Below, in pieces: positions 1-64,000 of a DNA stretch of 64,000 bases. Every line of letters begins with the position of its first letter. The stretch's first letter is position 1. The notes beneath the pieces were generated by a model. The model worked only from the letters and a program-made list of their open reading frames with translations, did not search any database and was not told where the DNA came from. This DNA is from Bacillota bacterium. GTDB lineage: Bacteria; Bacillota; Clostridia; Lachnospirales; Lachnospiraceae. The translations under genes were made by a program, and so were the position numbers. The stretch is taken from assembly GCA_902363515.1 (NCBI GenBank), contig CABJAN010000001.1:186001-250000 (forward strand), written 5' to 3'.

Positions 1-1753
1 TGTGAAGTTCTGCATTCTTCACACCCAGATTGGTTTTCACACGCTCAAAGGGGTTCGTGCCATCATAAACATATTTATCCCCGTAGAGAATATCATACTG
101 GAGACTTTCCAGGTCTACCTGATAGTTCTTAGTGTTTCTTCTTGCCTGATGAAAACGGAATACATTTCCCTCATGAATCCCTACCTGATCCATTACCTCT
201 GCTGCCATCTGATAAGCTGCCAGGTTTTTATCCTTTTTCTCCAGCCCCATATTATCCCAGATTACATATTCCGTCTGGAACAAATATTTATTCTCCACAT
301 CTGTTACGTTCAGCCCCATGGTAGGAAGATGGTCTCCGTACATAACCAGAACCACATCTTCATCCCATTTAGAAAGGGTATCTGTCAGTTCTTTTACAAA
401 CTGATCCATTTCGTATATCTGATTACAATAATATTCCCATTTATAGTTTTCCGCCTGGGAACTGCCTCCTGAAACCTTAATCTTTGGATTATCAATCATA
501 GGCTCTTCCGGATAATCTCCATGTCCCTGAACAGAAATGGTATAAATATAATCCGGATCATCGGTTTCCTCAAGCGCCTGCATAATATACTTGGTAAGAT
601 TTCTGTCCCGCATCCAGTCATTGGGATTGGTATCATCCTGCTCAGCCATATATTCCTCTGAAGTAAAGGTATCAAAGCCCAGGTTGGCAAATACATTTTT
701 TCTTCCATAGAAATTGGCTTCATTATTGTGAATGGCATGGGTGCGGTAGCCCAGGTCTTTTAATACATAAGCAGCGCTCTCGCAGGTAGTTTCTTTTAAA
801 ATTCCCTTATATGGATATTCTCCCGGTCCGAAATAGCGCATGCTCATACCAGTAATGGTCTCAAATTCTGTATTTGCAGTACCGGCTCCAACAGAAGGAA
901 CCTTAAAGTATCCGGAAGAATATTCTTCCATAAATTTCCGGAAAGTAGGAATGGGATCTTCTGAAACATCCAGAAACTCTACTAAAGTAGGATCAAAGAA
1001 GGATTCCAACTGTAAAAACAAAATGTTCGGACGTTTCTCTCCTGTTTCCGGAAGTGTCTCTGTACTTTTTTCGATTTCATCAATGGTTTTTTCATTATAT
1101 CCTCTTGGCATGCCGATTCCGGTATTAAACACTGTGGTTGCCAGGCAGTAAGGATATCCATAGTCTTCATAGGCAAAGGCAATATTTCCAAAGTAATTGG
1201 AAAGCACCCTTTTATCAAGAGCCAGCTTGGTAGTGCCGGCAAATGCCAGCACCCCTGCCAAAATCAGTGGAACATTCCACTTGTAGCTCATTTTCCCCTG
1301 ATACTTTGGCCCTTTTATAAAGAGCCAAATCAGCCCCAGAATCGCCAGAACGAATAAAATCACAACAACCACAAAAAAGAAGGGTGACAGATAACGGTCT
1401 GCAATCTCAAAGGCATCGGTAATCAGATGCAGGTCAGGTCCCGTAAAAGGCGTAACTCTGGTAGAAAGCAAAATTCCGTTAATAATTCCAAGTCCCATCC
1501 AGAAAATAAAGAGAATGGTTCTCCAGAATACTCTTCTTCTAAATAAGTAAACAATCAACGTTGTTGTAAAAATCAAAAATGCATTATACAAAAACACCAG
1601 AGGGCGTTCTGTCATAAAATCCATGGCACTAAAAAGAGAATGTCTGGATATGGCCTCAATGAAATAATATCCTACGCACACCGCCAGGAATTGAAGAGGC
1701 ACGGAAAACATGTTCAGATATTTCAGGCAGAATACCTTTCTAATTTCTTTCAT
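1..1753 (-). CDS. LtaS-like sulfatase-fold membrane protein (C-terminus beyond window)
   Basis: An uninterrupted reading frame runs leftward from an ATG at 1753, preceded by AGGAGA, to the window edge, so the C-terminal end is missing. The protein has about five hydrophobic segments in the first ~190 residues, then an extracellular alkaline-phosphatase-fold domain. Visible LtaS-family marks are the nucleophile region GTANTEFE with Thr292, the HNNEANFYGRKNVFANLGFD block and a YGDHLP motif. The family polymerises or transfers glycerol phosphate from phosphatidylglycerol on the outer membrane face, as in lipoteichoic acid synthesis; other members are phosphoethanolamine or phosphoglycerol transferases. 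It starts 21 bp after valS and is probably cotranscribed. The exact substrate is not known. Confidence 0.85.
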   Translation of the reverse strand, partial: MKEIRKVFCLKYLNMFSVPLQFLAVCVGYYFIEAISRHSLFSAMDFMTERPLVFLYNAFLIFTTTLIVYLFRRRVFWRTILFIFWMGLGIINGILLSTRVTPFTGPDLHLITDAFEIADRYLSPFFFVVVVILFVLAILGLIWLFIKGPKYQGKMSYKWNVPLILAGVLAFAGTTKLALDKRVLSNYFGNIAFAYEDYGYPYCLATTVFNTGIGMPRGYNEKTIDEIEKSTETLPETGEKRPNILFLQLESFFDPTLVEFLDVSEDPIPTFRKFMEEYSSGYFKVPSVGAGTANTEFETITGMSMRYFGPGEYPYKGILKETTCESAAYVLKDLGYRTHAIHNNEANFYGRKNVFANLGFDTFTSEEYMAEQDDTNPNDWMRDRNLTKYIMQALEETDDPDYIYTISVQGHGDYPEEPMIDNPKIKVSGGSSQAENYKWEYYCNQIYEMDQFVKELTDTLSKWDEDVVLVMYGDHLPTMGLNVTDVENKYLFQTEYVIWDNMGLEKKDKNLAAYQMAAEVMDQVGIHEGNVFRFHQARRNTKNYQVDLESLQYDILYGDKYVYDGTNPFERVKTNLGVKNAELH

Positions 1754-1774
1754 AAATGTTTATCTCCTAAGGGT

Positions 1775-4420
1775 TTACAGAAGCTGTGCCAGACGCTGTT
1801 TCACCTGTTCCATCATGTTGGTGTATTTCTCCAGTTTTTCTCTTTCCTCGGCAATTTTAGCCTCAGGCGCCTTGCTGATGAAACGTTCGTTGCTTAACAT
1901 ACCGTTTACGCGGGCCAGCTCTTTTGTGAGTTTCTCCTCTTCCTTTTTCAATCTCTCAATCTCTTTTTCAATATCAACCAGTTCTGCAAAAGGCATGTAG
2001 ATAACAGCCTTTCCGGTTACCGCTGATACAGCGTCCTCGTCAATCCCCTCTTTGTCCGCCTGTACCAGAACTTCACTGGCATATCCCAGTGAGGCAAAGA
2101 ATACTTTACCATTTTCAAATACATTTCTAACTGCCTCGTCTTCAGAAACTACAAATACCTTAGCTTTCTTGCTTGGAGGTACGTTCATTCCTGTGCGGAC
2201 ATTACGGATGCTTCTGACTGCTTCCTTAATGATTTCCACTGCTTCTTCGTCAGCCTTGAAATTCCACTCTGTCTTAAATTCCGGCCAGGAAGAAATCATA
2301 ATGGATTCTTCTTCCGGACACAGAGTACAGAAGATTTCTTCTGTAATAAATGGCATGTATGGATGAAGCATTTTCAGCGCATTTGCAAGAACGGTCTTCA
2401 AGGTCCAAAGTGCTGCTGCTTTTGTGGTATCCTCGTCATTGTAAAGTCTTGGTTTTACCATTTCAATATACCAGTCACAGAACTCTTCCCAGATGAAATC
2501 ATAAACCTTCTGAACTGCAATACCAAGCTCATATTTATCCAGGTTCTCTGTTACATCTTTTGCCAGAGTGTTTACCTTGGACAGAATCCACTTATCAGCG
2601 CTGGTAAGGGTTTCCAAATCAATCTCAGCCGGAACCTCTGCTTTTTCCAGGTTCATCATAATAAATCTGGAAGCATTCCATACCTTATTTGCAAAGTTTC
2701 TGCTGGCTTCCACACGTTCCATGTAGAAACGCATATCATTTCCGGGAGCATTTCCGGTCATCAGGGTAAGACGCAGAGCATCTGCTCCATACTGGTCAAT
2801 GATTTCCAGCGGGTCGATACCATTTCCAAGGGATTTACTCATTTTCCGTCCCTGGGAATCTCTCACCAGACCATGAATCAGTACGTGATGGAATGGTGTT
2901 TTTCCGGTCTGCTCCAGACCTGAGAATACCATACGGATAACCCAGAAGAAAATAATGTCATATCCGGTTACCAGAACGTCTGTCGGATAGAAATATTCCA
3001 TTTCTTCGGTTTTATCCGGCCATCCTAAGGTAGAGAACGGCCACAATGCGGAGGAGAACCAGGTGTCCAGGGTATCTTCATCCTGTGTCAGGTGAGTACA
3101 GCCACATTTTGGACATTTACCAGGCATTTCTCTTGCCACTACGGTTTCTCCGCACTCATCACAGTAATAAGCCGGAATTCTGTGTCCCCACCAAAGCTGA
3201 CGGGAAATACACCAGTCGCGGATATTTTCCAGCCAGTGCATGTAAATCTTATCAAAACGGTCCGGAACGAATTTCAGGTTTCCTTCCTGCAAGGTCTGAA
3301 TGGCAGCTTCTCCCATTTCCTTCATTCTTACAAACCACTGTGGTTTAATCATAGGCTCTACGGTTGTGCCGCAGCGGTCATGAGTTCCTACATTATGAGA
3401 ATGAGGAACCACTTTTACCAGAAGTCCCAGTTCTTTTAAATCTTCTACCATAGCTTTTCTGGCTTCATAGCGATCCATGCCCGTATACTTGCCACAGAGT
3501 TCATTCATGGTAGCATCATCATTCATAATATTGATTTCCGACAGGTTATGGCGTTTTCCTACTTCAAAGTCATTGGGGTCATGGGCAGGTGTAATCTTCA
3601 CGCAGCCTGTTCCAAATTCTTTATCTACATATTCATCTGCAACCACCGGAATTTCTCTGTCTGTAAGAGGCAGTTTTAGCATCTTTCCAATGAGATGTTT
3701 GTAACGCTCATCCTCTGGATTCACAGCCACAGCAGTATCTCCAAGAAGGGTTTCCGGACGTGTGGTAGCAATTTCTACAAACTGTCCTTCTTCTCCCACA
3801 ACCGGATAATTAATGTGCCAGAAAAATCCGTCCTGGTCCTCATGTTCTACTTCTGCATCAGAAATGGAAGTCTGGCAAACCGGACACCAGTTGATGATTC
3901 TGGAACCTTTGTAAATATAACCTTTTTCATATAATTTAATGAAAACTTCCTGTACTGCCTTGGAACAGCCTTCGTCCATTGTGAAACGTTCTCTGTCCCA
4001 GTCAGCGGATGCGCCCAGCTTTTTCAACTGATTGATGATTTTTCCGCCGTACTCTTCCTTCCATTCCCAGGCATGTTTCAGGAATTCTTCTCTTCCGATT
4101 TCGTTTTTATCAATGCCCTGTTCTTTCAGTTTCTCAATAACCTTAACCTCTGTGGCAATGGCTGCATGATCTGTTCCCGGCTGCCACAGGGCCTCATAAC
4201 CCTGCATTCTCTTAAAGCGGATAAGAATGTCCTGCATGGTCTCGTCCAGGGCATGTCCCATATGAAGCTGCCCGGTTACATTTGGCGGGGGCATTACAAT
4301 GGTAAATGGTTTCTTGTCTCTGTTTACTTCTGCATGGAAATATTTGTTATCCAGCCACTTCTGATAAATCCGATCCTCCAACCCTTTTGGATCGTAGGTT
4401 TTTGCAAGTTCTTTGCTCAT
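1775..4420 (-). CDS. valS: Valine--tRNA ligase
   Basis: Class I aminoacyl-tRNA synthetase that charges tRNA-Val in the cytoplasm, 881 residues, the usual bacterial length. Seen: HMGH signature at residues 53-56 ([16 protein letters not shown]), editing domain in the middle, KMSKS near residue 520, anticodon-binding domain and a C-terminal coiled coil rich in Glu and Lys that is typical of ValRS. Two adjacent ATG codons follow AGGAGG; the second (4420) gives MSKELAKT with a 5-nt spacing and is preferred over 4423 and over upstream in-frame codons, which lie inside the T-box terminator. A T-box leader upstream implies induction by uncharged tRNA-Val. The LtaS-like gene follows closely. Confidence 0.97.
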
Positions 4421-4423
4421 CAT

Positions 4424-4717
4424 ATCCTCCTGTCTCTTCTGAGGGATAAAAAAATACCCCTCATAACCATTCCTATAGTTACAAAGGGCGACTGTTATCG
4501 CGGTACCACCTTTATTTATCACTCAAAAGTTCTGTAACGGGAACTCCCGGGAAAACCTACCCAGCCAGAATCATGGCTTCTGCCACACTCTCCTTCAGTT
4601 CTCCGGTTCAAAAGCTACCTTCCATCCTTTTCCCTTAAACAACCTTCCAGCCAGTGAATTGTTCTCTCTGCAAGTTTCCGGGATGTACTCCTCTTTCTCA
4701 TCACCATTTTTTCTATG
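4424..4717 (-). promoter_or_regulatory. T-box riboswitch leader of valS
   Basis: On the minus strand the conserved T-box sequence GGTGGTACCGCG sits at 4499-4510, just ahead of an intrinsic terminator and valS. A stem I region with AGTA (S-turn side), an AGAGAG stretch and a GTAGC-TTTTGAACC stretch lies further upstream. The GTA at 4616-4618 is the likely valine specifier codon, an inference from its place before TTTTGAACC. Uncharged tRNA-Val would stabilise the antiterminator and allow valS transcription. Confidence 0.92.
4448..4488 (-). terminator. Conditional terminator of the valS T-box
   Basis: On the minus strand CCCTTTGTAAC pairs with GTTATGAGGGG (11 pairs counting G-U wobbles) around a 10-nt loop, followed by TATTTTTTT. 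The T-box motif lies just upstream, so this is the switchable terminator of the leader. Confidence 0.88.
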
Positions 4718-4723
4718 TCCCTT

Positions 4724-4752
4724 ATCATAAGCACAATCACCTGCTTTGTCAA
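4724..4752 (-). promoter_or_regulatory. Sigma-A type promoter of valS leader
   Basis: TTGACA (4747-4752) and TATGAT (4724-4729) on the minus strand are separated by exactly 17 nt and sit just upstream of stem I of the T-box. Confidence 0.88.
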
Positions 4753-4859
4753 GTCTGCAAATTCTAAATTCTTTCTAAATCTCCTGGATTTCTCCTTGTT
4801 CCCTGGGATTTTCTCATGTTAAAATAAAGTTAAATTTCATGAAAAAGTGAGGTAACCAT

Positions 4860-5782
4860 ATGGCAAAAACAAAGAAATATTTAAAAGGTATGGGGATGTT
4901 TCTGCTGGTTCTCATGGGTCTGATTCTTGGCGTACTTCTGTTCTTTACCCTGCGGGAATATCGCCCAAAACCAATAGAAACCACAGACACCCCATCCGGA
5001 GAAAAAACGCTTTCTGTGGAAGATTCTCTTAGAATTCTTACCTGCAACACCGGTTACGGAAGCCTGGATGCTTCGGAGGATTTCTTCATGGACGGAGGAA
5101 GCCGGGTACAGCCGAATAAACCAGAAGCAGGTAGAGAAAAATCTGCATGGTATTGGAAAGTTTCTCTCTGCTTCTGATGCTGATGTTTATTTTCTTCAGG
5201 AAGTGGATCTGGATTCCAAACGTTCCTTTCACATCAATCAACAGGATTTCTACGCCTTTGGCAGAAATTTTCTCTGTGATTTTGTGCCTTATCCACTGCC
5301 TCCCATTGGAAAAGTGGACAGCGGGATTCTCACGCTTACTGGCTTGCAGACCAGCAGTTCTTCCAGAATTTCCCTGCCGGAATCCTTCTCCTGGCCGGTG
5401 AAAACCTGCAATCTCAAGCGGTGTATGCTGGAAACCAGAGTTCCTCTTGAGGGAACGGATGCGGAACTGGTACTATTGAATTTTCATCTGGAAGCCTATG
5501 ACAGCGGAGAGGGCAAGATTGCCCAGAGTAAAATGCTGGCAGAAAAGCTGGAAGAAGAATACGCTGCCAGAACATTTTTCCTTTGCAGTGGATGATTCCT
5601 ATCCCACCTGCCGGCTGCTGAACCAGCCTTATACAGGCTCCTATGACACCTCTCAGGTGTACGTGATTGACGGTTTTATTGTGTCGGATAATCTGGAAGT
5701 AACTGAAATAAAGGTCTTAAATGAGGACTTCCAGTATACAGACCATCAGCCGGTACAACTGGAAGTTTCCTTTTTACCTTAG
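4860..5782 (+). pseudogene. Decayed endonuclease/exonuclease/phosphatase family gene
   Basis: Three consecutive frames carry pieces of one protein. The first piece (4860 to about 5110) has a membrane anchor and LRILTCNTGYG; the second (about 5105-5590) has the catalytic Glu block YFLQEVDLDSKRS and the LNFHLEAYD block; the third (about 5590-5782) has DDSYPTCR, YVIDGFIVSDN and the catalytic His block YTDHQPVQL. The reading frame shifts near 5105-5115 and again near 5575-5595. At the second junction the expected GGDFNQ-type Asp/Asn motif is missing, which implies an internal deletion of several dozen codons as well. A normal product would be a membrane-anchored metal-dependent phosphodiesterase. 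It overlaps the 3' end of the convergent spore protein gene by 4 nt. Confidence 0.82.
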
Positions 5783-5973
5783 TTCTTTTTTTCTTCCCGT
5801 CTGCGCTTTGTCATAAGTCCGCCAATGCGACCTGTTTCCTTGGCGGACAGACTTTTCCAGCCGGTTTCCAGGACTTTATCCAAAAGCCCCAGTTCTTCTG
5901 CGATTTCATATTTTAGTTTTTCTTCTTCCGGCACTTTCTGAAGATCAATTGGCTGCTCTTTCTTTTTTGACAT
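5779..5973 (-). CDS. Alpha/beta-type small acid-soluble spore protein
   Basis: 64 residues, a usual size. The block KYEIAEELGLLDKV contains the spore protease (GPR) cleavage region, and GWKSLSAKETGRIGG is the DNA-binding signature of alpha/beta-type SASPs, which coat spore DNA in an A-like form and protect it from UV. The C-terminus is basic (TKRRREEKK). It probably has its own sporulation-specific (sigma-G) control, but I could not assign a promoter with confidence. The AGGAG that could serve as ribosome binding site lies inside a long hairpin (5976-6013). Its presence marks the organism as a spore former. Confidence 0.88.
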   Translation of the reverse strand: MSKKKEQPIDLQKVPEEEKLKYEIAEELGLLDKVLETGWKSLSAKETGRIGGLMTKRRREEKKN

Positions 5974-5975
5974 TT

Positions 5976-6013
5976 AAAAGCCACACTCCTTTCCTATTGG
6001 GAGTATGGCCTTT
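5976..6013. terminator. Bidirectional hairpin between spore protein gene and pspC-like gene
   Basis: AAAAGCCACACTCC (5976-5989) pairs with GGAGTATGGCCTTT (6000-6013) over 14 positions with two G-U pairs. On the plus strand it is followed by TTTTTCTT, a good terminator. On the minus strand it is followed by TTTTAA directly before the spore protein start, so it could end the padR-pspC operon while also burying the spore gene's AGGAG. Confidence 0.65.
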
Positions 6014-6042
6014 TTCTTATACTTTATACAATTTTGGAAAAA

Positions 6043-6240
6043 CTACTTTGGAATCACAATGGATGCTACAATATAAGCTACCACGCCTGCCCCGAAGCCT
6101 GCCCCGAAGCTTGCGCAGGTGAAAATCACCCATGCCAGTCTCACCAAAGTAGGATCAATGTTAAAATATTCTGCAATTCCCCCACATACTCCTGTGAGCA
6201 TATAATTTACAGAGGAACGGTATAAACGTTTATCAGACAT
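6043..6240 (-). CDS. PspC domain small membrane protein
   Basis: 65 residues matching a stand-alone PspC domain: the N-terminal block KRLYRSSVNYMLTGVCGGIAEYFNIDPTLVRLAW is the family signature and is followed by a single glycine-rich membrane segment. The family is tied to envelope stress responses in Gram-positive bacteria. It is the last gene of the padR-DUF1700-DUF4097-pspC operon, 31 bp after the DUF4097 gene. Confidence 0.9.
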   Translation of the reverse strand: MSDKRLYRSSVNYMLTGVCGGIAEYFNIDPTLVRLAWVIFTCASFGAGFGAGVVAYIVASIVIPK

Positions 6241-6271
6241 ATCTAAGTCTCCCTTCTATCTTTTTCTTCTA

Positions 6272-7108
6272 TTATTCGAAGGAAATAACAATACTTCCGG
6301 CATTTCCTTCTATATCAATATGTTTGTCAGCATTTTTAGCGCCAAAGCTGCCTTCCTGCCATCCGCTGTAGGTTTCCCGATCCAGGTTTACCTTGCAGGC
6401 GTCTGTTTCCATGTCCACAGTATAGTCTGCCAGTTTCTGCGTATGCTTCACAATTAGCTTTCCGGCATCACATTCCATATCTGTTTCCCTGCTGTCTAAA
6501 AGCTCCACTTTCAGCTTTCCCGCTTCTGCACACAAAGTAGTTTCTTTTGCCTGGATTTTTCCACGCACAACCACATTGGAAGCACTGGAGGTCAAATACA
6601 GCTCCTGAAAGACTTTTTCCTCAGGTATTTCAATGACTAAAGCCTCCTGGTTATCTTCTTCATTTTCCCTGGAAACATACAATTCCCTGTCATCTTCTTC
6701 AAATTCTACAGTGTCCATATCCGTAAGGTTGGAAATTTTGATTTCGTCTCCTGCTCCTGGTTTGATTTCTATGCTTCCCGCGTATGCCTCTACAATAAGG
6801 CACTTCACCCTGGAGGCTTCACAAGACTTTGTTTCCGTATATGCATCTTCATTCTCCCAGTGATCATCATCCCATTTTTCTTCCCATTTCTCTGAGTAGT
6901 GTTCCACACGGTCTTCAAAGTGTTCCATACGCTCATCAATACGGTCCAGCCAGTAGATTTTATTTGTGTAACCAACTCCGCTTTTCTCCATATTTTCAGC
7001 AAATTTCTGAAAAGAGGCACCAGACACCATGCCTGCGCCGGTCAAAACCGCCCCTGCAACAGCCAGCACCAGGGCTGTAATCAAACAAATCTTTGTAAAT
7101 TTCTTCAT
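6272..7108 (-). CDS. DUF4097 family beta-strand repeat protein, membrane anchored
   Basis: 278 residues: an N-terminal membrane segment (about residues 7-30), an acidic linker rich in Glu, Asp and Trp, then an adhesin-like repeat region where short strands repeat (VEAYAGSIEIKPG, ASNVVVRGKIQAKETTLCAEAGKLKVELL, ECDAGKLIVKH, NAGSIVISFE). This is the DUF4097/DUF4098 right-handed beta-helix-like fold, typically outside the cell. The start overlaps the stop of the DUF1700 gene by 4 nt, so translation is coupled. Molecular function is not established; the operon type suggests envelope homeostasis. Confidence 0.85.
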   Translation of the reverse strand: MKKFTKICLITALVLAVAGAVLTGAGMVSGASFQKFAENMEKSGVGYTNKIYWLDRIDERMEHFEDRVEHYSEKWEEKWDDDHWENEDAYTETKSCEASRVKCLIVEAYAGSIEIKPGAGDEIKISNLTDMDTVEFEEDDRELYVSRENEEDNQEALVIEIPEEKVFQELYLTSSASNVVVRGKIQAKETTLCAEAGKLKVELLDSRETDMECDAGKLIVKHTQKLADYTVDMETDACKVNLDRETYSGWQEGSFGAKNADKHIDIEGNAGSIVISFE

Positions 7109-7887
7109 ATACGGTCACCTCCTTCATTTCCTCTGTGAAAAATCCTTTGAATTGTATCAACACACCAGCGGAATACTACAGGAAATGCCTTAAATACCAG
7201 CCAGATAAAACCCAGAATACATACAATTCCAATAGCCAGCGCAATCAGGCTGATACCTGCCGCTGCCATAGCTGTTGCAGGTTGGGAAAGCTGATACAGC
7301 AGCGTATGAACAATTCCTGCAACGCCTCCTACAAGACAACCAATGCCTCCGAAAAACAAGCCCAGGACAATTCCTATAATTCCCAAAAACAGGCCTGCTA
7401 ACAGACCGAAGGCTCCGCCTCCAATTCCCAGGAAGACCGGCAGCGCTACAATTCCTATCAGACCAATTACAATGATAAGCGGCCAGGATATTCCGCTTTT
7501 CTGGTGTCTGTGTTCCTTTCCTGTATAGCGGTAATTGGTATAGGAACCCTGCTGGCTTCTTCTGGAATCCTCTGTATTTTCTGAATTTCCTGTTCTCTCC
7601 TGTGCTTTTTCCGGCACATGATCTTCCCGGAAACGTTCATCCTGATAGCCGGATTCTGTGTACTCCCCATGTTCTTCCCCGGTTCCTTCCCTGCCATCTT
7701 CCAGGTCTGCCTTAATAATCGCTGCAACCTTTCCCGGACTTCCAAGTTCCTGAATTACCTGGGCTTCGTTTTCTTCCCCTGCATCTTCAAAATAACTTCT
7801 ATAGAAATCCAGAGCTTCTTCCCGCTCCTGGCAGGAAATATCCCACAGCAGCCGCTCCAGTTGCTCTAAAAACTCTGTTTTGTTCAT
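7105..7887 (-). CDS. DUF1700 (HAAS domain) membrane protein
   Basis: 260 residues. The first ~60 residues (MNKTEFLEQLERLL...YRSYFEDAGEENEAQVIQELGSP) are the HAAS/DUF1700 cytosolic domain. A charged, Arg/Glu-rich and probably disordered linker follows, then four hydrophobic segments with many glycines. HAAS proteins are almost always paired with PadR regulators and are thought to act with them in membrane signalling. It overlaps both neighbours by 4 nt (ATGA junctions), so padR, this gene and the DUF4097 gene form one translationally coupled unit. Confidence 0.88.
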   Translation of the reverse strand: MNKTEFLEQLERLLWDISCQEREEALDFYRSYFEDAGEENEAQVIQELGSPGKVAAIIKADLEDGREGTGEEHGEYTESGYQDERFREDHVPEKAQERTGNSENTEDSRRSQQGSYTNYRYTGKEHRHQKSGISWPLIIVIGLIGIVALPVFLGIGGGAFGLLAGLFLGIIGIVLGLFFGGIGCLVGGVAGIVHTLLYQLSQPATAMAAAGISLIALAIGIVCILGFIWLVFKAFPVVFRWCVDTIQRIFHRGNEGGDRI

Positions 7888-8207
7888 TCCATTCTACCTC
7901 CCTCGAACAATTTACTGATTTTTGTTGAATAGTTTCGCCATTCATCCCTGTACAAATTTAGCTGCACCATACCCTTTTCTGTTACTTTATAATATCTGCG
8001 GTTCCGTCCGCCATATTCCTTGTCATACGTTTCCAGACATTCATCTTTTTGAAGCCTGCGCAGTACGGGATATAAGGTGGACTCAGAAACCTCTAAAGCC
8101 TGCCGGACATCCTGGGTAATTTTGTACCCATAGGTTCCTTCACTTTCTTTGGACACAACTGCCAGAACAATGGCATCCAGTAACGCTGCTCCTGTATTAA
8201 AAACCAT
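7884..8207 (-). CDS. PadR family transcriptional regulator
   Basis: 107 residues with the PadR winged helix: LDAIVLAVVSKESEGTYGYKITQDVRQALEVSESTLYPVLRRLQKDECLETYDKEYGGRNRRYYKVTEKG. The short C-terminal helix is the dimerisation part. Such proteins usually repress their own operon. First gene of the padR-DUF1700-DUF4097-pspC set; its promoter contains repeated CAATACTAT sequences that are candidate binding sites. Confidence 0.92.
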   Translation of the reverse strand: MVFNTGAALLDAIVLAVVSKESEGTYGYKITQDVRQALEVSESTLYPVLRRLQKDECLETYDKEYGGRNRRYYKVTEKGMVQLNLYRDEWRNYSTKISKLFEGGRME

Positions 8208-8249
8208 GCTGTCACCTCATTTCTTATTCATGCAATATTGTTTTCTACG

Positions 8250-8300
8250 CAATACTATTTTATATTCAATACTATATAGCATATAATATCATATTGTCAA
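8250..8300 (-). promoter_or_regulatory. padR operon promoter with repeated CAATACTAT elements
   Basis: Minus-strand TTGACA (8295-8300) and TATAGT (8271-8276) are 18 nt apart. The plus-strand sequence CAATACTAT occurs at 8250-8258 and again at 8267-8275, the second copy overlapping the -10 box; ACTATATAG around it is nearly palindromic. The placement suits autorepression by PadR, which is an inference. Confidence 0.6.
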
Positions 8301-8425
8301 CGATATTATACGAAAGAAATTCTAAAGATTTTTGAAAGAAAAATTTCTCGAAAGTCACTTGAATACCTCTTTTCTTCCCTTTTCATTTCATTTTCCATAG
8401 AAATGGGCAAGACTGAGGAAATTTA

Positions 8426-8562
8426 CAAGTTTTTGCCCCACACTGTGGGCAAAAAATCATTCATTGATACTTGGATTGCCCAAAAAAGTCTCAAATTTGC
8501 CAAAATGGCGGGCATTATGAAAGAAATACTCAAGTTTTTACTACACACTGTGGGCAAAAAAG
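8426..8562. repeat. Pair of 31-bp intergenic repeats with hairpin
   Basis: The sequence beginning CAAGTTTTT and ending ACACTGTGGGCAAAAAA occurs at 8426-8456 and 8532-8562, a 106-bp period, with a few differences (TGCCCC against TACTAC). The first copy folds: TTTTTGCCCCACA pairs with TGTGGGCAAAAA. The region between and after them is related (AAATTTGCCAAAATGGC, TTTTGCCCAATCCC). A 66-codon frame covers it, but its peptide repeats only because the DNA does. The rest of the 8301-8624 interval holds no gene that I can support. Confidence 0.6.
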
Positions 8563-8624
8563 GAACAAATTACAGCCTTTTGCCCAATCCCTTCACAGGA
8601 TAATATCTGTCCAGCACCATTAAG

Positions 8625-8670
8625 CAAAAAAAGAGGACTATCCACACCCAAACGTGTAACAGTCCTCTTT
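8625..8670 (-). terminator. Terminator of the fatty acid operon
   Basis: AAAGAGGACT (8630-8639) pairs perfectly with AGTCCTCTTT (8661-8670). On the minus strand the hairpin is followed by a run of T (8625-8632 read in reverse). It lies 10 bp beyond the last gene. Confidence 0.9.
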
Positions 8671-8679
8671 CTCTATCTT

Positions 8680-9744
8680 CTATTTTCCATTGTTCGGAAA
8701 CAAGGAGGCTACAACTTCCTCCACGGTCTCTATTTTTTCTGCTTTCCATCCACAGGCGCCGCAAAACAGCAGTCCATGCTCCACATCTCCTCTGGCGGCG
8801 GCTATGAGGCTGTCTGTAATGCAGTATGGAATCTCTCCAGGATGACAGCCCTCCAGACAGCGGTGACATGGGCTGTGGGGAATCTGCTCCCCCTTCATAA
8901 CCCGCTTCATAAAAGGATTCAAAATGGCTCTTCCCGGCATACCCACCGGGCTTTTCACAATGCTGATATCCTCTTCCTTTGCCTGAAGAAAGGCTTCTTT
9001 ATAGCGGATATCTGCATCACATTCTTTTGTGGGAATAAATCTGGTTGCTACCTGCACTGCATCTGCGCCCAGCTTCTCCATTTCTTCTACCTTATGAGCA
9101 TCCCAGATACCTCCTGCCGCCACAAGGGGAATCTGGCAGTGATATTTTTTTTCATAGGTTTTCACAACTTCCCGGATGCCCCGGAATTCTTCCTCATAAG
9201 CCCCTGGTTTCCACCCATCCAGCTCTTCTTTGGAAAATCCCAGATGCCCTCCTGCCAAAGGACCTTCTACCACCATCAAATCCGCAGTTCTGTGATACTT
9301 CCTGTCCCAGTATTTCAGCACCACCTGGGCAGAGCGCGCAGTAGAAACAATGGGCGCAATTTTTGTATGACTTCCTTCCACATACTCCGGCAGCTTTGCC
9401 GGAATCCCGGCCCCTGAGAAAATAATGTCTGCCCCTGCTCTTACTGCTGCCCTCACATGTGATTCCTGTTCCCGAAGAGCTGTCATAACATTATAACCGA
9501 TAATGCCGTCAGGTGAAATTTCTCTGGCTTTCTGCATTTCTTTTTCTATGGCTCTGAGATTGGCCTGTTCTGTATTCCTGTGAAAATCCGGTTCCCGGTA
9601 GCCAATCTGGGCGGTGGAAATCACTCCGACTCCCCCTGCCTTTGCCACACTTCCGGCAAGTCTTCCCAGGCTGATACCCACCCCCATGCCTCCTTGAATC
9701 AGGGGCACAGAGGTGGTCTTATTTCCTATTTTCAAGTTCTTCAT
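8680..9744 (-). CDS. Nitronate monooxygenase / FabK-superfamily flavoprotein
   Basis: 354 residues, TIM-barrel FMN protein of the 2-nitropropane dioxygenase superfamily: VPLIQGGMGVGISLGRLAGSVAKAGGVGVIS at the N-terminus, GPLAGGHLGF near residue 170 and PLVAAGGIWDAHKVEEMEKLGADAVQVATRF for phosphate binding. A C-terminal Cys-rich part (CHRCLEGCHPGEIPYC and FCGACGWK) is longer than in FabK and may bind metal. It is the last gene of the fatty acid operon, 43 bp after accDA and before the terminator, so it may act in lipid metabolism rather than nitronate oxidation. A second enoyl reductase is possible; I call only the superfamily firmly. Confidence 0.8.
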   Translation of the reverse strand: MKNLKIGNKTTSVPLIQGGMGVGISLGRLAGSVAKAGGVGVISTAQIGYREPDFHRNTEQANLRAIEKEMQKAREISPDGIIGYNVMTALREQESHVRAAVRAGADIIFSGAGIPAKLPEYVEGSHTKIAPIVSTARSAQVVLKYWDRKYHRTADLMVVEGPLAGGHLGFSKEELDGWKPGAYEEEFRGIREVVKTYEKKYHCQIPLVAAGGIWDAHKVEEMEKLGADAVQVATRFIPTKECDADIRYKEAFLQAKEEDISIVKSPVGMPGRAILNPFMKRVMKGEQIPHSPCHRCLEGCHPGEIPYCITDSLIAAARGDVEHGLLFCGACGWKAEKIETVEEVVASLFPNNGK

Positions 9745-9787
9745 ACTTTCTTCTTTCTGCAGTTTTTTATATCCTGCTTACATTTGC

Positions 9788-11539
9788 TTACATCTTTCTG
9801 AAACGTTCATAACGCTGGTGTGTCATTTCTTCCGCCGAAGCGCCTTCCCACTTCTTAAGCCAATGGCAGATTTCCAAAGACAGCTTTCTGGTCACCGGCT
9901 CCATAGTGTCTACAGTATAAGTTCCTGGTTCCTGAATGACTTTTTCAATGATTCCCAGCTTCTTCAAATCCCCTGCAGTAAGCTTCATCACTTCCGCCGC
10001 TTCCTTTGCTTTGGAGCTGTCTTTCCACAAAATACTGGCAAAACCTTCCGGAGAAAGTACGCTGTAAATGGCATTTTCCATCATCCACACCTCATTGGCA
10101 ACCGCCATGGCAAGGGCGCCGCCGCTTCCCCCTTCTCCGATTACCAGAGAAAGCACTGGCACCTTCAAATCTGACATTTCAAACAAACAGCGGGCAATGG
10201 CTTCCCCCTGCCCACGCTCCTCTGCTTCTAAACCGCAAAACGCTCCCGGTGTGTCCACAAAGCACAAAACAGGACGGCCAAACTTTTCTGCCTGTTTCAT
10301 AAGCCGCAAAGCTTTTCGGTATCCTTCCGGGGAAGGCATACCAAAATTGCGCTCTACATTTTCCCTGGTACTCTTTCCTTTTGCCTGAGCCAGCACCGTT
10401 ACCTTCTGGCCGCAAAAAGAAGCAATTCCCCCTATAATTGCCGGGTCATCTCCAAAATAGCGATCCCCATGAAATTCCAGAAAATCCGGGAACAACTGCT
10501 CAATGTAATCCTGTCCCACAGGCCGGCCCTTTTGTCTGGAAATCTGCACCCGCTCCCAGGCAGTTTTCGGAGATTTCTGCTGTACTTCTTCAGAAAAATC
10601 CAACTTCCGCTGCATGTTCCCGGATAACTCCAACTTGTGTAACACTTCTCCGGACAGTTCCGACTTCTGCTGCACTTCTCCAGATACATCCTCCTGCACT
10701 TCGTGCAGTCTCAAAATCTCACACAGCACCTGGCGCATTTCGTGGCGCTCCACAATCCGATCCAGAAAACCATGTTCCAACAAGAATTCTGCTCTCTGAA
10801 ATCCTTTTGGCAGTTTTTCTCCTATGGTCTGCTCAATGACTCTCGGCCCTGCAAATCCAATGAGCGCCTGGGGCTCTGCCAGAATAATATCCCCAAGCAT
10901 AGCAAAACTGGCTGTTACTCCGCCTGTAGTTGGGTCTGTAAGAACAGACACATAGAGAAGCCCTGCCTCACTGTGACGTTTCAGCGCTGCCGCTGTTTTT
11001 GCCATCTGCATGAGTGAAACCATGCCCTCCTGCATCCTGGCGCCCCCGGAGCAGGCAAAAATAATGACAGGCAATTTCTCTTTGGTAGCCCGCTCCACAG
11101 CTCTGGTAATCTTCTCTCCCACAATCTGGCCCATGCTTGCCATGAGAAATCTTCCATCACACACAGCAATTACTGTTTCATGACCGCCAATCTTTGCCTT
11201 TCCTGTAAGAACCGCCTCGTCAAGCCCTGTTTTTTCCTGAAGGTTCTTTACCTTTCCTTCGTATCCTTTAAACTGCAGAGGGTTTACAAATTCCATTCTG
11301 GCATCCCACTCTTCAAAGGTATTCTCATCCGCAATCATACGGATACGTTCTCTTGCGTGAACCCGGAAATATCCATGACATTTTGGACAGATATATCCTG
11401 CTCTTTTTACATCTTCTGTGAAAATAGCGGCCTGACATTTGTTACATTTTTTCAAAAGTCCCTGAGGGACTTCCGGCCTGTTCTCTCTGGTGGAATTTCC
11501 TGTTTTTCTGATTTTCTTAAACATATTCTGCAGCTTCAT
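9788..11539 (-). CDS. accDA: Fused acetyl-CoA carboxylase carboxyltransferase (beta-alpha)
   Basis: 583 residues joining both carboxyltransferase subunits, which transfer CO2 from carboxybiotin on AccB to acetyl-CoA to give malonyl-CoA. The AccD half (residues ~1-285) starts with a four-Cys zinc ribbon (CNKCQ...CPKCHG) and has [12 protein letters not shown] and [16 protein letters not shown]. The AccA half (from ~325) has [26 protein letters not shown] and [19 protein letters not shown]. The two are normally separate genes. The junction is a ~38-residue linker made of four decapeptide-like repeats (see 10571-10684). It starts 12 bp after accC. Confidence 0.93.
10571..10684 (-). repeat. Tandem ~30-bp repeats encoding the AccD-AccA linker
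   Basis: On the minus strand the linker reads [38 protein letters not shown]: four imperfect ten-residue units in frame. The DNA repeats with the same 30-bp period. This is typical of slippage-expanded linkers, so length may vary among strains. Confidence 0.8.
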
Positions 11540-11551
11540 GTCTTGTTCCTC

Positions 11552-12895
11552 TTACTGACTTTCCATTTGATTAATAAATTCAATGTCTATGGTGCCCTCT
11601 ACAAAATCCGGGTGATGCAAAATTTCATACTGATAGTCCACATTGGTCTGAATTCCTTCAATAATCACTTCCCCAAGAGCGCTTCGCATTTTCAGAATTG
11701 CCTCCTGGCGGTTTTCCCCATGTACAATGAGCTTTGCCAGCATGGAATCATAATAAGGAGGAATCTCATAGCCACTGTAAATGGCAGTGTCCACCCGCAC
11801 ACCTTTTCCTCCCGGCAGATATAAATCCGTAATGATTCCCGGAGATGGACGGAAGTTGTGTTTTGGATCCTCAGCATTGATTCTGCACTCTATGGCATGA
11901 CCTTTTAAAACAATATCTTCCTGGGTTATCTGCAATTTTTCTCCTGAGGCAATGCGAATCTGTTCTTTTACCAAATCAAGACCAGTCACCCACTCAGTCA
12001 CCGGATGCTCCACCTGGATTCTGGTATTCATCTCCATAAAATAAAAGGCTCCGTTTGGCTCCAGGAGAAATTCAATGGTTCCCGCATTGGTATAGCCTGC
12101 GGCTTTAGCTGCTTTTACAGCGGCTTCTCCCATTTTCCGACGAAGTTCTTCGCTTAAGGCCGGAGACGGAGATTCTTCTATGAGCTTCTGGTGGTTTCTC
12201 TGAATAGAGCAGTCCCGTTCTCCCAGATGCACTACATTTCCGTAATCATCCGCTAAAATCTGAAATTCAATATGTCTCGGGCGTTCTACAAAATGCTCGA
12301 TATACATGGCATCATCTCCAAAGGCATTTCTTGCCTCTGTCTGCGCCATGTGAAAACTGTTCTCAAATTCTTCCGGGGAAAACGCAGTACGCATTCCTTT
12401 TCCCCCGCCTCCAAGGGCAGCCTTAATCATAACCGGATAGCCTGCCTCCCTGGCATGTTTCAGTCCATCCTCCACGGTATATACACTGATACTGTTTCCC
12501 GGAATCACCGGAACCCCTGCTTCTTCCATGGTTTTCTTGGCCATGGATTTATTCCCCAGACGTTCAATCACCTCCGGGGAAGGTCCGATAAAGGTTAAAC
12601 CGCAGGTTTTGCAAAGCTGGGCAAATTTGCTGTTCTCTGACAAAAATCCAAAGCCTGGATGAATAGCATCTGCCCCGGTCACAATCGCTGCGCTTAAAAT
12701 CCGCTCCATACTTAGATAACTCTCAGAAGAAGCCGCCGGTCCAATACACACTGCCTCATCTGCAAGCTGGGTATGCAGGGCTTCCCTGTCTGCCTCAGAA
12801 TAAACAGCTACCGTCTCAATTCCCATCTCCCTGCAGGCGCGGATAATCCGCACTGCAATCTCACCCCGGTTGGCAATTAATATTTTTTCAATCAT
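11552..12895 (-). CDS. accC: Acetyl-CoA carboxylase, biotin carboxylase subunit
   Basis: 447 residues, ATP-grasp enzyme that carboxylates the biotin of AccB. Seen: N-terminal [30 protein letters not shown], glycine-rich ATP loop [21 protein letters not shown], and the active-site block [18 protein letters not shown], then [13 protein letters not shown]. Length is standard. It lies 12 bp after fabZ in the operon and acts with AccB and the fused AccDA. Confidence 0.97.
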
Positions 12896-12907
12896 GTCCC
12901 TTATCCT

Positions 12908-13342
12908 CTACTCATCTCCTACTATAAAGGTAAGTTCCGCGTTGGCAACTACTTTTCCCTCTACAGAAGCAACCGCTTCCCCCACTCCCAGAGGGCCTTT
13001 TCTCTTAATAATTCTGGTCTCTAATTTCAGCTTATCTCCCGGAACCACCATACCTTTGAAACGACATTTCTGAATGCCTCCGAAAAAGGCAATTTTCCCC
13101 TGATTTTCAGGAATGCTTAAAATTGCCACTGCCCCTGCCTGGGCAAGAGCTTCAATAATCAAAACCCCTGGCATAACCGGCTTCTCTGGAAAATGTCCTT
13201 TGAAAAAATCCTCCCGGTAAGTCACACATTTATAACCCACTGCATACTCTCCAGGCTCATAATCCTCAATGGCATCCAGCAGTAAAAAAGGATGACGGTG
13301 AGGAATAATCTCCTGAATTTCCTTTATATTTAATGATTTCAT
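12908..13342 (-). CDS. fabZ: 3-hydroxyacyl-ACP dehydratase FabZ
   Basis: 144 residues, hot-dog fold enzyme that dehydrates 3-hydroxyacyl-ACP to trans-2-enoyl-ACP. Seen: IIPHRHPFLLLDAI near the N-terminus and the catalytic block GHFPEKPVMPGVLIIEALAQAG with His50 and Glu64. It lies between accB and accC, the order found in Gram-positive fab-acc operons. No fabM or fabA is present here, so how unsaturated chains are made is not visible. Confidence 0.96.
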   Translation of the reverse strand: MKSLNIKEIQEIIPHRHPFLLLDAIEDYEPGEYAVGYKCVTYREDFFKGHFPEKPVMPGVLIIEALAQAGAVAILSIPENQGKIAFFGGIQKCRFKGMVVPGDKLKLETRIIKRKGPLGVGEAVASVEGKVVANAELTFIVGDE

Positions 13343-13356
13343 ACTCTGCTCCCTCT

Positions 13357-13791
13357 CTATTTCACCAGGAAAAGCGGCTGTCCATATTCCACAGGCTCCC
13401 CGTTTTCCACCAGAATTTCCTCAATCACACCATGAACTTCACTTTCAATTTCATTCATAAGCTTCATAGCTTCCACAATTCCAAGTACCGTACCCTCCTG
13501 CACCTGGTCTCCCACCTGTACAAAAGGCTCCCCGTTTTCCGAAGGGGCCGCATAAAACGTACCTACCAGCGGAGAGGTAATATAGTTTCCTTTTTTCTCA
13601 GATTCTGTGGTCGGTTTCTTTCCCTCCGGTTCCTGCTGCACTGCAACTGAAGGCACTGTCTCTGTTTCTGTCTTGATTTTATTTTTCTCTTTTTTTAGGG
13701 AAAGCTTCACGCCTCCCTCTTCATAATTCAGTTCCCCCACAGAGGAGGCAGATACCGCCTGAATCAGTTCTACGATCTGTTCCACGTTCAT
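13357..13791 (-). CDS. accB: Acetyl-CoA carboxylase biotin carboxyl carrier protein
   Basis: 144 residues. The N-terminal part is an AccC-interaction helix ([13 protein letters not shown]), followed by a charged and Pro/Glu-rich linker and a C-terminal biotinyl domain with the biotinylation motif EAMKLMNE (Lys110). It carries the carboxybiotin between AccC and AccDA. It starts 9 bp after fabF. Confidence 0.96.
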
Positions 13792-13800
13792 TTTCTTACT

Positions 13801-15039
13801 CTACCCTTCATATTTCTTTAACAAAAGTGACGCATTATGTCCCCCAAATCCCAGGGAATTGGTAAGCGCATAGTTGACTTCTTTTTCCACAGGAGCGCCA
13901 ATAGCGTAATTCAAATCGCACTCCCCATCTGTCTCTCTGGTTCCCATGGTCTGGTGGATAAATCCTTCCTGAATACTCTTCACACATACCACGCACTCAA
14001 CTCCCCCCGCTGCTCCAAGCAGATGTCCAATCATGGATTTTGTGGAGTTTACCACCACCTGATCTGCTGCCTCTCCCAGAGCATAGCGGATGGCTCTTGT
14101 CTCATACAAATCATTGTGGTGGGTGCTGGTTCCATGGGCATTAATATAATCAATCTCTTCCGGGGAAACGCCTGCTTCCTCCATGGCCAGCTTCATAGCC
14201 ATACCTGCTCCTTCCCCGTTTTCTGCAGGAGAAGTAATATGGTAAGCATCTGCTGTGGCTCCATAGCCAACGATTTCTGCGTATATCTTCGCCCCTCTTT
14301 TCTGAGCATGCTCAAGTTCTTCCAGCATCACAACTCCAGCGCCTTCTCCCAGGACAAATCCATCTCTGTCTTTGTCAAAGGGAATGGAGGCTCTCTTAGG
14401 GTCCTGGGATGTGGAAAGGGCTGTCAGGGCTGTAAACCCTGCCACTCCGGTAGGACAAATGCTGCTCTCGGTTCCTCCTGCCACGCAGATATCTAAATCT
14501 CCGTAAGCAATAGCCCGAAAGGCATCTCCAATGCAGTGGGTACCAGAAGCACAGGCAGTCACCACGTTGGTACATTTTCCCTGAAATCCCAGTTGAATAG
14601 AAACATTGCCTGCCGCCATGTTAGAAATCATCAAAGGCACCATAAGGGGATTTACTCTGGAAGGTCCCTTGGTTAAAATCTTCTCATAATTACTCTCTAC
14701 TGTCTGAAGACTTCCAATACCAGAACCAATAATCACCCCTGCCCGGTAAGGATTTTCTTCTTCCATATTCAATCCTGCATCTTCAAAAGCTTCCTTTGCT
14801 GCTGCTACCGCATACTGGGAAAAGGTTTCCATGCGCTTTGCCGCCTTAAAATCCATGCGCTCCTTTGGGGAAAATCCTTTTACTTCTGCTGCCAGTTTTA
14901 CTTTATAATCGGAAGTATCAAACCTGGTAATAGGACCGATTCCCACTTCGCCTCTGCGGATTCCCTTCCAGAATTCTTCCACTGTATTTCCAATGGGAGT
15001 CACAGCTCCCAGTCCTGTAACCACTACTCTTTTTTTCAT
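13801..15039 (-). CDS. fabF: 3-oxoacyl-ACP synthase II
   Basis: 412 residues, condensing enzyme that elongates acyl-ACP with malonyl-ACP. The Cys-His-His triad is visible as Cys163 in VVTACASGTHCIG, His302 in NAHGTSTHHND and His339 in KSMIGHLLGAAGG. N-terminal KKRVVVTGLGAVTPIGNT fixes the start. It follows fabG by 15 bp. Confidence 0.97.
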   Translation of the reverse strand: MKKRVVVTGLGAVTPIGNTVEEFWKGIRRGEVGIGPITRFDTSDYKVKLAAEVKGFSPKERMDFKAAKRMETFSQYAVAAAKEAFEDAGLNMEEENPYRAGVIIGSGIGSLQTVESNYEKILTKGPSRVNPLMVPLMISNMAAGNVSIQLGFQGKCTNVVTACASGTHCIGDAFRAIAYGDLDICVAGGTESSICPTGVAGFTALTALSTSQDPKRASIPFDKDRDGFVLGEGAGVVMLEELEHAQKRGAKIYAEIVGYGATADAYHITSPAENGEGAGMAMKLAMEEAGVSPEEIDYINAHGTSTHHNDLYETRAIRYALGEAADQVVVNSTKSMIGHLLGAAGGVECVVCVKSIQEGFIHQTMGTRETDGECDLNYAIGAPVEKEVNYALTNSLGFGGHNASLLLKKYEG

Positions 15040-15054
15040 GTATGTTCCCTTTCT

Positions 15055-15795
15055 CTACATGGCCATGCCGCCGTCTACACAAAGCACCTGTCCGGTAATA
15101 TATCCGGCTCTTTCGGATGCCAGAAATGCCACTGCCTCTGCCACATCTTCCGGATTTCCAAACTTTTTCAGAGGAATCTGTGTCTGCACCTGTTTTTGTA
15201 CCTCCTCAGAAAGCACCTCTGTCATATCTGTGGTAATAAATCCCGGTGCCACTGCATTCACCGTAATTCCTCTGGAGGCCAGTTCTCTGGCCGCAGATTT
15301 GGTAAGTCCAATGACCCCGGCCTTGGCTGCGCAATAGTTTGCCTGCCCTGCATTTCCCATCACTCCGGATACCGAAGAAATGTTAATAATCCGTCCGCCT
15401 CTTTGCTTTAACATCTGTCTGGAAGCAAAACGTATTCCATGAAATGGCCCCTTTAAATTGGTCTGCAGCACAGCATCATAATCTTCCTCAGACATTTTCA
15501 TCACCAGACCGTCTCTGGTAATTCCTGCATTGTTCACCAAAATATCCAGCCTTCCGTAAGTCTTAATAATCTCCTGGAAAAACCTCTCACAGGCAGCATA
15601 ATCAGACACATCACAAGCATAGATTTCTGCCTGTCCCTGCTGTTCTTCAATTTCTTTCTTTACCTTTGCTGCCTGTTCTTTATTTCCACGATAATTGATA
15701 ATCACAAAAATATCATCCGCTGCCAGCCTTTTTGCAATGGCTCTTCCAATCCCTCTGGAAGCTCCTGTGACCACTGCCACTTTCTTCTCTAACAT
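15055..15795 (-). CDS. fabG: 3-oxoacyl-ACP reductase
   Basis: 246 residues, classical short-chain dehydrogenase. Seen: NADPH-binding TGASRGIG (residues 10-17), NNAG at 88-91, catalytic Ser141, Tyr154 and Lys158 (SSVSGVMGNAGQANYCAAKAG), and a C-terminal GYITGQVLCVDGG. It reduces 3-oxoacyl-ACP in each elongation cycle. Its start overlaps the fabD stop by 7 nt. Confidence 0.97.
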   Translation of the reverse strand: MLEKKVAVVTGASRGIGRAIAKRLAADDIFVIINYRGNKEQAAKVKKEIEEQQGQAEIYACDVSDYAACERFFQEIIKTYGRLDILVNNAGITRDGLVMKMSEEDYDAVLQTNLKGPFHGIRFASRQMLKQRGGRIINISSVSGVMGNAGQANYCAAKAGVIGLTKSAARELASRGITVNAVAPGFITTDMTEVLSEEVQKQVQTQIPLKKFGNPEDVAEAVAFLASERAGYITGQVLCVDGGMAM

Positions 15796-16709
15796 AATGC
15801 ATTCCCTACCTTTTCTGCTTCTTCCCAGGTTCCCACCTGATAACAGGTTACTTCCCGGCTGATTTTCTTCAAAAATCCGGACAAGGTACGTCCCGGGCCA
15901 ATTTCCACAAAAGTGTCCACACCATTTTTAATCATATTCTCTACACTCTGCTGCCAGTAAACAGGAGCTGCAATCTGCTGTACCAGCAGGTCTTTGGTTT
16001 CTCTGATATCTGTCACATAGTTTCCAGTTACATTGGTAACATAAGGAATCTGCAGTTCTGAAAATGTGATTTCGTCTAAAACCTCTCTCAGAGAATTTCC
16101 CGCTTCCTTTAACATAGGAGAATGGAAGGGTCCGCTGACCTTTAATGGCAGTACCCGTCTGGCTCCTGCTTCTTTTAAAACTACTGCCGCCTGCTCCACC
16201 TGCTCCTTCCAGCCGGTAATCACAATCTGTCCCGGGCAGTTATAATTGGCAACACTGACTCCCTCTATCCCTGCAATTCCTGCATCCACTTCTTCAGCCT
16301 TCATGCCAAGCACTGCTGCCATGGCGCCTTTGCCTCCCGGAACTGCATGTTCCATAAGAATTCCTCTTTTGCGCACCGCCCAAATGGCCTCCTGAATTTT
16401 CATCCCTCCTGAGGAAGCAATAGCGCAGTATTCCCCAAGACTTAACCCTGCGGTAACCTCTGGTTTCAAGTTTCTCTCTCTTAATACCTGCTCCATTGCC
16501 ATGCAAACAGTTACCATAGCTGCCTGGGTGTATTCCGTCTGGTGAAGCTTCTCATTTTCTTCAAAACAAAGTTTTTTCATATTCAGCTTCAGGTTTTCCG
16601 ATGCTTCGTCTATAATATCCCTGGCGGTCTGGCTGTGTTCGTAAAAATCCTTTCCCATTCCGGCAATCTGGGCGCCCTGTCCCGGAAACATAAATGCAAT
16701 CTTACTCAT
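15789..16709 (-). CDS. fabD: Malonyl-CoA:ACP transacylase
   Basis: 306 residues. N-terminal FMFPGQGAQ, nucleophile Ser90 in GLSLGEYCA and catalytic His196 in GPFHSPM identify FabD, which loads malonyl groups onto ACP. It overlaps fabK by 8 nt and fabG by 7 nt, so these three are probably translationally coupled. Confidence 0.97.
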   Translation of the reverse strand: MSKIAFMFPGQGAQIAGMGKDFYEHSQTARDIIDEASENLKLNMKKLCFEENEKLHQTEYTQAAMVTVCMAMEQVLRERNLKPEVTAGLSLGEYCAIASSGGMKIQEAIWAVRKRGILMEHAVPGGKGAMAAVLGMKAEEVDAGIAGIEGVSVANYNCPGQIVITGWKEQVEQAAVVLKEAGARRVLPLKVSGPFHSPMLKEAGNSLREVLDEITFSELQIPYVTNVTGNYVTDIRETKDLLVQQIAAPVYWQQSVENMIKNGVDTFVEIGPGRTLSGFLKKISREVTCYQVGTWEEAEKVGNALC

Positions 16710-17640
16710 GATTTCCCATTCCTTTCATCACTGTTTCTGCCTGTGCAATGAGCTTTTCTATAATTTCTTTACAGGGGAGGATATCGTGAATCATGGCTGC
16801 GGACTGTCCTGCCATAACGCTTCCGTTTACCACATCCCCTTCTACCACTGCTTTTCTAAGACTTCCCAGGGTCAGAAGCTCCAGTTCTTCAAAAGGAACA
16901 CCAGCCTGCTCTTTTTCCAGATAGGTCTTTGTCATCTGGTTTCTCAGGGCTCTTACCGGATGTCCGGTGCTTCGTCCTGTAACTCTGGAATCAATGTCCT
17001 TTGCCTTTACAATATAATTCTTATAGTTTTCATGAACCTGTGCTTCCTGTGATGCTACAAAGCGTGTTCCAATCTGTACGCCTTGCGCTCCCAGCATAAA
17101 AGCTGCCGCCATTCCTCTGCCATCTGCGATTCCTCCCGCTGCAATAACAGGAATGCTCACTGCATCTGCAATCTGTGGCACCAGCACCATGGTGGTGTTC
17201 TCACCAATATGTCCTCCTGCCTCAGTTCCCTCTGCCACCAGAGCGTCTGCACCGCAGCGCTCCATACGTTTTGCCAGAGCCACAGAAGCAACCACTGGAA
17301 TCACCTTGATTCCGGCTTCTTTCCACATCTTCATATATTTCTCAGGAGAACCGGCTCCTGTGGTAACTACCGGCACTTTTTCCTCTGCCACAACCCTTGC
17401 CACATCCTCTGCATACGGGCTCATAAGCATAATGTTTACCCCAAAAGGTTTGTCTGTCTTTTCTTTCACCAGACGAATCTGCTCTCTCACCCAGTCAGCC
17501 GGCGCGCTGGCTGCTCCAATAATTCCAAGACCTCCGGCCTCAGAAACCGCTGCTGCCAGGCAGTTTTCTGCCACCCATGCCATGCCGCCCTGTATTACCG
17601 GGGCTTCAATGTTTAAAAGTTCTGTAATTGCTGTTTTCAT
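16702..17640 (-). CDS. fabK: Enoyl-ACP reductase II (FMN-dependent)
   Basis: 312 residues, TIM-barrel flavoprotein that reduces enoyl-ACP with NADH and replaces the triclosan-sensitive FabI. Seen: APVIQGGMAWVAENCLAAAVSEAGGLGIIG, GTEAGGHIGE, IPVIAAGGIADGRGMAAAFMLGAQGVQIGTRFVAS. Its position between fabH and fabD matches other Firmicutes fab operons. The gene lies 38 bp after fabH, where acpP would often be found; there is no room for acpP. Confidence 0.95.
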   Translation of the reverse strand: MKTAITELLNIEAPVIQGGMAWVAENCLAAAVSEAGGLGIIGAASAPADWVREQIRLVKEKTDKPFGVNIMLMSPYAEDVARVVAEEKVPVVTTGAGSPEKYMKMWKEAGIKVIPVVASVALAKRMERCGADALVAEGTEAGGHIGENTTMVLVPQIADAVSIPVIAAGGIADGRGMAAAFMLGAQGVQIGTRFVASQEAQVHENYKNYIVKAKDIDSRVTGRSTGHPVRALRNQMTKTYLEKEQAGVPFEELELLTLGSLRKAVVEGDVVNGSVMAGQSAAMIHDILPCKEIIEKLIAQAETVMKGMGNHE

Positions 17641-17678
17641 TCCTTTATCCTCTCAATTCTCCTGATTCATCTTCTTCG

Positions 17679-18641
17679 TTACCATTCCAACAGACTTCCA
17701 GCCCAGGAAAGTCCTGCCCCAAAGCCTGCCAGTATGAGTTTGTCTCCTCTTTTTAACAACCCCTTCCTGTTCCATTCATCCAGAAGAATGGGAATGCTGG
17801 CTGCGGAGGTATTTCCGTATTCCTGAAGATTCATGGGAAATCTGGAAATCTCTGCCCCAATCCTTTTGGCTGCTGCTTCAATGATTCTCTTATTTGCCTG
17901 ATGCAAGAAGAAATAATCAATGTCTTCCTGCTTCATCTGGGCTTGCTTTAAAAGCTCCTCCACAATCTCCGGCACACTCCGCACTGCAAACTTGAACACC
18001 TGCTGTCCGTCCATATGAAGAAAGGTTTCTTCCATGCGCTTTGGCTCTTCCCAGCCTTTCCTGTGTCGGCTTCGCCCTGTAAGCACGTTTCCTCCGGCTC
18101 CATTGGAATGGGCTGCGTGGAAGGAAACCCCTCCCGCTTCTGCTCTCAGTACCACAGCTCCTGCCCCGTCTCCAAACAAAATACAGGTTCCCCGGTCTGT
18201 CCAGTCAATGACCTGAGACATGCTGTCTGCCCCTATGACCAAAATAGTTTTATAAAGCCCTGCCTGAATATAAGCCTGGGCTGTCTGATAAGCCAAAAGA
18301 AAACCGCTGCAGGCTGCATTTAAGTCAAACCCTGGGCTGTTGGCTGCCCCTATTTCTTTTTGTACTTCACATGCCACACAGGGAAATATGGTGTCCGGTG
18401 TGGAGGTTGCCACTAAAATCAAATCCACATTCTCACCTGCAATCCCCGCCTGCAAAAGCGCCTCCCTGGCTGCCTGGGCTGCCATATAAGAGGTAGTTTC
18501 CTCTTCTATCAAATGGCGTCTGGCAATTCCTGTCCGTTCCTGAATCCAGGCATCATTGGTATCCACTACCTTCGCCAGTTCCTGATTTTCTACTGTTCTG
18601 GCCGGCACATAAGCGCCGGTTCCCAAAATTCTTCCAGTCAT
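17679..18641 (-). CDS. fabH: 3-oxoacyl-ACP synthase III
   Basis: 320 residues, initiating condensing enzyme (acyl-CoA plus malonyl-ACP). Catalytic Cys111 (DLNAACSGF), His247 (FLHQANKRI) and Asn277 (YGNTSAASIP) are all present, with the final GFGAGLSWAGSLLEW typical of FabH. First gene of the operon, directly behind a strong promoter and a candidate operator. The usual fabT (MarR) regulator gene is not next to it. Confidence 0.96.
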   Translation of the reverse strand: MTGRILGTGAYVPARTVENQELAKVVDTNDAWIQERTGIARRHLIEEETTSYMAAQAAREALLQAGIAGENVDLILVATSTPDTIFPCVACEVQKEIGAANSPGFDLNAACSGFLLAYQTAQAYIQAGLYKTILVIGADSMSQVIDWTDRGTCILFGDGAGAVVLRAEAGGVSFHAAHSNGAGGNVLTGRSRHRKGWEEPKRMEETFLHMDGQQVFKFAVRSVPEIVEELLKQAQMKQEDIDYFFLHQANKRIIEAAAKRIGAEISRFPMNLQEYGNTSAASIPILLDEWNRKGLLKRGDKLILAGFGAGLSWAGSLLEW

Positions 18642-18676
18642 CCTTCATCTCCGCATAATTGTTTTAAGATAAAATA

Positions 18677-18733
18677 TTTTGAAATTAGATTATTATGATT
18701 TTCAAAGTATATCACAAAAAAAATATTTGTCAA
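18677..18733 (-). promoter_or_regulatory. fab operon promoter with candidate fatty-acid operator
   Basis: Minus-strand TTGACA (18728-18733) and TATACT (18706-18711) are 16 nt apart. Just downstream, TTTTGAAA (18677-18684) and TTTCAAA (18700-18706) form an inverted repeat over the transcription start. The position and the TTTGA/TCAAA halves recall MarR-type FabT operators; the regulator is not in the window, so this is an inference. Confidence 0.65.
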
Positions 18734-18817
18734 GAGGTGGATAAGAGCAAAGAGCTTCTTATCTGGATAAAATTGTAAAAATAGTCTTATTTTTGTCCTT
18801 GAACCAATATCTACTTA

Positions 18818-18882
18818 TCGTTCCATGTTATTTATTTCAAACACCATACGATATGTACTCCCTGCTTTTTTTGCTATATAAT
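18818..18882 (+). promoter_or_regulatory. Activated promoter of the propeptide gene (operator copy A)
   Basis: TCGTTCCATGTT (18818-18829) and AACACCATACGA (18840-18851) are the halves of an imperfect inverted repeat with a 10-nt spacer. TATAAT follows at 18877-18882, exactly 25 nt after the repeat, and no good -35 hexamer is visible, as expected for activator dependence. The same arrangement precedes the radical SAM operon (20107-20171). The rest of 18734-18913 shows nothing else. Confidence 0.72.
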
Positions 18883-18913
18883 TCACTCATCACAAAAGAA
18901 AGGTTGAAACATT

Positions 18914-19111
18914 ATGAAATTTTTTAAATTATTTATTCTTGCAACTACATCTTACATTGCTCTGAACTTGGTAACACCTACTGCTTGTTTTGATACAAAA
19001 ACAGCTCATGATACCAAATCCTATATTGTCGCTGAGACTCAAAGTAATGATTCTTCTGAATATCCCTACATGCCAGCAGATGCAAATAGTCCTGGAGGTG
19101 AAATAGTTTAA
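18914..19111 (+). CDS. Small secreted propeptide, candidate signalling peptide
   Basis: 65 residues beginning with a Sec-type signal: MKFFK, then a hydrophobic stretch ending near TPTAC, followed by a polar stretch and a C-terminal tail EYPYMPADANSPGGEIV. I recognise no family. The size, export signal and place next to an HTH-TPR regulator resemble PapR- and Phr-type pheromone precursors, whose C-terminal ends are cleaved, re-imported and bind the regulator. It starts after AGAAAGG, has the same operator as the RiPP operon, and its end overlaps the end of the convergent regulator gene by 4 nt. The mature peptide boundaries are not known. Confidence 0.68.
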   Translation: MKFFKLFILATTSYIALNLVTPTACFDTKTAHDTKSYIVAETQSNDSSEYPYMPADANSPGGEIV

Positions 19112-20019
19112 TCCTCAAACTCCAGGTTCAAATATTTTTTTGCTTCTTCTTTTGTAACTTCCAGATTTACATCTCCGATTGCTTCACAGATATAATAAGC
19201 CTGTCGGTATGCCTTTTTGCTTTCCTCTATTCTGCCTAAAAAATAACAACACTCTCCATAGATTTCAATGCATCTTGGAAGATATTGATAATGTCCGTAT
19301 TTAATACAAACCTCTTTTGTTTCTAAAGCATATTCTATTCCTTCTTCATACCTTCCAGCCAAGTCAAGAACCCTTGCATAATTGTATAAAATCATAGGAA
19401 GCACTCCTGCGCTTGTAATAGCTTCCTTAATATGTTTCCGAATATATTTGAGCAGTTGATAGAAAATATCAGCCGCTTTTTTTTGATTTCCTGCACAAGA
19501 ATACGCATTGGCAATCTGATTAATAATTTTTATTTCATCTCTGGTATAAAGTTTTTTCTCTATCTCTTCTGTATTAAAATCAGGAACCGTCAAACGAATT
19601 GCCTGTGTCAGAATCTCGATTTCTTCCTGTTCTGTATAGCGTTTCTCCATTTGTTCAAGCAACAGCCTGGAACGTATAATAAACTGCTGAATCAATGGTT
19701 CCCCTTCTGCAAAAGCTTTCAGTTTTTCTATTTGTTTAAAACCTTCCTCTGCACGACCCGTCGCATTGCAAGCCACAATTTCTTTTTCTAAAGCCTCTAT
19801 TTCTAACTCATTTTTTGTCAAAAGAGCATAGTAACGGTCATCGGGTAAATCCAGTCTTTGTAAAATAGCATTGATCCTCACTCTGCTTGGCGTCTGCTTT
19901 CCATTCTCTATACGCGAAAGAGTAATCGGCTCACAAATCCCCTCACAAACCTGTTCCTGTGTTAACCCTAATTCTAATCGTCTCTGACGGATATAATCAC
20001 CCAAAAAAAAGTTTTGCAT
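19108..20019 (-). CDS. HTH-TPR regulator of RRNPP (Rgg/PlcR) type
   Basis: 303 residues. An N-terminal XRE helix-turn-helix (LGDYIRQRRLELGLTQEQVCEGICEPITLSRIENGKQTPS, about residues 5-45) is followed by an all-helical region with TPR-like repeats (NAYSCAGNQKKAADIFYQLL, LDLAGRYEEGIEYALETKEV, ECCYFLGRIEESKKAYRQAYYI). This is the architecture of peptide-binding RRNPP regulators. The ATG at 20019 sits after GAGGAG; a TTG six codons upstream overlaps that site and is unlikely. It is convergent with the propeptide gene and divergent from the radical SAM operon. Likely role: peptide-dependent activator of both operator-bearing promoters, by inference. Confidence 0.85.
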   Translation of the reverse strand: MQNFFLGDYIRQRRLELGLTQEQVCEGICEPITLSRIENGKQTPSRVRINAILQRLDLPDDRYYALLTKNELEIEALEKEIVACNATGRAEEGFKQIEKLKAFAEGEPLIQQFIIRSRLLLEQMEKRYTEQEEIEILTQAIRLTVPDFNTEEIEKKLYTRDEIKIINQIANAYSCAGNQKKAADIFYQLLKYIRKHIKEAITSAGVLPMILYNYARVLDLAGRYEEGIEYALETKEVCIKYGHYQYLPRCIEIYGECCYFLGRIEESKKAYRQAYYICEAIGDVNLEVTKEEAKKYLNLEFED

Positions 20020-20106
20020 TTGTAAATCTCTCCTCAATTACAGTACTTACCTGTTTTTCGGCTCTCAGTATAGCATGATATCCTTTCACTTTCCAGTGTT
20101 AACTTG

Positions 20107-20171
20107 TCGTTTCATGTTATTTTTTCACAACATGAAACGATATGGTTAAAAAAAGAATATGGTGTTAGGAT
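20107..20171 (+). promoter_or_regulatory. Activated promoter of the RiPP operon (operator copy B)
   Basis: TCGTTTCATGTT (20107-20118) and AACATGAAACGA (20129-20140) form a perfect 12-bp inverted repeat with a 10-nt spacer. TAGGAT (20166-20171) lies 25 nt downstream, the spacing seen at copy A; GATAAT at 20169 is an alternative -10. Over 43 aligned positions copies A and B agree at about 33. The regulator's own leftward promoter (TATACT near 20070) is just beyond. A small leader hairpin, ACAGTGA (20178-20184) with TCACTGT (20212-20218), follows. Confidence 0.8.
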
Positions 20172-20245
20172 AATAGCACAGTGATGAACATGTGAATTCA
20201 AAACTACATATTCACTGTAATCTAACAACGGAAGGAGAATTTAAA

Positions 20246-20323
20246 ATGGAAGTTATTGCAAAGAATAATTTTGGTATTAGGGTTCAGTGCAATGAAGATG
20301 GAAATGGTAACTGCCACTGCTAA
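20246..20323 (+). CDS. 25-residue Cys-containing RiPP precursor peptide
   Basis: A 25-codon frame starts at ATG 20246 behind GGAAGGAG (6-9 nt spacing) and ends with TAA at 20321. The N-terminal half (MEVIAKNNFGIR) would be the leader; the C-terminal end CNEDGNGNCHC carries Cys15, Cys23 and Cys25 with Gly and Asn, typical of a modified core. It has no export signal, lies immediately before a hairpin and a radical SAM/SPASM gene, and is the first gene after operator B. The size and context match precursors of radical SAM peptides such as the streptococcal Rgg-controlled RaS-RiPPs and the clostridial Clo7bot Cys-rich peptides. I did not recognise the exact core motif. Confidence 0.78.
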   Translation: MEVIAKNNFGIRVQCNEDGNGNCHC

Positions 20324-20336
20324 TCCCACTCAAATC

Positions 20337-20364
20337 CAGAGTCGTTACAATTGTAGCGACTCTG
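20337..20364 (+). terminator. Attenuating hairpin between precursor and radical SAM gene
   Basis: CAGAGTCGTTACAA pairs with TTGTAGCGACTCTG (one G-U pair), followed by a short T run (ATTTTCTG). It sits 13 nt after the precursor stop. Such partial terminators or RNA-stabilising hairpins let the peptide be made in excess over the enzyme. Confidence 0.75.
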
Positions 20365-20426
20365 ATTTTCTGATAAAACAAAAAATAATTGTAGAAAATC
20401 TATATCTAATTTTCAGAAAGGTGCCT

Positions 20427-21680
20427 ATGTATTACTTAGTTCCCTATATCTCTATTAAAAATGAAAACAATATTATTTATATTGAATCCTCAATTAATGA
20501 AAACTATATAAAAATAACTGATTCAGAATTACAGTCTGAATTTTATAAATTAAAAGAAAACGGATGTAAAACAATTGATACACCACTTTTAAACTGTCTC
20601 CATGAGCAAAAATTTCTATTAAATAAGTGTGAACTAGAGTCAAACCTGGCTTCTATAAGACATTTAATGGATGAACGTTTAATTCTTACACTCATGCCAA
20701 CAGAAAGCTGTAATTTTCGTTGTCCATATTGTTATGAATCGCACAATACCATAACCATGAATCAAGAAATTATAGAAAAGATTAAAAATTATATACAGCT
20801 ACATGTCAGTGAATTTAGCGTTATTTCTATAATATGGTTTGGAGGAGAGCCTACTCTTTGTGCAGACATGATTTTTAATTTTTCAGAATTTGTTAAAGCA
20901 CTTCAGAGCAGACAGAATTTTCAGTACAATGCTTCTATGACAACAAATGGGTATCTACTGACTAAAGAACTTTTTATAAAATTTTATGAACTTGGAATCA
21001 CCTCATATCAAATAACCATAGATGGATGGAATCACGACCAAACAAGACCTCTTGCTTCTGGAAAAGGTACTCTTGATGTTATCTTAAAAAATTTGCAGGA
21101 TATTTCCAGTTTGGATCAAGCGCAATATTCCTTTCATATTACGATACGCCACAATATTTTAAAAGACGACACTGATTTCACATGGTATGATTATTTATAT
21201 CAATATTTCGGGAAAGATGGACGTTTTTCTGTTCTTATCCGTCCTATTGGTGACTGGGGAGGCGAAACTGTTAAAAAGCTTGACTTACTTTCCTTACCTG
21301 AACGTGATCATCTTGTTCTACAACATATTAATTATTTAAAAGAAATCGGTATGGACTGTAGCAATGGCGGAAAAGGCATTTTTTCTAAGATATGCTATGC
21401 TGGTTTTCCACATAGTATGGTATTTCGTGCAAATGGAAAAATTGAAAAATGTACAGTTGCTTTAAACCATCCAAAAAATCTTATTGGATTTGTGGATACA
21501 GACAAGGGTGTTTGCATAGATGAAAATGCCAATCAATTATGGTGGCAACCAAATTTACTTTCTAAATGTTATTCTTGCCCTAAAGTTCTAAGCTGCTTTA
21601 ATATGCAATGCCCGAAAAACCAATTAATTGATGGTTATCCCCCCTCTATCTGCACAGACGAATATGATAAAATTTATTAA
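20427..21680 (+). CDS. Radical SAM/SPASM peptide maturase
   Basis: 417 residues from ATG 20427, which follows AGAAAGG by 5 nt; earlier in-frame codons overlap the precursor gene and its hairpin. The N-terminal ~90 residues lack cysteine clusters and probably hold the peptide-recognition part. CNFRCPYC at residues 95-102 (CxxxCxxC) binds the radical SAM [4Fe-4S] cluster; IIWFGGEPTL and MTTNGYLL are further core motifs. A SPASM domain with auxiliary clusters is indicated by ICYAGFPHSMVFRANGKIEKC and the C-terminal KCYSCPKVLSCFNMQCPKNQ...C. Such enzymes install thioether, C-C or related cross-links in small peptides. GC content is clearly lower than in the fab operon, which suggests horizontal transfer. 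Confidence 0.92.
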   Translation: MYYLVPYISIKNENNIIYIESSINENYIKITDSELQSEFYKLKENGCKTIDTPLLNCLHEQKFLLNKCELESNLASIRHLMDERLILTLMPTESCNFRCPYCYESHNTITMNQEIIEKIKNYIQLHVSEFSVISIIWFGGEPTLCADMIFNFSEFVKALQSRQNFQYNASMTTNGYLLTKELFIKFYELGITSYQITIDGWNHDQTRPLASGKGTLDVILKNLQDISSLDQAQYSFHITIRHNILKDDTDFTWYDYLYQYFGKDGRFSVLIRPIGDWGGETVKKLDLLSLPERDHLVLQHINYLKEIGMDCSNGGKGIFSKICYAGFPHSMVFRANGKIEKCTVALNHPKNLIGFVDTDKGVCIDENANQLWWQPNLLSKCYSCPKVLSCFNMQCPKNQLIDGYPPSICTDEYDKIY

Positions 21681-21703
21681 AATTCACTCCGGAGGTGTTT
21701 CAT

Positions 21704-23311
21704 ATGCTTTACTATCTAAAAAAAACATGGCTGGATTCTTCGCTCACAATACTATGTCAGATTATCACTAGTGGTGTCGCCGTATTTGCAGCACTTGCCT
21801 CCATGAAAGCTCTTGACGGTCTTTTAGAACAAGATGCCACTTTGTTTTTTTGGGGGCTGACTGCACATTTAGGGGCCTGGGCAATTAGCTTCACTGCTTC
21901 CCATTTGGAGACAGTTTTTCATTACCGGGCACTTCAAAAAATCAACGGTTTAGAACGCCGGGATATGACAGCAGCCCTAATCGGAAAAAGTCATCAAGAA
22001 TACCATTCCAAAGAAAGCGGAACCTATCTGTCTGGATTTACAAATGATATTTCTCAAATGGAACAATTAGGCTGGGAACCTTTTTTTAATCTGTTTGGTA
22101 CAATATCCCAGATTATTTCCAGTTTAATCGCACTAGCTGCCTTACATTGGTCTCTTATGGCTCTTTCTCTGATTTTAGGGATTATTATGATTCTTCTTCC
22201 GAAAATTTTTGATAAGAAATTAAATCATGCCGGTGAAAACTGTTCCAAATTACAAGCTCAGGCAGTAAGTTCCTTTAAAGATTTACTTATGGGATATGAC
22301 GTATTGCAATCTTTTGGTAAAATTAAAAATCTTTACAAGGGAACCGAATATGCAAGTGGGCAAATGGAAGTTCCCCGTTATAAACTCAAAATACTAAGAA
22401 GTCTGGCAGGAAATGGCATGGGATTTATAAGTGTTGTTTTCCAGGTCTTAGTGCGTTTACTTGCAGGTATTTTAATTCTCATGGGAAAACTAAACCTTTC
22501 TGTTATGGTAAGTGTATCAACCATTTGTGCCCAAGTTTATAATGGGCTCAAAGAACTGGTAAACCTCCAGCTTTCCTTTTCTGCAGGGAAACCTTATTTT
22601 AAACATTTAACTGTTCATGATAATGGAAATTCAGAAAAAGATGCGACAAAAATGCTTCCTTTCTCTCATTCTATCCAGGTGAAACATTTATCTTTTCAGT
22701 ATGATAGGAAGCCCGTTTTAGAAGACGTTTCTTTTACTTTTGAAAAAGGTAAAAAATATGCACTAACAGGGCCTTCAGGTTGTGGGAAATCAACTCTACT
22801 GAAACTCATCCTTGGATGGTTGCCTGATTATCGGGGAAACATTTACTTCGACCAGCAGGACATCCGTACCATTGTTCCTGAGGCTCTGGAAGAGCAGATA
22901 AGCTACATTGAACAAAACGTTTTTCTCTTTAATACTACAATTCGCGAAAACATTACATTAGGAGAATCTTTTACAGAGGAACAGATAAACAATGCAATTG
23001 AAAAAAGTGCTCTTGTAAATGACTTATCTTCAATGCCTGATGGACTTGATACAGTAGTCGGAGAAGAAGGACGTAATCTTTCTGGCGGGCAAAAACAACG
23101 TGTTGCTATTGCCCGGGCACTCATTCACAATCGTTCTATTTTGCTGGTTGACGAAGGAACTAGTGCTCTGGATACCCAAAATGCAGACCTTGTAGAGCAA
23201 AGTCTGCTGGCGAATCAGGACTTAACCCTGATTCTAATTAGCCATCACTTGTCACCCAAACGCAGACAGCAATTTGACAAAGTTTACACATTAGAGGCTC
23301 ACACTATATAA
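21704..23311 (+). CDS. ABC exporter half-transporter 1
   Basis: 535 residues: six-helix membrane domain (residues ~15-300) and an ATPase domain with Walker A GPSGCGKSTLLK, signature LSGGQKQR, Walker B ILLVDEGTSALD and H-loop ISHH. The start at 21704 follows GGAGG by 8 nt. No C39 peptidase domain is fused, so it would export a peptide that is cut elsewhere or not cut. It is 23 bp after the radical SAM gene, in the same operon. It probably pairs with the second half-transporter. Confidence 0.88.
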   Translation: MLYYLKKTWLDSSLTILCQIITSGVAVFAALASMKALDGLLEQDATLFFWGLTAHLGAWAISFTASHLETVFHYRALQKINGLERRDMTAALIGKSHQEYHSKESGTYLSGFTNDISQMEQLGWEPFFNLFGTISQIISSLIALAALHWSLMALSLILGIIMILLPKIFDKKLNHAGENCSKLQAQAVSSFKDLLMGYDVLQSFGKIKNLYKGTEYASGQMEVPRYKLKILRSLAGNGMGFISVVFQVLVRLLAGILILMGKLNLSVMVSVSTICAQVYNGLKELVNLQLSFSAGKPYFKHLTVHDNGNSEKDATKMLPFSHSIQVKHLSFQYDRKPVLEDVSFTFEKGKKYALTGPSGCGKSTLLKLILGWLPDYRGNIYFDQQDIRTIVPEALEEQISYIEQNVFLFNTTIRENITLGESFTEEQINNAIEKSALVNDLSSMPDGLDTVVGEEGRNLSGGQKQRVAIARALIHNRSILLVDEGTSALDTQNADLVEQSLLANQDLTLILISHHLSPKRRQQFDKVYTLEAHTI

Positions 23312-23340
23312 TGTTATTTTGCTTTTTTACATGAAATAAG

Positions 23341-23395
23341 TGGACAAAAGTGCTGGATAAATTTCAAACAAAAAAATTTTTTCAACACTTTGTCC
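23341..23395 (+). other. Imperfect inverted repeat between the two ABC genes
   Basis: In the 143-bp gap between the ABC genes, GGACAAAAGTGCTG with following AAATTT pairs with AAATTTTTTCAACACTTTGTCC. There is no T run after it, so an RNA processing or stabilising element fits better than a terminator. No small peptide gene is visible in the gap. Confidence 0.4.
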
Positions 23396-23454
23396 TGCTC
23401 ATCCGTCTTATAAATGTGAGAAAAATTTTTATAAGAAATGAGAGGGGAAATTCA

Positions 23455-25092
23455 ATGAAAAAAATAATCTTGCAACACAAATTCTGGCTGGCAGCCGTTC
23501 TTTTTGCCACTGCCGGACTTACCACTGTAGAATTATTGAAGGCATTTTTAATGCAGTATATTCTGGATTCGGCAACCATAGGAACCATGGAGCGGTTACA
23601 AACAGCCTGCATTCTTGCCATTGGGTTTTTGATTCTGATGGTACTTCTTGGTTTGCTTTACGATACAGTAACTGGCTATTTTGTCAGGATTTGTATGGAA
23701 ACAGTGAAAGCACAGTGGATGCACAAGATTGAGAGAAAGCGTCTGTGTGAATATGATGTTCAGAAAACCTCTGGTTATATGTCTCATTTCACTGTGGACA
23801 CAGCGTCTCTGGAGGAGGATTATTTGCAGAACTTTTTTCTGATTCTCCAGTATCTTATGACCGGTGCAGCTTCTCTTGTTGTGATATGGAAGATTCATTA
23901 TTATTTTGTAATTTTTGTATTACTTACTTCCTGGCTCCCGCTTTTAATTAACCGCCTGTGGATTGGAAAAATTACAGACAGCAAACTGGAAGCCTCAAAA
24001 AGCAGTGGGAATTTTACCAGAATTTTAAAAGAACTTCTGGCTGGCTTTGAGGTAAGCCGCATGTATGGTTTGTCTGAACATATGGAGAACACCTTTCAAA
24101 AGGAAAATCAGGAGTTAGAGAAAAAACGTTTCTGGTCCCGCTTTACAAAAGGTGCCTGCGAAAATACCGGCGGTACAGCCAGTTTGCTGCTTTGGATGGG
24201 AACCCTTCTTCTGGGAACCTATCTTACTTTAAGAAACCTCATTACCGTGGGAATGGTTTTGCAGGTAAATCAATTGCTGAACAATCTGGTGAATCCTTTG
24301 TACCGGATTTCCTTTTGCCTTACCAAAATGAAAGCGGCAAACAAAATTTACGAACATGTGGAAAAAGAGTTAGAGGAAGGAAATCTGCCACAGGAAACCA
24401 AAGCCAAAAATCCAGAGCAGCTTTCAGGTTTTTCCGCCAACATAGAAGTAAAGTCTCTGGGAATTTCCCTTCGTGGATGTGAGATTTTAAAGGATGTGAA
24501 TCTGTGTTTTGAAAAAGGGAAAAAATATCTTCTGACAGGGGAAAGCGGCTGTGGAAAATCTACTTTGTTAAAAATGCTGCTGGACTACCACAAGGAATAT
24601 ACAGGAAAAATTCTGGTAGACGGTCATGACCTATCAAAGGTGCAGATGGAAAGCTGGTATCAGTCCGTAGCGGTTGTAAGCCAGAGTGATTTCCTTTTTC
24701 ATGACACCCTTCGCAATAACCTCTGTCTTTTTCAAACAATTTCAGAAGAAAAAATCCAGGAAATTCTGAAACTCTGCTGTCTGGAAAAATTTGTGGCAGC
24801 CCAGAAAGAAGGGCTGGATTTTATGATTGAGGAGAATGGTAAAAATGTCTCTGGAGGAGAGCGGCAGAGAATTTGCCTGGCACGTGCCCTGTTAAAAGAA
24901 GCGCCTGTTCTGATTCTGGACGAAGCCACTTCTGCCCTGGATTCTGCCACTGCTTTTCAGATTGAAAATAATCTCCTCAACATGCAGGGAATCACCATGA
25001 TTTCTATTTCCCATAAGCTGTTTCCTGAACTTTTTGAGAAATATGATGGAAGGATTCAGTTTGAGCAACAGACTGCATGGAAAACTGTATAA
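23455..25092 (+). CDS. ABC exporter half-transporter 2
   Basis: 545 residues from ATG 23455 after GAGGGG. Six hydrophobic segments precede an ATPase domain with Walker A GESGCGKSTLLK, signature VSGGERQR, Walker B VLILDEATSALD and H-loop ISHK. The membrane domain differs enough from the first exporter to suggest a heterodimer rather than a recent duplication. Last gene of the peptide operon; a strong hairpin follows. Likely substrate: the modified peptide or the propeptide signal, by inference. Confidence 0.87.
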   Translation: MKKIILQHKFWLAAVLFATAGLTTVELLKAFLMQYILDSATIGTMERLQTACILAIGFLILMVLLGLLYDTVTGYFVRICMETVKAQWMHKIERKRLCEYDVQKTSGYMSHFTVDTASLEEDYLQNFFLILQYLMTGAASLVVIWKIHYYFVIFVLLTSWLPLLINRLWIGKITDSKLEASKSSGNFTRILKELLAGFEVSRMYGLSEHMENTFQKENQELEKKRFWSRFTKGACENTGGTASLLLWMGTLLLGTYLTLRNLITVGMVLQVNQLLNNLVNPLYRISFCLTKMKAANKIYEHVEKELEEGNLPQETKAKNPEQLSGFSANIEVKSLGISLRGCEILKDVNLCFEKGKKYLLTGESGCGKSTLLKMLLDYHKEYTGKILVDGHDLSKVQMESWYQSVAVVSQSDFLFHDTLRNNLCLFQTISEEKIQEILKLCCLEKFVAAQKEGLDFMIEENGKNVSGGERQRICLARALLKEAPVLILDEATSALDSATAFQIENNLLNMQGITMISISHKLFPELFEKYDGRIQFEQQTAWKTV

Positions 25093-25102
25093 GGGAAGAT
25101 AT

Positions 25103-25150
25103 AGAATCCTCTTTTTCTGATAATTTGAAAGAAAAGAGGATTCTTATATT
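25103..25150 (+). terminator. Terminator of the peptide operon
   Basis: AGAATCCTCTTTT (25103-25115) pairs perfectly with AAAAGAGGATTCT (25132-25144); the T-rich tail is TATATT, so it is strong in stem and moderate in tail. Confidence 0.75.
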
Positions 25151-25187
25151 AATTGTTTTATTTATAACCCGATTTCATTCTGATGTA

Positions 25188-26725
25188 TTATTCCTCTGCC
25201 TGTTTCACTTTGCAGTGTTTTCTATAACATGCAATCCCGTATTTTAAAATTTTATCCACTCCGTTCTCCCGGAGTTCTTCATCATATTTCTTTTCCTCTA
25301 TCTGTTGTAGTGCCCGTTCACAAGTCCGATCAAGATTTCCGTCATTGGCATACTTAACTTCAATAAGAATAACCGTTTCACTGTTTTCAGTTTCAACCAT
25401 AATATCGCTGTATCCTTCGCCGCTTTCCTGATTGGACGATACGTACCATTCTTCCTTCACGCCCAGGATTCCAAGCAGTATCCCATGATAAAAGTTCTCC
25501 TTGCTTGCTTTTCTCACAAACGTATCCCGGATACTGATGGTCTTTTTCAGGTAGCTTTCAAAAATTTCTCCTACCTTCGTTTCCTCACCGTTTTTCAGGG
25601 CATCACAGAATCGGCTTAATGTATCTCCATCCTTTGCAACACTCTCTTTAAAGTATTCCATAATCTGTGTTTCAAAAATATCCCGGATTTCCAGATTTGG
25701 AATCGCAAGTTTATACCGTTTTGCATCCACCCTTCCACGCTGCGTTAAATATCCCGTCATAAACAACAGGCTCCAGACGTTCTCTAAGGACTGATACATT
25801 TCCGGATAGACAAGCTCCTGATGAATTTCTTTTATGATTTCCTCTCCGGCAAGCAGAGTTTCAATCTCACGCCTGGTTTTTAAATTACCGGACATCTGAA
25901 TGAATTTCCTGACAGCACCATTACTGCTGGTATTAATCCAATAGTTTTCCGGAAAAGAATCCCCATGGTCTTTTAATTTATCACAGTAATTCAATACATC
26001 CCAGGGGCAGTACAATTCTACAGAGCCAAACTGATACCCGTCATACCAGTTCTTTACTTCTTCATAATGATCCTCGATTTCATAATACTTCAGCATTTCT
26101 CTTACTTCAGTATCTGTAAAACCGAAATATTCATCATACCGTTCATCTGTAATGGACAATACTTTCAGGTTATTAAGTCCCGTAAAGATACTTTCTTTTG
26201 AAATACGCATGCATCCTGTCATTACTGCAAATTTCAGGCTGTTATTGGTTTTTAGTGCCTGTTCCAATAAACTACGGATTAAAAAGATCATCTGATTATA
26301 ATACCCGTTTTCAAATGCTTTTGCTAATGGGACATCATACTCATCAATCAAAAGAACTACTTTTGTTCCATAATGTTTCTCCAATAATTCCGATAAAGTT
26401 TTCAATCCGCTGCAAAATACAGCTTTACTCATTCCGCTATCTAAAAGTTTCTTATATTCTAACACGCTTCACACAGTTTTGTATCTTTTGAAATTTTCAA
26501 TCCCTCAAAGATACTCTGGTCTCTCTCTATGGAAAAAAAGTGTTCCAGCATACTCATATTTAAGGTTTTCCCAAAGCGTCTTGGTCTGGTAAAAAGATTC
26601 ACCATTCCACCGTTACGGATCAGTTCTGAAATCAGCCCCGTCTTATCCACATAATAGTAGTTATCGTTAATAATCTGCTCAAAATTTTCCAATCCTACCG
26701 GAAGGCGTTTTTTTTCTTTAACCAT
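25188..26725 (-). pseudogene. AAA-ATPase-like / PD-(D/E)XK (DUF1703) gene, broken
   Basis: Two frames carry one protein. The first (26725 to 26459) has the N-terminal ATPase part: LPVGLENFEQIINDNYYYVDKTGLI and FTRPRRFGKTLNMSML. It ends at LCEAC and stop; the second frame (from about 26465) resumes with LKTLSELLEKHYGTKVVLLIDEYDVPLAKAFENGYY and runs to a C-terminal nuclease-like domain with GYSDIMVE and VILIEVKYA. In intact members several dozen residues lie between these parts, so both a deletion and a frameshift occurred. These genes are common, often multi-copy and of unknown function in gut Firmicutes. It is next to the peptide island. Confidence 0.8.
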
Positions 26726-26789
26726 GTCATTCGCACTCCTTCTCTATTAGTTATAACAAAGATACGCTTAAAAACCTATACCTAACTTT

Positions 26790-29700
26790 TTACATCCTAA
26801 CTTCCACAGCTTTCCCCATCTGCAAAGAGTAAATATAAGTTTCCTTCACCTTTTTCCCTGTGACCCTCTCAAGAGCCTCTCTGTAATATCTTAACTGCAC
26901 CTGGTACTTTTCTACCAATGTCTCTATCTTATTATTCCAGACTTTATCCGTCTTGTAATCCACCAGCACCAGTTCTCCCTCTTCCTCAAAATAAGCGTCC
27001 ATAATTCCCTGAATGAGAATTTCTTCTCTGGAATCGTATTCTTCCTTTATCTGGTTTGCCAAAACACTGATTACAAAAGGCTGCTCTCTATGCAGTTCTC
27101 CTCTTCTGTCGGCAGCCTGCATCCGCTGTCCCAGAGGACTTTGAACAAATTGATAAATCTCCCGGTCTTTTACTGCCTTTCTCATGGCAGGCGTCAGTTT
27201 TCTGCCGGAAACCATAGCTTCTAACTGCTCTTTCACCTGTCCTAAAGTTTCCGCAGAAGTATAATCCAGACATTCCAGAATCCGGTGATAGGCAGTTCCC
27301 CGCTGGGCGCCTTCCACTTCCGCCGCTTCTTCACGCATAAAAGCCGGAATATAGCTTTCTTGTATTCCCATATTTGAGGCACTTGTATCCTCCCCATACA
27401 GAAGCACACTGTCTTCCTCTTCCATCTGCTGCATCCGCTTCACCTCAGAAACTGTGAGCTTTGCCGGAATCTGTCCAAGGGCTTCATAGGGATATTCATA
27501 AGAAAAGCTTTCCTGCAGGCTGTCCCGCAGTTCTCTGTCATATACCTGGCTGCAGTCCCACATAAGAAGCTCTCCTTTTTTCAGCATCTCTTCTGTACGA
27601 AGCTGGGTTTCCTCCACTACCAGCTCCAGAGGAGAGATTCTTCTGATAAGAAATTCTCCAGGACCATCATACCAGGGATTCAGTGCATAGGCCTGCTGTC
27701 CAAAGGCTTCATACAAAGGTTTCATGGCCTTATGACGGGCAAGAGCTGCCAGAATCCAGTCCAGATAGCTTTTTCCCTTCATGCGGATTCCATAAGAAAG
27801 CCGCTGGCTCTCCTGGTGTTTCACCTTCTCAAAACCGACAAGTTTTTCCTCCAGTTTTGAGAGGGTTCCCGTAAGAATTAGCTTTTCCTTTGCTCTGGTA
27901 AGCGCCACGTAAAGAATCCGCAGCTCTTCTCCAAGGCTCTCCAGGGTAATCTCCTGCTGCACTGCCTTCTGTAAAATGGTTCTGGTACGAATGCGGAATT
28001 TTTCATCCACGCAGGGCGCTCCGATTCCCAAATCGGGGTGCAGCACAATACTTTCCCTTGCGTCCTGCAGGTTCATTTGTTTTCCAAGGCCTGCCACAAA
28101 CACAACGGGAAATTCCAGCCCCTTGCTGCCATGAATGCTCATAATCCGCACAGTGTCTTCTTTTTCAGAGAGAATGTTTGCCTCTCCAAAATCCACCTGA
28201 TATTTTTTCAGGTTCTCAATATAACGGATGAAGTTAAACAATCCCCTGTAGCTGGTGCTTTCATAAGCTCTGGCTTTTTCTACCAGCATGAGAAGATTTG
28301 CCTTTTTCTGCTCTCCTGACACAAAGGCCTGCTGATATAGCAAAAATCCCGTCTCGTCAAAGAAATCCCATAGCAATTCATGCATGGGCGTATACGGCAC
28401 CTTGCTGCGAAGTCTGCGGTATACCTCCAGAAATCTCCTCACTTTTTCCCCAAGAGGATTCTCCAGCTTTTCTGCCAAAAGCACTGCCTCAAAAAGGCTG
28501 GCTTTTTCTTCCTTCTGCCTCAGCGCCTTAATCTCTGCCAGCTCCTGAAACTGAAAACCATCCGGCAAGCCCCGCATGGCTCCTGCCAGTGGAATATCCT
28601 GCAAAGGATTGTCCAGAATCTGAAGATAATCCAGAACTGTCGTCACCTCTGAGGCAGAGAAATATCCTGTCTTTGTGGTAACGCTGGCTGGAATACCGGA
28701 AGCATTCAGCACCTTTTTAAAGGTCTCCGCCCATCCTGACATGGTACGTAGCAAGATAGTAATATCGGAATACCGGACTTTTCGGTACTGCTCTGTTTCC
28801 TTATCCAAAACTTCCTGGTGCTCCATAAGCTCCCGGATACGAAGAGCTGTCATTTTTGCCTCCAGCTCCCTGGCTGTCTGTCCATCCTCCTGGTCCTTCC
28901 ACACCGGGTCATCCTCTTCCAGCAAAAGGACTTCCGCTGCCGGTTCTGTGATTTCTTTTGGTGGAAATTCCCGCTGTGGGTACAATGCCGCATCCTGGTC
29001 ATATTCCACGCCGCCTAAATCTTCCCCCATAATCTGGTAGAACAAATAGTTGACGCTTTCCAGCACTTCCTTCCTGCTTCTAAAATTCCGGTGCAGGTCA
29101 ATACGCAGCTTCTCCCCGCCCTGTTCCAAAGGATAAGTACGGAACTTTTCCATGAACAAATCTGGTCTTGCCAGACGGAAACGGTAGATACTCTGCTTCA
29201 CATCCCCTACCATGAAAATATTATAAATTCCATCCTCAATTCCAGATACAGCGGATAAGAGCTTTTCCTGTACCAGGTTACTGTCCTGATACTCATCAAT
29301 CATAATTTCCGCAAACTGCTCTGCCAGCTCTTTTGCCGCATTGGTACGCTTATCACCCTCTGCTGTGTGCTCCACCAGAATTTCCAGGGCATAATGCTCC
29401 AAATCTGCAAAATCCAGAATATTTTTCTCCTTCTTTTTCTCCTGATAAAGCTCCATAAACCGCAGGGTTAAATCCACCAGAACGCCTACCGGCTCTCCTG
29501 CCTGTCTTAAATGCTCCGCCAGTTCCTCCATGGTTTCCCCAAAATACCGTTCCTGAAGTTCTTTGATAAAATCCTTTGCCTGGCTTCTGAGGTTCTTGGC
29601 AAACTCCTGTCTTTCTGGAGAAACCTGTTCTTTTTCTGCTTTTTTTCCGGCTGGAAGACGCTTAAACTCGATAGTTTCCAGCAAATCCTTCCACTCCCGG

Positions 29701-30503
29701 AAGCACTCTGCTTTTTGTGCCCGCTCCACAGCAGCCTTTTCAGATTCCAAAAGGTCCAGATAAAAGCCCGGTCCATCCGGCTCCTGACAGATTTCCAATG
29801 CCTGCTCCAGAAGCTCTGCTGCCTCTTTTGTCTCTTTTGCAAGTTCTGCCTTTACACATGCCATCCAGGGCGCGTTCTCCAGCTCCGTTACATCCTGTAT
29901 CTCATAGGCTTTTTTACAGGATTCCAGCCACTCTTTGGGATAAGGGTAACTCATGGAGAAACCATAGAGTTTTTGTATAAGCTCCGGGATTTTTTCGTCT
30001 GTTTTTCCTCCTGAAAATCCATCCACAAAGGCAGCAAAAGCATGATTGTCTTCCTCCGCATAGGCTTCTTCCATGACTTTATCCGCCACATCTGCCTGCA
30101 AAAGCCGCATTTCCCCCTCATCTCCCATGCGAAAAGAAGGGTCCAGGTCAATCAAATGAAAATAATTCTTTACCACATAAGAACAAAAACTGTCAATGGT
30201 AGTAATCTGCGCGTGATGTACCAGCACGCTTTGCCTTTGTAAATGCTCATTATCCCGGTCTGTTTCCAGCTTTTTCTCAATAGCAGCCCGGATTCTCTCT
30301 TTCATTTCTCCTGCGGCTGCTCTGGTAAAGGTTACAATCAAAAGCCGGTCAATATCCACCGGATGATGTTCATCTGTAATCAACTGCAAAATCCGCTCCA
30401 CCAGAACCGCTGTTTTCCCGCTTCCTGCTGCCGCGCTCACCAGAATATTACAGCTTCTGGTATCAATGACCTTCCTCTGTTCCTGGGTCCACGAAACGCC
30501 CAT
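26790..30503 (-). CDS. addA: ATP-dependent helicase/nuclease AddA
   Basis: 1237 residues, UvrD-type helicase fused to a RecB-family nuclease; with AddB it resects double-strand breaks for recombination. Seen: Walker A ILVSAAAGSGKTAVLVERI near residue 20, LLIVTFTRAAAGEMKERI, FAEIMIDEYQDSN, VRIMSIHGSKGLEFPVVFVAGLG, LRILYVALTRAKEKLILTG and the nuclease block LVLVDYKTDKV near the C-terminus. ATG 30503 follows GGAGG with 8-nt spacing; the frame extends three codons to a GTG that is less likely. It overlaps addB by 41 nt. Confidence 0.96.
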   Translation of the reverse strand: MGVSWTQEQRKVIDTRSCNILVSAAAGSGKTAVLVERILQLITDEHHPVDIDRLLIVTFTRAAAGEMKERIRAAIEKKLETDRDNEHLQRQSVLVHHAQITTIDSFCSYVVKNYFHLIDLDPSFRMGDEGEMRLLQADVADKVMEEAYAEEDNHAFAAFVDGFSGGKTDEKIPELIQKLYGFSMSYPYPKEWLESCKKAYEIQDVTELENAPWMACVKAELAKETKEAAELLEQALEICQEPDGPGFYLDLLESEKAAVERAQKAECFREWKDLLETIEFKRLPAGKKAEKEQVSPERQEFAKNLRSQAKDFIKELQERYFGETMEELAEHLRQAGEPVGVLVDLTLRFMELYQEKKKEKNILDFADLEHYALEILVEHTAEGDKRTNAAKELAEQFAEIMIDEYQDSNLVQEKLLSAVSGIEDGIYNIFMVGDVKQSIYRFRLARPDLFMEKFRTYPLEQGGEKLRIDLHRNFRSRKEVLESVNYLFYQIMGEDLGGVEYDQDAALYPQREFPPKEITEPAAEVLLLEEDDPVWKDQEDGQTARELEAKMTALRIRELMEHQEVLDKETEQYRKVRYSDITILLRTMSGWAETFKKVLNASGIPASVTTKTGYFSASEVTTVLDYLQILDNPLQDIPLAGAMRGLPDGFQFQELAEIKALRQKEEKASLFEAVLLAEKLENPLGEKVRRFLEVYRRLRSKVPYTPMHELLWDFFDETGFLLYQQAFVSGEQKKANLLMLVEKARAYESTSYRGLFNFIRYIENLKKYQVDFGEANILSEKEDTVRIMSIHGSKGLEFPVVFVAGLGKQMNLQDARESIVLHPDLGIGAPCVDEKFRIRTRTILQKAVQQEITLESLGEELRILYVALTRAKEKLILTGTLSKLEEKLVGFEKVKHQESQRLSYGIRMKGKSYLDWILAALARHKAMKPLYEAFGQQAYALNPWYDGPGEFLIRRISPLELVVEETQLRTEEMLKKGELLMWDCSQVYDRELRDSLQESFSYEYPYEALGQIPAKLTVSEVKRMQQMEEEDSVLLYGEDTSASNMGIQESYIPAFMREEAAEVEGAQRGTAYHRILECLDYTSAETLGQVKEQLEAMVSGRKLTPAMRKAVKDREIYQFVQSPLGQRMQAADRRGELHREQPFVISVLANQIKEEYDSREEILIQGIMDAYFEEEGELVLVDYKTDKVWNNKIETLVEKYQVQLRYYREALERVTGKKVKETYIYSLQMGKAVEVRM

Positions 30504-33500
30504 GCTCTGCACCTCCCTTCAAATCCTCCTTCATTTTTTCCCATACCTCATGGGGTGTATATCCATGAAGCCTCCGGTAAGAATATCCCGGAATCTTCTC
30601 ATCAAAACCACAGACGCTGGCATAAGGACAATAGGCACAGGCATTTTCCCTCTGTTTTTCAAAAGGATTTACCTCTGCATTTCCATTTAAAATTTTCTGC
30701 CCGATTTCCTTTGCCTTATAGTTTACATAGTTTCTCATTGTTTCAAACTGATTCTCATAAGCCACCTTGGAATTGCTGCTAAAGGTTCCCTTTGCTGTAT
30801 ATTTCACCGGGATTGCCACAGACTCCACAGACTTGCCCGCTGCCAGATTCCTGTCCAGCTTCTCCAAAATCTCCGGTTCTGCCCCTGCAATTCCATCCAT
30901 TTTCAATTTCTTTAAAAGTTCCCCTTCCGGATGCTCCTCATCCTTTAAATCTTCCCGATTTAACATGGGGTCTTTTATCTGATAATAAAAAATCCCTGCA
31001 GGCTTCACCTTTTTTCCCTGAAACCGCTTCTGTTCCAGTTCAATAGCTGCATTTAAGTACAAAGCCAGCTGTAGCTGCAAACCATAATATAATTTTACAA
31101 AATCCAGCTCCGTTGCCCCGGATTTGTAGTCAATGACCTTGACATACAATTCGTCATCTTCTCCCTGACACACATCAATCCGGTCAATACGTCCTTTCAG
31201 ATGCAAATGCTCTCCCTCACCAAGAGGAATATTGAGACTTTCTATCTCATCCTGAGGACCAAACGCCCACTCTGTGAGAGCCGGATAAAACTCTCCCTGG
31301 CGAAGCTGGCACTGAAGCGCCCACACGCTGCGCTTTACCATACGTTTTGCCCTGTTTACGGTATAGGCATTTCTGGCGCTGCTTAACAAAATGGTCTCAC
31401 CGGAACGTTCCACCACTTCATCCACACAGGCTTCTGCCAGAGAGTCCCTCTCTTCATCTGAAAGTCCTGTCCATTGCCAGCCCTGTTCCCGAACTTTTTT
31501 GGCAAACAAATCCAGGCTGTCATGAAGCAAAGTTCCCAAATCAGCCATACTAAATTCATACCGCGCACGCTCCCGAAGCCGCAGACCATACAGCAAAAAA
31601 TGAGAGCAGGCGCATTTTGCAAATTGTTCCAGTCTGGTTGCACTGTTCTCCAGCTCCACTCCATAAAGAGCATGAGCCACCCCTTTGCTGATACCATCCT
31701 GGGGATTCACATAGTATGCACCATCAATCAGCCCCTGCACCAGAGGCCAAAACTTCTCCTGACTCTGGAACCAGGACAACAGTTCCTCAAACAATGGAGA
31801 TTCCTTCTGCACACTGCGAAGCTGCTCAGACAATTTGTCAAGCGCGCTGTAAGGACTTTCCAGAAACAAAGGAATTTCTCCATTTTCCTTCACTTCCGGG
31901 AATAAACGCTCCACCTGGGAAATCAAAAAAGAAGGGGACATAGCCTGTCCGCTGCCATCCATGCGGCTGTAAGAAAGAAACACCTTCTCTGATGGTTTTG
32001 TCAGGTTCAGATACAGATAAAATTTCTGTGTATACAAAGCCTCCTTGGCGGTAGGCGCCAGAGAAAGTCCCAAATCCTCCAAAGGTCTCTTCAATTCTTC
32101 CCTGTTTAAATCAGAAAGCAGCTTGCCTGCCTGCTGTTCCTTTGGAATTTTTCCCTCATTAACTCCCACAAAAAACAGCACCTTAATTTCCTTTAACCTG
32201 GTACGTTCCATATCTCCCACCAGCACCTGGTCAGAGGTTGGCGGAATAATTCCCACCTTTGCCTCCGTAAGTCCGGCGTCCAGAATCTCCTTAAATTCTC
32301 TTGGCCGCACCTGCTGCTCACCCAGGATTTCCACCAGCTTATCCAGCAAATCCATGACAATCCGGTAAATCTGACTGTATTCCTTTACCATGGCCTGATT
32401 CTGCTCTTCCCCAAACCGTTGTTCATAGGCTTTTAACTGTTCTTCTATGTGATTCTCACAAATATATTCATACAAGGCTTGGGCATAATCCCGCACTTTT
32501 GCCCCCGGCGCCTTCATTTTCTCATAAAAAGGCTTCCACATATCCACAAGCCTGGTTCTTGTTTCATTGAGTAATACACATTCCTCCGGAACTTGTCCCC
32601 GGTAGGTGCGTACCCACTGGCTCTGCCATTTTCCCAGTCCCTGAATCCCCATGGCAATCACATAATTTTCCAGTCTGTCCATTTCCTCTGTGGAAATATC
32701 GGTCATACCGCAGCGCAATAACCGGAATACACTTTCATAAGTAAAGTTTTCCACCACTACATCCACAGCAGCCCGGATATACTCCACAAAGGGATTCATG
32801 AAAATGGAGTGCTTTTGGTCAAGAAAACAGGGAATCTCATACTTTCCAAAAGCTCTGGAGGCTGCCGGCGCATAGGTTTCCATGTCCCCGGAAATCACCG
32901 CAAAATCCCCATACCGATATCCCTGTTCCCGCACCATACGGCGGATAATAGCGGCGGTTTCTTCCATTTCAGCTCCGGGATTTGCAGACTCCCGGATATG
33001 AATGGCATCCTGCTCTTTTTCATAAATTCCCTGCCTTGTCCCTGAAGGCTTCCCATACCGAAACAGCCTCTCTTCCAGAAATCTCATAGGTTCCTGGTGC
33101 ACAAAGCGCCCTGCATAATCCTGCCTTTTTTCAGGAATCCAATATTCTGACCAGGGAATCTTCTTTCCCCTGGCAAGTTTACATAACCTTGAAACGGTCT
33201 GTCTGCTCAGATAAAAAAGCTGGTGAGGACTTCCCAGCTGATAGGGGTCTTCTCCCAATCCCATAGTAATGGTCACATAAACTTCCCTGCTTAAAACCAG
33301 CAGTTTTTCCAAAAGCTGCATCTGAATAGGTGTAAATCCCGTATACCCATCAAGAACCAGAACACTGTCCCTGATTTTCCCAGATTTCTCTGCAACCCTT
33401 CCCAGAACATCCAGAACCTCCTCCTGGGTATAGAAATTTTCCCCCAGATAATCAAAAAATCCCTGGTAAAGAACAGAAATATCCTTCAGCTTATAATACA

Positions 33501-33954
33501 GCTCCGGTTTCTGCTCAACCTCTTTTAACACATCCTCCAAATCCCGGGATGTAATTTCATACTGGCGAAGCTCCGAAACCATGGATTTCAACTGAGATAT
33601 ATAGCCCGTTTTCTCCATCTTTGCCCCCAGAATCTTTAGTTCCTTTTTCTTTTCCTGGGCAACTCTTCTAAGAACCATACTTTTTCCGGTTTCCTCTAAA
33701 AGCTCTCCCCGGATATCTCCGGTTTCCTCCAAAACACGAAACGCCAGACGTTCAAAGCTTAAAACATCAATGTTCATGATTCCTTTTCTGGGATGCATGG
33801 ACACCAAATCCTTCTGGGTCTGCATGGTAAACTGCTCTGGCACCAGAATCAGATATTGTCGTTCTGGATGTTCCATGGATTCCTGTATGATTTTATGATA
33901 AATATAGTACGATTTTCCTGCCCCAGAGGGACCAAAGATAAACTGTAATGCCAT
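30463..33954 (-). CDS. addB: ATP-dependent helicase/deoxyribonuclease AddB
   Basis: 1163 residues. N-terminal Walker A LQFIFGPSGAGKSYYIYHKI; a nuclease domain with VIDYKSG near residue 945; and the four-Cys iron-sulfur staple, one Cys in FAKCACSHFLLYG and the rest in CAYCPYASVCGFD near the C-terminus. Partner of AddA. The gene lies 11 bp after the HAD phosphatase gene, so the three are probably one operon. Confidence 0.96.
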   Translation of the reverse strand: MALQFIFGPSGAGKSYYIYHKIIQESMEHPERQYLILVPEQFTMQTQKDLVSMHPRKGIMNIDVLSFERLAFRVLEETGDIRGELLEETGKSMVLRRVAQEKKKELKILGAKMEKTGYISQLKSMVSELRQYEITSRDLEDVLKEVEQKPELYYKLKDISVLYQGFFDYLGENFYTQEEVLDVLGRVAEKSGKIRDSVLVLDGYTGFTPIQMQLLEKLLVLSREVYVTITMGLGEDPYQLGSPHQLFYLSRQTVSRLCKLARGKKIPWSEYWIPEKRQDYAGRFVHQEPMRFLEERLFRYGKPSGTRQGIYEKEQDAIHIRESANPGAEMEETAAIIRRMVREQGYRYGDFAVISGDMETYAPAASRAFGKYEIPCFLDQKHSIFMNPFVEYIRAAVDVVVENFTYESVFRLLRCGMTDISTEEMDRLENYVIAMGIQGLGKWQSQWVRTYRGQVPEECVLLNETRTRLVDMWKPFYEKMKAPGAKVRDYAQALYEYICENHIEEQLKAYEQRFGEEQNQAMVKEYSQIYRIVMDLLDKLVEILGEQQVRPREFKEILDAGLTEAKVGIIPPTSDQVLVGDMERTRLKEIKVLFFVGVNEGKIPKEQQAGKLLSDLNREELKRPLEDLGLSLAPTAKEALYTQKFYLYLNLTKPSEKVFLSYSRMDGSGQAMSPSFLISQVERLFPEVKENGEIPLFLESPYSALDKLSEQLRSVQKESPLFEELLSWFQSQEKFWPLVQGLIDGAYYVNPQDGISKGVAHALYGVELENSATRLEQFAKCACSHFLLYGLRLRERARYEFSMADLGTLLHDSLDLFAKKVREQGWQWTGLSDEERDSLAEACVDEVVERSGETILLSSARNAYTVNRAKRMVKRSVWALQCQLRQGEFYPALTEWAFGPQDEIESLNIPLGEGEHLHLKGRIDRIDVCQGEDDELYVKVIDYKSGATELDFVKLYYGLQLQLALYLNAAIELEQKRFQGKKVKPAGIFYYQIKDPMLNREDLKDEEHPEGELLKKLKMDGIAGAEPEILEKLDRNLAAGKSVESVAIPVKYTAKGTFSSNSKVAYENQFETMRNYVNYKAKEIGQKILNGNAEVNPFEKQRENACAYCPYASVCGFDEKIPGYSYRRLHGYTPHEVWEKMKEDLKGGAEHGRFVDPGTEEGH

Positions 33955-33965
33955 ATCTTCTCCTA

Positions 33966-34775
33966 TCAGTCAAAGAATTTTTCAATCACTTCTGCAATTC
34001 CGTCATGGTCATTATCCTGCTCTGTAATATAATCTGCCACTTCTCTTACCGCTTCCTGGGCATTTGCCATGGCAACTCCAAGACCGGCAAACTGAATCAT
34101 GGAAAGGTCATTAAACCCATCCCCACAGCAAACCATTTCCTCTCTTTTGATTCCCAGGATTTCCAGCAAATGCCGCAGACAATATGCCTTATCCACATTT
34201 TTCGGCGTTACCTCCAGAAAATAAGGTTCGGAGCGGAACACCTGGGCTTCATGAACATACTTTTGAGCAAACACTGGCTCCAGGGCTTCCAAATCCTCCG
34301 GTTTTCCTGTAAGCAGACACTTATTTACCGGAAAATCCACATACGTTCCAAAGTCTTCCCGGTAAATAATAGGAATGCTGTTGATTTTCGCTTCTATTTC
34401 CATATAAGAATCCGGGGCAGTGCCGGAGATAATTTCATCCCCCCGGTAAGTAATGATTCCGATTCCATACTCCTTTGCGTCCTTCCACAGCTTCGCCGGA
34501 AGTCTTGGTGGCAGAGTCTTCTCATATACACATTCCCTTGTTTTATAATTTAAAATCCTTGCCCCATTAAAAGGCAGGATATAGCTGCCAAATTTCTGAA
34601 ACTCTAATTCTTCTGCTACTTTATAAACACCCTGAGGCGGTCTTCCTGATGCAATAGCAACCGGAATCCCCCGCTCCTGCAGGCGTACAATGGCTTCCTT
34701 TGTTTTTTTGGTTACTTCCTTTTGGGAATTGGTTACGGTTCCATCAATATCCAACACTAATAACTTATATTTCAT
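33966..34775 (-). CDS. Cof-type HAD hydrolase
   Basis: 269 residues. Catalytic motif I is LLVLDIDGTVTNSQ, motif II region IPVAIASGRPPQGV, and the C-terminal motif is MVCCGDGFNDLSMIQFAGLGVAMANA. The IIB cap makes this a Cof/YidA-like sugar or nucleotide phosphatase; the substrate cannot be told. ATG 34775 follows GAGGAG by 6 nt; an upstream TTG in frame overlaps the ribosome binding site. It is 11 bp before addB. Confidence 0.92.
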   Translation of the reverse strand: MKYKLLVLDIDGTVTNSQKEVTKKTKEAIVRLQERGIPVAIASGRPPQGVYKVAEELEFQKFGSYILPFNGARILNYKTRECVYEKTLPPRLPAKLWKDAKEYGIGIITYRGDEIISGTAPDSYMEIEAKINSIPIIYREDFGTYVDFPVNKCLLTGKPEDLEALEPVFAQKYVHEAQVFRSEPYFLEVTPKNVDKAYCLRHLLEILGIKREEMVCCGDGFNDLSMIQFAGLGVAMANAQEAVREVADYITEQDNDHDGIAEVIEKFFD

Positions 34776-34844
34776 CTGTTGCTCCTCTCTCAAAAATCAC
34801 TAAAATGATTATATCCTTCCCCATAGATTTAATCAACAAAAACA

Positions 34845-34895
34845 AAAGAAAAGCCATAGCACAAGATAGCAATCTCATGCTACAGCTTTTCTTTT
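34845..34895. terminator. Hairpin terminator after the small 49-aa gene
   Basis: AAAGAAAAGC pairs with GCTTTTCTTT, with an inner TAGCA/TGCTA stem. T runs flank it on both strands, so it may work in both directions; on the minus strand it lies about 30 bp beyond the stop of the small gene. Confidence 0.72.
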
Positions 34896-34926
34896 TCATT
34901 ATACTGTATCTTATCGGTTTGTTAGA

Positions 34927-35076
34927 TTATTTATCAAAGTTGTAAATGCTGTGATAGTATTTATCTTCTTTGTCATTCAGACCAAATGGGGCGATTTTGG
35001 AAAGTCCCATACAATAGTCATGAAATTTTTCTTTAAAGCTTTTTTTTCCTTCTGTTTTGTTTATTTTTGCTGCCAT
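34927..35076 (-). CDS. Small basic protein of 49 residues, unrecognised
   Basis: A short minus-strand frame begins at ATG 35076 (MAAKINKTEGKKSFKEKF), contains GLSKIAPFGLNDKEDKYYHS and ends with YNFDK at TAA 34927. It has an AGAGG site 8 nt before the start, a possible promoter upstream (TTGTTT, 17 nt, TATGAT with -10 at 35138-35143) and a strong terminator 30 bp after the stop, so it looks like a complete single-gene unit. It is soluble and rich in Lys. I recognise no family. The rest of the 34776-35279 interval shows nothing else. Confidence 0.6.
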   Translation of the reverse strand: MAAKINKTEGKKSFKEKFHDYCMGLSKIAPFGLNDKEDKYYHSIYNFDK

Positions 35077-35279
35077 GTGTATTGCCTCTTTTCCTTTTTT
35101 CTTTTCAACTTTTTAGGTTTTCTCTTTACGGTTTGTTATCATAGCACTTTCTTTTTCCAGAAACAATACCCTTTTCTCTACTTCTCCCTTTTGACTTTTT
35201 CCACTTCACTGTGCTAATATGCTCAAAATTAATTTTTCATGTTCCAGCCTGTTTTTCCTCTTATTTTTATGCAATTTTC

Positions 35280-36185
35280 TCAACTCTTCTCTTTTGTTTT
35301 ATTAGAATAAAGAGTAGTTTGAAACGCCTTTTTGTTGTTGTATAAAAACATCAGCACAGCCATGAGGCAGATGATTCCATATCCAATCCAGCTAAACACA
35401 TCCGGTATCTGTCCAAAGACAAAAAATCCAAGCACTGTGGAAAATATAATCTTGGAATAATCGTACACTGAAATCTCTTTTGCAGGAGCGTAACAATAGG
35501 CAGCGGTAATAGAAAACTGTCCTCCTGCTGCCGCAAGCCCTGCCAAAAGCAAAATCACAATCTGCCCTCCTGTCATGGGATGATAATCAAAAATCAGCCA
35601 TGGCAGTGTTACAACACAGGAAAACATAGAGAAAAAGAACACAATAAACGGACCTTTCACTCCCTGGCTTCCCAGCTTACGCACCATAGTGTAAGCAGCT
35701 CCTGCCCCGATTCCTCCCAGCAGTCCCATAAGAGACGGAACCAAATCCATATTTGCAACCGTAGGTTTTATGACAAAAAGGCTTCCCACAAAAGCTCCCA
35801 GAACCATGGTAATCTGAGGAATACTTACCTTTTCCCGCAAAATCAAGACACTAAATACCACTGCGAAAAAAGGTGACATCTTATTTAACATAGAGGCGTC
35901 TGCCAGCGCCAGATGGTCCACTGCATAAAAATTACACAAAATCCCAAGGGTTCCAAATACGGAACGCAAAATGAGATATCCCCAGCTCTCCTTCCCTATG
36001 AAAACAGACTTTTTCTCTTTTATGAGAATCCCACAGGCAAAAACAGCCGCTACAAAATTCCGGAAAAAACTCTTTTGAATCGAAGGCAGTTCCCCTGCCA
36101 TACGCACAAACATGTCCATCAGCGCAAAGCAAAAGGCTGACAGAATAATATAGAAGATTCCCTTATATTGATTTTTTAATTTCAT
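35280..36185 (-). CDS. EamA/DMT family transporter
   Basis: 301 residues with about ten hydrophobic segments arranged as two EamA repeats (each of about five helices); ALADASMLNKMSPFFAVVFSVLILREKVS and AAYCYAPAKEISVYDYSKIIFSTVLGFFVFGQIP are the typical repeat ends. Members export or import small metabolites such as amino acids or nucleotide sugars. It starts 72 bp from the divergent FMN-binding-like gene; the substrate is unknown. Confidence 0.88.
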   Translation of the reverse strand: MKLKNQYKGIFYIILSAFCFALMDMFVRMAGELPSIQKSFFRNFVAAVFACGILIKEKKSVFIGKESWGYLILRSVFGTLGILCNFYAVDHLALADASMLNKMSPFFAVVFSVLILREKVSIPQITMVLGAFVGSLFVIKPTVANMDLVPSLMGLLGGIGAGAAYTMVRKLGSQGVKGPFIVFFFSMFSCVVTLPWLIFDYHPMTGGQIVILLLAGLAAAGGQFSITAAYCYAPAKEISVYDYSKIIFSTVLGFFVFGQIPDVFSWIGYGIICLMAVLMFLYNNKKAFQTTLYSNKTKEKS

Positions 36186-36257
36186 AATCTCTACCTTTCA
36201 GTTATATTTTTCCACTTTTCCTAATATGTTATAAAAAGGAATGCAGGAGGTGCGGCC

Positions 36258-36692
36258 ATGAGCTCAAAAACAAAAATCGTTGTACTACATATGAAAGAAA
36301 TCATTTATACAGGAATTTTTCTGGTACTGGCCATTGTACTGGCAGTTCTGCTTTTTATTATGTTTGGAAAAGAGAAACAGGCAGATCCTACAAGTGCAGA
36401 TGTGATTTACCACGCCGGGGTGTATACCAGTCCTATCACTTTAAATGACAACACCTTTGATGTGGAAGTCACAGTGGATGAGAGCCACATCAATTCCATT
36501 TCCCTTGTGAATCTCAGTGAAACTGCCACTGCTATGTATCCTCTTATGGAGCCAGCCCTGGAAGCGCTCTCCAGCCAGATTTACGCAGCCCAGTCTACGG
36601 AAAACATTACCTATGAAGAAGAAAACAAATATACTTCCCTCATGCTCTTAGATGCCATTGACAAAGCCCTGGAAAAAGCTCTGGTGGAGTAA
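36258..36692 (+). CDS. Membrane-anchored protein with degenerate FMN-binding domain
   Basis: 144 residues behind GGAGG. One membrane helix (residues ~14-36) is followed by an extracellular domain: ITLNDNTFDVEVTVDESHINSISLVNLSE and a C-terminal TYEEENKYTSLMLLDAIDKALEKA. The order and ending resemble FMN_bind domains, in which an SGAT-type Thr receives FMN; that motif is replaced here by EEENKYTS. It might be a diverged, non-flavinylated member. Family assignment is tentative. It converges with the LysR gene 7 bp away. Confidence 0.6.
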   Translation: MSSKTKIVVLHMKEIIYTGIFLVLAIVLAVLLFIMFGKEKQADPTSADVIYHAGVYTSPITLNDNTFDVEVTVDESHINSISLVNLSETATAMYPLMEPALEALSSQIYAAQSTENITYEEENKYTSLMLLDAIDKALEKALVE

Positions 36693-36699
36693 AAATTTG

Positions 36700-37590
36700 T
36701 TATATCCCATCCATATGCCCCAGCATGATTTCTATAAATTGATTCATCTGGGGCGTTACATATTTATTCCGGTGATATACCAACTGACTCCACATCACAA
36801 TTTCTTGGCACTCTGTATCTAATACTGCCAGCTTCCCTTCTCTGATATAGCCTCCCACCACATATTCCGGCAAAAAAGAAATCCCCTTGTTTTCCAGCAA
36901 AAACCTGGTAATCACATCTGTATTTCCCACTTCCCACACAGGATGCAGCTCATAGCCCCTGGCTGCCAAAGACTGCTCCAGAGCATATCGGTAACTGATT
37001 CCCTTTTCTGTCAGATAAAGAGGCTCCTGCAAAAGCCGCTCAATAGAAATCTCCTTTTCTCCTGCCAGATGCGAATCCGCAGATGCCACAAAAAAGATTT
37101 TCTCCGGTCTCTCCCACACCTTGACCCATTCCGGAAAATTCCGCTTCTGATCCAGAAAATACAGCAGATCAATATCATTTTGCCGCAGCATATGAAATAA
37201 GTCCTGCACCTGTGCTGTATGGGTGCTGATTTCCACATGAGGACACTGCCGGTTAAAATCCATGATAATGGGCGGCAGCACACTGATAATATAAGACTCA
37301 CAGGTTCCAATCCGTAGTTTTCCTACGATTTCCTCCGGTTCCTGAATAATGCTTTCTGCCTTTCTCACAGAATTCAAAATCTCCAGGGCATAGGGAAGAA
37401 GGCGTTCTCCTGCCTGGGTGAGTTTCACCTGTTTCCCAATGCGTTCAAATAACTGTCTGTGAAGTTCTGCTTCTAACTGCTTTATCTGCATGGTCACCGC
37501 AGACTGGGAATACCCAAGCTGTTCTGCAGTCTTAGAAAAACTCTGGACTTCTGCAATCCGTACAAAAGTAATTAAATTCCGAATCTCCAT
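36700..37590 (-). CDS. LysR family transcriptional regulator
   Basis: 296 residues. N-terminal winged helix MEIRNLITFVRIAEVQSFSKTAEQLGYSQSAVTMQIKQLEAELHRQLFER, then a periplasmic-binding-protein-like effector domain from ~90. It is transcribed away from the aromatic amino acid decarboxylase gene with a 108-bp shared intergenic region holding a near-palindromic LysR-type site, so it probably controls that gene in response to an amino acid or amine. Confidence 0.93.
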   Translation of the reverse strand: MEIRNLITFVRIAEVQSFSKTAEQLGYSQSAVTMQIKQLEAELHRQLFERIGKQVKLTQAGERLLPYALEILNSVRKAESIIQEPEEIVGKLRIGTCESYIISVLPPIIMDFNRQCPHVEISTHTAQVQDLFHMLRQNDIDLLYFLDQKRNFPEWVKVWERPEKIFFVASADSHLAGEKEISIERLLQEPLYLTEKGISYRYALEQSLAARGYELHPVWEVGNTDVITRFLLENKGISFLPEYVVGGYIREGKLAVLDTECQEIVMWSQLVYHRNKYVTPQMNQFIEIMLGHMDGI

Positions 37591-37602
37591 ACCCGCTGTT
37601 CC

Positions 37603-37668
37603 TTCAAAATTTTTGAATGTATTTATAAATTTGATGAATTTTACAAATAACAGATTTCATGGTAGCAT
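37603..37668 (+). promoter_or_regulatory. LysR-type operator and decarboxylase promoter
   Basis: TTCAAAATTTTTGAA (37603-37617) is an almost perfect palindrome with T-N11-A spacing. TTTACA (37640-37645) and TAGCAT (37663-37668) are 17 nt apart and lie upstream of the AAGGAGG of the decarboxylase gene. Confidence 0.6.
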
Positions 37669-37698
37669 GAGTAAGAACGAAAGTCAAGGAGGCTATTT

Positions 37699-39123
37699 AT
37701 GGATACGAAAACCAAAGAACAAAACCAGCAAATCGGAGCTTTAATGAATGCCTTTGTCCAACGCACCGTTGATTTTTATAATGAACTGGATTCTTACCCT
37801 GTCTGTCCTCACACACCACAGAAAATCCTGGAACACATCCAGACCCAGGAGATTCCTTCTAAGGGACGCAACATAACCGATGTATATGAAGAAATGCTGA
37901 AAGAAGTTTATTCCCATACAATCCTGGCTCAGCATCCCAGAAGCTTTTCCTGTATTCCTTCTACCTCTTCCATGCTGTCCTGGATGGGGGATGTCATGAG
38001 CAATGCTTACAATCTCCACGCCAGTTGTCAGGTCAATGGTCCTGCGCCCTATCTGGTAGAGAAGAAATTAATCCGGTGGATGTGCGATTTAGCCGGCTAT
38101 CCAAAAGAAGCAGGGGGCGTTTTTGTCTCCGGCGGCTCTATTGCCAATTTAACAGCCCTTACTGCTGCAAGAGATGCCAGACTTACTTATGAGGAACGAA
38201 GCGAAGCTGTAGTCTATGTTTCTGATCAGACCCACTCCTCTGTAGCCAAAGGCCTGCTCATCATTGGTTTTTGCAAAGAGCAAATCCACATTCTTCCATC
38301 CGACTCTGATTTCCGTATGAATACAGGAGCCCTGAAAACTGCTGTAGAACAGGACTTAAAGCAAGGCAAAAAGCCTTTTGCAGTCATTGCTTCTGCCGGT
38401 ACCACCAATACAGGAAGTGTTGACCCACTCAAAGAAATTTCAGAACTCTGTAAAACACATGAAATGTGGATGCATGTAGACGGAGCTTTCGGAGCTTCTG
38501 CCCTGCTCTCAAAAAAATGCAAAAAAGACCTGGAAGGAATTGAAAATTCTGACAGTCTTAGCTGGGATGCTCACAAATGGCTTTTGCAGACTTACGGATG
38601 CAGTATGGTATTGGTTCGTAATCAAAATACCTTGATTAACAGCTTCTCCGCACATCCGGAATACTTAAAAGATGCGGAATCCTCAGAAGGCTGTATTGAA
38701 TTCTGGGATTTAGGTCCAGAGCTTACCCGCCCTGCAAGAAGCCTGAAGCTGTGGCTCACTCTGCAGACGATCGGTACTGAAAAATTAGAAGCAATCATAG
38801 ACCATGGCTGCGCTATGGCTGAACTTGCCGAAAAACTGGTTTCAGAAAAACGGGACTGGGAAATCATCTCCCACGCCCACTTCGGTGTTGTAAACTTCCG
38901 CTGCGTACCGGACTCCAATATGCCGGAATCCCAATTAGCAATTCTTAATCAGGAAATTGCCAAAACACTTACAGACAGTGGCTTTGCCCAGATTTACACC
39001 ACAGAATTAAAAGGAAAAAAGGTACTGCGTATGTGTACCATTAATCCAGAAACCACAGAAAAAGACATCCGGGATACCATAGAACGTTTGGAGGAAATCA
39101 AAGAAACAAGACTTGCACATTAG
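37699..39123 (+). CDS. Aromatic L-amino acid decarboxylase (group II, PLP)
   Basis: 474 residues behind AAGGAGG. Seen: HPRSFSCIPSTSSMLSWMGDVMSNAYNLHA, GGVFVSGGSIANLTALTAARDARLT, YVSDQTHSSVAKGL, VIASAGTTNTGSVDPL, PLP lysine Lys293 in SWDAHKWLLQTYGCSMVLV, and ELTRPARSLKLWLTLQ. These blocks closely resemble, from memory, the tryptophan decarboxylase of Ruminococcus gnavus, which makes tryptamine from Trp. Substrate (Trp, Tyr, Phe or DOPA) cannot be proven by sight. The divergent LysR gene probably regulates it. No amine transporter lies beside it, though an EamA gene is 1.5 kb away. Confidence 0.85.
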   Translation: MDTKTKEQNQQIGALMNAFVQRTVDFYNELDSYPVCPHTPQKILEHIQTQEIPSKGRNITDVYEEMLKEVYSHTILAQHPRSFSCIPSTSSMLSWMGDVMSNAYNLHASCQVNGPAPYLVEKKLIRWMCDLAGYPKEAGGVFVSGGSIANLTALTAARDARLTYEERSEAVVYVSDQTHSSVAKGLLIIGFCKEQIHILPSDSDFRMNTGALKTAVEQDLKQGKKPFAVIASAGTTNTGSVDPLKEISELCKTHEMWMHVDGAFGASALLSKKCKKDLEGIENSDSLSWDAHKWLLQTYGCSMVLVRNQNTLINSFSAHPEYLKDAESSEGCIEFWDLGPELTRPARSLKLWLTLQTIGTEKLEAIIDHGCAMAELAEKLVSEKRDWEIISHAHFGVVNFRCVPDSNMPESQLAILNQEIAKTLTDSGFAQIYTTELKGKKVLRMCTINPETTEKDIRDTIERLEEIKETRLAH

Positions 39124-39136
39124 AATTGATTCAAAG

Positions 39137-39184
39137 GGACTGCTGCATGAAGTAAAACCCAGTGCAGCAGTCCTGCTTTTCTTC
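39137..39184 (+). terminator. Terminator of the decarboxylase gene
   Basis: GGACTGCTGCA (39137-39147) pairs perfectly with TGCAGCAGTCC (39163-39173), followed by TGCTTTTCTT. Confidence 0.85.
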
Positions 39185-39192
39185 TACATCCT

Positions 39193-40173
39193 CTATTCTT
39201 CCCCTGGATACCGCATCCCCCACTGCTTCCGCACAGCATCCATCTGCCTCATAATCTCCAGGGTTTCCTTATGTGGCATTTCCGGACATTCCAGCAACCC
39301 CTCTTCTATGGCAGCTTTACATGCCAGCACCTCATATTCATATCCTGTAATCTGTCCTGGCTGTTCATAAACAACTTTGACCTCTCTGTTTTCATTATAC
39401 ACGGTAATAGACTCAAAATTATTAATATTCTCTACAATGACATATCCCTTTGTACCATAAATAATACCTTTTCTATCCGAAAGCACCCGAAGGGAGCTGT
39501 TCAGCACTGCCATTTCCCCTCCAGGATAGGTGAGAGTAATGCTGTTCTGCGCATCTACACCTGTATCTGTCATCACCGCTGTAGAAGTAATCTTCTCAAT
39601 CTCATCCCCGAAAACCAGTGACGCAAAATTCATCACATAGACGCCAACATCCAGCAAAGCGCCGCCGCCCAGTTCCAGACTCATCAGTCTTGGCACCTGG
39701 TCAATAAGATAACAAAGATTGGCAGTCACCGTCATAGGTTTCCCAATCACTCCGGATTCTAACACTTCTCTTAGTGTCTTCCACATTGGCATATAGCGAA
39801 CCCAGATAGCCTCCGTAAGAAGCAGTTTCTTTTCCTTTGCCAAAGCGAACATTTCTGCCGCCTGCTTTTCATTTAACGCAAAAGATTTCTCACACAGTAC
39901 ATTTCTTCCATGTCTCAGCAGCATATTCACATTTTCATAATGTTCTGACATGGGTGTTGCCACATATACCAAATCCACCTGCTCATCTGCTGCCAGTTCC
40001 TCATAAGAGCCATAAGCCCTGGACGCGCCAAATTTTCCTGCAAAAGCCTGTGCTTTCTCTATATTTCTGGATGCAACCGCATAAAGCTCCGCTTCTTTCA
40101 TTCCATTTAAAGTCACTGCCATAACTCCTGCAATATTTCCCGTACTTAAAATACCAACTTTCAGCTTTTTCAT
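39193..40173 (-). CDS. Gfo/Idh/MocA family oxidoreductase
   Basis: 326 residues. Rossmann start LKVGILSTGNIAGVMAVTLNG binds NAD(P); LVYVATPMSEHYENV and CEKSFALNEKQA are the family's conserved core (the usual EKP is EKS here). The C-terminal half, LGGGALLDVGVYVMNFASLVFG, is the sheet used for substrate binding. Probably a sugar or inositol dehydrogenase; the substrate is unknown. It is 18 bp after the DUF6483 gene, and both lie after the AraC gene. Confidence 0.9.
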   Translation of the reverse strand: MKKLKVGILSTGNIAGVMAVTLNGMKEAELYAVASRNIEKAQAFAGKFGASRAYGSYEELAADEQVDLVYVATPMSEHYENVNMLLRHGRNVLCEKSFALNEKQAAEMFALAKEKKLLLTEAIWVRYMPMWKTLREVLESGVIGKPMTVTANLCYLIDQVPRLMSLELGGGALLDVGVYVMNFASLVFGDEIEKITSTAVMTDTGVDAQNSITLTYPGGEMAVLNSSLRVLSDRKGIIYGTKGYVIVENINNFESITVYNENREVKVVYEQPGQITGYEYEVLACKAAIEEGLLECPEMPHKETLEIMRQMDAVRKQWGMRYPGEE

Positions 40174-40191
40174 GTCCCAAAACCGCCCTTT

Positions 40192-40575
40192 CTAAATCTC
40201 CATACGAATATCTCTGTCCAGAATCCCGTATTCCCGGGCAATACTTTCCAGACCTTCCAAAATTTCATCTCTGCTATAATTGTGTTCTTCCAGAAATTCA
40301 TCGCTGTATTCTGCAATATGCTGATAGAAATCGGCTGCCATAACAACATAATTTGATGATTCTTTTGGAAGTTCTGTAAGCAGGATATTCTCTGCCTCAT
40401 TGATTTCTCCCCTGTCTGCCATCTGAAGAATCCGTGTATATAAGTCATCTTCCTCTGTACGCGCATTTTCCTCCGGAATCTCATAACGGATATCCCTTTT
40501 GCCAAAAATAAGCAGCGCCAATGCTCTTACCATGTCTTTAATCATACGCATGACATAATCCTGTTCATAGTCCAT
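40192..40575 (-). CDS. DUF6483 family protein
   Basis: 127 residues from ATG 40575 behind GGAGG (7-nt spacing). MDYEQDYVMRMIKDMVRALALLIFGK at the start and an all-helical remainder with YTRILQMADRGEINEAENILL match DUF6483 as I remember it. It is cytoplasmic, without membrane segments. Function unknown. It begins 4 bp after the AraC gene ends, so the two are likely cotranscribed with the oxidoreductase gene. Confidence 0.72.
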   Translation of the reverse strand: MDYEQDYVMRMIKDMVRALALLIFGKRDIRYEIPEENARTEEDDLYTRILQMADRGEINEAENILLTELPKESSNYVVMAADFYQHIAEYSDEFLEEHNYSRDEILEGLESIAREYGILDRDIRMEI

Positions 40576-40579
40576 ACAT

Positions 40580-41473
40580 TTACCTCCTGTCTGATATAGC
40601 TTTAATAGAGGATGCATACTCCGATGGGGTCATCCCGGTGATTTTCTTAAACTGTCTGGAAAAATAATGGATTGAGGTATATCCCAGAAAATCCGAAATC
40701 TGTGTAAAATTATGATGGTTTTCACGAATCAACTGCTTGGCACATTCGATTTTTAACCTGGAAAAATAGTCAATCACCCCGCACTGATGCTGATCCCTGA
40801 ACAGTTTCTGAAGCTGGGAACGACCAATGAGATTATCCCTGCAAATACTGTCAATGCTAAGATGCTCCCGTATATGTTCTTCCAGATATGTTGTAATTTT
40901 GTCATATACCATGGCGTCATTCTTCTGCTTCATGGATTTAATGGCAGGAGAGGAAAGATTTCCTGTATTTAACTGCCTTATCATAGAGATCAGAAGATTT
41001 TCCAGATAAATCTTAATCATCTGTTCTGCTCCAATGGGAGCCTGGGGATTTCGCACCATCCTGGTTGTATTCGGGTCATCCAAAGCTCCTAAAATGCAAT
41101 GCTTTGCCTCATAAATAATCTGTGCAATCAGATTCCGTTCCTTCTCCCCAATACTGGTAATCAAATTTTCAAAATATTTCATGTAAGGAGAATCGCACTC
41201 AAAAGAAATCACCACCAGATTCGGGGCAATTTTCCCATTTGCCTTAACCGTATGAAACTCATTGGGCTTGTGAAAAACGATCTGCCCTTTCCTCAGGGTA
41301 TATGGCGTGTCCTCTGCAATAATATCCACTTCCCCTTTATCCACACATAAAAACTCCCAGAAATCGTGTTTCTCTCCCGGGAAACTGTAATCACTCATAT
41401 ATTCAAAATAGTGTATTGTCACAATCTTTCGGATCTGTATAATTTCCGATAGTTCCAAGCTTGTAAAAGCCAT
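40580..41473 (-). CDS. AraC family regulator (sugar ABC operon)
   Basis: 297 residues: N-terminal cupin-like sensing domain (HDFWEFLCVDKGEVDIIAEDTPYTLRKGQIVFHKPNEFH) and two C-terminal helix-turn-helix motifs (LSIDSICRDNLIGRSQLQKLFRDQH and NFTQISDFLGYTSIHYFSRQFKKITGMTPSEYAS). It is divergent from the solute-binding protein gene at 41817 and probably activates that operon when the sugar is present. A minus-strand TATAAT at 41513-41518 may be its -10 box. Confidence 0.9.
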   Translation of the reverse strand: MAFTSLELSEIIQIRKIVTIHYFEYMSDYSFPGEKHDFWEFLCVDKGEVDIIAEDTPYTLRKGQIVFHKPNEFHTVKANGKIAPNLVVISFECDSPYMKYFENLITSIGEKERNLIAQIIYEAKHCILGALDDPNTTRMVRNPQAPIGAEQMIKIYLENLLISMIRQLNTGNLSSPAIKSMKQKNDAMVYDKITTYLEEHIREHLSIDSICRDNLIGRSQLQKLFRDQHQCGVIDYFSRLKIECAKQLIRENHHNFTQISDFLGYTSIHYFSRQFKKITGMTPSEYASSIKAISDRR

Positions 41474-41697
41474 AACATAGCCTCCCCAACAATGTTAAAA
41501 TGTACTGTCTCCATTATACTGAAAAATCAGGAAAAAATCTATCTTTTGTATAAAAAACACCGCGTCTCAGGAATTTCTACATGCCCTTTTATTTTCGCAT
41601 GTAAAACCATCGAATTGACTAATCACAAACTCTATATCCAGTTTCTCCTTACCAGAAATATAAAATATGCATATCTTTATTCGAAAATACTATATTT

Positions 41698-41773
41698 TTT
41701 TGTACAAAATAACTTTTGTACACATAAAGAGGCATATTGCGCAAATACATTTTAACCAAACAAATGTTACAAT
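41698..41773 (+). promoter_or_regulatory. Candidate AraC-controlled promoter of the sugar operon
   Basis: TTTTGTACA occurs at 41698-41706 and 41714-41722 (16-bp period). ACATTT (41747-41752) and AAATGT (41762-41767) form an inverted repeat, and TACAAT at 41768-41773 is a likely -10 with no good -35, as expected for an activator-dependent promoter. The remaining part of the 343-bp gap 41474-41816 shows no gene. Confidence 0.5.
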
Positions 41774-41816
41774 AGAGCCACAAAAGCAAAGAATACTATT
41801 TCAAGGAGGCTGTAAA

Positions 41817-43133
41817 ATGAAAAAGAAAATTATCAGCGCTTTACTTAGCAGCGTGATGGCTATGTCTGTTTTAGCTGGTTGCGGCGGTTCAGGCGATGCA
41901 GAAAAAGAAGAACCTAAAACAGAGGATACCGCAAAGGAAAATGGCGGTGACGAGGGAAAAACAGAATCCAGCGGTGATACCCTGGTATACTGGTCCATGT
42001 GGGAATCCACAGAACCTCAGGGACAGGTTATCCAGGAAGCTGTAAATGCCTACACAGAAGAGACCGGAGTAAAAGTAGACTTACAGTTTAAAGGACGTAC
42101 CGGCAACCGTGAAGCTCTCCAGCCTGCACTGGACGGCGGTACACAGATTGATATTTTTGATGAAGATATTGACCGTGTAAATACTATGTATGCAAAATAT
42201 CTTCTGGATCTGGAAGATCTGGCAAAAGAAGCTGATTATGAATCCACAGCAAACCCAACCCTTATGGCAGCTTGCCGTGATGCTGGTGGCGGCACCTTAA
42301 AAACCATTCCATATCAGCCAAACGTATTTGCTTTCTTCTATAACAAAGCATTGTTTGAGAAAGCCGGAATCGAAAAAGAACCTACTACATGGGATGAATT
42401 CTTAGATGTATGCCAGAAATTAAAAGATGCAGGCATTACACCAATGACCATGGATGATGCTTATGCAACAAGCGTTGTTGGTTATCACCTTGCAAGACTG
42501 GTAGGCGAAGAAAAAGTTGTTGAAATTGTTACGGAAGGCAAATGGGACGACCCTGCTGTTCTTGAGATGGCAAAAGATATCGAAGAACTGGCAAGCAAGG
42601 GTTACTATTCTGAAATGGTTGGTTCCAATGTATGGCCGGCAGGACAGAACACAGAACTTGCTACAGGAACTGCAGCAATGTACTTAAACGGTTCCTGGCT
42701 TCCAAACGAAGTAAAAGGTATGACAGGTCCTGATTTTGAATGGGGATGCTTCGCATATCCTGAACTGGAAAACGGTGCAAACGGTATTGAAACCAACAAC
42801 ATCGGCGCACAGGTATTTGGTATTAACAAAGATACAAAAATGGCAAAAGAAGCATTTGATCTGATTGCTTACATAACCAAAGGCGACTATGACAAGAAGC
42901 TGGCTGACGAATCCATTGGTATTCCTTCAGATACAACAAACTCTGAATGGCCGGAAATGGTTAGCTGCGCAAAACCTGTTATTGAACAGACCACAGCACG
43001 CTTTACCTGGGCAGCAGGCGTTGAAACAAATGTTGATATCACACCTGTTTTAAAAGAGAACTTCATTAAATTAATGGCTGGTACTATTAAAGCAGATGAA
43101 TTTGTAAGTGCAATGCAGAGCGCTGCAAAATAA
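41817..43133 (+). CDS. Sugar ABC transporter substrate-binding lipoprotein
   Basis: 438 residues from ATG 41817 behind AAGGAGG. Signal peptide with lipobox VLAGC (Cys22), an acidic Gly/Ser-rich linker, then a family 1 solute-binding fold (TLVYWSMWESTEP, IPYQPNVFAFFYNKALFEKAGIEKEPTTWDEFLDVC, ATGTAAMYLNGSWLP). First gene of a transporter with two permeases. Downstream NahK and GalE genes suggest a galacto-N-biose or lacto-N-biose type ligand, an inference. No ATPase gene is present; family 1 transporters usually share a MsmK/UgpC-type ATPase encoded elsewhere. Confidence 0.9.
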   Translation: MKKKIISALLSSVMAMSVLAGCGGSGDAEKEEPKTEDTAKENGGDEGKTESSGDTLVYWSMWESTEPQGQVIQEAVNAYTEETGVKVDLQFKGRTGNREALQPALDGGTQIDIFDEDIDRVNTMYAKYLLDLEDLAKEADYESTANPTLMAACRDAGGGTLKTIPYQPNVFAFFYNKALFEKAGIEKEPTTWDEFLDVCQKLKDAGITPMTMDDAYATSVVGYHLARLVGEEKVVEIVTEGKWDDPAVLEMAKDIEELASKGYYSEMVGSNVWPAGQNTELATGTAAMYLNGSWLPNEVKGMTGPDFEWGCFAYPELENGANGIETNNIGAQVFGINKDTKMAKEAFDLIAYITKGDYDKKLADESIGIPSDTTNSEWPEMVSCAKPVIEQTTARFTWAAGVETNVDITPVLKENFIKLMAGTIKADEFVSAMQSAAK

Positions 43134-43151
43134 ATTCTAAACAGATTATCA

Positions 43152-43190
43152 GGAAGGCGGCATCGTGTTACTCTGCCGCCTTCCTTTTTT
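43152..43190 (+). terminator. Intercistronic terminator/attenuator after the binding protein
   Basis: GGAAGGCGGCA (43152-43162) pairs perfectly with TGCCGCCTTCC (43174-43184) and is followed by six T. It would make the binding protein more abundant than the permeases. Confidence 0.88.
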
Positions 43191-43219
43191 AGCTGGTTTT
43201 TAGAGAGGAGGAAACTTAT

Positions 43220-44125
43220 TTGAAGAAAAATAAGACTATGATTGTCGCATTCCTGACACCTGCAGTTGTTTTATTTATATGTATTTTCCTGTATCCAATT
43301 ATAAGAACTGTAATTATGAGTTTCTTTAAAATTGAAGGTGTTACAGACCCCATGAGCGCATGGAGTTTTGTTGGAATCGACAACTATGTAAAACTCATGA
43401 ATACAAGCCTGTTCCGTACAGCATTTTATAATCTTTTCCGCATCTGGCTCATTGGCGGAATCATTGTTCTGCTTCTGTCCCTGCTTTTTGCAGCAATCTT
43501 ATCCAGCGGCATCCGTTTCAAAAAACTGTTTCGTGCCATTATTTATATGCCTAACATTGTAAGTGCGGTAGCGCTGGCAACCATGTGGCTGCAGTATGTA
43601 TACAGCCCTCAGTTTGGTCTTCTGAAAAACCTGTTTACCAAACTTGGATTAGACGAACTGGCAAAGGTTCAGTTTTTGGATAATGAGCATAAGTTCTATG
43701 CTCTGCTTCTGGCTTACTGCTTCGGTATGGTTGGCTATCATATGTTAATCTGGCTTTCCGGTATTGAGCGTATCAGCCCTGAATTTTATGAGGCAGCTAC
43801 CATTGACGGTGCAAATAAAGTACAGCAGTTCCGTTATATGACACTTCCTCTTTTAAAAGGTGTGTTTAAGACAAACCTGACCATGTGGTCTGTAAGCTCT
43901 GTTGGATTCTTTGTGTGGTCACAGTTATTCTCCACTGTTACTGCTGACACTCAGACGATTACTCCCTATGTTTACATGTACATGCAGATTTTCGGTGGCG
44001 GTAATACAGTAACAGAACGTAACTCCGGTCTTGGCGCAGCCATCGGTGTACTCCTGAGTCTTTGCGTAGTCCTGATATTTACTGTGTGCAACAAGTTCAT
44101 CAAAGATGATGACTTAGAATTTTAA
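43220..44125 (+). CDS. Sugar ABC transporter permease (MalF-type)
   Basis: 301 residues, six membrane helices, with the ATPase-coupling EAA loop EAATIDGANKVQQFRYMTLPLLKG. The start is a TTG at 43220 (MKKNKTMIVAFLTPA) after GAGGAGG with 8-nt spacing; the next ATG is six codons later and has no ribosome binding site. Pairs with the second permease 14 bp downstream. Confidence 0.9.
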   Translation: MKKNKTMIVAFLTPAVVLFICIFLYPIIRTVIMSFFKIEGVTDPMSAWSFVGIDNYVKLMNTSLFRTAFYNLFRIWLIGGIIVLLLSLLFAAILSSGIRFKKLFRAIIYMPNIVSAVALATMWLQYVYSPQFGLLKNLFTKLGLDELAKVQFLDNEHKFYALLLAYCFGMVGYHMLIWLSGIERISPEFYEAATIDGANKVQQFRYMTLPLLKGVFKTNLTMWSVSSVGFFVWSQLFSTVTADTQTITPYVYMYMQIFGGGNTVTERNSGLGAAIGVLLSLCVVLIFTVCNKFIKDDDLEF

Positions 44126-44139
44126 AGGAGGGAACAGTT

Positions 44140-45018
44140 ATGGCAAAAGAAAAAGAACCACGGAAACCTTTTAACTTAAAAAAAGAGCTGAAACTTGCCC
44201 CCGGTTACATCATCTTATTGATTTGGGTTATTTTTACCATTGTACTGCTTGGATGGGTATTTTGTGCCAGCTTCTCCACCACTCCTGAAATCTTTCAGGG
44301 GAAAGCGCTGAAATTTGAAACAGGCCTGCATTTTGAAAACTATGCCAAAGCCTGGAATGGCTCCGGTGTGGCAGTATTCTTCGGGAACTCACTTTTATAC
44401 TCTGTTGTTTCCTGTGCGCTGCTGATTCTGGTATGTGCTCCTGCTGCTTATGTACTTTCACGCTTTGAGTTTATTGCAAATAAATTCATCCAGACCAGCT
44501 TTGTATCTGCTATGGGTGTTCCGGCAATCATGGTGGTACTTCCTTTATTCAGCGTGATTTCCGGCCTTGGAATCTTAAACAATATTCCTCTGGCAAAAGG
44601 AACCTTAATTCTTTTATATGTAGGTATTAACGTTCCCTATACCACGATTTTCCTGCTGACTTTCTTCAGTAATATCTCTAAAACTTACGAAGAAGCAGCC
44701 GCAATTGATGGATGTCCTCCTATGAGAACCTTCTGGAAGATCATGTTTCCTATGGCACAGTCCGGTATTGTTACCGTAACCATTTTTAACTTTATTAATA
44801 TCTGGAACGAATATTTCCTGTCTCTGATTTTTGCAAGTTCAGACGCATTAAAACCAGTTGCTCCAGGCTTATACGGTATGATTAACTCCATGAAATACAC
44901 CGGAGACTGGGCAGGAATGTTTGCCGCAGTTATCATCGTATTTCTGCCAACTTTCATCCTCTATGTTTTCCTTTCTGAAAAAATTATTGGCGGTGTTACA
45001 GGCGGAATCAAAGGCTAA
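44140..45018 (+). CDS. Sugar ABC transporter permease (MalG-type)
   Basis: 292 residues, six helices, with coupling loop YEEAAAIDGCPPMRTFWKIMFPMA. The long cytosolic N-terminus (MAKEKEPRKPFNLKKEL) is charged. Behind GGAGG, 14 bp after the first permease. A terminator follows, and the metabolic genes start 186 bp later with a new ribosome binding site. Confidence 0.9.
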   Translation: MAKEKEPRKPFNLKKELKLAPGYIILLIWVIFTIVLLGWVFCASFSTTPEIFQGKALKFETGLHFENYAKAWNGSGVAVFFGNSLLYSVVSCALLILVCAPAAYVLSRFEFIANKFIQTSFVSAMGVPAIMVVLPLFSVISGLGILNNIPLAKGTLILLYVGINVPYTTIFLLTFFSNISKTYEEAAAIDGCPPMRTFWKIMFPMAQSGIVTVTIFNFINIWNEYFLSLIFASSDALKPVAPGLYGMINSMKYTGDWAGMFAAVIIVFLPTFILYVFLSEKIIGGVTGGIKG

Positions 45019-45045
45019 CTCCTTGTTTCCATTGCCTGAAAAAAA

Positions 45046-45077
45046 GGATGTTGTATTTATATGCAGCGTCCTTTTTT
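45046..45077 (+). terminator. Terminator after the sugar ABC permease
   Basis: GGATGTTGTAT pairs with ATGCAGCGTCC (11 pairs with three G-U) around a short loop, followed by TTTTTT. Confidence 0.8.
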
Positions 45078-45204
45078 GTTTCAAAAAATCAGTAGAAAGT
45101 GCCAAAACTTTGAAATTTTGTGCAAAGGAATTTTCGCCCTTTTTTGATAAAATAAAACCATACAAATAGTGTAAAAACCTAAATAAGAACGGGAGGAATT
45201 TCAC

Positions 45205-46131
45205 ATGAAAAAACCAGTATTAGTAGTAATGGCAGCAGGTATGGGAAGCCGCTACGGAGGTCTGAAACAGATTGATCCGGTGGATTCTCAGGGACATATT
45301 ATCATGGATTTTTCCATCTATGATGCAGTAAAAGCAGGCTTTGAAAAAGTCATTTTTATTATCAAAAAAGAGAACGAAGCAGACTTCAAAGCTGCCATTG
45401 GAGACAGACTCAGCAAGGTCATTGAAGTAGAATATGTATTCCAGGATTTGAACAATCTTCCGGAAGGCTTTGCTGTCCCGGAAGGCAGAGTAAAACCATG
45501 GGGAACAGGACACGCTATTTTAAGCTGCCTTGGCACTGTAGATGCTCCTTTTGCAGTTATTAATGCTGATGACTACTATGGAACACATGCTTTCCAGATG
45601 ATTTATGATTATCTCACTACCCACGAAGATGATGAAAAATACCGCTACACCATGGTAGGCTATGTACTGGAAAACACCTTAACAGAAAACGGTCATGTAG
45701 CAAGAGGTGTCTGCGTCACAGATGAGGAAGGATACCTTCAGAAAATTCATGAAAGAACCCATATTGAGAAAAAAGATGATGGCGCTGCTTACACCGAGGA
45801 TGATGGCGCTACCTGGGTTACCATTCCAGAAGGAAGCACTGTTTCTATGAATATGTGGGGCTTTACAGAGAGTATTCTGAAAGAATTACAGGCACGTTTT
45901 GCAAACTTTTTAAATGAAAATCTGGAGAAAAATCCATTAAAATGTGAATATTTCCTGCCTTTTGTTGTGGACGAATTATTAAAAGAAGGAAAGGCAACTG
46001 TTCAGGTTTTGAAGTCTCTGGATAAATGGTACGGAGTAACTTATAAAGAAGATAAACCTGTGGTAGTCGCTGCTATCCAGAACTTAAAAGACCAGGGATT
46101 ATACCCTGAAAAACTGTGGGAGGACAAATAA
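45205..46131 (+). CDS. Sugar-1-phosphate nucleotidyltransferase family protein
   Basis: 308 residues. The NTP-binding signature is VVMAAGMGSRYGGLKQIDPV at the N-terminus; FAVINADDYYG is the metal-binding Asp block. The family makes UDP-sugars from sugar-1-phosphates and UTP. It ends 1 bp before nahK, so it may supply the uridylyltransferase step for NahK products (GalNAc-1-P or GlcNAc-1-P). The nucleotide and sugar are inferred, not proven. Confidence 0.82.
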   Translation: MKKPVLVVMAAGMGSRYGGLKQIDPVDSQGHIIMDFSIYDAVKAGFEKVIFIIKKENEADFKAAIGDRLSKVIEVEYVFQDLNNLPEGFAVPEGRVKPWGTGHAILSCLGTVDAPFAVINADDYYGTHAFQMIYDYLTTHEDDEKYRYTMVGYVLENTLTENGHVARGVCVTDEEGYLQKIHERTHIEKKDDGAAYTEDDGATWVTIPEGSTVSMNMWGFTESILKELQARFANFLNENLEKNPLKCEYFLPFVVDELLKEGKATVQVLKSLDKWYGVTYKEDKPVVVAAIQNLKDQGLYPEKLWEDK

Positions 46132-46132
46132 A

Positions 46133-47239
46133 ATGGCAGAAATCAGACCAGAAGTTATTGATGCATTTCAGTTTCAGGGAACCTATATGGAAGGGATTCC
46201 TTATGGAAGCGGTCACATCAATGATACCTTCCGCGTAACCTTTGAAGAAAATGGAACAACACGAAGATATATTTTACAGAGAATGAACAAAACCATCTTC
46301 TTACATCCAGAAGAATTAATGGAAAATGTTACTGGTGTTACCCAGTGGCTACGCAAAAAAATCCTGGAAAAAGGCGGAGACCCTGAAAGAGAAACCTTAA
46401 ATCTGGTTCCAACAAAAGAAGATAAAAACTTCTTTGTAGACCAGGCAGGAGACTACTGGAGAGCTTATATTTTCATTGAGGGCGCTGCTACTTATGACCT
46501 GGTGCAGAATAAGGAAGACTTCTATCAGAGCGCTGTTGCCTTTGGGCATTTCCAGGGATTACTGGCAGATTATCCGGCACAGACGCTCCACGAAACCATT
46601 GTAAACTTCCACAATACGGTAGACCGCTTTGCCAAATTTAAAAAGGCAGCAGCCGAAGACGTCATGGGCCGTGCCAAGGATGTCCAAAAAGAGATTCAGT
46701 TTGTCCTGGACAGAGAAGCTCTGGCACATACTCTGTGCGATATGCAGGCAGAAGGCAAACTTCCTCTTCGCGTTACTCATAATGATACAAAATTAAATAA
46801 TATTATGATTGATGATGAAACCAGAAAAGCAATCTGTGTTATTGATCTGGACACCGTTATGCCTGGTCTTGCTGTCAATGATTTTGGGGATTCTATTCGT
46901 TTCGGCGCCAGCACTGCTGAGGAAGATGAAAGAGATTTATCCAAAGTTTCCTGCAGCATGGAATTGTTTGAATTATATACCAAAGGATTTATTGAAGGAT
47001 GTCAGGGAAGTCTTACAGAAGCAGAATTAGAAATGCTGCCTGTTGGAGCCATGACCATGACTTATGAATGTGGAATGCGCTTCCTTACTGACTATCTGGA
47101 AGGGGATCACTACTTTAAAGTTCACAGAGACGGACATAATTTAGATCGTGCCAGAACTCAATTCACACTGGTAAAAGACATGGAAGAAAAACTGGAAACC
47201 ATGAATGCCATTGTTAAAAAATATGGCTTTTCAAAATAG
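46133..47239 (+). CDS. nahK: N-acetylhexosamine 1-kinase
   Basis: 368 residues, aminoglycoside-phosphotransferase fold. Blocks that match bifidobacterial NahK/LnpB as I remember it: YGSGHINDTFRVT, YILQRMNKTIF, LRVTHNDTKLNNIMID (catalytic Asp loop), IDLDTVMPG, DFGDSIRFGAST and ECGMRFLTDYLEGDHYF. It phosphorylates GlcNAc/GalNAc at the anomeric carbon with ATP, feeding the lacto-N-biose/galacto-N-biose pathway. It lies between the nucleotidyltransferase and galE genes in one operon. Confidence 0.88.
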   Translation: MAEIRPEVIDAFQFQGTYMEGIPYGSGHINDTFRVTFEENGTTRRYILQRMNKTIFLHPEELMENVTGVTQWLRKKILEKGGDPERETLNLVPTKEDKNFFVDQAGDYWRAYIFIEGAATYDLVQNKEDFYQSAVAFGHFQGLLADYPAQTLHETIVNFHNTVDRFAKFKKAAAEDVMGRAKDVQKEIQFVLDREALAHTLCDMQAEGKLPLRVTHNDTKLNNIMIDDETRKAICVIDLDTVMPGLAVNDFGDSIRFGASTAEEDERDLSKVSCSMELFELYTKGFIEGCQGSLTEAELEMLPVGAMTMTYECGMRFLTDYLEGDHYFKVHRDGHNLDRARTQFTLVKDMEEKLETMNAIVKKYGFSK

Positions 47240-47251
47240 GAGGAATCAGCT

Positions 47252-48268
47252 ATGGCAATTTTAGTAACAGGCGGCGCAGGTTATATTGGAAGCCACACAG
47301 TCATTGAACTTCAAAATGCAGGTTATGATGTAGTTGTACTGGATAATCTTTCCAATTCCAGCCCGAAATCCTTAGAACGCGTAGAAAAAATCACAGGAAA
47401 ATCAGTTCCTTTTTACAAAGCTGATATCTTGGACAGAGATGCTTTAAACGAAATTTTTGATAAAGAATCCATTGATTCCTGTATCCATTTTGCCGGATTA
47501 AAAGCAGTTGGAGAATCTGTAGCAAAACCATGGGAATACTATGAAAACAACATTGCCGGAACTCTGACTCTGGTAGATGTTATGAGAAAACACAATGTAA
47601 AAAATATCATCTTCTCCTCCTCTGCTACGGTTTACGGAGACCCTGCTTTTGTTCCTATTACAGAAGAATGCCCCAAAGGACAGTGTACGAATCCATACGG
47701 ATGGACCAAGTCCATGCTGGAACAAATTCTTACGGATATCCAGAAAGCTGACCCTGAATGGAACGTTGTTCTTTTAAGATATTTCAACCCAATCGGGGCT
47801 CACAAAAGCGGAACTATTGGCGAAAATCCTAATGGAATTCCAAACAACCTGATGCCATACATCACACAGGTTGCTGTTGGAAAATTAAAAGAATTAGGCG
47901 TATTTGGAAATGATTATGACACTCCTGACGGAACCGGTGTCAGAGATTATATTCATGTGGTAGACCTGGCAAAAGGCCATGTAAAAGCTCTGAAAAAACT
48001 GGAAGATAAATCCGGATTAAATATCTACAACCTTGGAACCGGAAATGGCTACAGCGTACTGGATATTGTGAAAAACTTTGAAGCCGCTACAGGTGTAAGC
48101 GTTCCATATGTCATCAAACCACGTCGTCCCGGTGATATTGCTACCTGTTATGCCAGCGCCGAAAAAGCAGAAAAAGAATTAGGCTGGAAAGCAGAATTTG
48201 GCATCAAAGAGATGTGCGAAGACTCCTGGAGATGGCAGTCACAGAATCCAAAAGGATACGAAGAATAA
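47252..48268 (+). CDS. galE: UDP-glucose 4-epimerase
   Basis: 338 residues, extended short-chain dehydrogenase: [32 protein letters not shown], catalytic [13 protein letters not shown] and Tyr/Lys in NPYGWTKSM, then [18 protein letters not shown]. It interconverts UDP-Gal and UDP-Glc, and often the N-acetyl forms. Last gene of the nahK operon, 12 bp after nahK, followed by a terminator. Confidence 0.95.
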
Positions 48269-48290
48269 ACAATATTAAAAATACGTAACT

Positions 48291-48334
48291 AAAACAGGGA
48301 TGCGATTCCGGCGAATCTACATCCCTGTTTTTTT
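48291..48334 (+). terminator. Terminator after galE
   Basis: AAACAGGGATG pairs perfectly with CATCCCTGTTT (48320-48330), followed by further T. Confidence 0.9.
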
Positions 48335-48370
48335 GCTAAAATTGCATTTCTGTAATAGCTCTTTTTTAAT

Positions 48371-49444
48371 TTATTGCAGTATTTTCATACGATTCATTAG
48401 CATCTCATACTCTTTTTCCCTGTCCTGGAACCATTCTTCTTGAATCTCAGCAATCTGGTTCCAGCCCACTTTTTCCACTGCCTCCAGGGCAGCTTCTTTC
48501 TGTGTGAGAATGCGGGGAAATTCTGTCTGACAGTTGGCGCCTTCCAAAGTTTCGTAGCTTTGAAAAGCCTGATTAAAATCCATAAGAGGGTGCAAAGACA
48601 CTGGTTTATTAGTCTCATTATCTATGAGAAAGCCCCAGTTTCCCCAGTGGCGGTCTGTATTTCCAATGAGATAATCCAGAAGATTCATCATATAATATCC
48701 ATAGGCATCCAGTTCTAAAATATAAGACAGGGGATTCAATTCTTCATTCATTGCATAAATTTCAAACGCTTCTCTGGACACAATAGAATACTTCCGGGAG
48801 GTTATGAGATTACTCACAGATACCTTTTCTTCCTGATACACGCCCTCCTGATAAAGAACCTGACTGCACCGAAAACACTGACACACCTTACTTGCCAGAA
48901 TTTCATTTTCCACTGCTGCTTTGTCTCCATCTTTCAAAAGCTGAAATCCCTGTTCCCGGCGAACCCAGGCTTTTGGAAAACACCCACTGGTAAACAAGTC
49001 TCTTGCCAGGCTTTCATTCTGAACAGACATCTGCTTCCCTCTTAATGCCACCTCCACAAAAGCATTATCCAAATGATTTTCATACAAATTAATCTGGTCA
49101 AAAGTGATGTTATCTCCCTCTTCTCTCACCCAGTAGATATCCATAAGAGATACGCATCGGTAGGCAAGGGCAATCTGTGCCCGCTCTCTGTCTGTCATAG
49201 CCTGTACTGCCCCAATGCTGTTCAGGATTTCTTTTACATACTTTCTGTCCAACGTAAGCATACGGGAGGCGCACCAGTAATAAAAATTGGTAATATTACT
49301 TACCAGGGTATCAATGTCTTCTTCTGTATCATCTAAGAAAAGATTATATGGCATAAAATCCGGCTCATAAATCACGCAATGTCCCTGTGTATCAATTCTG
49401 GCTGTTATTTTATTTCCATGCATAATCTCATAGCTTTTTTTCAC
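48371..49444 (-). CDS. HipA-like protein kinase, no antitoxin partner
   Basis: 357 residues. The C-terminal part has MMNLLDYLIGNTDRHWGNWGFLIDNETNKPVSLHPLMDFNQAF, the HipA-type catalytic Asp/Asn loop (NTDRHWGN) and metal Asp (DFN). The HipA N-terminal DUF3336-like half is not obvious. No HipB-like HTH gene is next to it, so it may not be a toxin; it could be a stand-alone Ser/Thr kinase of CtkA type. It stands alone on the minus strand; its ATG at 49444 lacks a strong upstream ribosome binding site. Confidence 0.75.
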   Translation of the reverse strand: MKKSYEIMHGNKITARIDTQGHCVIYEPDFMPYNLFLDDTEEDIDTLVSNITNFYYWCASRMLTLDRKYVKEILNSIGAVQAMTDRERAQIALAYRCVSLMDIYWVREEGDNITFDQINLYENHLDNAFVEVALRGKQMSVQNESLARDLFTSGCFPKAWVRREQGFQLLKDGDKAAVENEILASKVCQCFRCSQVLYQEGVYQEEKVSVSNLITSRKYSIVSREAFEIYAMNEELNPLSYILELDAYGYYMMNLLDYLIGNTDRHWGNWGFLIDNETNKPVSLHPLMDFNQAFQSYETLEGANCQTEFPRILTQKEAALEAVEKVGWNQIAEIQEEWFQDREKEYEMLMNRMKILQ

Positions 49445-49463
49445 ACCTGTTCACCGCCCTGTT

Positions 49464-50666
49464 TTAAAATACATACTGTCTCAACCGTTCAAAAGCTTCC
49501 TGTACCCTGGATAATGGCAGCGCCAGATTCATACGGATATGGCTTGGACCATGAAAGGCTCTTCCGTCCTGCCATGCCACGCCTACATCCCAGCCGGCTT
49601 TTAGAAGCTCATCCATAGTCTTCCCATGCTTCTCACACCATTTTTTACAATCCAGAAACAGCATATAGGTTCCCTGAGGCTTTGATACTTTTACCCCTTC
49701 AAAATGCTCCTGAATATAAGTACAGGCAAACTCTGCATTGCCTTTTAATACCTGGCAAAGCTCATCCACCCACTGCTGACCTTCCTCTTTGTATGCCCCA
49801 ATCAAAGCGTACATGGACAACACATTCATAGCATTATAATGGCTCAGGGACGATTCCTTTTCCACCCTGTCACGCAGCCAGGAATTATAAATAATGTGAT
49901 AAGAGCCTACCAATCCTGCAAGATTAAAGGTTTTGGAAGGCGCATACATGGCAGCCGTGCGGTTTCTGGCATCCTCTGAAATGGATTGGGTGGGAATATG
50001 TTTTCCCTCTAAAATTAAGTCTGACCAGATTTCATCAGAAATAACAAACACATGGTATTTCTTATAAATTTCCATGGCTTTCTCAATCTCCCAGCGTTCC
50101 CACACACGCCCACAGGGGTTATGAGGAGAGCAGAACACAGCCGCATGAATATGGTTTTCTTTTATCTTCTTTTCCATATCCTCAAAGTCCATGCGCCACA
50201 CCTGATTTTCATCTAAAACCAACGGAGAATGAATAATTTTGTACCCATTATTCTCCAGAGAAGAGGTGAAACCAATATAGGTAGGAGAATGCAAGAGCAC
50301 CTTATCTCCTTTTGAACAGAGAACATTCAGCACGCTGATAACTCCGCCCAGAACACCATTTTCATAACCAATATGTTCCGGCAGCAAACCGGTAATTCCA
50401 TTTCTTTTTTCCTGCCAGGAAATAATAGCATCTGTATATTCTTTTCTTGGATTAAAATACCCGTAAGCAGGATGCTCAATCCTGTGAATCATAGCTTCCT
50501 GAATGGTTGGAACTGCTTTAAAATTCATATCTGCCACCCACATAGGAATCACATCAAATCCCTCTTTTGGAGCATCCGGTCCAAAGCCCGGCTCCTCATA
50601 CACCGCATCTACAGCAATAGCATCCCAGCCTCTCCGGTCAATGACCGATGTAAAATCGTATTTCAT
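49464..50666 (-). CDS. PatB/MalY family C-S lyase (PLP)
   Basis: 400 residues, fold type I aminotransferase-like enzyme. Seen: VIPMWVADMNFKAVPTIQEAMIHRIEHPAYGYF, SPHNPCGRVW, VISDEIWSDLIL and PLP lysine in YAPSKTFNLAGLVGSYHII. The family performs cystathionine or cysteine-S-conjugate beta-lysis giving pyruvate, ammonia and a thiol; it may take part in methionine biosynthesis or sulfur-compound turnover. It overlaps the upstream PF06541 gene by 4 nt. Confidence 0.93.
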   Translation of the reverse strand: MKYDFTSVIDRRGWDAIAVDAVYEEPGFGPDAPKEGFDVIPMWVADMNFKAVPTIQEAMIHRIEHPAYGYFNPRKEYTDAIISWQEKRNGITGLLPEHIGYENGVLGGVISVLNVLCSKGDKVLLHSPTYIGFTSSLENNGYKIIHSPLVLDENQVWRMDFEDMEKKIKENHIHAAVFCSPHNPCGRVWERWEIEKAMEIYKKYHVFVISDEIWSDLILEGKHIPTQSISEDARNRTAAMYAPSKTFNLAGLVGSYHIIYNSWLRDRVEKESSLSHYNAMNVLSMYALIGAYKEEGQQWVDELCQVLKGNAEFACTYIQEHFEGVKVSKPQGTYMLFLDCKKWCEKHGKTMDELLKAGWDVGVAWQDGRAFHGPSHIRMNLALPLSRVQEAFERLRQYVF

Positions 50667-51445
50667 CCCTTTTCCTCCTCCTGTTTTCTTTTCTTTAAGC
50701 TCTTTTTCAGTTCTTCTAAACGCTCCGGATAGCTTTTATTTACCATTTCCGGGAAAGATTTCATAAGACGCCGCTCAAAAAAGCCCACTTCTTTTTGTTT
50801 TTTATGGATTTTTTCCAGCAACTCTTCCCTGATATCCGAATTCAAAATTTTCTCTTCCAGCTGCGCAAATTCCAGCTTTGCACTCCACTCCTGATACTTC
50901 TCCTGTAACTCTTCCCGAAGCTCTGCAAGTACCCGAAGTCTGAGATTAATACCCAGGGCACTCTTCACCGCCAGAGCAAAATCCGCTGCAAAATATAAGA
51001 AAAATGCAACCAGAAAACCCCATTTAAAATCCATACTAAAAGCTGCCAGCAGGGACTCAATACGCGGATTTAAATCAAAGGAAAGGAACAGGCACAGCAG
51101 TCCGAACAGAGTAGAATTCAGCAGACATACCCTTCCTTTTATATTAAAAGGACGCTTGGAATAATCCCACCATCTGGCATTAAACAGCTTCTCCATGAGC
51201 CAGCTTGTAAAATATTCCAACGTAGAAGTCATCAACATTCCGCCTAAAAAAACCACCATCACACTCTTGGGCAAAAACTTCAGAAAACCAAGAGTTACCA
51301 CAGCCCCCACTCCATAAATGGGACAAAAAGGCCCGGTCAGAAAGCCGCGGTTTATCCACTCTCCTCTTCCAAGAGAGCAATAGATACTCTCACAGCACCA
51401 CCCCAGAAAGCTGTAAATAATCAACTGCAATAAAATATCAACCAT
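50663..51445 (-). CDS. PF06541 (putative ABC transporter type IV) membrane protein
   Basis: 260 residues with about five membrane helices in the first ~165 residues. QLIIYSFLGWCCESIYCSLGRGEWINRGFLTGPFCPIYGVGA and LFNARWWDYSKRPFNIKGRVCLLNSTLFG are the family signature. The last ~95 residues are a charged helical, probably coiled-coil tail. Despite the family name, transport has not been shown. Translationally coupled to the C-S lyase gene. Confidence 0.88.
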   Translation of the reverse strand: MVDILLQLIIYSFLGWCCESIYCSLGRGEWINRGFLTGPFCPIYGVGAVVTLGFLKFLPKSVMVVFLGGMLMTSTLEYFTSWLMEKLFNARWWDYSKRPFNIKGRVCLLNSTLFGLLCLFLSFDLNPRIESLLAAFSMDFKWGFLVAFFLYFAADFALAVKSALGINLRLRVLAELREELQEKYQEWSAKLEFAQLEEKILNSDIREELLEKIHKKQKEVGFFERRLMKSFPEMVNKSYPERLEELKKSLKKRKQEEEKG

Positions 51446-51464
51446 ACTGTCTCCTCCACAAATT

Positions 51465-53378
51465 CTATGACAGGCTTTCTATTTCGTCCATCCAAATGCG
51501 CACACAGGCATCACTTGGCATCCGTAAATCTCCTCTTGGGGAAACAGCCACACTGCCTACTTTCGGTCCATCCGGCAGACAGGAACGCTTAAACTGCTGG
51601 GAAAAGAATCTCCAGTAAAACTTTTTCATCCACTTTAAAATCACTTCATTTTCGTAATTTCCGGCAAAGGCCATCTTTGCCATTCTATAAATTTTAGCCG
51701 GTGCGAAGTGGAATCTCAGCATATAATACAGGAAAAAGTCATGCAGCTCATAAGGTCCTACCAAGTCCTCTGTTTTCTGCGATATTTTGCCATCTTCCGG
51801 AGGAAGCAGTTCCGGACTTACCGGTGTGTCCAGCACATCCAGAAGAATCCTACGAATCTTCTCTTCTCCACAGGTATCTGCATAATACTGAACCAGATGA
51901 CGCACCAGCGTCTTTGGCACTGAACCGTTTACTCCATACATGGACATATGGTCGCCATTATAAGTAGCCCATCCAAGTGCCAGCTCAGACAAATCCCCTG
52001 TTCCGATGACCATACTGCCCTTCTGGTTGGCAATGTCCATAATCACCTGGGTTCTCTCTCTTGCCTGGGCGTTTTCAAAGGTGACATCATGAGTATGAAA
52101 ATCCTGTCCAATATCCTCAAAATGCTGAAGAACCGCTTTCTTAATATCAACTTCCATTAAGGCAGCTCCCAGTCCTCTGGTAAGCTCACAGGCATTGGTA
52201 TAGGTCCGGTCTGTGGTTCCGAAACAAGGCATGGTAACTGCGGTAATTCCCTCTCTGTCCAATCCCAGAATATCAAAAGCCCTCGCTGTTACCAAAAGCG
52301 CCAGAGTTGAATCCAGACCGCCAGAAATTCCCAGCACAGCTCCTTTACTGTGGGTATGTTCCAGACGTTTTACCAGACCCATGGCCTGGATGGTAAGAAT
52401 TTCATCACATCTTCTGTTTCTTTCTGCTGTCTCCTCCGGCACAAAAGGATTAGCTGCAAATCTGCGGTTTATGCTGGTTTCTTCCTCTGGAAGATGGAAA
52501 ACAATCCTGGTATAGCCCTGACACTGCTCTCCCTCCCAGGTAGAAATCCGCTGCCTTTCCCCACAAAGCTTCTGAATATCAAAGGTTCCGTAAATGGTCT
52601 GATTTTGGAACATTTCCGCCTCTGCCAGAACACTTCCGTCCTCACAAATAAGATTCTGCCCTCCAAATACCAGGTCCTGGGTGGATTCTCCATTTCCGGC
52701 TGTTGCATAGACATAGCCGCACAGCAATCTTGCAGACTGCCCCTTTATAAGGGCTCTGCGGTAATCTGACTTTCCAACGGTTTCATCACTGGCAGACAGG
52801 TTTACGATTACGGTTGCTCCTGCCATGGCATGTGCCACACTTGGGGGAGCAGGTGCCCATAAATCTTCACAGATTTCTACGGCTACAGTAAGCCCTGGCA
52901 ACTCTTCGCAAGTAAAGAGAAGATTGCTGCCAAACGCCACTTCCTGATCTCCTATTTTCACACTTCCTTCCACACCTCGTCCTGAAGCAAAATGCCGCGC
53001 CTCATAAAATTCACCATAATTTGGCAGATGAATCTTGGGAACAATCCCCAGAATATTTCCCCGGTTTAACACTGCGGCAGTATTATAAAGCTTACCGTCA
53101 AATACCAGGGGAAGGCCTATAAAAATCAGTCCTTCCACATCTTTTAATGCTGCTGCCGCTTTAAGAAGCTGCTCTTTTGCAGATGTAAGAAGCCTCTCCT
53201 GCCAGAACAAATCCCCACAGGTATAGCCTGTAATACTAAGCTCAGGAAATACCAGAATTCTGGCTCCTGCCTGACTCATTTCCTTTGCTTTTTCAATGAT
53301 TTCTCTGGTATTACTCACGCAATCCGCAACCTGGATTCTGGGTGTTGCTGCCGCTGCTTTGATGAATCCGTCCTTCAT
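51465..53378 (-). CDS. nadE: Glutamine-dependent NAD+ synthetase
   Basis: 637 residues. N-terminal nitrilase-type glutaminase: ILVFPELSITGYTCGD (catalytic Glu), KIHLPNYGEFYEARHFASG (Lys) and VAVEICEDLWAP (nucleophile Cys). C-terminal synthetase: VLGISGGLDSTLALLV (ATP-PPase loop), GTGDLSELALGW and DHMSMYGVNGSVPKTL. It amidates nicotinate adenine dinucleotide to NAD+ with ammonia from glutamine. Its length is normal for this two-domain form. Confidence 0.96.
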   Translation of the reverse strand: MKDGFIKAAAATPRIQVADCVSNTREIIEKAKEMSQAGARILVFPELSITGYTCGDLFWQERLLTSAKEQLLKAAAALKDVEGLIFIGLPLVFDGKLYNTAAVLNRGNILGIVPKIHLPNYGEFYEARHFASGRGVEGSVKIGDQEVAFGSNLLFTCEELPGLTVAVEICEDLWAPAPPSVAHAMAGATVIVNLSASDETVGKSDYRRALIKGQSARLLCGYVYATAGNGESTQDLVFGGQNLICEDGSVLAEAEMFQNQTIYGTFDIQKLCGERQRISTWEGEQCQGYTRIVFHLPEEETSINRRFAANPFVPEETAERNRRCDEILTIQAMGLVKRLEHTHSKGAVLGISGGLDSTLALLVTARAFDILGLDREGITAVTMPCFGTTDRTYTNACELTRGLGAALMEVDIKKAVLQHFEDIGQDFHTHDVTFENAQARERTQVIMDIANQKGSMVIGTGDLSELALGWATYNGDHMSMYGVNGSVPKTLVRHLVQYYADTCGEEKIRRILLDVLDTPVSPELLPPEDGKISQKTEDLVGPYELHDFFLYYMLRFHFAPAKIYRMAKMAFAGNYENEVILKWMKKFYWRFFSQQFKRSCLPDGPKVGSVAVSPRGDLRMPSDACVRIWMDEIESLS

Positions 53379-53421
53379 ATTTCACCACACCTTTCCGCCT
53401 TTTCTAAGCCCTTCAAACATT

Positions 53422-54306
53422 TTATCTTCTTCTGCATTCGTGCAGAATTCTCTTCAAATCCTCTACTGAGAACTTATAATTTTTATTACAGAAATGACAG
53501 TTCATTTCAATTTCTTTTCCTTCATCAATCATCTCCTGGATTTCTTTGCGTCCAATGCTGATTAATGCCTTTTCTACACGCTCCTTGCTGCAGTTACAGT
53601 GAAATTGTGTGGGAACCCTGTCATTGATTTCAATGTCAAAACCTTCCAGCAAAGTCTCCAGAATCCCTTCCGGCGTTTTTCCTTCTTCCAGCATTCCAGT
53701 TACAGAGGTTACACGTTTCAGATTCTCCTCCAGACGATTAATTACCTCTTCTTCTGTAAAAGGCATGAGCTGTAAAATAAAGCCTCCAGCCTGCTTCACC
53801 GTGTTGTCCTTTTCCATGAGAACTCCTAAACCTACGGAAGACGGAACCTGCTCACTGGTAGCAAAATAATAGGTTAAATCCTCTGCAATCTCACTGGTTC
53901 TCAGTTCTGTCTGTCCCAGGTATGGCTCCTTTAATCCCATATCTTTAATGACATTCATAAAGCCAATCCCAACAGCTCCTGCCACATCTAATTTTCCTTT
54001 TTCGTTGGCGTGAATCACAACGTTTGGATTTCCAACATATCCCTTTACATTTCCCTTTGCATCTGCTGTTACGGTCATACCGTTTAAGGGACCACTGGCA
54101 TGAATCTGTAAAGTCAGAAGGTCCTTGTCACCTTTCATCATAATCCCCATCATAGAGCCTGCAGTCAGCAGACGTCCCAGGGCTGCAGTTGCCACAGGGC
54201 TGGTATTATGCGCTGCTCTTGCGTATTCTACCAGTTCCCTTGTGGTTGCTGCAAACGCACGAATCTGGCTGTTTGCCGCTGTTGCCCGAACAATATAATC
54301 TCCCAT
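53422..54306 (-). CDS. hslO: Hsp33 redox-regulated chaperone
   Basis: 294 residues. MGDYIVRATAANSQIRAFAATTRELVEYARAAHNTSPVATAALGRLLT is the family start; the C-terminal redox switch has the zinc cysteines HCNCSKERVEKAL and CHFCNKNY (CxC and CxxC). On oxidation the zinc is lost and the holdase is activated. It starts 1 bp after the methyltransferase gene and is probably cotranscribed. Confidence 0.96.
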   Translation of the reverse strand: MGDYIVRATAANSQIRAFAATTRELVEYARAAHNTSPVATAALGRLLTAGSMMGIMMKGDKDLLTLQIHASGPLNGMTVTADAKGNVKGYVGNPNVVIHANEKGKLDVAGAVGIGFMNVIKDMGLKEPYLGQTELRTSEIAEDLTYYFATSEQVPSSVGLGVLMEKDNTVKQAGGFILQLMPFTEEEVINRLEENLKRVTSVTGMLEEGKTPEGILETLLEGFDIEINDRVPTQFHCNCSKERVEKALISIGRKEIQEMIDEGKEIEMNCHFCNKNYKFSVEDLKRILHECRRR

Positions 54307-54307
54307 A

Positions 54308-55099
54308 TCAAATCTCCTTTTTGTCCTTATTTTCTAATTGTTTTCCTTTTTCCCTGGCTATGAAATACACACGTTCACTGCCGGGTTTTGGCGCTTCATG
54401 GGTAAAAGCATCATAAACTGCTACAAACTCCATTCCTGCCTGTTCCAGCATTTCCTTTACATTTTCTATTTCATAAGCCCTCTGATAGTGAGTCTCCTCA
54501 TACTTTCTGTATAGGGTTTCTCCCTGTATGGTTTCCGGAATAAAAAGCGCTAAATCATACTCATTTATCTGCTCATCCGGGTCATAATAATTATCCCAGA
54601 TAAAGCTGGCATCTTCCCTGTTTTCCGCTATGGTCTGCTCTCCCAGAACCTCTCTGTATTTATACGCAGTATTCAAATCAAAGATAAACACACCGCCCGG
54701 ATCCAGATAATTATTCACCAGCCGAAATACCTGGAGCAGCTCCTCTTCTTCCAGGATATAATTCATACTGTCGCAAAGAGATACCACAGCCTTTACCGTC
54801 CCGTAAAGCTCAAATTCCCGCATATCCTGAAACAGGTACAGAATATCCTGTCCCTCAGCCTGCCTTTTTTCCATGGCTATTTCCAACATATCCGGCGCAT
54901 TATCCACGCCAATCATATCATATCCCCTGTTTGCCAGAAGTCTGGTCATATTTCCGGTTCCGCATCCCAGTTCCAGCACCAGTCCCTCTGTAACTCCATA
55001 TTCCTGTAACAGTCCGGTGAGATATCCGCACCACTCTTCATAAGGAATATTGTCCATAAACAAATCATACACTCTGGCAAAGTTCTCATAAGAACTCAT
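54308..55099 (-). CDS. Class I SAM-dependent methyltransferase
   Basis: 263 residues. VLELGCGTGNMTRLLANRGYDMIGVDNAPDMLEIA is the SAM-binding motif I region; VVSLCDSMNYILEEEELLQVFR is motif IV. The N-terminal FARVYDLFMDNIPYEEWCGYL is common to a Firmicutes family of unknown substrate. First gene before hslO. Confidence 0.88.
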   Translation of the reverse strand: MSSYENFARVYDLFMDNIPYEEWCGYLTGLLQEYGVTEGLVLELGCGTGNMTRLLANRGYDMIGVDNAPDMLEIAMEKRQAEGQDILYLFQDMREFELYGTVKAVVSLCDSMNYILEEEELLQVFRLVNNYLDPGGVFIFDLNTAYKYREVLGEQTIAENREDASFIWDNYYDPDEQINEYDLALFIPETIQGETLYRKYEETHYQRAYEIENVKEMLEQAGMEFVAVYDAFTHEAPKPGSERVYFIAREKGKQLENKDKKEI

Positions 55100-55160
55100 A
55101 TCAGCACATCCTTTCTTTACGGATTAATACTACCATGAAAGCCCCTGGCTTGCAATCAAA

Positions 55161-55203
55161 AAAGAGACCGCCGTATCTCATAGCACATACCGACAGCCTC
55201 TTT
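55161..55203 (-). terminator. Terminator of the second sugar ABC operon
   Basis: On the minus strand AAAGAGGCTGTCGGTAT pairs with ATACGGCGGTCTCTTT (G-U pairs and one bulge), followed by TTTTG. It lies just beyond the DUF6903 gene. Confidence 0.8.
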
Positions 55204-55216
55204 CTTAATATTTATT

Positions 55217-55420
55217 TTATTTTGCGTCCTTAAACGGCGCATTGTAGATAGCCAGGGCAATTAATAAGGTTCCTGTTCCAAGCACCATCATTCCAAGCCC
55301 CTTTAGTTCTCCTGTCATCTTCCAGCCTGCAATGACCAGAAACAGTGACAATACAAACAAAATGATTAAGAGCGCCACGCGCAAAGCAGCATGTTCTTTC
55401 CAGAATTTCATTCTCTTCAC
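55217..55420 (-). CDS. Small DUF6903-like membrane protein
   Basis: 67 residues with two membrane helices (VALLIILFVLSLFLVIAGWKMTG and GLGMMVLGTGTLLIALAIYN). From memory this matches DUF6903, a small protein found at the end of sugar ABC operons in Lachnospiraceae. It starts 1 bp after the permease gene. It may be a regulatory or assembly factor; function unknown. Confidence 0.7.
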   Translation of the reverse strand: MKRMKFWKEHAALRVALLIILFVLSLFLVIAGWKMTGELKGLGMMVLGTGTLLIALAIYNAPFKDAK

Positions 55421-55421
55421 C

Positions 55422-56324
55422 TTATCCTTTCAGTCCACCTACGGTCATACCCTGTGTTAATTGCTTCTGTACACAAATATACAAAATCAGAGTAGGCAGC
55501 ATTACCAGCACAAGACCTGCGTACATGGTGCCATACTGAGCTGCAGACTGCTGCGCCTGCATCAGATTCAACAGACCAACCGGCAGGGTTCTTGTTCCCT
55601 TTGCTGAATTCATCAATGTCATGGAAATAATATATTCATTCCAGAAAGAGAGGAAGTTAAACAAAATAATGGTAATAATGGAAGGCTTTGCCATAGGGAA
55701 AATAATCTTCACCATGGTAGTCATATAGCCTGCTCCATCAATATAAGCAGCCTCCTCATAATCATGAGCCAGAGTTGCAAAATACCCACTCAGCAGATAA
55801 ATAGTAAAGGGCAGTGCTGTAGCAGCATATACAATCGCCAGAACAACCAGGTTATTCAGCAAGAAGGTTCTGCCAAGCAGTGATTTAAACCAGTTATCTC
55901 CATCACGAAGCATTAAGAAAATCGGCACTACAATGTAGTTTACATTGATAAACAATCCAGCCATAAATGCCACGTTTAAGAATTTTCTGCCTCTGAATTT
56001 CATACGTGCCAGGCAGTAAGCAGCCGGCAGTGCAACCACCAGAAGAATAATCAGCGCCAATGCTGTTACAAATACAGAGTTCAGCATGTACTCACCCATC
56101 TTAGCGCCACTCCAGGCGTCTACAAAGTTCTGCCAGTAAACACCTTTTGGCAATGCCCATGGATTTCCGTAAAACTCGCTGTTCTGTTTAATAGATGCCA
56201 TAAACACCCAGGCAACGGGTACGATAATAACCACCGCAAGCAGAGCCAGCGCAAAATATATAAAGACCTTATACAGCTTCTGACCTAAGGAAGCAGTATG
56301 AGTTTCATTTCCTTGATTCATCAT
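55422..56324 (-). CDS. Carbohydrate ABC transporter permease (MalG-type)
   Basis: 300 residues, six helices. Coupling loop YEEAAYIDGAGYMTTMVKIIFPMAKPS is the ATPase contact. Second permease of the leftward operon, 12 bp after the first. Confidence 0.92.
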   Translation of the reverse strand: MMNQGNETHTASLGQKLYKVFIYFALALLAVVIIVPVAWVFMASIKQNSEFYGNPWALPKGVYWQNFVDAWSGAKMGEYMLNSVFVTALALIILLVVALPAAYCLARMKFRGRKFLNVAFMAGLFINVNYIVVPIFLMLRDGDNWFKSLLGRTFLLNNLVVLAIVYAATALPFTIYLLSGYFATLAHDYEEAAYIDGAGYMTTMVKIIFPMAKPSIITIILFNFLSFWNEYIISMTLMNSAKGTRTLPVGLLNLMQAQQSAAQYGTMYAGLVLVMLPTLILYICVQKQLTQGMTVGGLKG

Positions 56325-56336
56325 TTGCTCTCCTTT

Positions 56337-57221
56337 CTAGAATTCCAATGGTTCACGTTCTGTTGCCTTATTTACCAGTGCAGACAGTGCAAAGGAAAAG
56401 ACAAAAATTACTACTCCGATAGCCATACTATAACCATATAATCCCGCATCTTTCTGTCCATACATATAGCTCAGCGCAACCTCTGACGCACCATTTGGAC
56501 CGCCGGAAGTCATGGCTTTTACAAACAGGAATGCCATATTAATGGTAGAAATAATAAAGAATGTCAGTGTAGTACGGATATTGGTCCAGATAAGCGGCAA
56601 GGTAATCTGGAAAAACTGAGTGATACGTCCTGCGCCATCCAGATTCGCACTTTCGTATAAACTCATAGGTACGCTGGCCATAGACGCCATATACATAACC
56701 ATGTAGTAGCCAATTGCCTGCCATACCATGGCAATGATAATACTGATCATAACCAGCTTCTCGCCCTTCCACAAGATAGGATCTGTCATATCCTTGAAAA
56801 ATCCGATAATGCTGTTTAACATTCCATTCTCCGGTTTATAAATCGCGGAGAAAATACCGGAAATAACGACAATGGAAAGAATGTTAGGAATATAAAAGAT
56901 AACCCGGAAGAAATTCTGACCTTTGATTTTTTCTCTTGTGAGGATTGCCGCAAAAACCAAAGCAAAGCCAAAAGTTACAATCGTTACCACAATAATCAGC
57001 AGAATTGTATTCTGCATGGAGCGGATAAAATTAGAATCCGCAAACAGTTGTTTAAAGTTATCCAGACCTACAAAAGTCTCTGTAGGAGAATAGGCGCCTC
57101 TTTCAAATAATGACATACGAAAAACATTTATCGTAGGTATAATCATAAAGATGAAAAAGAGAATTACTGCCGGAGCAACGCATAAGAACAAGAAAACGCT
57201 GCGGTCTTTATTTTTTCTCAT
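56337..57221 (-). CDS. Sugar ABC transporter permease (MalF-type)
   Basis: 294 residues, six helices, with coupling loop YESANLDGAGRITQFFQITLPLIW, which has ESA in place of EAA. Lies 96 bp after the binding protein gene. Confidence 0.92.
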   Translation of the reverse strand: MRKNKDRSVFLFLCVAPAVILFFIFMIIPTINVFRMSLFERGAYSPTETFVGLDNFKQLFADSNFIRSMQNTILLIIVVTIVTFGFALVFAAILTREKIKGQNFFRVIFYIPNILSIVVISGIFSAIYKPENGMLNSIIGFFKDMTDPILWKGEKLVMISIIIAMVWQAIGYYMVMYMASMASVPMSLYESANLDGAGRITQFFQITLPLIWTNIRTTLTFFIISTINMAFLFVKAMTSGGPNGASEVALSYMYGQKDAGLYGYSMAIGVVIFVFSFALSALVNKATEREPLEF

Positions 57222-57317
57222 AAAATCACAATTCCTTTCTCTTCTTGCAACAAAGAAGGGGCAGCAGACATCTGCTGCCCCAAAAGCAGTCTACTTATCA
57301 GTAACTGTTCAGGTGAA

Positions 57318-58685
57318 TTATTTCAGATTCTCTCTCATCTGGTCACTTGCTTCTTTTACACCTTTAATCCAGTCATCTTCTGTAATAGAACCTTCAACTA
57401 AAGAGTTTACAGGATCAAAGAAATTCTTACGTACATCAAGGCCTGCAACTGCTTCAAATGGTGCAAAGTTACCCATAGCAGCTTTTGCTCCATTATCATA
57501 GATAGAGTAGAACATTACGTTATCGCCTTCCAGTTTGTCTGCAATGTTAAGTACAGGCTGAATAGCGCCAGCTTCTGCAAAGATTTCACATGCTTTGTCA
57601 CTGTACAGGAAGGAAATAAACTGTTTTGCTTCATCCTGGTTTTCTGCGCCAGATGGAATCCAGCACTGTTCAAACCATGTGTAGCTGTACTGATCTCCGC
57701 CATCTTTTACTGCCGGAAGAGCTGTCATACCCCATTTAAAGCCTTCTGCTCTTGGAGCCTCTTTCATCTCTCCTACAATCCATGTACCGTTTGGCATGAA
57801 AAGCGCTTTGTTGTCCAGAACCAACTGCTGATTCTGTGTAAAGTCCTGATCATTTGCCTGTGCAGGTGTAATCGGGTTTGTATACTCAGCAAGTTTTGTT
57901 ACAATATCAAAACATGTTTTAGCTTCTTCTGTATCCCAGATTCCTTCTTCATAATGAGTAGCTTTATCAAAGAATTCCGGGCCGCCTGCAGAATACATTA
58001 ATGCATAGAAGAATGCATCAAAGTAACCTGTTGTAGGATATGTAAATAAGGAAATGTCTTCTGCTTTTGCCTTCTCGCCAAGTTCCCACATTTCATCCCA
58101 TGTTGTTGGAACTGTCCAGCCTTTTTCTTCAAACAGACCTGCATTGTAGAACAGTCCGCATGGAGAATAGAACATTGGAGCCAGGTAAGTTTTACCATCG
58201 CCATATGGATTTGTTAAAGAAGTATCGGTAAATCCACCTGCAATTTTTTCAGAAACCTTTACATCTTCACCTGGCACTGTCATATCCAGTACATCTGTGA
58301 TATCTGAAATCAGGTTGTCCTTAATAAACTGTTCTGTAAGAGCTGCCTCACGTCCTGTTGCCAGATGAACAACATCCGGATATTCGCCACCCTGCATAGA
58401 AGGACCGATTACATCCTCCAGGTTTTTGTCTGTTGTTACTTCTACATTAATTCCTGTTTCTTCTGTAAATGCCTCTGCTACCTTTGTCCACATTTCAGAG
58501 CCATATGCGGTTTCAATAGCTGCTACAGAAATTGTTTTTCCTTCGGAATCCTTTCCCTTATCAGCGCTTCCTTCTGTCTTGGCATCACCTTTGTCTTCTG
58601 TTTCTGCCTTCTGTCCGCATCCGGCCATGCTGCCTAACAGCATTGTTCCTGCAAGCATCACTGCAAGTAACTTCTTCAGTTTCAT
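57318..58685 (-). CDS. Sugar ABC transporter substrate-binding lipoprotein
   Basis: 455 residues, ATG 58685 behind AAAGGAGGG. Signal peptide with lipobox GSMAGC (Cys23), acidic Lys/Glu/Gly linker, then a family 1 solute-binding fold (YSPCGLFYNAGLFEEKGWTVPTTWDEMWELGEKA and FMPNGTWIVGEM). The substrate is unknown. A short inverted repeat lies upstream, and an AraC gene is divergent 378 bp away, which is likely the regulator. Confidence 0.92.
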   Translation of the reverse strand: MKLKKLLAVMLAGTMLLGSMAGCGQKAETEDKGDAKTEGSADKGKDSEGKTISVAAIETAYGSEMWTKVAEAFTEETGINVEVTTDKNLEDVIGPSMQGGEYPDVVHLATGREAALTEQFIKDNLISDITDVLDMTVPGEDVKVSEKIAGGFTDTSLTNPYGDGKTYLAPMFYSPCGLFYNAGLFEEKGWTVPTTWDEMWELGEKAKAEDISLFTYPTTGYFDAFFYALMYSAGGPEFFDKATHYEEGIWDTEEAKTCFDIVTKLAEYTNPITPAQANDQDFTQNQQLVLDNKALFMPNGTWIVGEMKEAPRAEGFKWGMTALPAVKDGGDQYSYTWFEQCWIPSGAENQDEAKQFISFLYSDKACEIFAEAGAIQPVLNIADKLEGDNVMFYSIYDNGAKAAMGNFAPFEAVAGLDVRKNFFDPVNSLVEGSITEDDWIKGVKEASDQMRENLK

Positions 58686-58722
58686 AAATAATACCCTCCT
58701 TTAAGCGGTTTTGGTTTTCCAT

Positions 58723-58740
58723 GTTGTACGAATGCACAAC
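58723..58740. promoter_or_regulatory. Inverted repeat upstream of the second sugar operon
   Basis: GTTGTACGAATGCACAAC is an inverted repeat (GTTGTAC/GCACAAC with one mismatch) between the binding protein gene and its promoter region. Candidate regulator site. Within 58686-59062 there is also an extended -10 (TGTTATAGT at 58988-58995... plus strand) for the AraC gene and no gene longer than two codons. Confidence 0.45.
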
Positions 58741-59062
58741 ACTCTTAATAATTTTAGTATACATTTTTTCTCAAATTCTTCTAGTCGATTCTTGTGCTTT
58801 ATTTTATATATCTTGCTGTTTTTATGTATTTTAACTGTTTTTTCCATGTATTCGCAAATATCCTGTGATTTTTATACAGAATCCTGCATGCTTCCCCTTT
58901 CAAAATCTCATAAAACTTCTTCCGATTGTCATAAAAAAGAACTTTCCGTCCAGTTTCCTTTTTATATTCCCTTCTTTTCTTATTTATGTTATAGTAAGGA
59001 GGTGCCAAAATATGACATAGAACAACAATTTATATAAAATATATTCCAAAGGAGATTTTATC

Positions 59063-59920
59063 ATGAGCTGTAACCGCTATACACTGATTCAGGAAAAAGA
59101 CCGTATTATTCACAGTGATGCCCGCCTGCTTTATTTAAGCACTGCAAAATACGGAGGGGACTGGCACAGTCTTCCTCACACCCATGACTTCACTGAACTT
59201 TTTTTTGTCATTGGAGGGAGCGGACAGTTTTCCATTGAAAATGAACTTTATCCTGTGCATGTGGGAGATTTATTCGTCATTAATCCCAATGTGGAACATA
59301 CGGAGACCAGCCTGAACGCCCAGCCTCTGGAATATATTGTTCTGGGTGTGGAAAATCTGCAGCTTTCCCTTCAAAATGAAGATGATGATCGTTTTTGTGT
59401 GGTTCACTTCCAGAATCATATGGAAGATATCCTCTTTTATCTTCATACCATGCAAAGAGAAATCGAAGCCAAACCAGTGGGTTATGAAATGGTTTGTCAG
59501 GATTTTCTGGATATCCTGGTGATTCAGCTTATGAGACAGACAAAATTTTCTGCTGCCCTGGTTCCTTTAAACCGGCGTTCCAGTCATATCTGCGCTCTGG
59601 TCCGCCGCTATATTGACAACCATTATAAGGAAGAAATCACCTTAGAACACCTTGCTCAGATTGCCCACGTCAGCAAATATCATGTGGTTCACATTTTCAG
59701 CAAAGAATACGGAATTTCCCCCATCAGCTATCTGGCCATGCGAAGAATTGAAGAAAGCCGGCAGCTTCTTATTACTACCGACTTCTCTCTTTCTTATATT
59801 GCACACACTCTGGGCTTTTCTTCCAGCAGTTACTTCTCTCAGGCATTTCGCAAGCTGGAGGGCGTATCTCCCACAGAATACCGCCGCACTCACAAACAGC
59901 AGCGGACAGAGCAGCGCTAA
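59063..59920 (+). CDS. AraC family regulator (second sugar operon)
   Basis: 285 residues behind AAAGGAGA. N-terminal cupin: LPHTHDFTELFFVIGGSGQFSIENELYPVHVGDLFVINPNVEHTE; C-terminal double HTH: ITLEHLAQIAHVSKYHVVHIFSKEYG and FSLSYIAHTLGFSSSSYFSQAFRKLEGVSPTEYRR. Divergent from the sugar ABC operon, which it probably controls. Confidence 0.92.
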   Translation: MSCNRYTLIQEKDRIIHSDARLLYLSTAKYGGDWHSLPHTHDFTELFFVIGGSGQFSIENELYPVHVGDLFVINPNVEHTETSLNAQPLEYIVLGVENLQLSLQNEDDDRFCVVHFQNHMEDILFYLHTMQREIEAKPVGYEMVCQDFLDILVIQLMRQTKFSAALVPLNRRSSHICALVRRYIDNHYKEEITLEHLAQIAHVSKYHVVHIFSKEYGISPISYLAMRRIEESRQLLITTDFSLSYIAHTLGFSSSSYFSQAFRKLEGVSPTEYRRTHKQQRTEQR

Positions 59921-59941
59921 AAATCTCCTGTGCGCTGACTC

Positions 59942-59970
59942 TTGTCTGCACTGATTTTTTATTATATACT
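59942..59970 (+). promoter_or_regulatory. Promoter of the HicB-like gene
   Basis: TTGTCT and TATACT are 17 nt apart in the 84-bp gap after the AraC gene; AAGGAGG follows upstream of ATG 60005. Confidence 0.65.
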
Positions 59971-60004
59971 GAACCCCAGTATAATGAATAAGGAGGCTTT
60001 ACTT

Positions 60005-60283
60005 ATGAAGTTTTTATATCCAGCGGTTTTCCGCAAAACAGAATCCGGCAAATTTAAGGCGCATTTTCCTGATTTAGAATGTTGTTACGCAGAAGGCGAT
60101 ACCTTAGACGAAGCCATTGACAATGCCAACGAAGCAGCCTATAACTGGCTGAGTTTGGAGCTGTCCGAAGAGGACTGTGAACTGCCCTCTGTAAGTGATG
60201 AAGGAGATATGGACTTACAGGAAGGGGATATTGTACGGACTATCTGCGTCAATGTGCGGTTTTATGAAGGATGGGATGAATAA
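60005..60283 (+). CDS. HicB-like protein, solitary
   Basis: 92 residues. FLYPAVFRKTESGKFKAHFPDLECCYAEGDTLDEAIDNANEAAYNWLSLELSEE matches the HicB antitoxin partial RNase H fold. No HicA-like toxin (a ~60-residue dsRNA-binding protein) is on either side and no DNA-binding domain is fused, so it is an orphan whose role is unknown. ATG 60005 is used because it follows AAGGAGG by 9 nt; an upstream ATG does not. Confidence 0.85.
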   Translation: MKFLYPAVFRKTESGKFKAHFPDLECCYAEGDTLDEAIDNANEAAYNWLSLELSEEDCELPSVSDEGDMDLQEGDIVRTICVNVRFYEGWDE

Positions 60284-60289
60284 ACATCC

Positions 60290-62287
60290 CTACTCCTTCA
60301 CGATTTTCTCACACCCAAGCTGTGACACCAGATAATATCCACCATAGATAATTCCAATAAGCACCACCGTAAGCAAAAGCGCTGGTCCGACACCCTTGGT
60401 ATCATAAATAGACAGCAGATTCATACACACCTGAATGCCAAAAATAGAATGAATCACTGCCAGAATCACCGGCAGAAGGAACACAGTTCCGTTCTGTTTC
60501 CGAAGTCCCCTGCAGATTTCCTTTTGATTACACCCCAGCTTCTGGAGAATCTGATACTTTCCTTTGCTGTCTGCCGCATCTGATAAAATCTTCAAAGACA
60601 GGACTGCCGCCCCGGAAATCAGGAAACAGATTCCCAGATATAATCCAAGGAAAATATACATGGCGCTGCTGCCTATGGTATCGTCATGAACAGATGACTG
60701 TGTCGTAAAATATACAGGAAATCCATTCTCAGATTTTCCATTCATACGCTCATAAAATTTCTCATCCACCTCTTCCCTGAAGGCCTTGGTATCCTTTGTA
60801 TAATCAGCAATAAAATAGTTCTTTCCCTGTTCCTCTTCTGTAAATTTCACAGAATCCGGAACCACAAGAAAGCCTTGATTCTGCGGGGAATAATTCATCA
60901 TCAGGAATCCATCCTGACAGGTTGTTTCCTTTGGATAATAGGTCTGTCCCTTTATAGTAAGCTCTGGATTTTCTTTTAACCCTTTATTAAAAATCCCCAC
61001 TGCGCCTTCCATATCTGCCACCATAAGATACTGATTTTCTTCCAGTTTACAGGCAGGCAGATGATACTTTTGGGCTGCCTGATTGTATGCGCTGACAGAA
61101 ATAATTTCCAGTTTCTGCTTCAGATATTCCTCCCCTAATTTCCAGTTTTCTACTGCATCTCCTACAAGATCCCCCTGGGTTACCTCCTGGGTCTGATAGG
61201 TTGTAAGGGTTAATACATCCTGAAAATCTTTCTGAGAAATCTTCTTTTCTTTCATTACTTCTTCTATGGTTTTCCCGTCTTCCAAATCTTTTACCATGGA
61301 AATATCCACAGGCGCCAGCTTTTCCGCTTCTGCTTCTTTGAAATCTTTTCTGGCAAAGGCAGAGAATAAAATACAAATGGTCATGAATATAAGCAGGCAA
61401 ATAACACTACAGGAAACCACCGTAGAATTTAGCTTATTGGAAATCTCCCCAAATACAAAAGAATTGATTTTCTTATAATAAACCTTTGGCATTTTTCCAA
61501 GAATCCACATAAAAAATCCGGCAAAAGACCAGAACACAAGAAGGGTTCCAACAATACCAAGGATGACCTGAGTCAGAACCTGATATTCAGACGCCAAATT
61601 CTTTGCCCCTGCGGTTACATTATAATAAGCATATCCCAGAATTCCACATGACAGAAGGAAAATCACCACAGAAACCACAGGATTTTTCAGCAGATTTCTT
61701 TCCTTTTTCTTCCCCGCTGTCATGAAATCAATAAGCCTGGTGCGTCCAATAGCTATGGTATTGAAAATCATCACTACTGCATAAATAATTAAAAAGTAAA
61801 CAATAGATTTCACCACTGCTTTTCCTGAAATCACAAAAACAAATCTGGACACATCTGCCTGAAATAAATAGGAAACTACCAGAGACATAAGCTGGGAAAG
61901 TCCCATTCCAATCACCAGCCCTGCTGCCAGAGAAATCACTCCCATCCAGATGGTTTCCATCCACAAAATCCCCGCAATCTTCACCCTGCTCATGCCAAGA
62001 GTCAGATACACCCCGAACTCCATTTTCCGCTTTTTCAGCATAAACCGGCTGGCATAAACAATCAAATATCCCAGGATAAAGGAGACAAAAATACTCACCC
62101 CATCCATAACGCCATTCATCATATCCACAATGGCCGCTTTGGTCTTTGTAACCTCCATCATGGCAGTCTGGGTCTCAATGGCATTAAAAATATAAAACAC
62201 CGCAATTCCCAGAATCATGGTAAAAAAGTAAATAGAATAATCCCGGATACTTTTCTTAAAATTCTTCACAGAAAGTCTAAATAACAT
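60290..62287 (-). CDS. BceB-like FtsX-type permease
   Basis: 665 residues with ten membrane helices and a large extracellular domain (roughly residues 310-520) between helices 7 and 8, as in BceB. N-terminal LSVKNFKKSIRDYSIYFFTMILGIAVFYIFNAIE is typical. With BceA it frees cell-wall lipid intermediates from peptide antibiotics such as bacitracin and signals to the kinase. It overlaps the ATPase gene by 11 nt. Confidence 0.93.
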   Translation of the reverse strand: MLFRLSVKNFKKSIRDYSIYFFTMILGIAVFYIFNAIETQTAMMEVTKTKAAIVDMMNGVMDGVSIFVSFILGYLIVYASRFMLKKRKMEFGVYLTLGMSRVKIAGILWMETIWMGVISLAAGLVIGMGLSQLMSLVVSYLFQADVSRFVFVISGKAVVKSIVYFLIIYAVVMIFNTIAIGRTRLIDFMTAGKKKERNLLKNPVVSVVIFLLSCGILGYAYYNVTAGAKNLASEYQVLTQVILGIVGTLLVFWSFAGFFMWILGKMPKVYYKKINSFVFGEISNKLNSTVVSCSVICLLIFMTICILFSAFARKDFKEAEAEKLAPVDISMVKDLEDGKTIEEVMKEKKISQKDFQDVLTLTTYQTQEVTQGDLVGDAVENWKLGEEYLKQKLEIISVSAYNQAAQKYHLPACKLEENQYLMVADMEGAVGIFNKGLKENPELTIKGQTYYPKETTCQDGFLMMNYSPQNQGFLVVPDSVKFTEEEQGKNYFIADYTKDTKAFREEVDEKFYERMNGKSENGFPVYFTTQSSVHDDTIGSSAMYIFLGLYLGICFLISGAAVLSLKILSDAADSKGKYQILQKLGCNQKEICRGLRKQNGTVFLLPVILAVIHSIFGIQVCMNLLSIYDTKGVGPALLLTVVLIGIIYGGYYLVSQLGCEKIVKE

Positions 62288-63044
62288 GATTCAAATCACC
62301 TCCCAGCAGGGAAACCACATGAATAATTTCTTCAAAAAATTCCTTTCTCTCCTCTCTGCCTCTGCGTAGCTCATGAAATAGTTTTCCATCTTTCATAAAC
62401 AACACACGCCCTGCATAACTGGCGGAGAAAGCGTCATGGGTTACCATTAAAATGGTAGCATCTAAATCCTGATTCATATATTGAAGGCTTCCAAGAAGCA
62501 TTCCTGCACTGTGAGAGTCAAGGGCTCCGGTTGGTTCATCTGCCAGGATAAAACAAGGGTCTGTCACCATGGCTCTTGCACAGGCAACTCTCTGTTTCTG
62601 TCCTCCTGACATCTCGTAAGGATATTTTTTCAGCACCTCTGTGATATCCAGTTTCTGAGCTGCCTCCTTTACTTTCTTTCGTATGATTTCCGTTTTTTCA
62701 TTCTGAATCTGCAGCGCCAGGGCAATATTATCAAAAGCATTTAAGGTATCCAGAAGATGAAAATCCTGGAAAATAAAGCCTAATTTTTCTCTTCTGAATT
62801 TCATCAAAGCATTTCCTTTTAACTTTGTAATATCCCTTCCTTCCACCAGAATATGGCCACTTGTTACCCGGTCAATGGTGGAAATACAGTTTAAAAGAGT
62901 GGTTTTTCCGGAACCGCTGGCTCCCATAATGGCAGTAAATTCTCCTTTTTCCACTATAAAACTAAGGTCATTAACCGCCTTGGTAAGACTTGATTTATTG
63001 CCATAAAATTTCATAAGATTTTGAACTTCTAATAGTTTCTCCAT
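62277..63044 (-). CDS. BceA-like ABC ATPase
   Basis: 255 residues from ATG 63044 after GAGAGGAAG. Walker [16 protein letters not shown], signature [14 protein letters not shown], Walker [13 protein letters not shown]. The extended frame upstream starts within the promoter region and is rejected. Together with BceB it forms the peptide-resistance transporter. Confidence 0.94.
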
Positions 63045-63077
63045 ATCTGCTTCCTCTCTTTCCTTGTTTCTGCCCTC

Positions 63078-63144
63078 ATTATAATAGAGAAACCATTCCC
63101 TATCCATTTCTTTGCATAAAATAACCTTACATTGCTGTAAGGTT
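63078..63144 (-). promoter_or_regulatory. BceR-type operator and bceA-like promoter
   Basis: AACCTTACA (63123-63131), TTGC and TGTAAGGTT (63136-63144) form a perfect inverted repeat; the core fits the TnACA-N4-TGTAA site described for Bacillus BceR. Minus-strand TGGATA (63101-63106) and TATAAT (63078-63083) are 17 nt apart, so the operator is centred about 62 nt before the start of transcription. It overlaps the kinase stop codon. Confidence 0.72.
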
Positions 63145-64000
63145 AAAAATTCACATGCCCGCCCTTTTCAAAAGAGAGAACCACTTCCGTATATTCCCCT
63201 TCCTCTGAGAATACTTCTATTTTATGTCCCAGCCTTTCTGCCAGTTCTTTGCACAGATACAGGCCAATTCCGGTAGATGCCTGACCTGTTCTTCCATTTT
63301 TTCCGGTAAAAGATTTTTCAAATACCCTGGGCAAATCCTCTGTGGGAATTCCTATTCCATTATCACGAATATGAAGCCTGACAGGCCCATCTCCCACTTC
63401 GCTCCACAGGCGGATACAGGGGTTTTCTCCTTTTCGATATTTCACAGCATTGCTGAAAATCTGTCCCACCAGAAAGCCCAGCCATTTCTCATCCGTAAGC
63501 ACGCAAAGGTCTTCTGTCTCCTGGAAAATCCTCACATGATTTCCAATCAGACTGTCCTTATTCTCTCCGATTACCCGGTCTGTAATCCTTCTAAGGGAAT
63601 ACTCCTGAATCACATAATCCTTCTCCGGCACCTGGCTCCTCAGATAGTACAATACCTGTTCCACATAGCTTTCTGTTCTGGCAAGCTGCTCCTTTAGGGT
63701 TCTGGCAGAGCCCCCGCGGTAATCTTTCAAAAGCAGGCGCATACTGGCAATAGGCAGCTTAATTTCATGCACCCAGGTCTCAATATACTGCTTAAATTCA
63801 TTATTCTTCCGTATCTGCCGATAGATTTCATCATTCATGGATTTTTCCATTTGCACCATAGTGTTATAGAACAATTCTCCTTCTAAAAACTCCGGGCGCT
63901 TCAACATTTCCAGCAAAAAATATTTCTCTTCCAGTGTATTTAGCCTCTCTTCCATGTCTCTGTAAAAAGTCTTTTTTCTGGAAAAATCATAAAATAATAT
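63143..64000 (-). CDS. BceS-like intramembrane-sensing histidine kinase (5' end beyond window)
   Basis: The frame continues past the right edge upstream of ATG 63955 (ILFYDFSRKKTFYRDMEERLNTLEEKY), so the N-terminal membrane helices lie outside. Seen: phosphoacceptor WVHEIKLPIASMRLLLKD, N box FSNAVKYRKGENPC, G boxes IRDNGIGIP and GQASTGIGLYLCKELAE. BceS-type kinases have no sensing domain of their own and rely on BceAB. The response regulator gene is expected just beyond the right edge. Confidence 0.9.
   Translation of the reverse strand: MLFYDFSRKKTFYRDMEERLNTLEEKYFLLEMLKRPEFLEGELFYNTMVQMEKSMNDEIYRQIRKNNEFKQYIETWVHEIKLPIASMRLLLKDYRGGSARTLKEQLARTESYVEQVLYYLRSQVPEKDYVIQEYSLRRITDRVIGENKDSLIGNHVRIFQETEDLCVLTDEKWLGFLVGQIFSNAVKYRKGENPCIRLWSEVGDGPVRLHIRDNGIGIPTEDLPRVFEKSFTGKNGRTGQASTGIGLYLCKELAERLGHKIEVFSEEGEYTEVVLSFEKGGHVNF

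Follow-up and report, generated by a model that had tools for sequence, protein, structure and literature searches.

A candidate family of radical SAM RiPP cassettes with hypervariable cores and PlcR/TprA-like regulators in gut Clostridia

A compact cassette in a stretch of 64,000 nucleotides of Lachnospiraceae DNA (hereafter, the window) encodes a 25-residue precursor peptide, a radical SAM/SPASM maturase and an ABC exporter next to an RRNPP-type regulator and a small propeptide (table 1), and its relatives are found in gut Clostridia, namely in Faecalibacterium, Lachnospiraceae and Oscillospiraceae. We regard it as probable that these loci form a Clostridia family of radical SAM-modified RiPPs (RaS-RiPPs) with swappable cargo and peptide quorum sensing of the PlcR/TprA type. 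An earlier note on this DNA had named the peptide, maturase, exporters, regulator and propeptide, and all these parts are present; its observation is confirmed and is stronger than first stated, and its interpretation of the cassette is supported.

Table 1. Positions of the cassette features in the window
Feature	Position	Strand	Remarks
Operator copy 1 (putative)	18818..18855	+	TCGTTCCATGTTA...AACACCATACGATATG, an imperfect inverted repeat; before propeptide gene
Propeptide, 65 aa	18914..19111	+	presumed pro-pheromone; signal-peptide-like N-terminus (by eye); C-terminus ...ADANSPGGEIV
PlcR/TprA-like HTH-TPR (RRNPP) regulator, 303 aa	19108..20019	-	start set by homologues
Operator copy 2 (putative)	20107..20144	+	inverted repeat TCGTTTCATGTTATTTTTTCACAACATGAAACGATATG; upstream of precursor
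Putative -10 element GATAAT	20169..20174	+	24 nt after operator copy 2
RiPP precursor, 25 aa	20246..20323	+	MEVIAKNNFGIRVQCNEDGNGNCHC; leader MEVIAKNN..; 3 Cys in the core; among 15 distinct precursors (window and relatives)
NxxC motif 1, Asn20-Gly-Asn-Cys23	20303..20314	+	Asn at Cys-3
NxxC motif 2, Asn22-Cys-His-Cys25	20309..20320	+	Asn at Cys-3; overlaps motif 1
Stem-loop, possible attenuator	20337..20364	+	between precursor and maturase; 12-nt arms, 1 mismatch, 4-nt loop
Radical SAM/SPASM maturase, 417 aa	20427..21680	+	N-terminal RRE-like domain, about residues 1-82
ABC exporter half-transporter	21704..23311	+	Pfam: membrane and ATPase domains; no peptidase domain among Pfam matches
Second ABC half-transporter, uncertain member	23455..25092	+	Pfam; starts 143 nt after first ABC gene

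The three-Cys peptide gene described in the note exists and is preceded by a Shine-Dalgarno sequence. The search for homologous maturases with a short upstream peptide, whose failure the note had named as grounds for dropping the idea, was run and instead found an upstream short ORF with the leader M[EKRQ][VI][IVL] and a Cys-bearing core at 14 of 17 loci with related maturases, compared with one of 65 outgroup loci, the latter being the lower-ranked part of 80 of 167 loci. Precursor and maturase are thus a conserved pair at these 14 loci by motif and at locus L013 by eye. Three pairs of loci (L005/L124, L014/L123, and L002/L133) each appear to be a single locus met under two names, and each was counted once. 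As computed over 267,100 bases from 14 sources, the M[EKRQ][VI][IVL] start occurs in 12 of 59 Cys-bearing ORFs of 20–45 aa that follow a Shine-Dalgarno sequence; these are distributed one per source in 12 sources, the precursor itself fits the pattern there, and the motif of this precursor family occurs more often than by chance. A chance origin of the 25-mer ORF, in a locus that is a decayed remnant, appears extremely unlikely: the gene is short, the peptide matches no family model in Pfam or NCBIfam, and two relatives look degenerate (L002 without a precursor and L014 without the N-terminus of the maturase), but the distribution among family and outgroup loci, the intact window maturase with its cluster-binding Cys residues, and leader residues that by eye are kept while their codons vary all stand against it. 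Inverted repeats lie in the precursor–maturase gap of most relatives, at the place of the window's stem-loop.

The precursor cores are hypervariable among relatives; the maturases of L006 and L008 are 82% identical, yet apart from the N and C of two NxxC motifs the cores of these loci have little in common. The note's description of the core as unrecognised does not hold in full, and we consider the core not wholly unrecognisable because NGNC and NCHC both match the NxxC pattern of streptococcal NxxcA. NxxC is present in 12 of the 15 precursors, with both motifs in the window peptide, and absent from those of L004, L005, and L135. In statistics that treat the precursors as separate although they are not phylogenetically independent, Asn occupies position Cys-3 for 16 of 34 Cys residues compared with 4.6 expected, which was reached in none of 20,000 core shuffles, and a family-wise test of all residues at 12 offsets gave 0 of 2,000 shuffles; the 14 precursors found first served both to notice the rule and to test it, and the later-found L135 does not follow it. 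For the 11 precursors most similar to that of the window alone, the corresponding values are 22 of 20,000 for the -3 test and 68 of 2,000 for the family-wise test. Asn at Cys-5 is mildly enriched as well. Upstream of actinobacterial outgroup maturases, Asp or Asn is found at Cys-3 in nine of nine Cys-ending peptides, which were picked among the listed ORFs of 22 outgroup loci; these peptides resemble each other and, therefore, count as about one case.

The enzyme following the 25-mer is a radical SAM/SPASM maturase, as the note had stated, and matches the Pfam Radical_SAM model with 72 bits; the CX3CX2C motif and six Cys residues of the SPASM region are invariant in 35 aligned sequences. It meets no NCBIfam cut-off: the best model, the RiPP maturase TIGR04463, aligns to residues 7–396 with 145.8 bits against a cut-off of 525, which is likewise missed by three scanned outgroup maturases (199–217 bits), and the model of the ranthipeptide maturase PapB gives 92.5 of 340 bits. 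The SCIFF maturase model gives 57.8 of 425 bits, placing the enzyme outside SCIFF/ScfB, and the SCIFF precursor, with six Cys residues, is unlike the window peptide with three in 25 residues. In the computed fold comparison, the best match among those listed, at 17% identity, is 5why, which, like 5wgg, is the SCIFF maturase CteB.

Passages of PMC8326336 describe one beta-thioether in NxxcA, between Cys23 and Asn20, and both Asn and Asp as beta-thioether acceptors in NxxcA and freyrasin. Because Asn at Cys-3 is the streptococcal NxxC pattern, we predict Asn–Cys beta-thioethers in this family. The N-terminal RRE-like domain of the maturase would hold the short leader of the MEVIA-KK type, and the enzyme would link the thiols of Cys residues with the Asn at -3, most likely forming beta-thioethers; the predicted pairs of the window peptide are Asn20–Cys23 and/or Asn22–Cys25, and two overlapping NxxC pairs would have an interlocked topology. 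Somewhat unlikely, in our judgement, is the same cassette with other bonds, either alpha-thioethers (sactionines) or gamma-thioethers, and with the Asn at -3 serving as a recognition or turn residue. The fold match to 5why, taken with a SCIFF Cgamma-thioether described in parts of PMC8326336, points that way, as do streptosactin and suisactin, sactipeptides from RaS-RiPP operons according to passages of PMC13361665, and the three precursors that lack NxxC; against it, Asn here and Asp or Asn in the actinobacterial outgroup recur at exactly -3 in cores that otherwise change, and both residues are among the beta-thioether acceptors named above.

The computed architecture is conserved through the first exporter gene, a relative of which comes after the maturase gene at all 15 loci, and this adjacent ABC exporter would release the product. 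The note had placed two exporters in the operon, and both ABC genes are indeed present; the second, however, is not a conserved part, since 13 of 15 relatives lack it next to the cassette (the sequences of L012 and L015 end within 0.7 kb of the first ABC gene), and we rejected a two-exporter operon as a conserved trait on this ground. Since the core can otherwise vary freely, the product is probably a narrow-spectrum antimicrobial or a strain-specific signal.

We placed the regulator start at MQNFFLG because homologues start there. The regulator is PlcR-like in sequence and fold, with an HTH and a TPR receptor of the PlcR type. Membership in Rgg/SHP was considered and rejected, as PlcR is closest by sequence and Foldseek places Rgg2 below five PlcR chains among the matches listed. 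As the note had it, an RRNPP-type regulator and a small propeptide adjoin the operon; both lie upstream, the secretion signal being judged by eye. The propeptide resembles PapR and PhrA in position and build and has no match in Pfam or NCBIfam. Its gene is convergent with that of the regulator in the window and in 13 of 15 relatives, with a 4-nt stop overlap in 10 of the 11 pairs measured; no propeptide was found in L011, and propeptide C-termini are hypervariable with no clear common motif among relatives. By sequence, regulator and propeptide qualify as a candidate RRNPP quorum-sensing pair of the PlcR/TprA type.

The operators of propeptide and precursor are of one type. In a matrix scan trained on nine sites picked by eye, with four simulated sequences per locus, a 38-bp operator precedes both genes in the window and in L001, L004, L005, L007, L009, L015, and, weakly, L003 (7 of 15 relatives); L002 and L011 have one copy each, and none was found in L006, L008, L010, or L012–L014. 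In the window, copy 1 scores 34.0, compared with 9.2 for the best of four shuffles, under a matrix built from eight precursor-side sites of other loci, and the leave-one-out score of copy 2 is 40.4 compared with a shuffle maximum of 9.2. A TATAAT hexamer lies 21 nt past copy 1, and in the loci examined the best -10-like hexamer stands 21–26 nt past the operator site (the L003 propeptide row left out, and the spacing of L132 and L136 counted as 21 rather than 20 because their sites had been set one base late). In the mechanism that we propose, the propeptide would, after secretion and trimming, be taken up again and bind to the regulator, which in its peptide-bound form would raise expression from both operators, giving positive feedback at the propeptide gene and induction of the precursor operon. 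Activation is not certain because TprA/PhrA, the closest analogue with an opposite-strand peptide, is a peptide-relieved repressor, and a switch in which repression of both operators by the regulator is lifted by the peptide is a quite serious possibility: passages of PMC5436883 and PMC7595303 describe tprA and phrA as oppositely directed and TprA as inhibiting phrA and downstream lantibiotic genes, and the window pair is convergent too. A peptide-dependent activator is better suited by the operator ending about where a -35 element would begin and by a -35 sequence that by eye is far from TTGACA, and the molecule name of PlcR says transcriptional activator.

Regulator and operator also stand before other cargo. 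At three related loci of Faecalibacterium, what lies behind the operator is a ryptide-like cassette, which contains a relative of the ryptide class (RRR) model NF040899 (349.4 of 600 bits) and differs from the window cassette in its maturase, peptide, and exporter, the last being of the MFS type; these three loci are alike and may represent one event, and the genomes of L136 and L137 also hold a second family locus. The same arrangement bears on whether the modified peptide rather than the propeptide is the regulator's ligand, the propeptide having another role. We consider this improbable: the hypervariability to be expected of a ligand is seen in cores and in propeptide C-termini alike, and a review (passages of PMC13361665) lists some RaS-RiPPs as growth-regulatory signals, but the precursor-less L002 keeps the operator and a propeptide convergent with the regulator, and regulator and operator occur with a different cargo.

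The note had likened the cassette to streptococcal Rgg/SHP RaS-RiPPs (NxxcA/NxxcB) with a different regulator and pheromone, and this comparison stands. Common to both are a short precursor, a radical SAM/SPASM maturase, an exporter, and an adjacent peptide-sensing RRNPP regulator; NxxcA also shares Asn-x-x-Cys in the core, and NxxcB is likened by description rather than by sequence. Unlike these systems, the window has a PlcR/TprA-like regulator instead of Rgg and a 65-aa convergent propeptide instead of a short SHP, and its family belongs to Clostridia and has the leader MEVIAxKK and hypervariable cores. The pneumococcal PlcR homologues of TprA/PhrA and TprA2/PhrA2 lie adjacent to lanthipeptide genes, and TprA/PhrA resembles the window in its PlcR-type regulator, opposite-strand propeptide, and RiPP target genes (passages of PMC5436883 and PMC7595303), whereas the window differs in its radical SAM rather than lanthionine cargo, its 4-nt stop overlap, and its computed two-operator layout, and no common C-terminal heptapeptide was recognised. 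We found no such cassette in open-access PMC main texts, including PMC10075063, PMC12445099, PMC10518010, and PMC12700828. If the proposed reading is true, density-controlled RaS-RiPPs extend from streptococci to gut Clostridia with another receptor class, and an Asn–Cys thioether at i-3 is a concrete chemical prediction for a family whose window member falls below every NCBIfam cut-off. A synthetic peptide might serve to induce silent clusters, and a fixed Asn/Cys frame carrying hypervariable loops would reveal the core positions that the enzyme tolerates. The D/E rings of nisin form an interlocked bicycle that is made by a lanthipeptide synthase. A more far-reaching and less likely reading is that the PlcR/TprA-type pair and its operator are a mobile socket for RaS-RiPP cargos in gut Clostridia, that the resident cargo is a natural thioether library in which leader, Asn, and Cys are held and the loops are lineage-specific, and that the window pairs would make an interlocked bicycle similar to that of the nisin D/E rings but built by a radical enzyme.

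The note had suggested transfer from the AT-rich composition; the claim is backed by more than composition alone: the family is patchily distributed over four genome sets, occurring in 2 of 397, 2 of 297, 1 of 250, and 5 of 31 genomes, and two relatives have an integrase or recombinase gene next to them. Within the genus that holds the two closest AddA proteins (69 and 72% identity among the 397 genomes), a search of 20 genomes at 1e-40 found no match to the regulator, a negative that carries little weight for want of a positive control. The GC content of the cassette is 0.30–0.42, compared with 0.44–0.50 on the left flank and 0.43–0.49 on the right (about 26.5–33 kb), and a split ATPase gene adjoining the cassette (25–27 kb) is likewise AT-rich (0.37–0.38). 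A phage or plasmid origin was considered and rejected: a megablast search against phages gave no DNA match, and the operator pattern has zero exact matches among viral contigs. A precursor-like ORF was found neither in viral locus L081 nor in a 6.3-kb fragment with an unverified phage label, the one such fragment matched by the maturase in tblastn (46.6% over 64% of the maturase); tblastn also matched three plasmid records at about 35%.

The cassette is a 6.3-kb AT-rich stretch of the window, with a FabH-like gene on one side and a split AAA-ATPase/PDDEXK gene on the other. Its GC content is 0.30–0.42 compared with 0.44–0.50 in the left flank; to the right, the split ATPase gene is low too (0.37–0.38), followed by values of 0.43–0.49 to ~33 kb. 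Elsewhere in the window there is a T-box leader (4481–4710, minus strand; Rfam RF00230, 104.5 bits).

Features of the cassette and its borders in the window
Feature	Coordinates	Strand	Remark
FabH-like gene	17679–18641	-	Edge of fab cluster; named from sequence
Propeptide	18914–19111	+	65 aa
Regulator	19108–20019	-	Convergent with propeptide
Precursor	20246–20323	+	25 aa
Radical SAM/SPASM maturase	20427–21680	+	
ABC half-transporters (two)	21704–23311; 23455–25092	+	
AAA-ATPase/PD-(D/E)XK family gene	25188–26725	-	Split into two ORFs; directly downstream of cassette

Species genomes were searched with a maturase alignment (A1, 35 sequences), and the best 80 of the 167 related loci were used, with 15 loci at 38–52% identity (L001–L015) forming the family and the remaining 65 the outgroup. 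Together with the window and a further Faecalibacterium locus (L135), this gives 17 family loci. The earlier note would have counted it as a refutation if no homologous maturase had a similar short peptide upstream, and this was not the case: a short ORF preceded by an SD sequence, containing Cys, starting with the leader M[EKRQ][VI][IVL] and lying at most 700 nt upstream of the maturase was found in 14 of the 17 family loci versus 1 of the 65 outgroup loci. On this comparative sequence evidence, we regard the precursor as real. L013 is missed by motif only (leader MVIKK), yet has a clear precursor; in L014, where the maturase N-terminus is absent, no precursor was found upstream; and in L002 precursor and operator (a 38-bp inverted repeat) are deleted. 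The gap between regulator and maturase in L002 (8945–9001) lacks the precursor with its own operator, and the propeptide-side operator is retained. The precursor stop lies 70–110 nt from the maturase, with an inverted repeat in most such gaps, and mean pairwise identity among precursors is 0.31 over residues 2–8 versus 0.10 over the remainder.

Asn occupies the position three residues before Cys (Cys-3) for 16 of 34 Cys residues and in 12 of 15 precursors, the rule failing in L004, L005, and L135, the last being the only precursor obtained after the rule had been noticed. Shuffling residues beyond position 10 gave a mean of 4.6 such Asn and reached 16 in 0 of 20,000 shuffles, and a family-wise test (all residues, 12 offsets) reached 12 precursors in 0 of 2,000 shuffles (3 of 2,000 without L008). 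The 11 precursors nearest to that of the window, taken alone, gave 22/20,000 in the -3 test and 68/2,000 in the family-wise test, so distant members supply part of the rule's strength. The sole further enriched offset is -5 (p = 0.011 when counted per Cys and 0.0017 per precursor). At the sequence level, the best natural experiment on the rule is offered by L006 and L008, whose maturases are 82% identical and whose cores, SILDNYACNLNGRC and FELKNDHCSFSNDHC, have little in common except the Asn and Cys residues that define two NxxC motifs. The window peptide has two qualifying pairs, Asn20-Cys23 and Asn22-Cys25.

Short peptides ending in [D/N]-x-x-C also lie upstream of the maturase in eight actinobacterial outgroup loci (L017, L021, L024, L029, L030, L040, L052, and L069), where Cys-3 is Asp in eight of the nine Cys-ending peptides and Asn in the ninth; because these peptides are mutually alike, they count as roughly one lineage. 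The gammaproteobacterial outgroup locus L043, with a peptide ending in DSGC upstream of the maturase, also conforms. The Asn-to-Cys spacing of the window family is that of the streptococcal peptide NxxcA, for which the relevant parts of PMC8326336 and PMC13361665 give a bond between Cys23 and the Cbeta of Asn20, and for freyrasin Asp instead of Asn. By analogy, the bond in the window family is probably of the same type.

The cargo behind the operator appears exchangeable. Three loci (L134, L136, and L137), in genomes of the same genus as the F. prausnitzii genome, carry at about 400–3400 the family regulator (partial sequence), the operator, another peptide (MYTVTFSNEELEEMKANDAVVIVSCDDDNGHRLY, found in two of these loci), a ryptide-like maturase, and an MFS exporter; the insert is followed by the resident maturase in truncated form. 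The ryptide-like maturase of L134, the one scanned, matched NF040899 (349.4 bits of 600). We interpret these loci as cargo swapped behind one quorum-sensing module; the inserts are alike and may reflect a single event. The window regulator has copies at 98–100% identity in the protein database and the top match of the maturase among those listed is 57% identical, which suggests that cargo differs among strains of the host species too.

TprA/PhrA resembles the window system in its PlcR-type receptor, propeptide on the opposite strand, and RiPP target, and the cargo is of the streptococcal RaS-RiPP type (PMC13361665). The operator lies directly 5' of a poor -35 element, which favors activation by the regulator; because TprA is described as a repressor in the pertinent parts of PMC5436883 and PMC7595303, we hold activation to be only about twice as likely as repression. 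In L003, a third operator copy (score 30.1) precedes a lipoprotein-like S41 peptidase gene (188–1836), which may encode the regulon's processing protease. Regulators of ~580–640 aa with two HTH stretches occur in L006 (12199–14121), L008 (3797–5698), L012 (6741–8546), and L014 (6881–8626), and look as if a PlcR-like duplication and fusion had produced a single-chain dimer. Tandem regulator copies are found in L009 (6745–8589), L011 (6509–8598), and L003 (3305–5252; one full and two partial copies).

Searches of the open-access PMC literature found no description of the window precursor/maturase family. The main text of a survey of RRNPP-adjacent gene clusters (PMC10075063) reports 196 clusters in eleven families, among which Lachnospiraceae, Ruminococcaceae, and Oscillospiraceae are absent, and part of a leaderless-peptide study (PMC10518010) describes RiPP clusters divergent from their own receptors. 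Every single ingredient of the cassette has precedent; the apparent novelty lies in the way they are combined, in the leader family, in the convergent switch with its two operators, and in the exchangeability of the cargo. The occurrence of the cassette family, which is rare and patchy, points to mobility: three draws of genomes at family level contained it in 2 of 397, 2 of 297, and 1 of 250, each count including the genome on which the draw was centered, and the genus of L001 in 5 of 31. L002 adjoins a phage-type integrase and L004 a serine recombinase.
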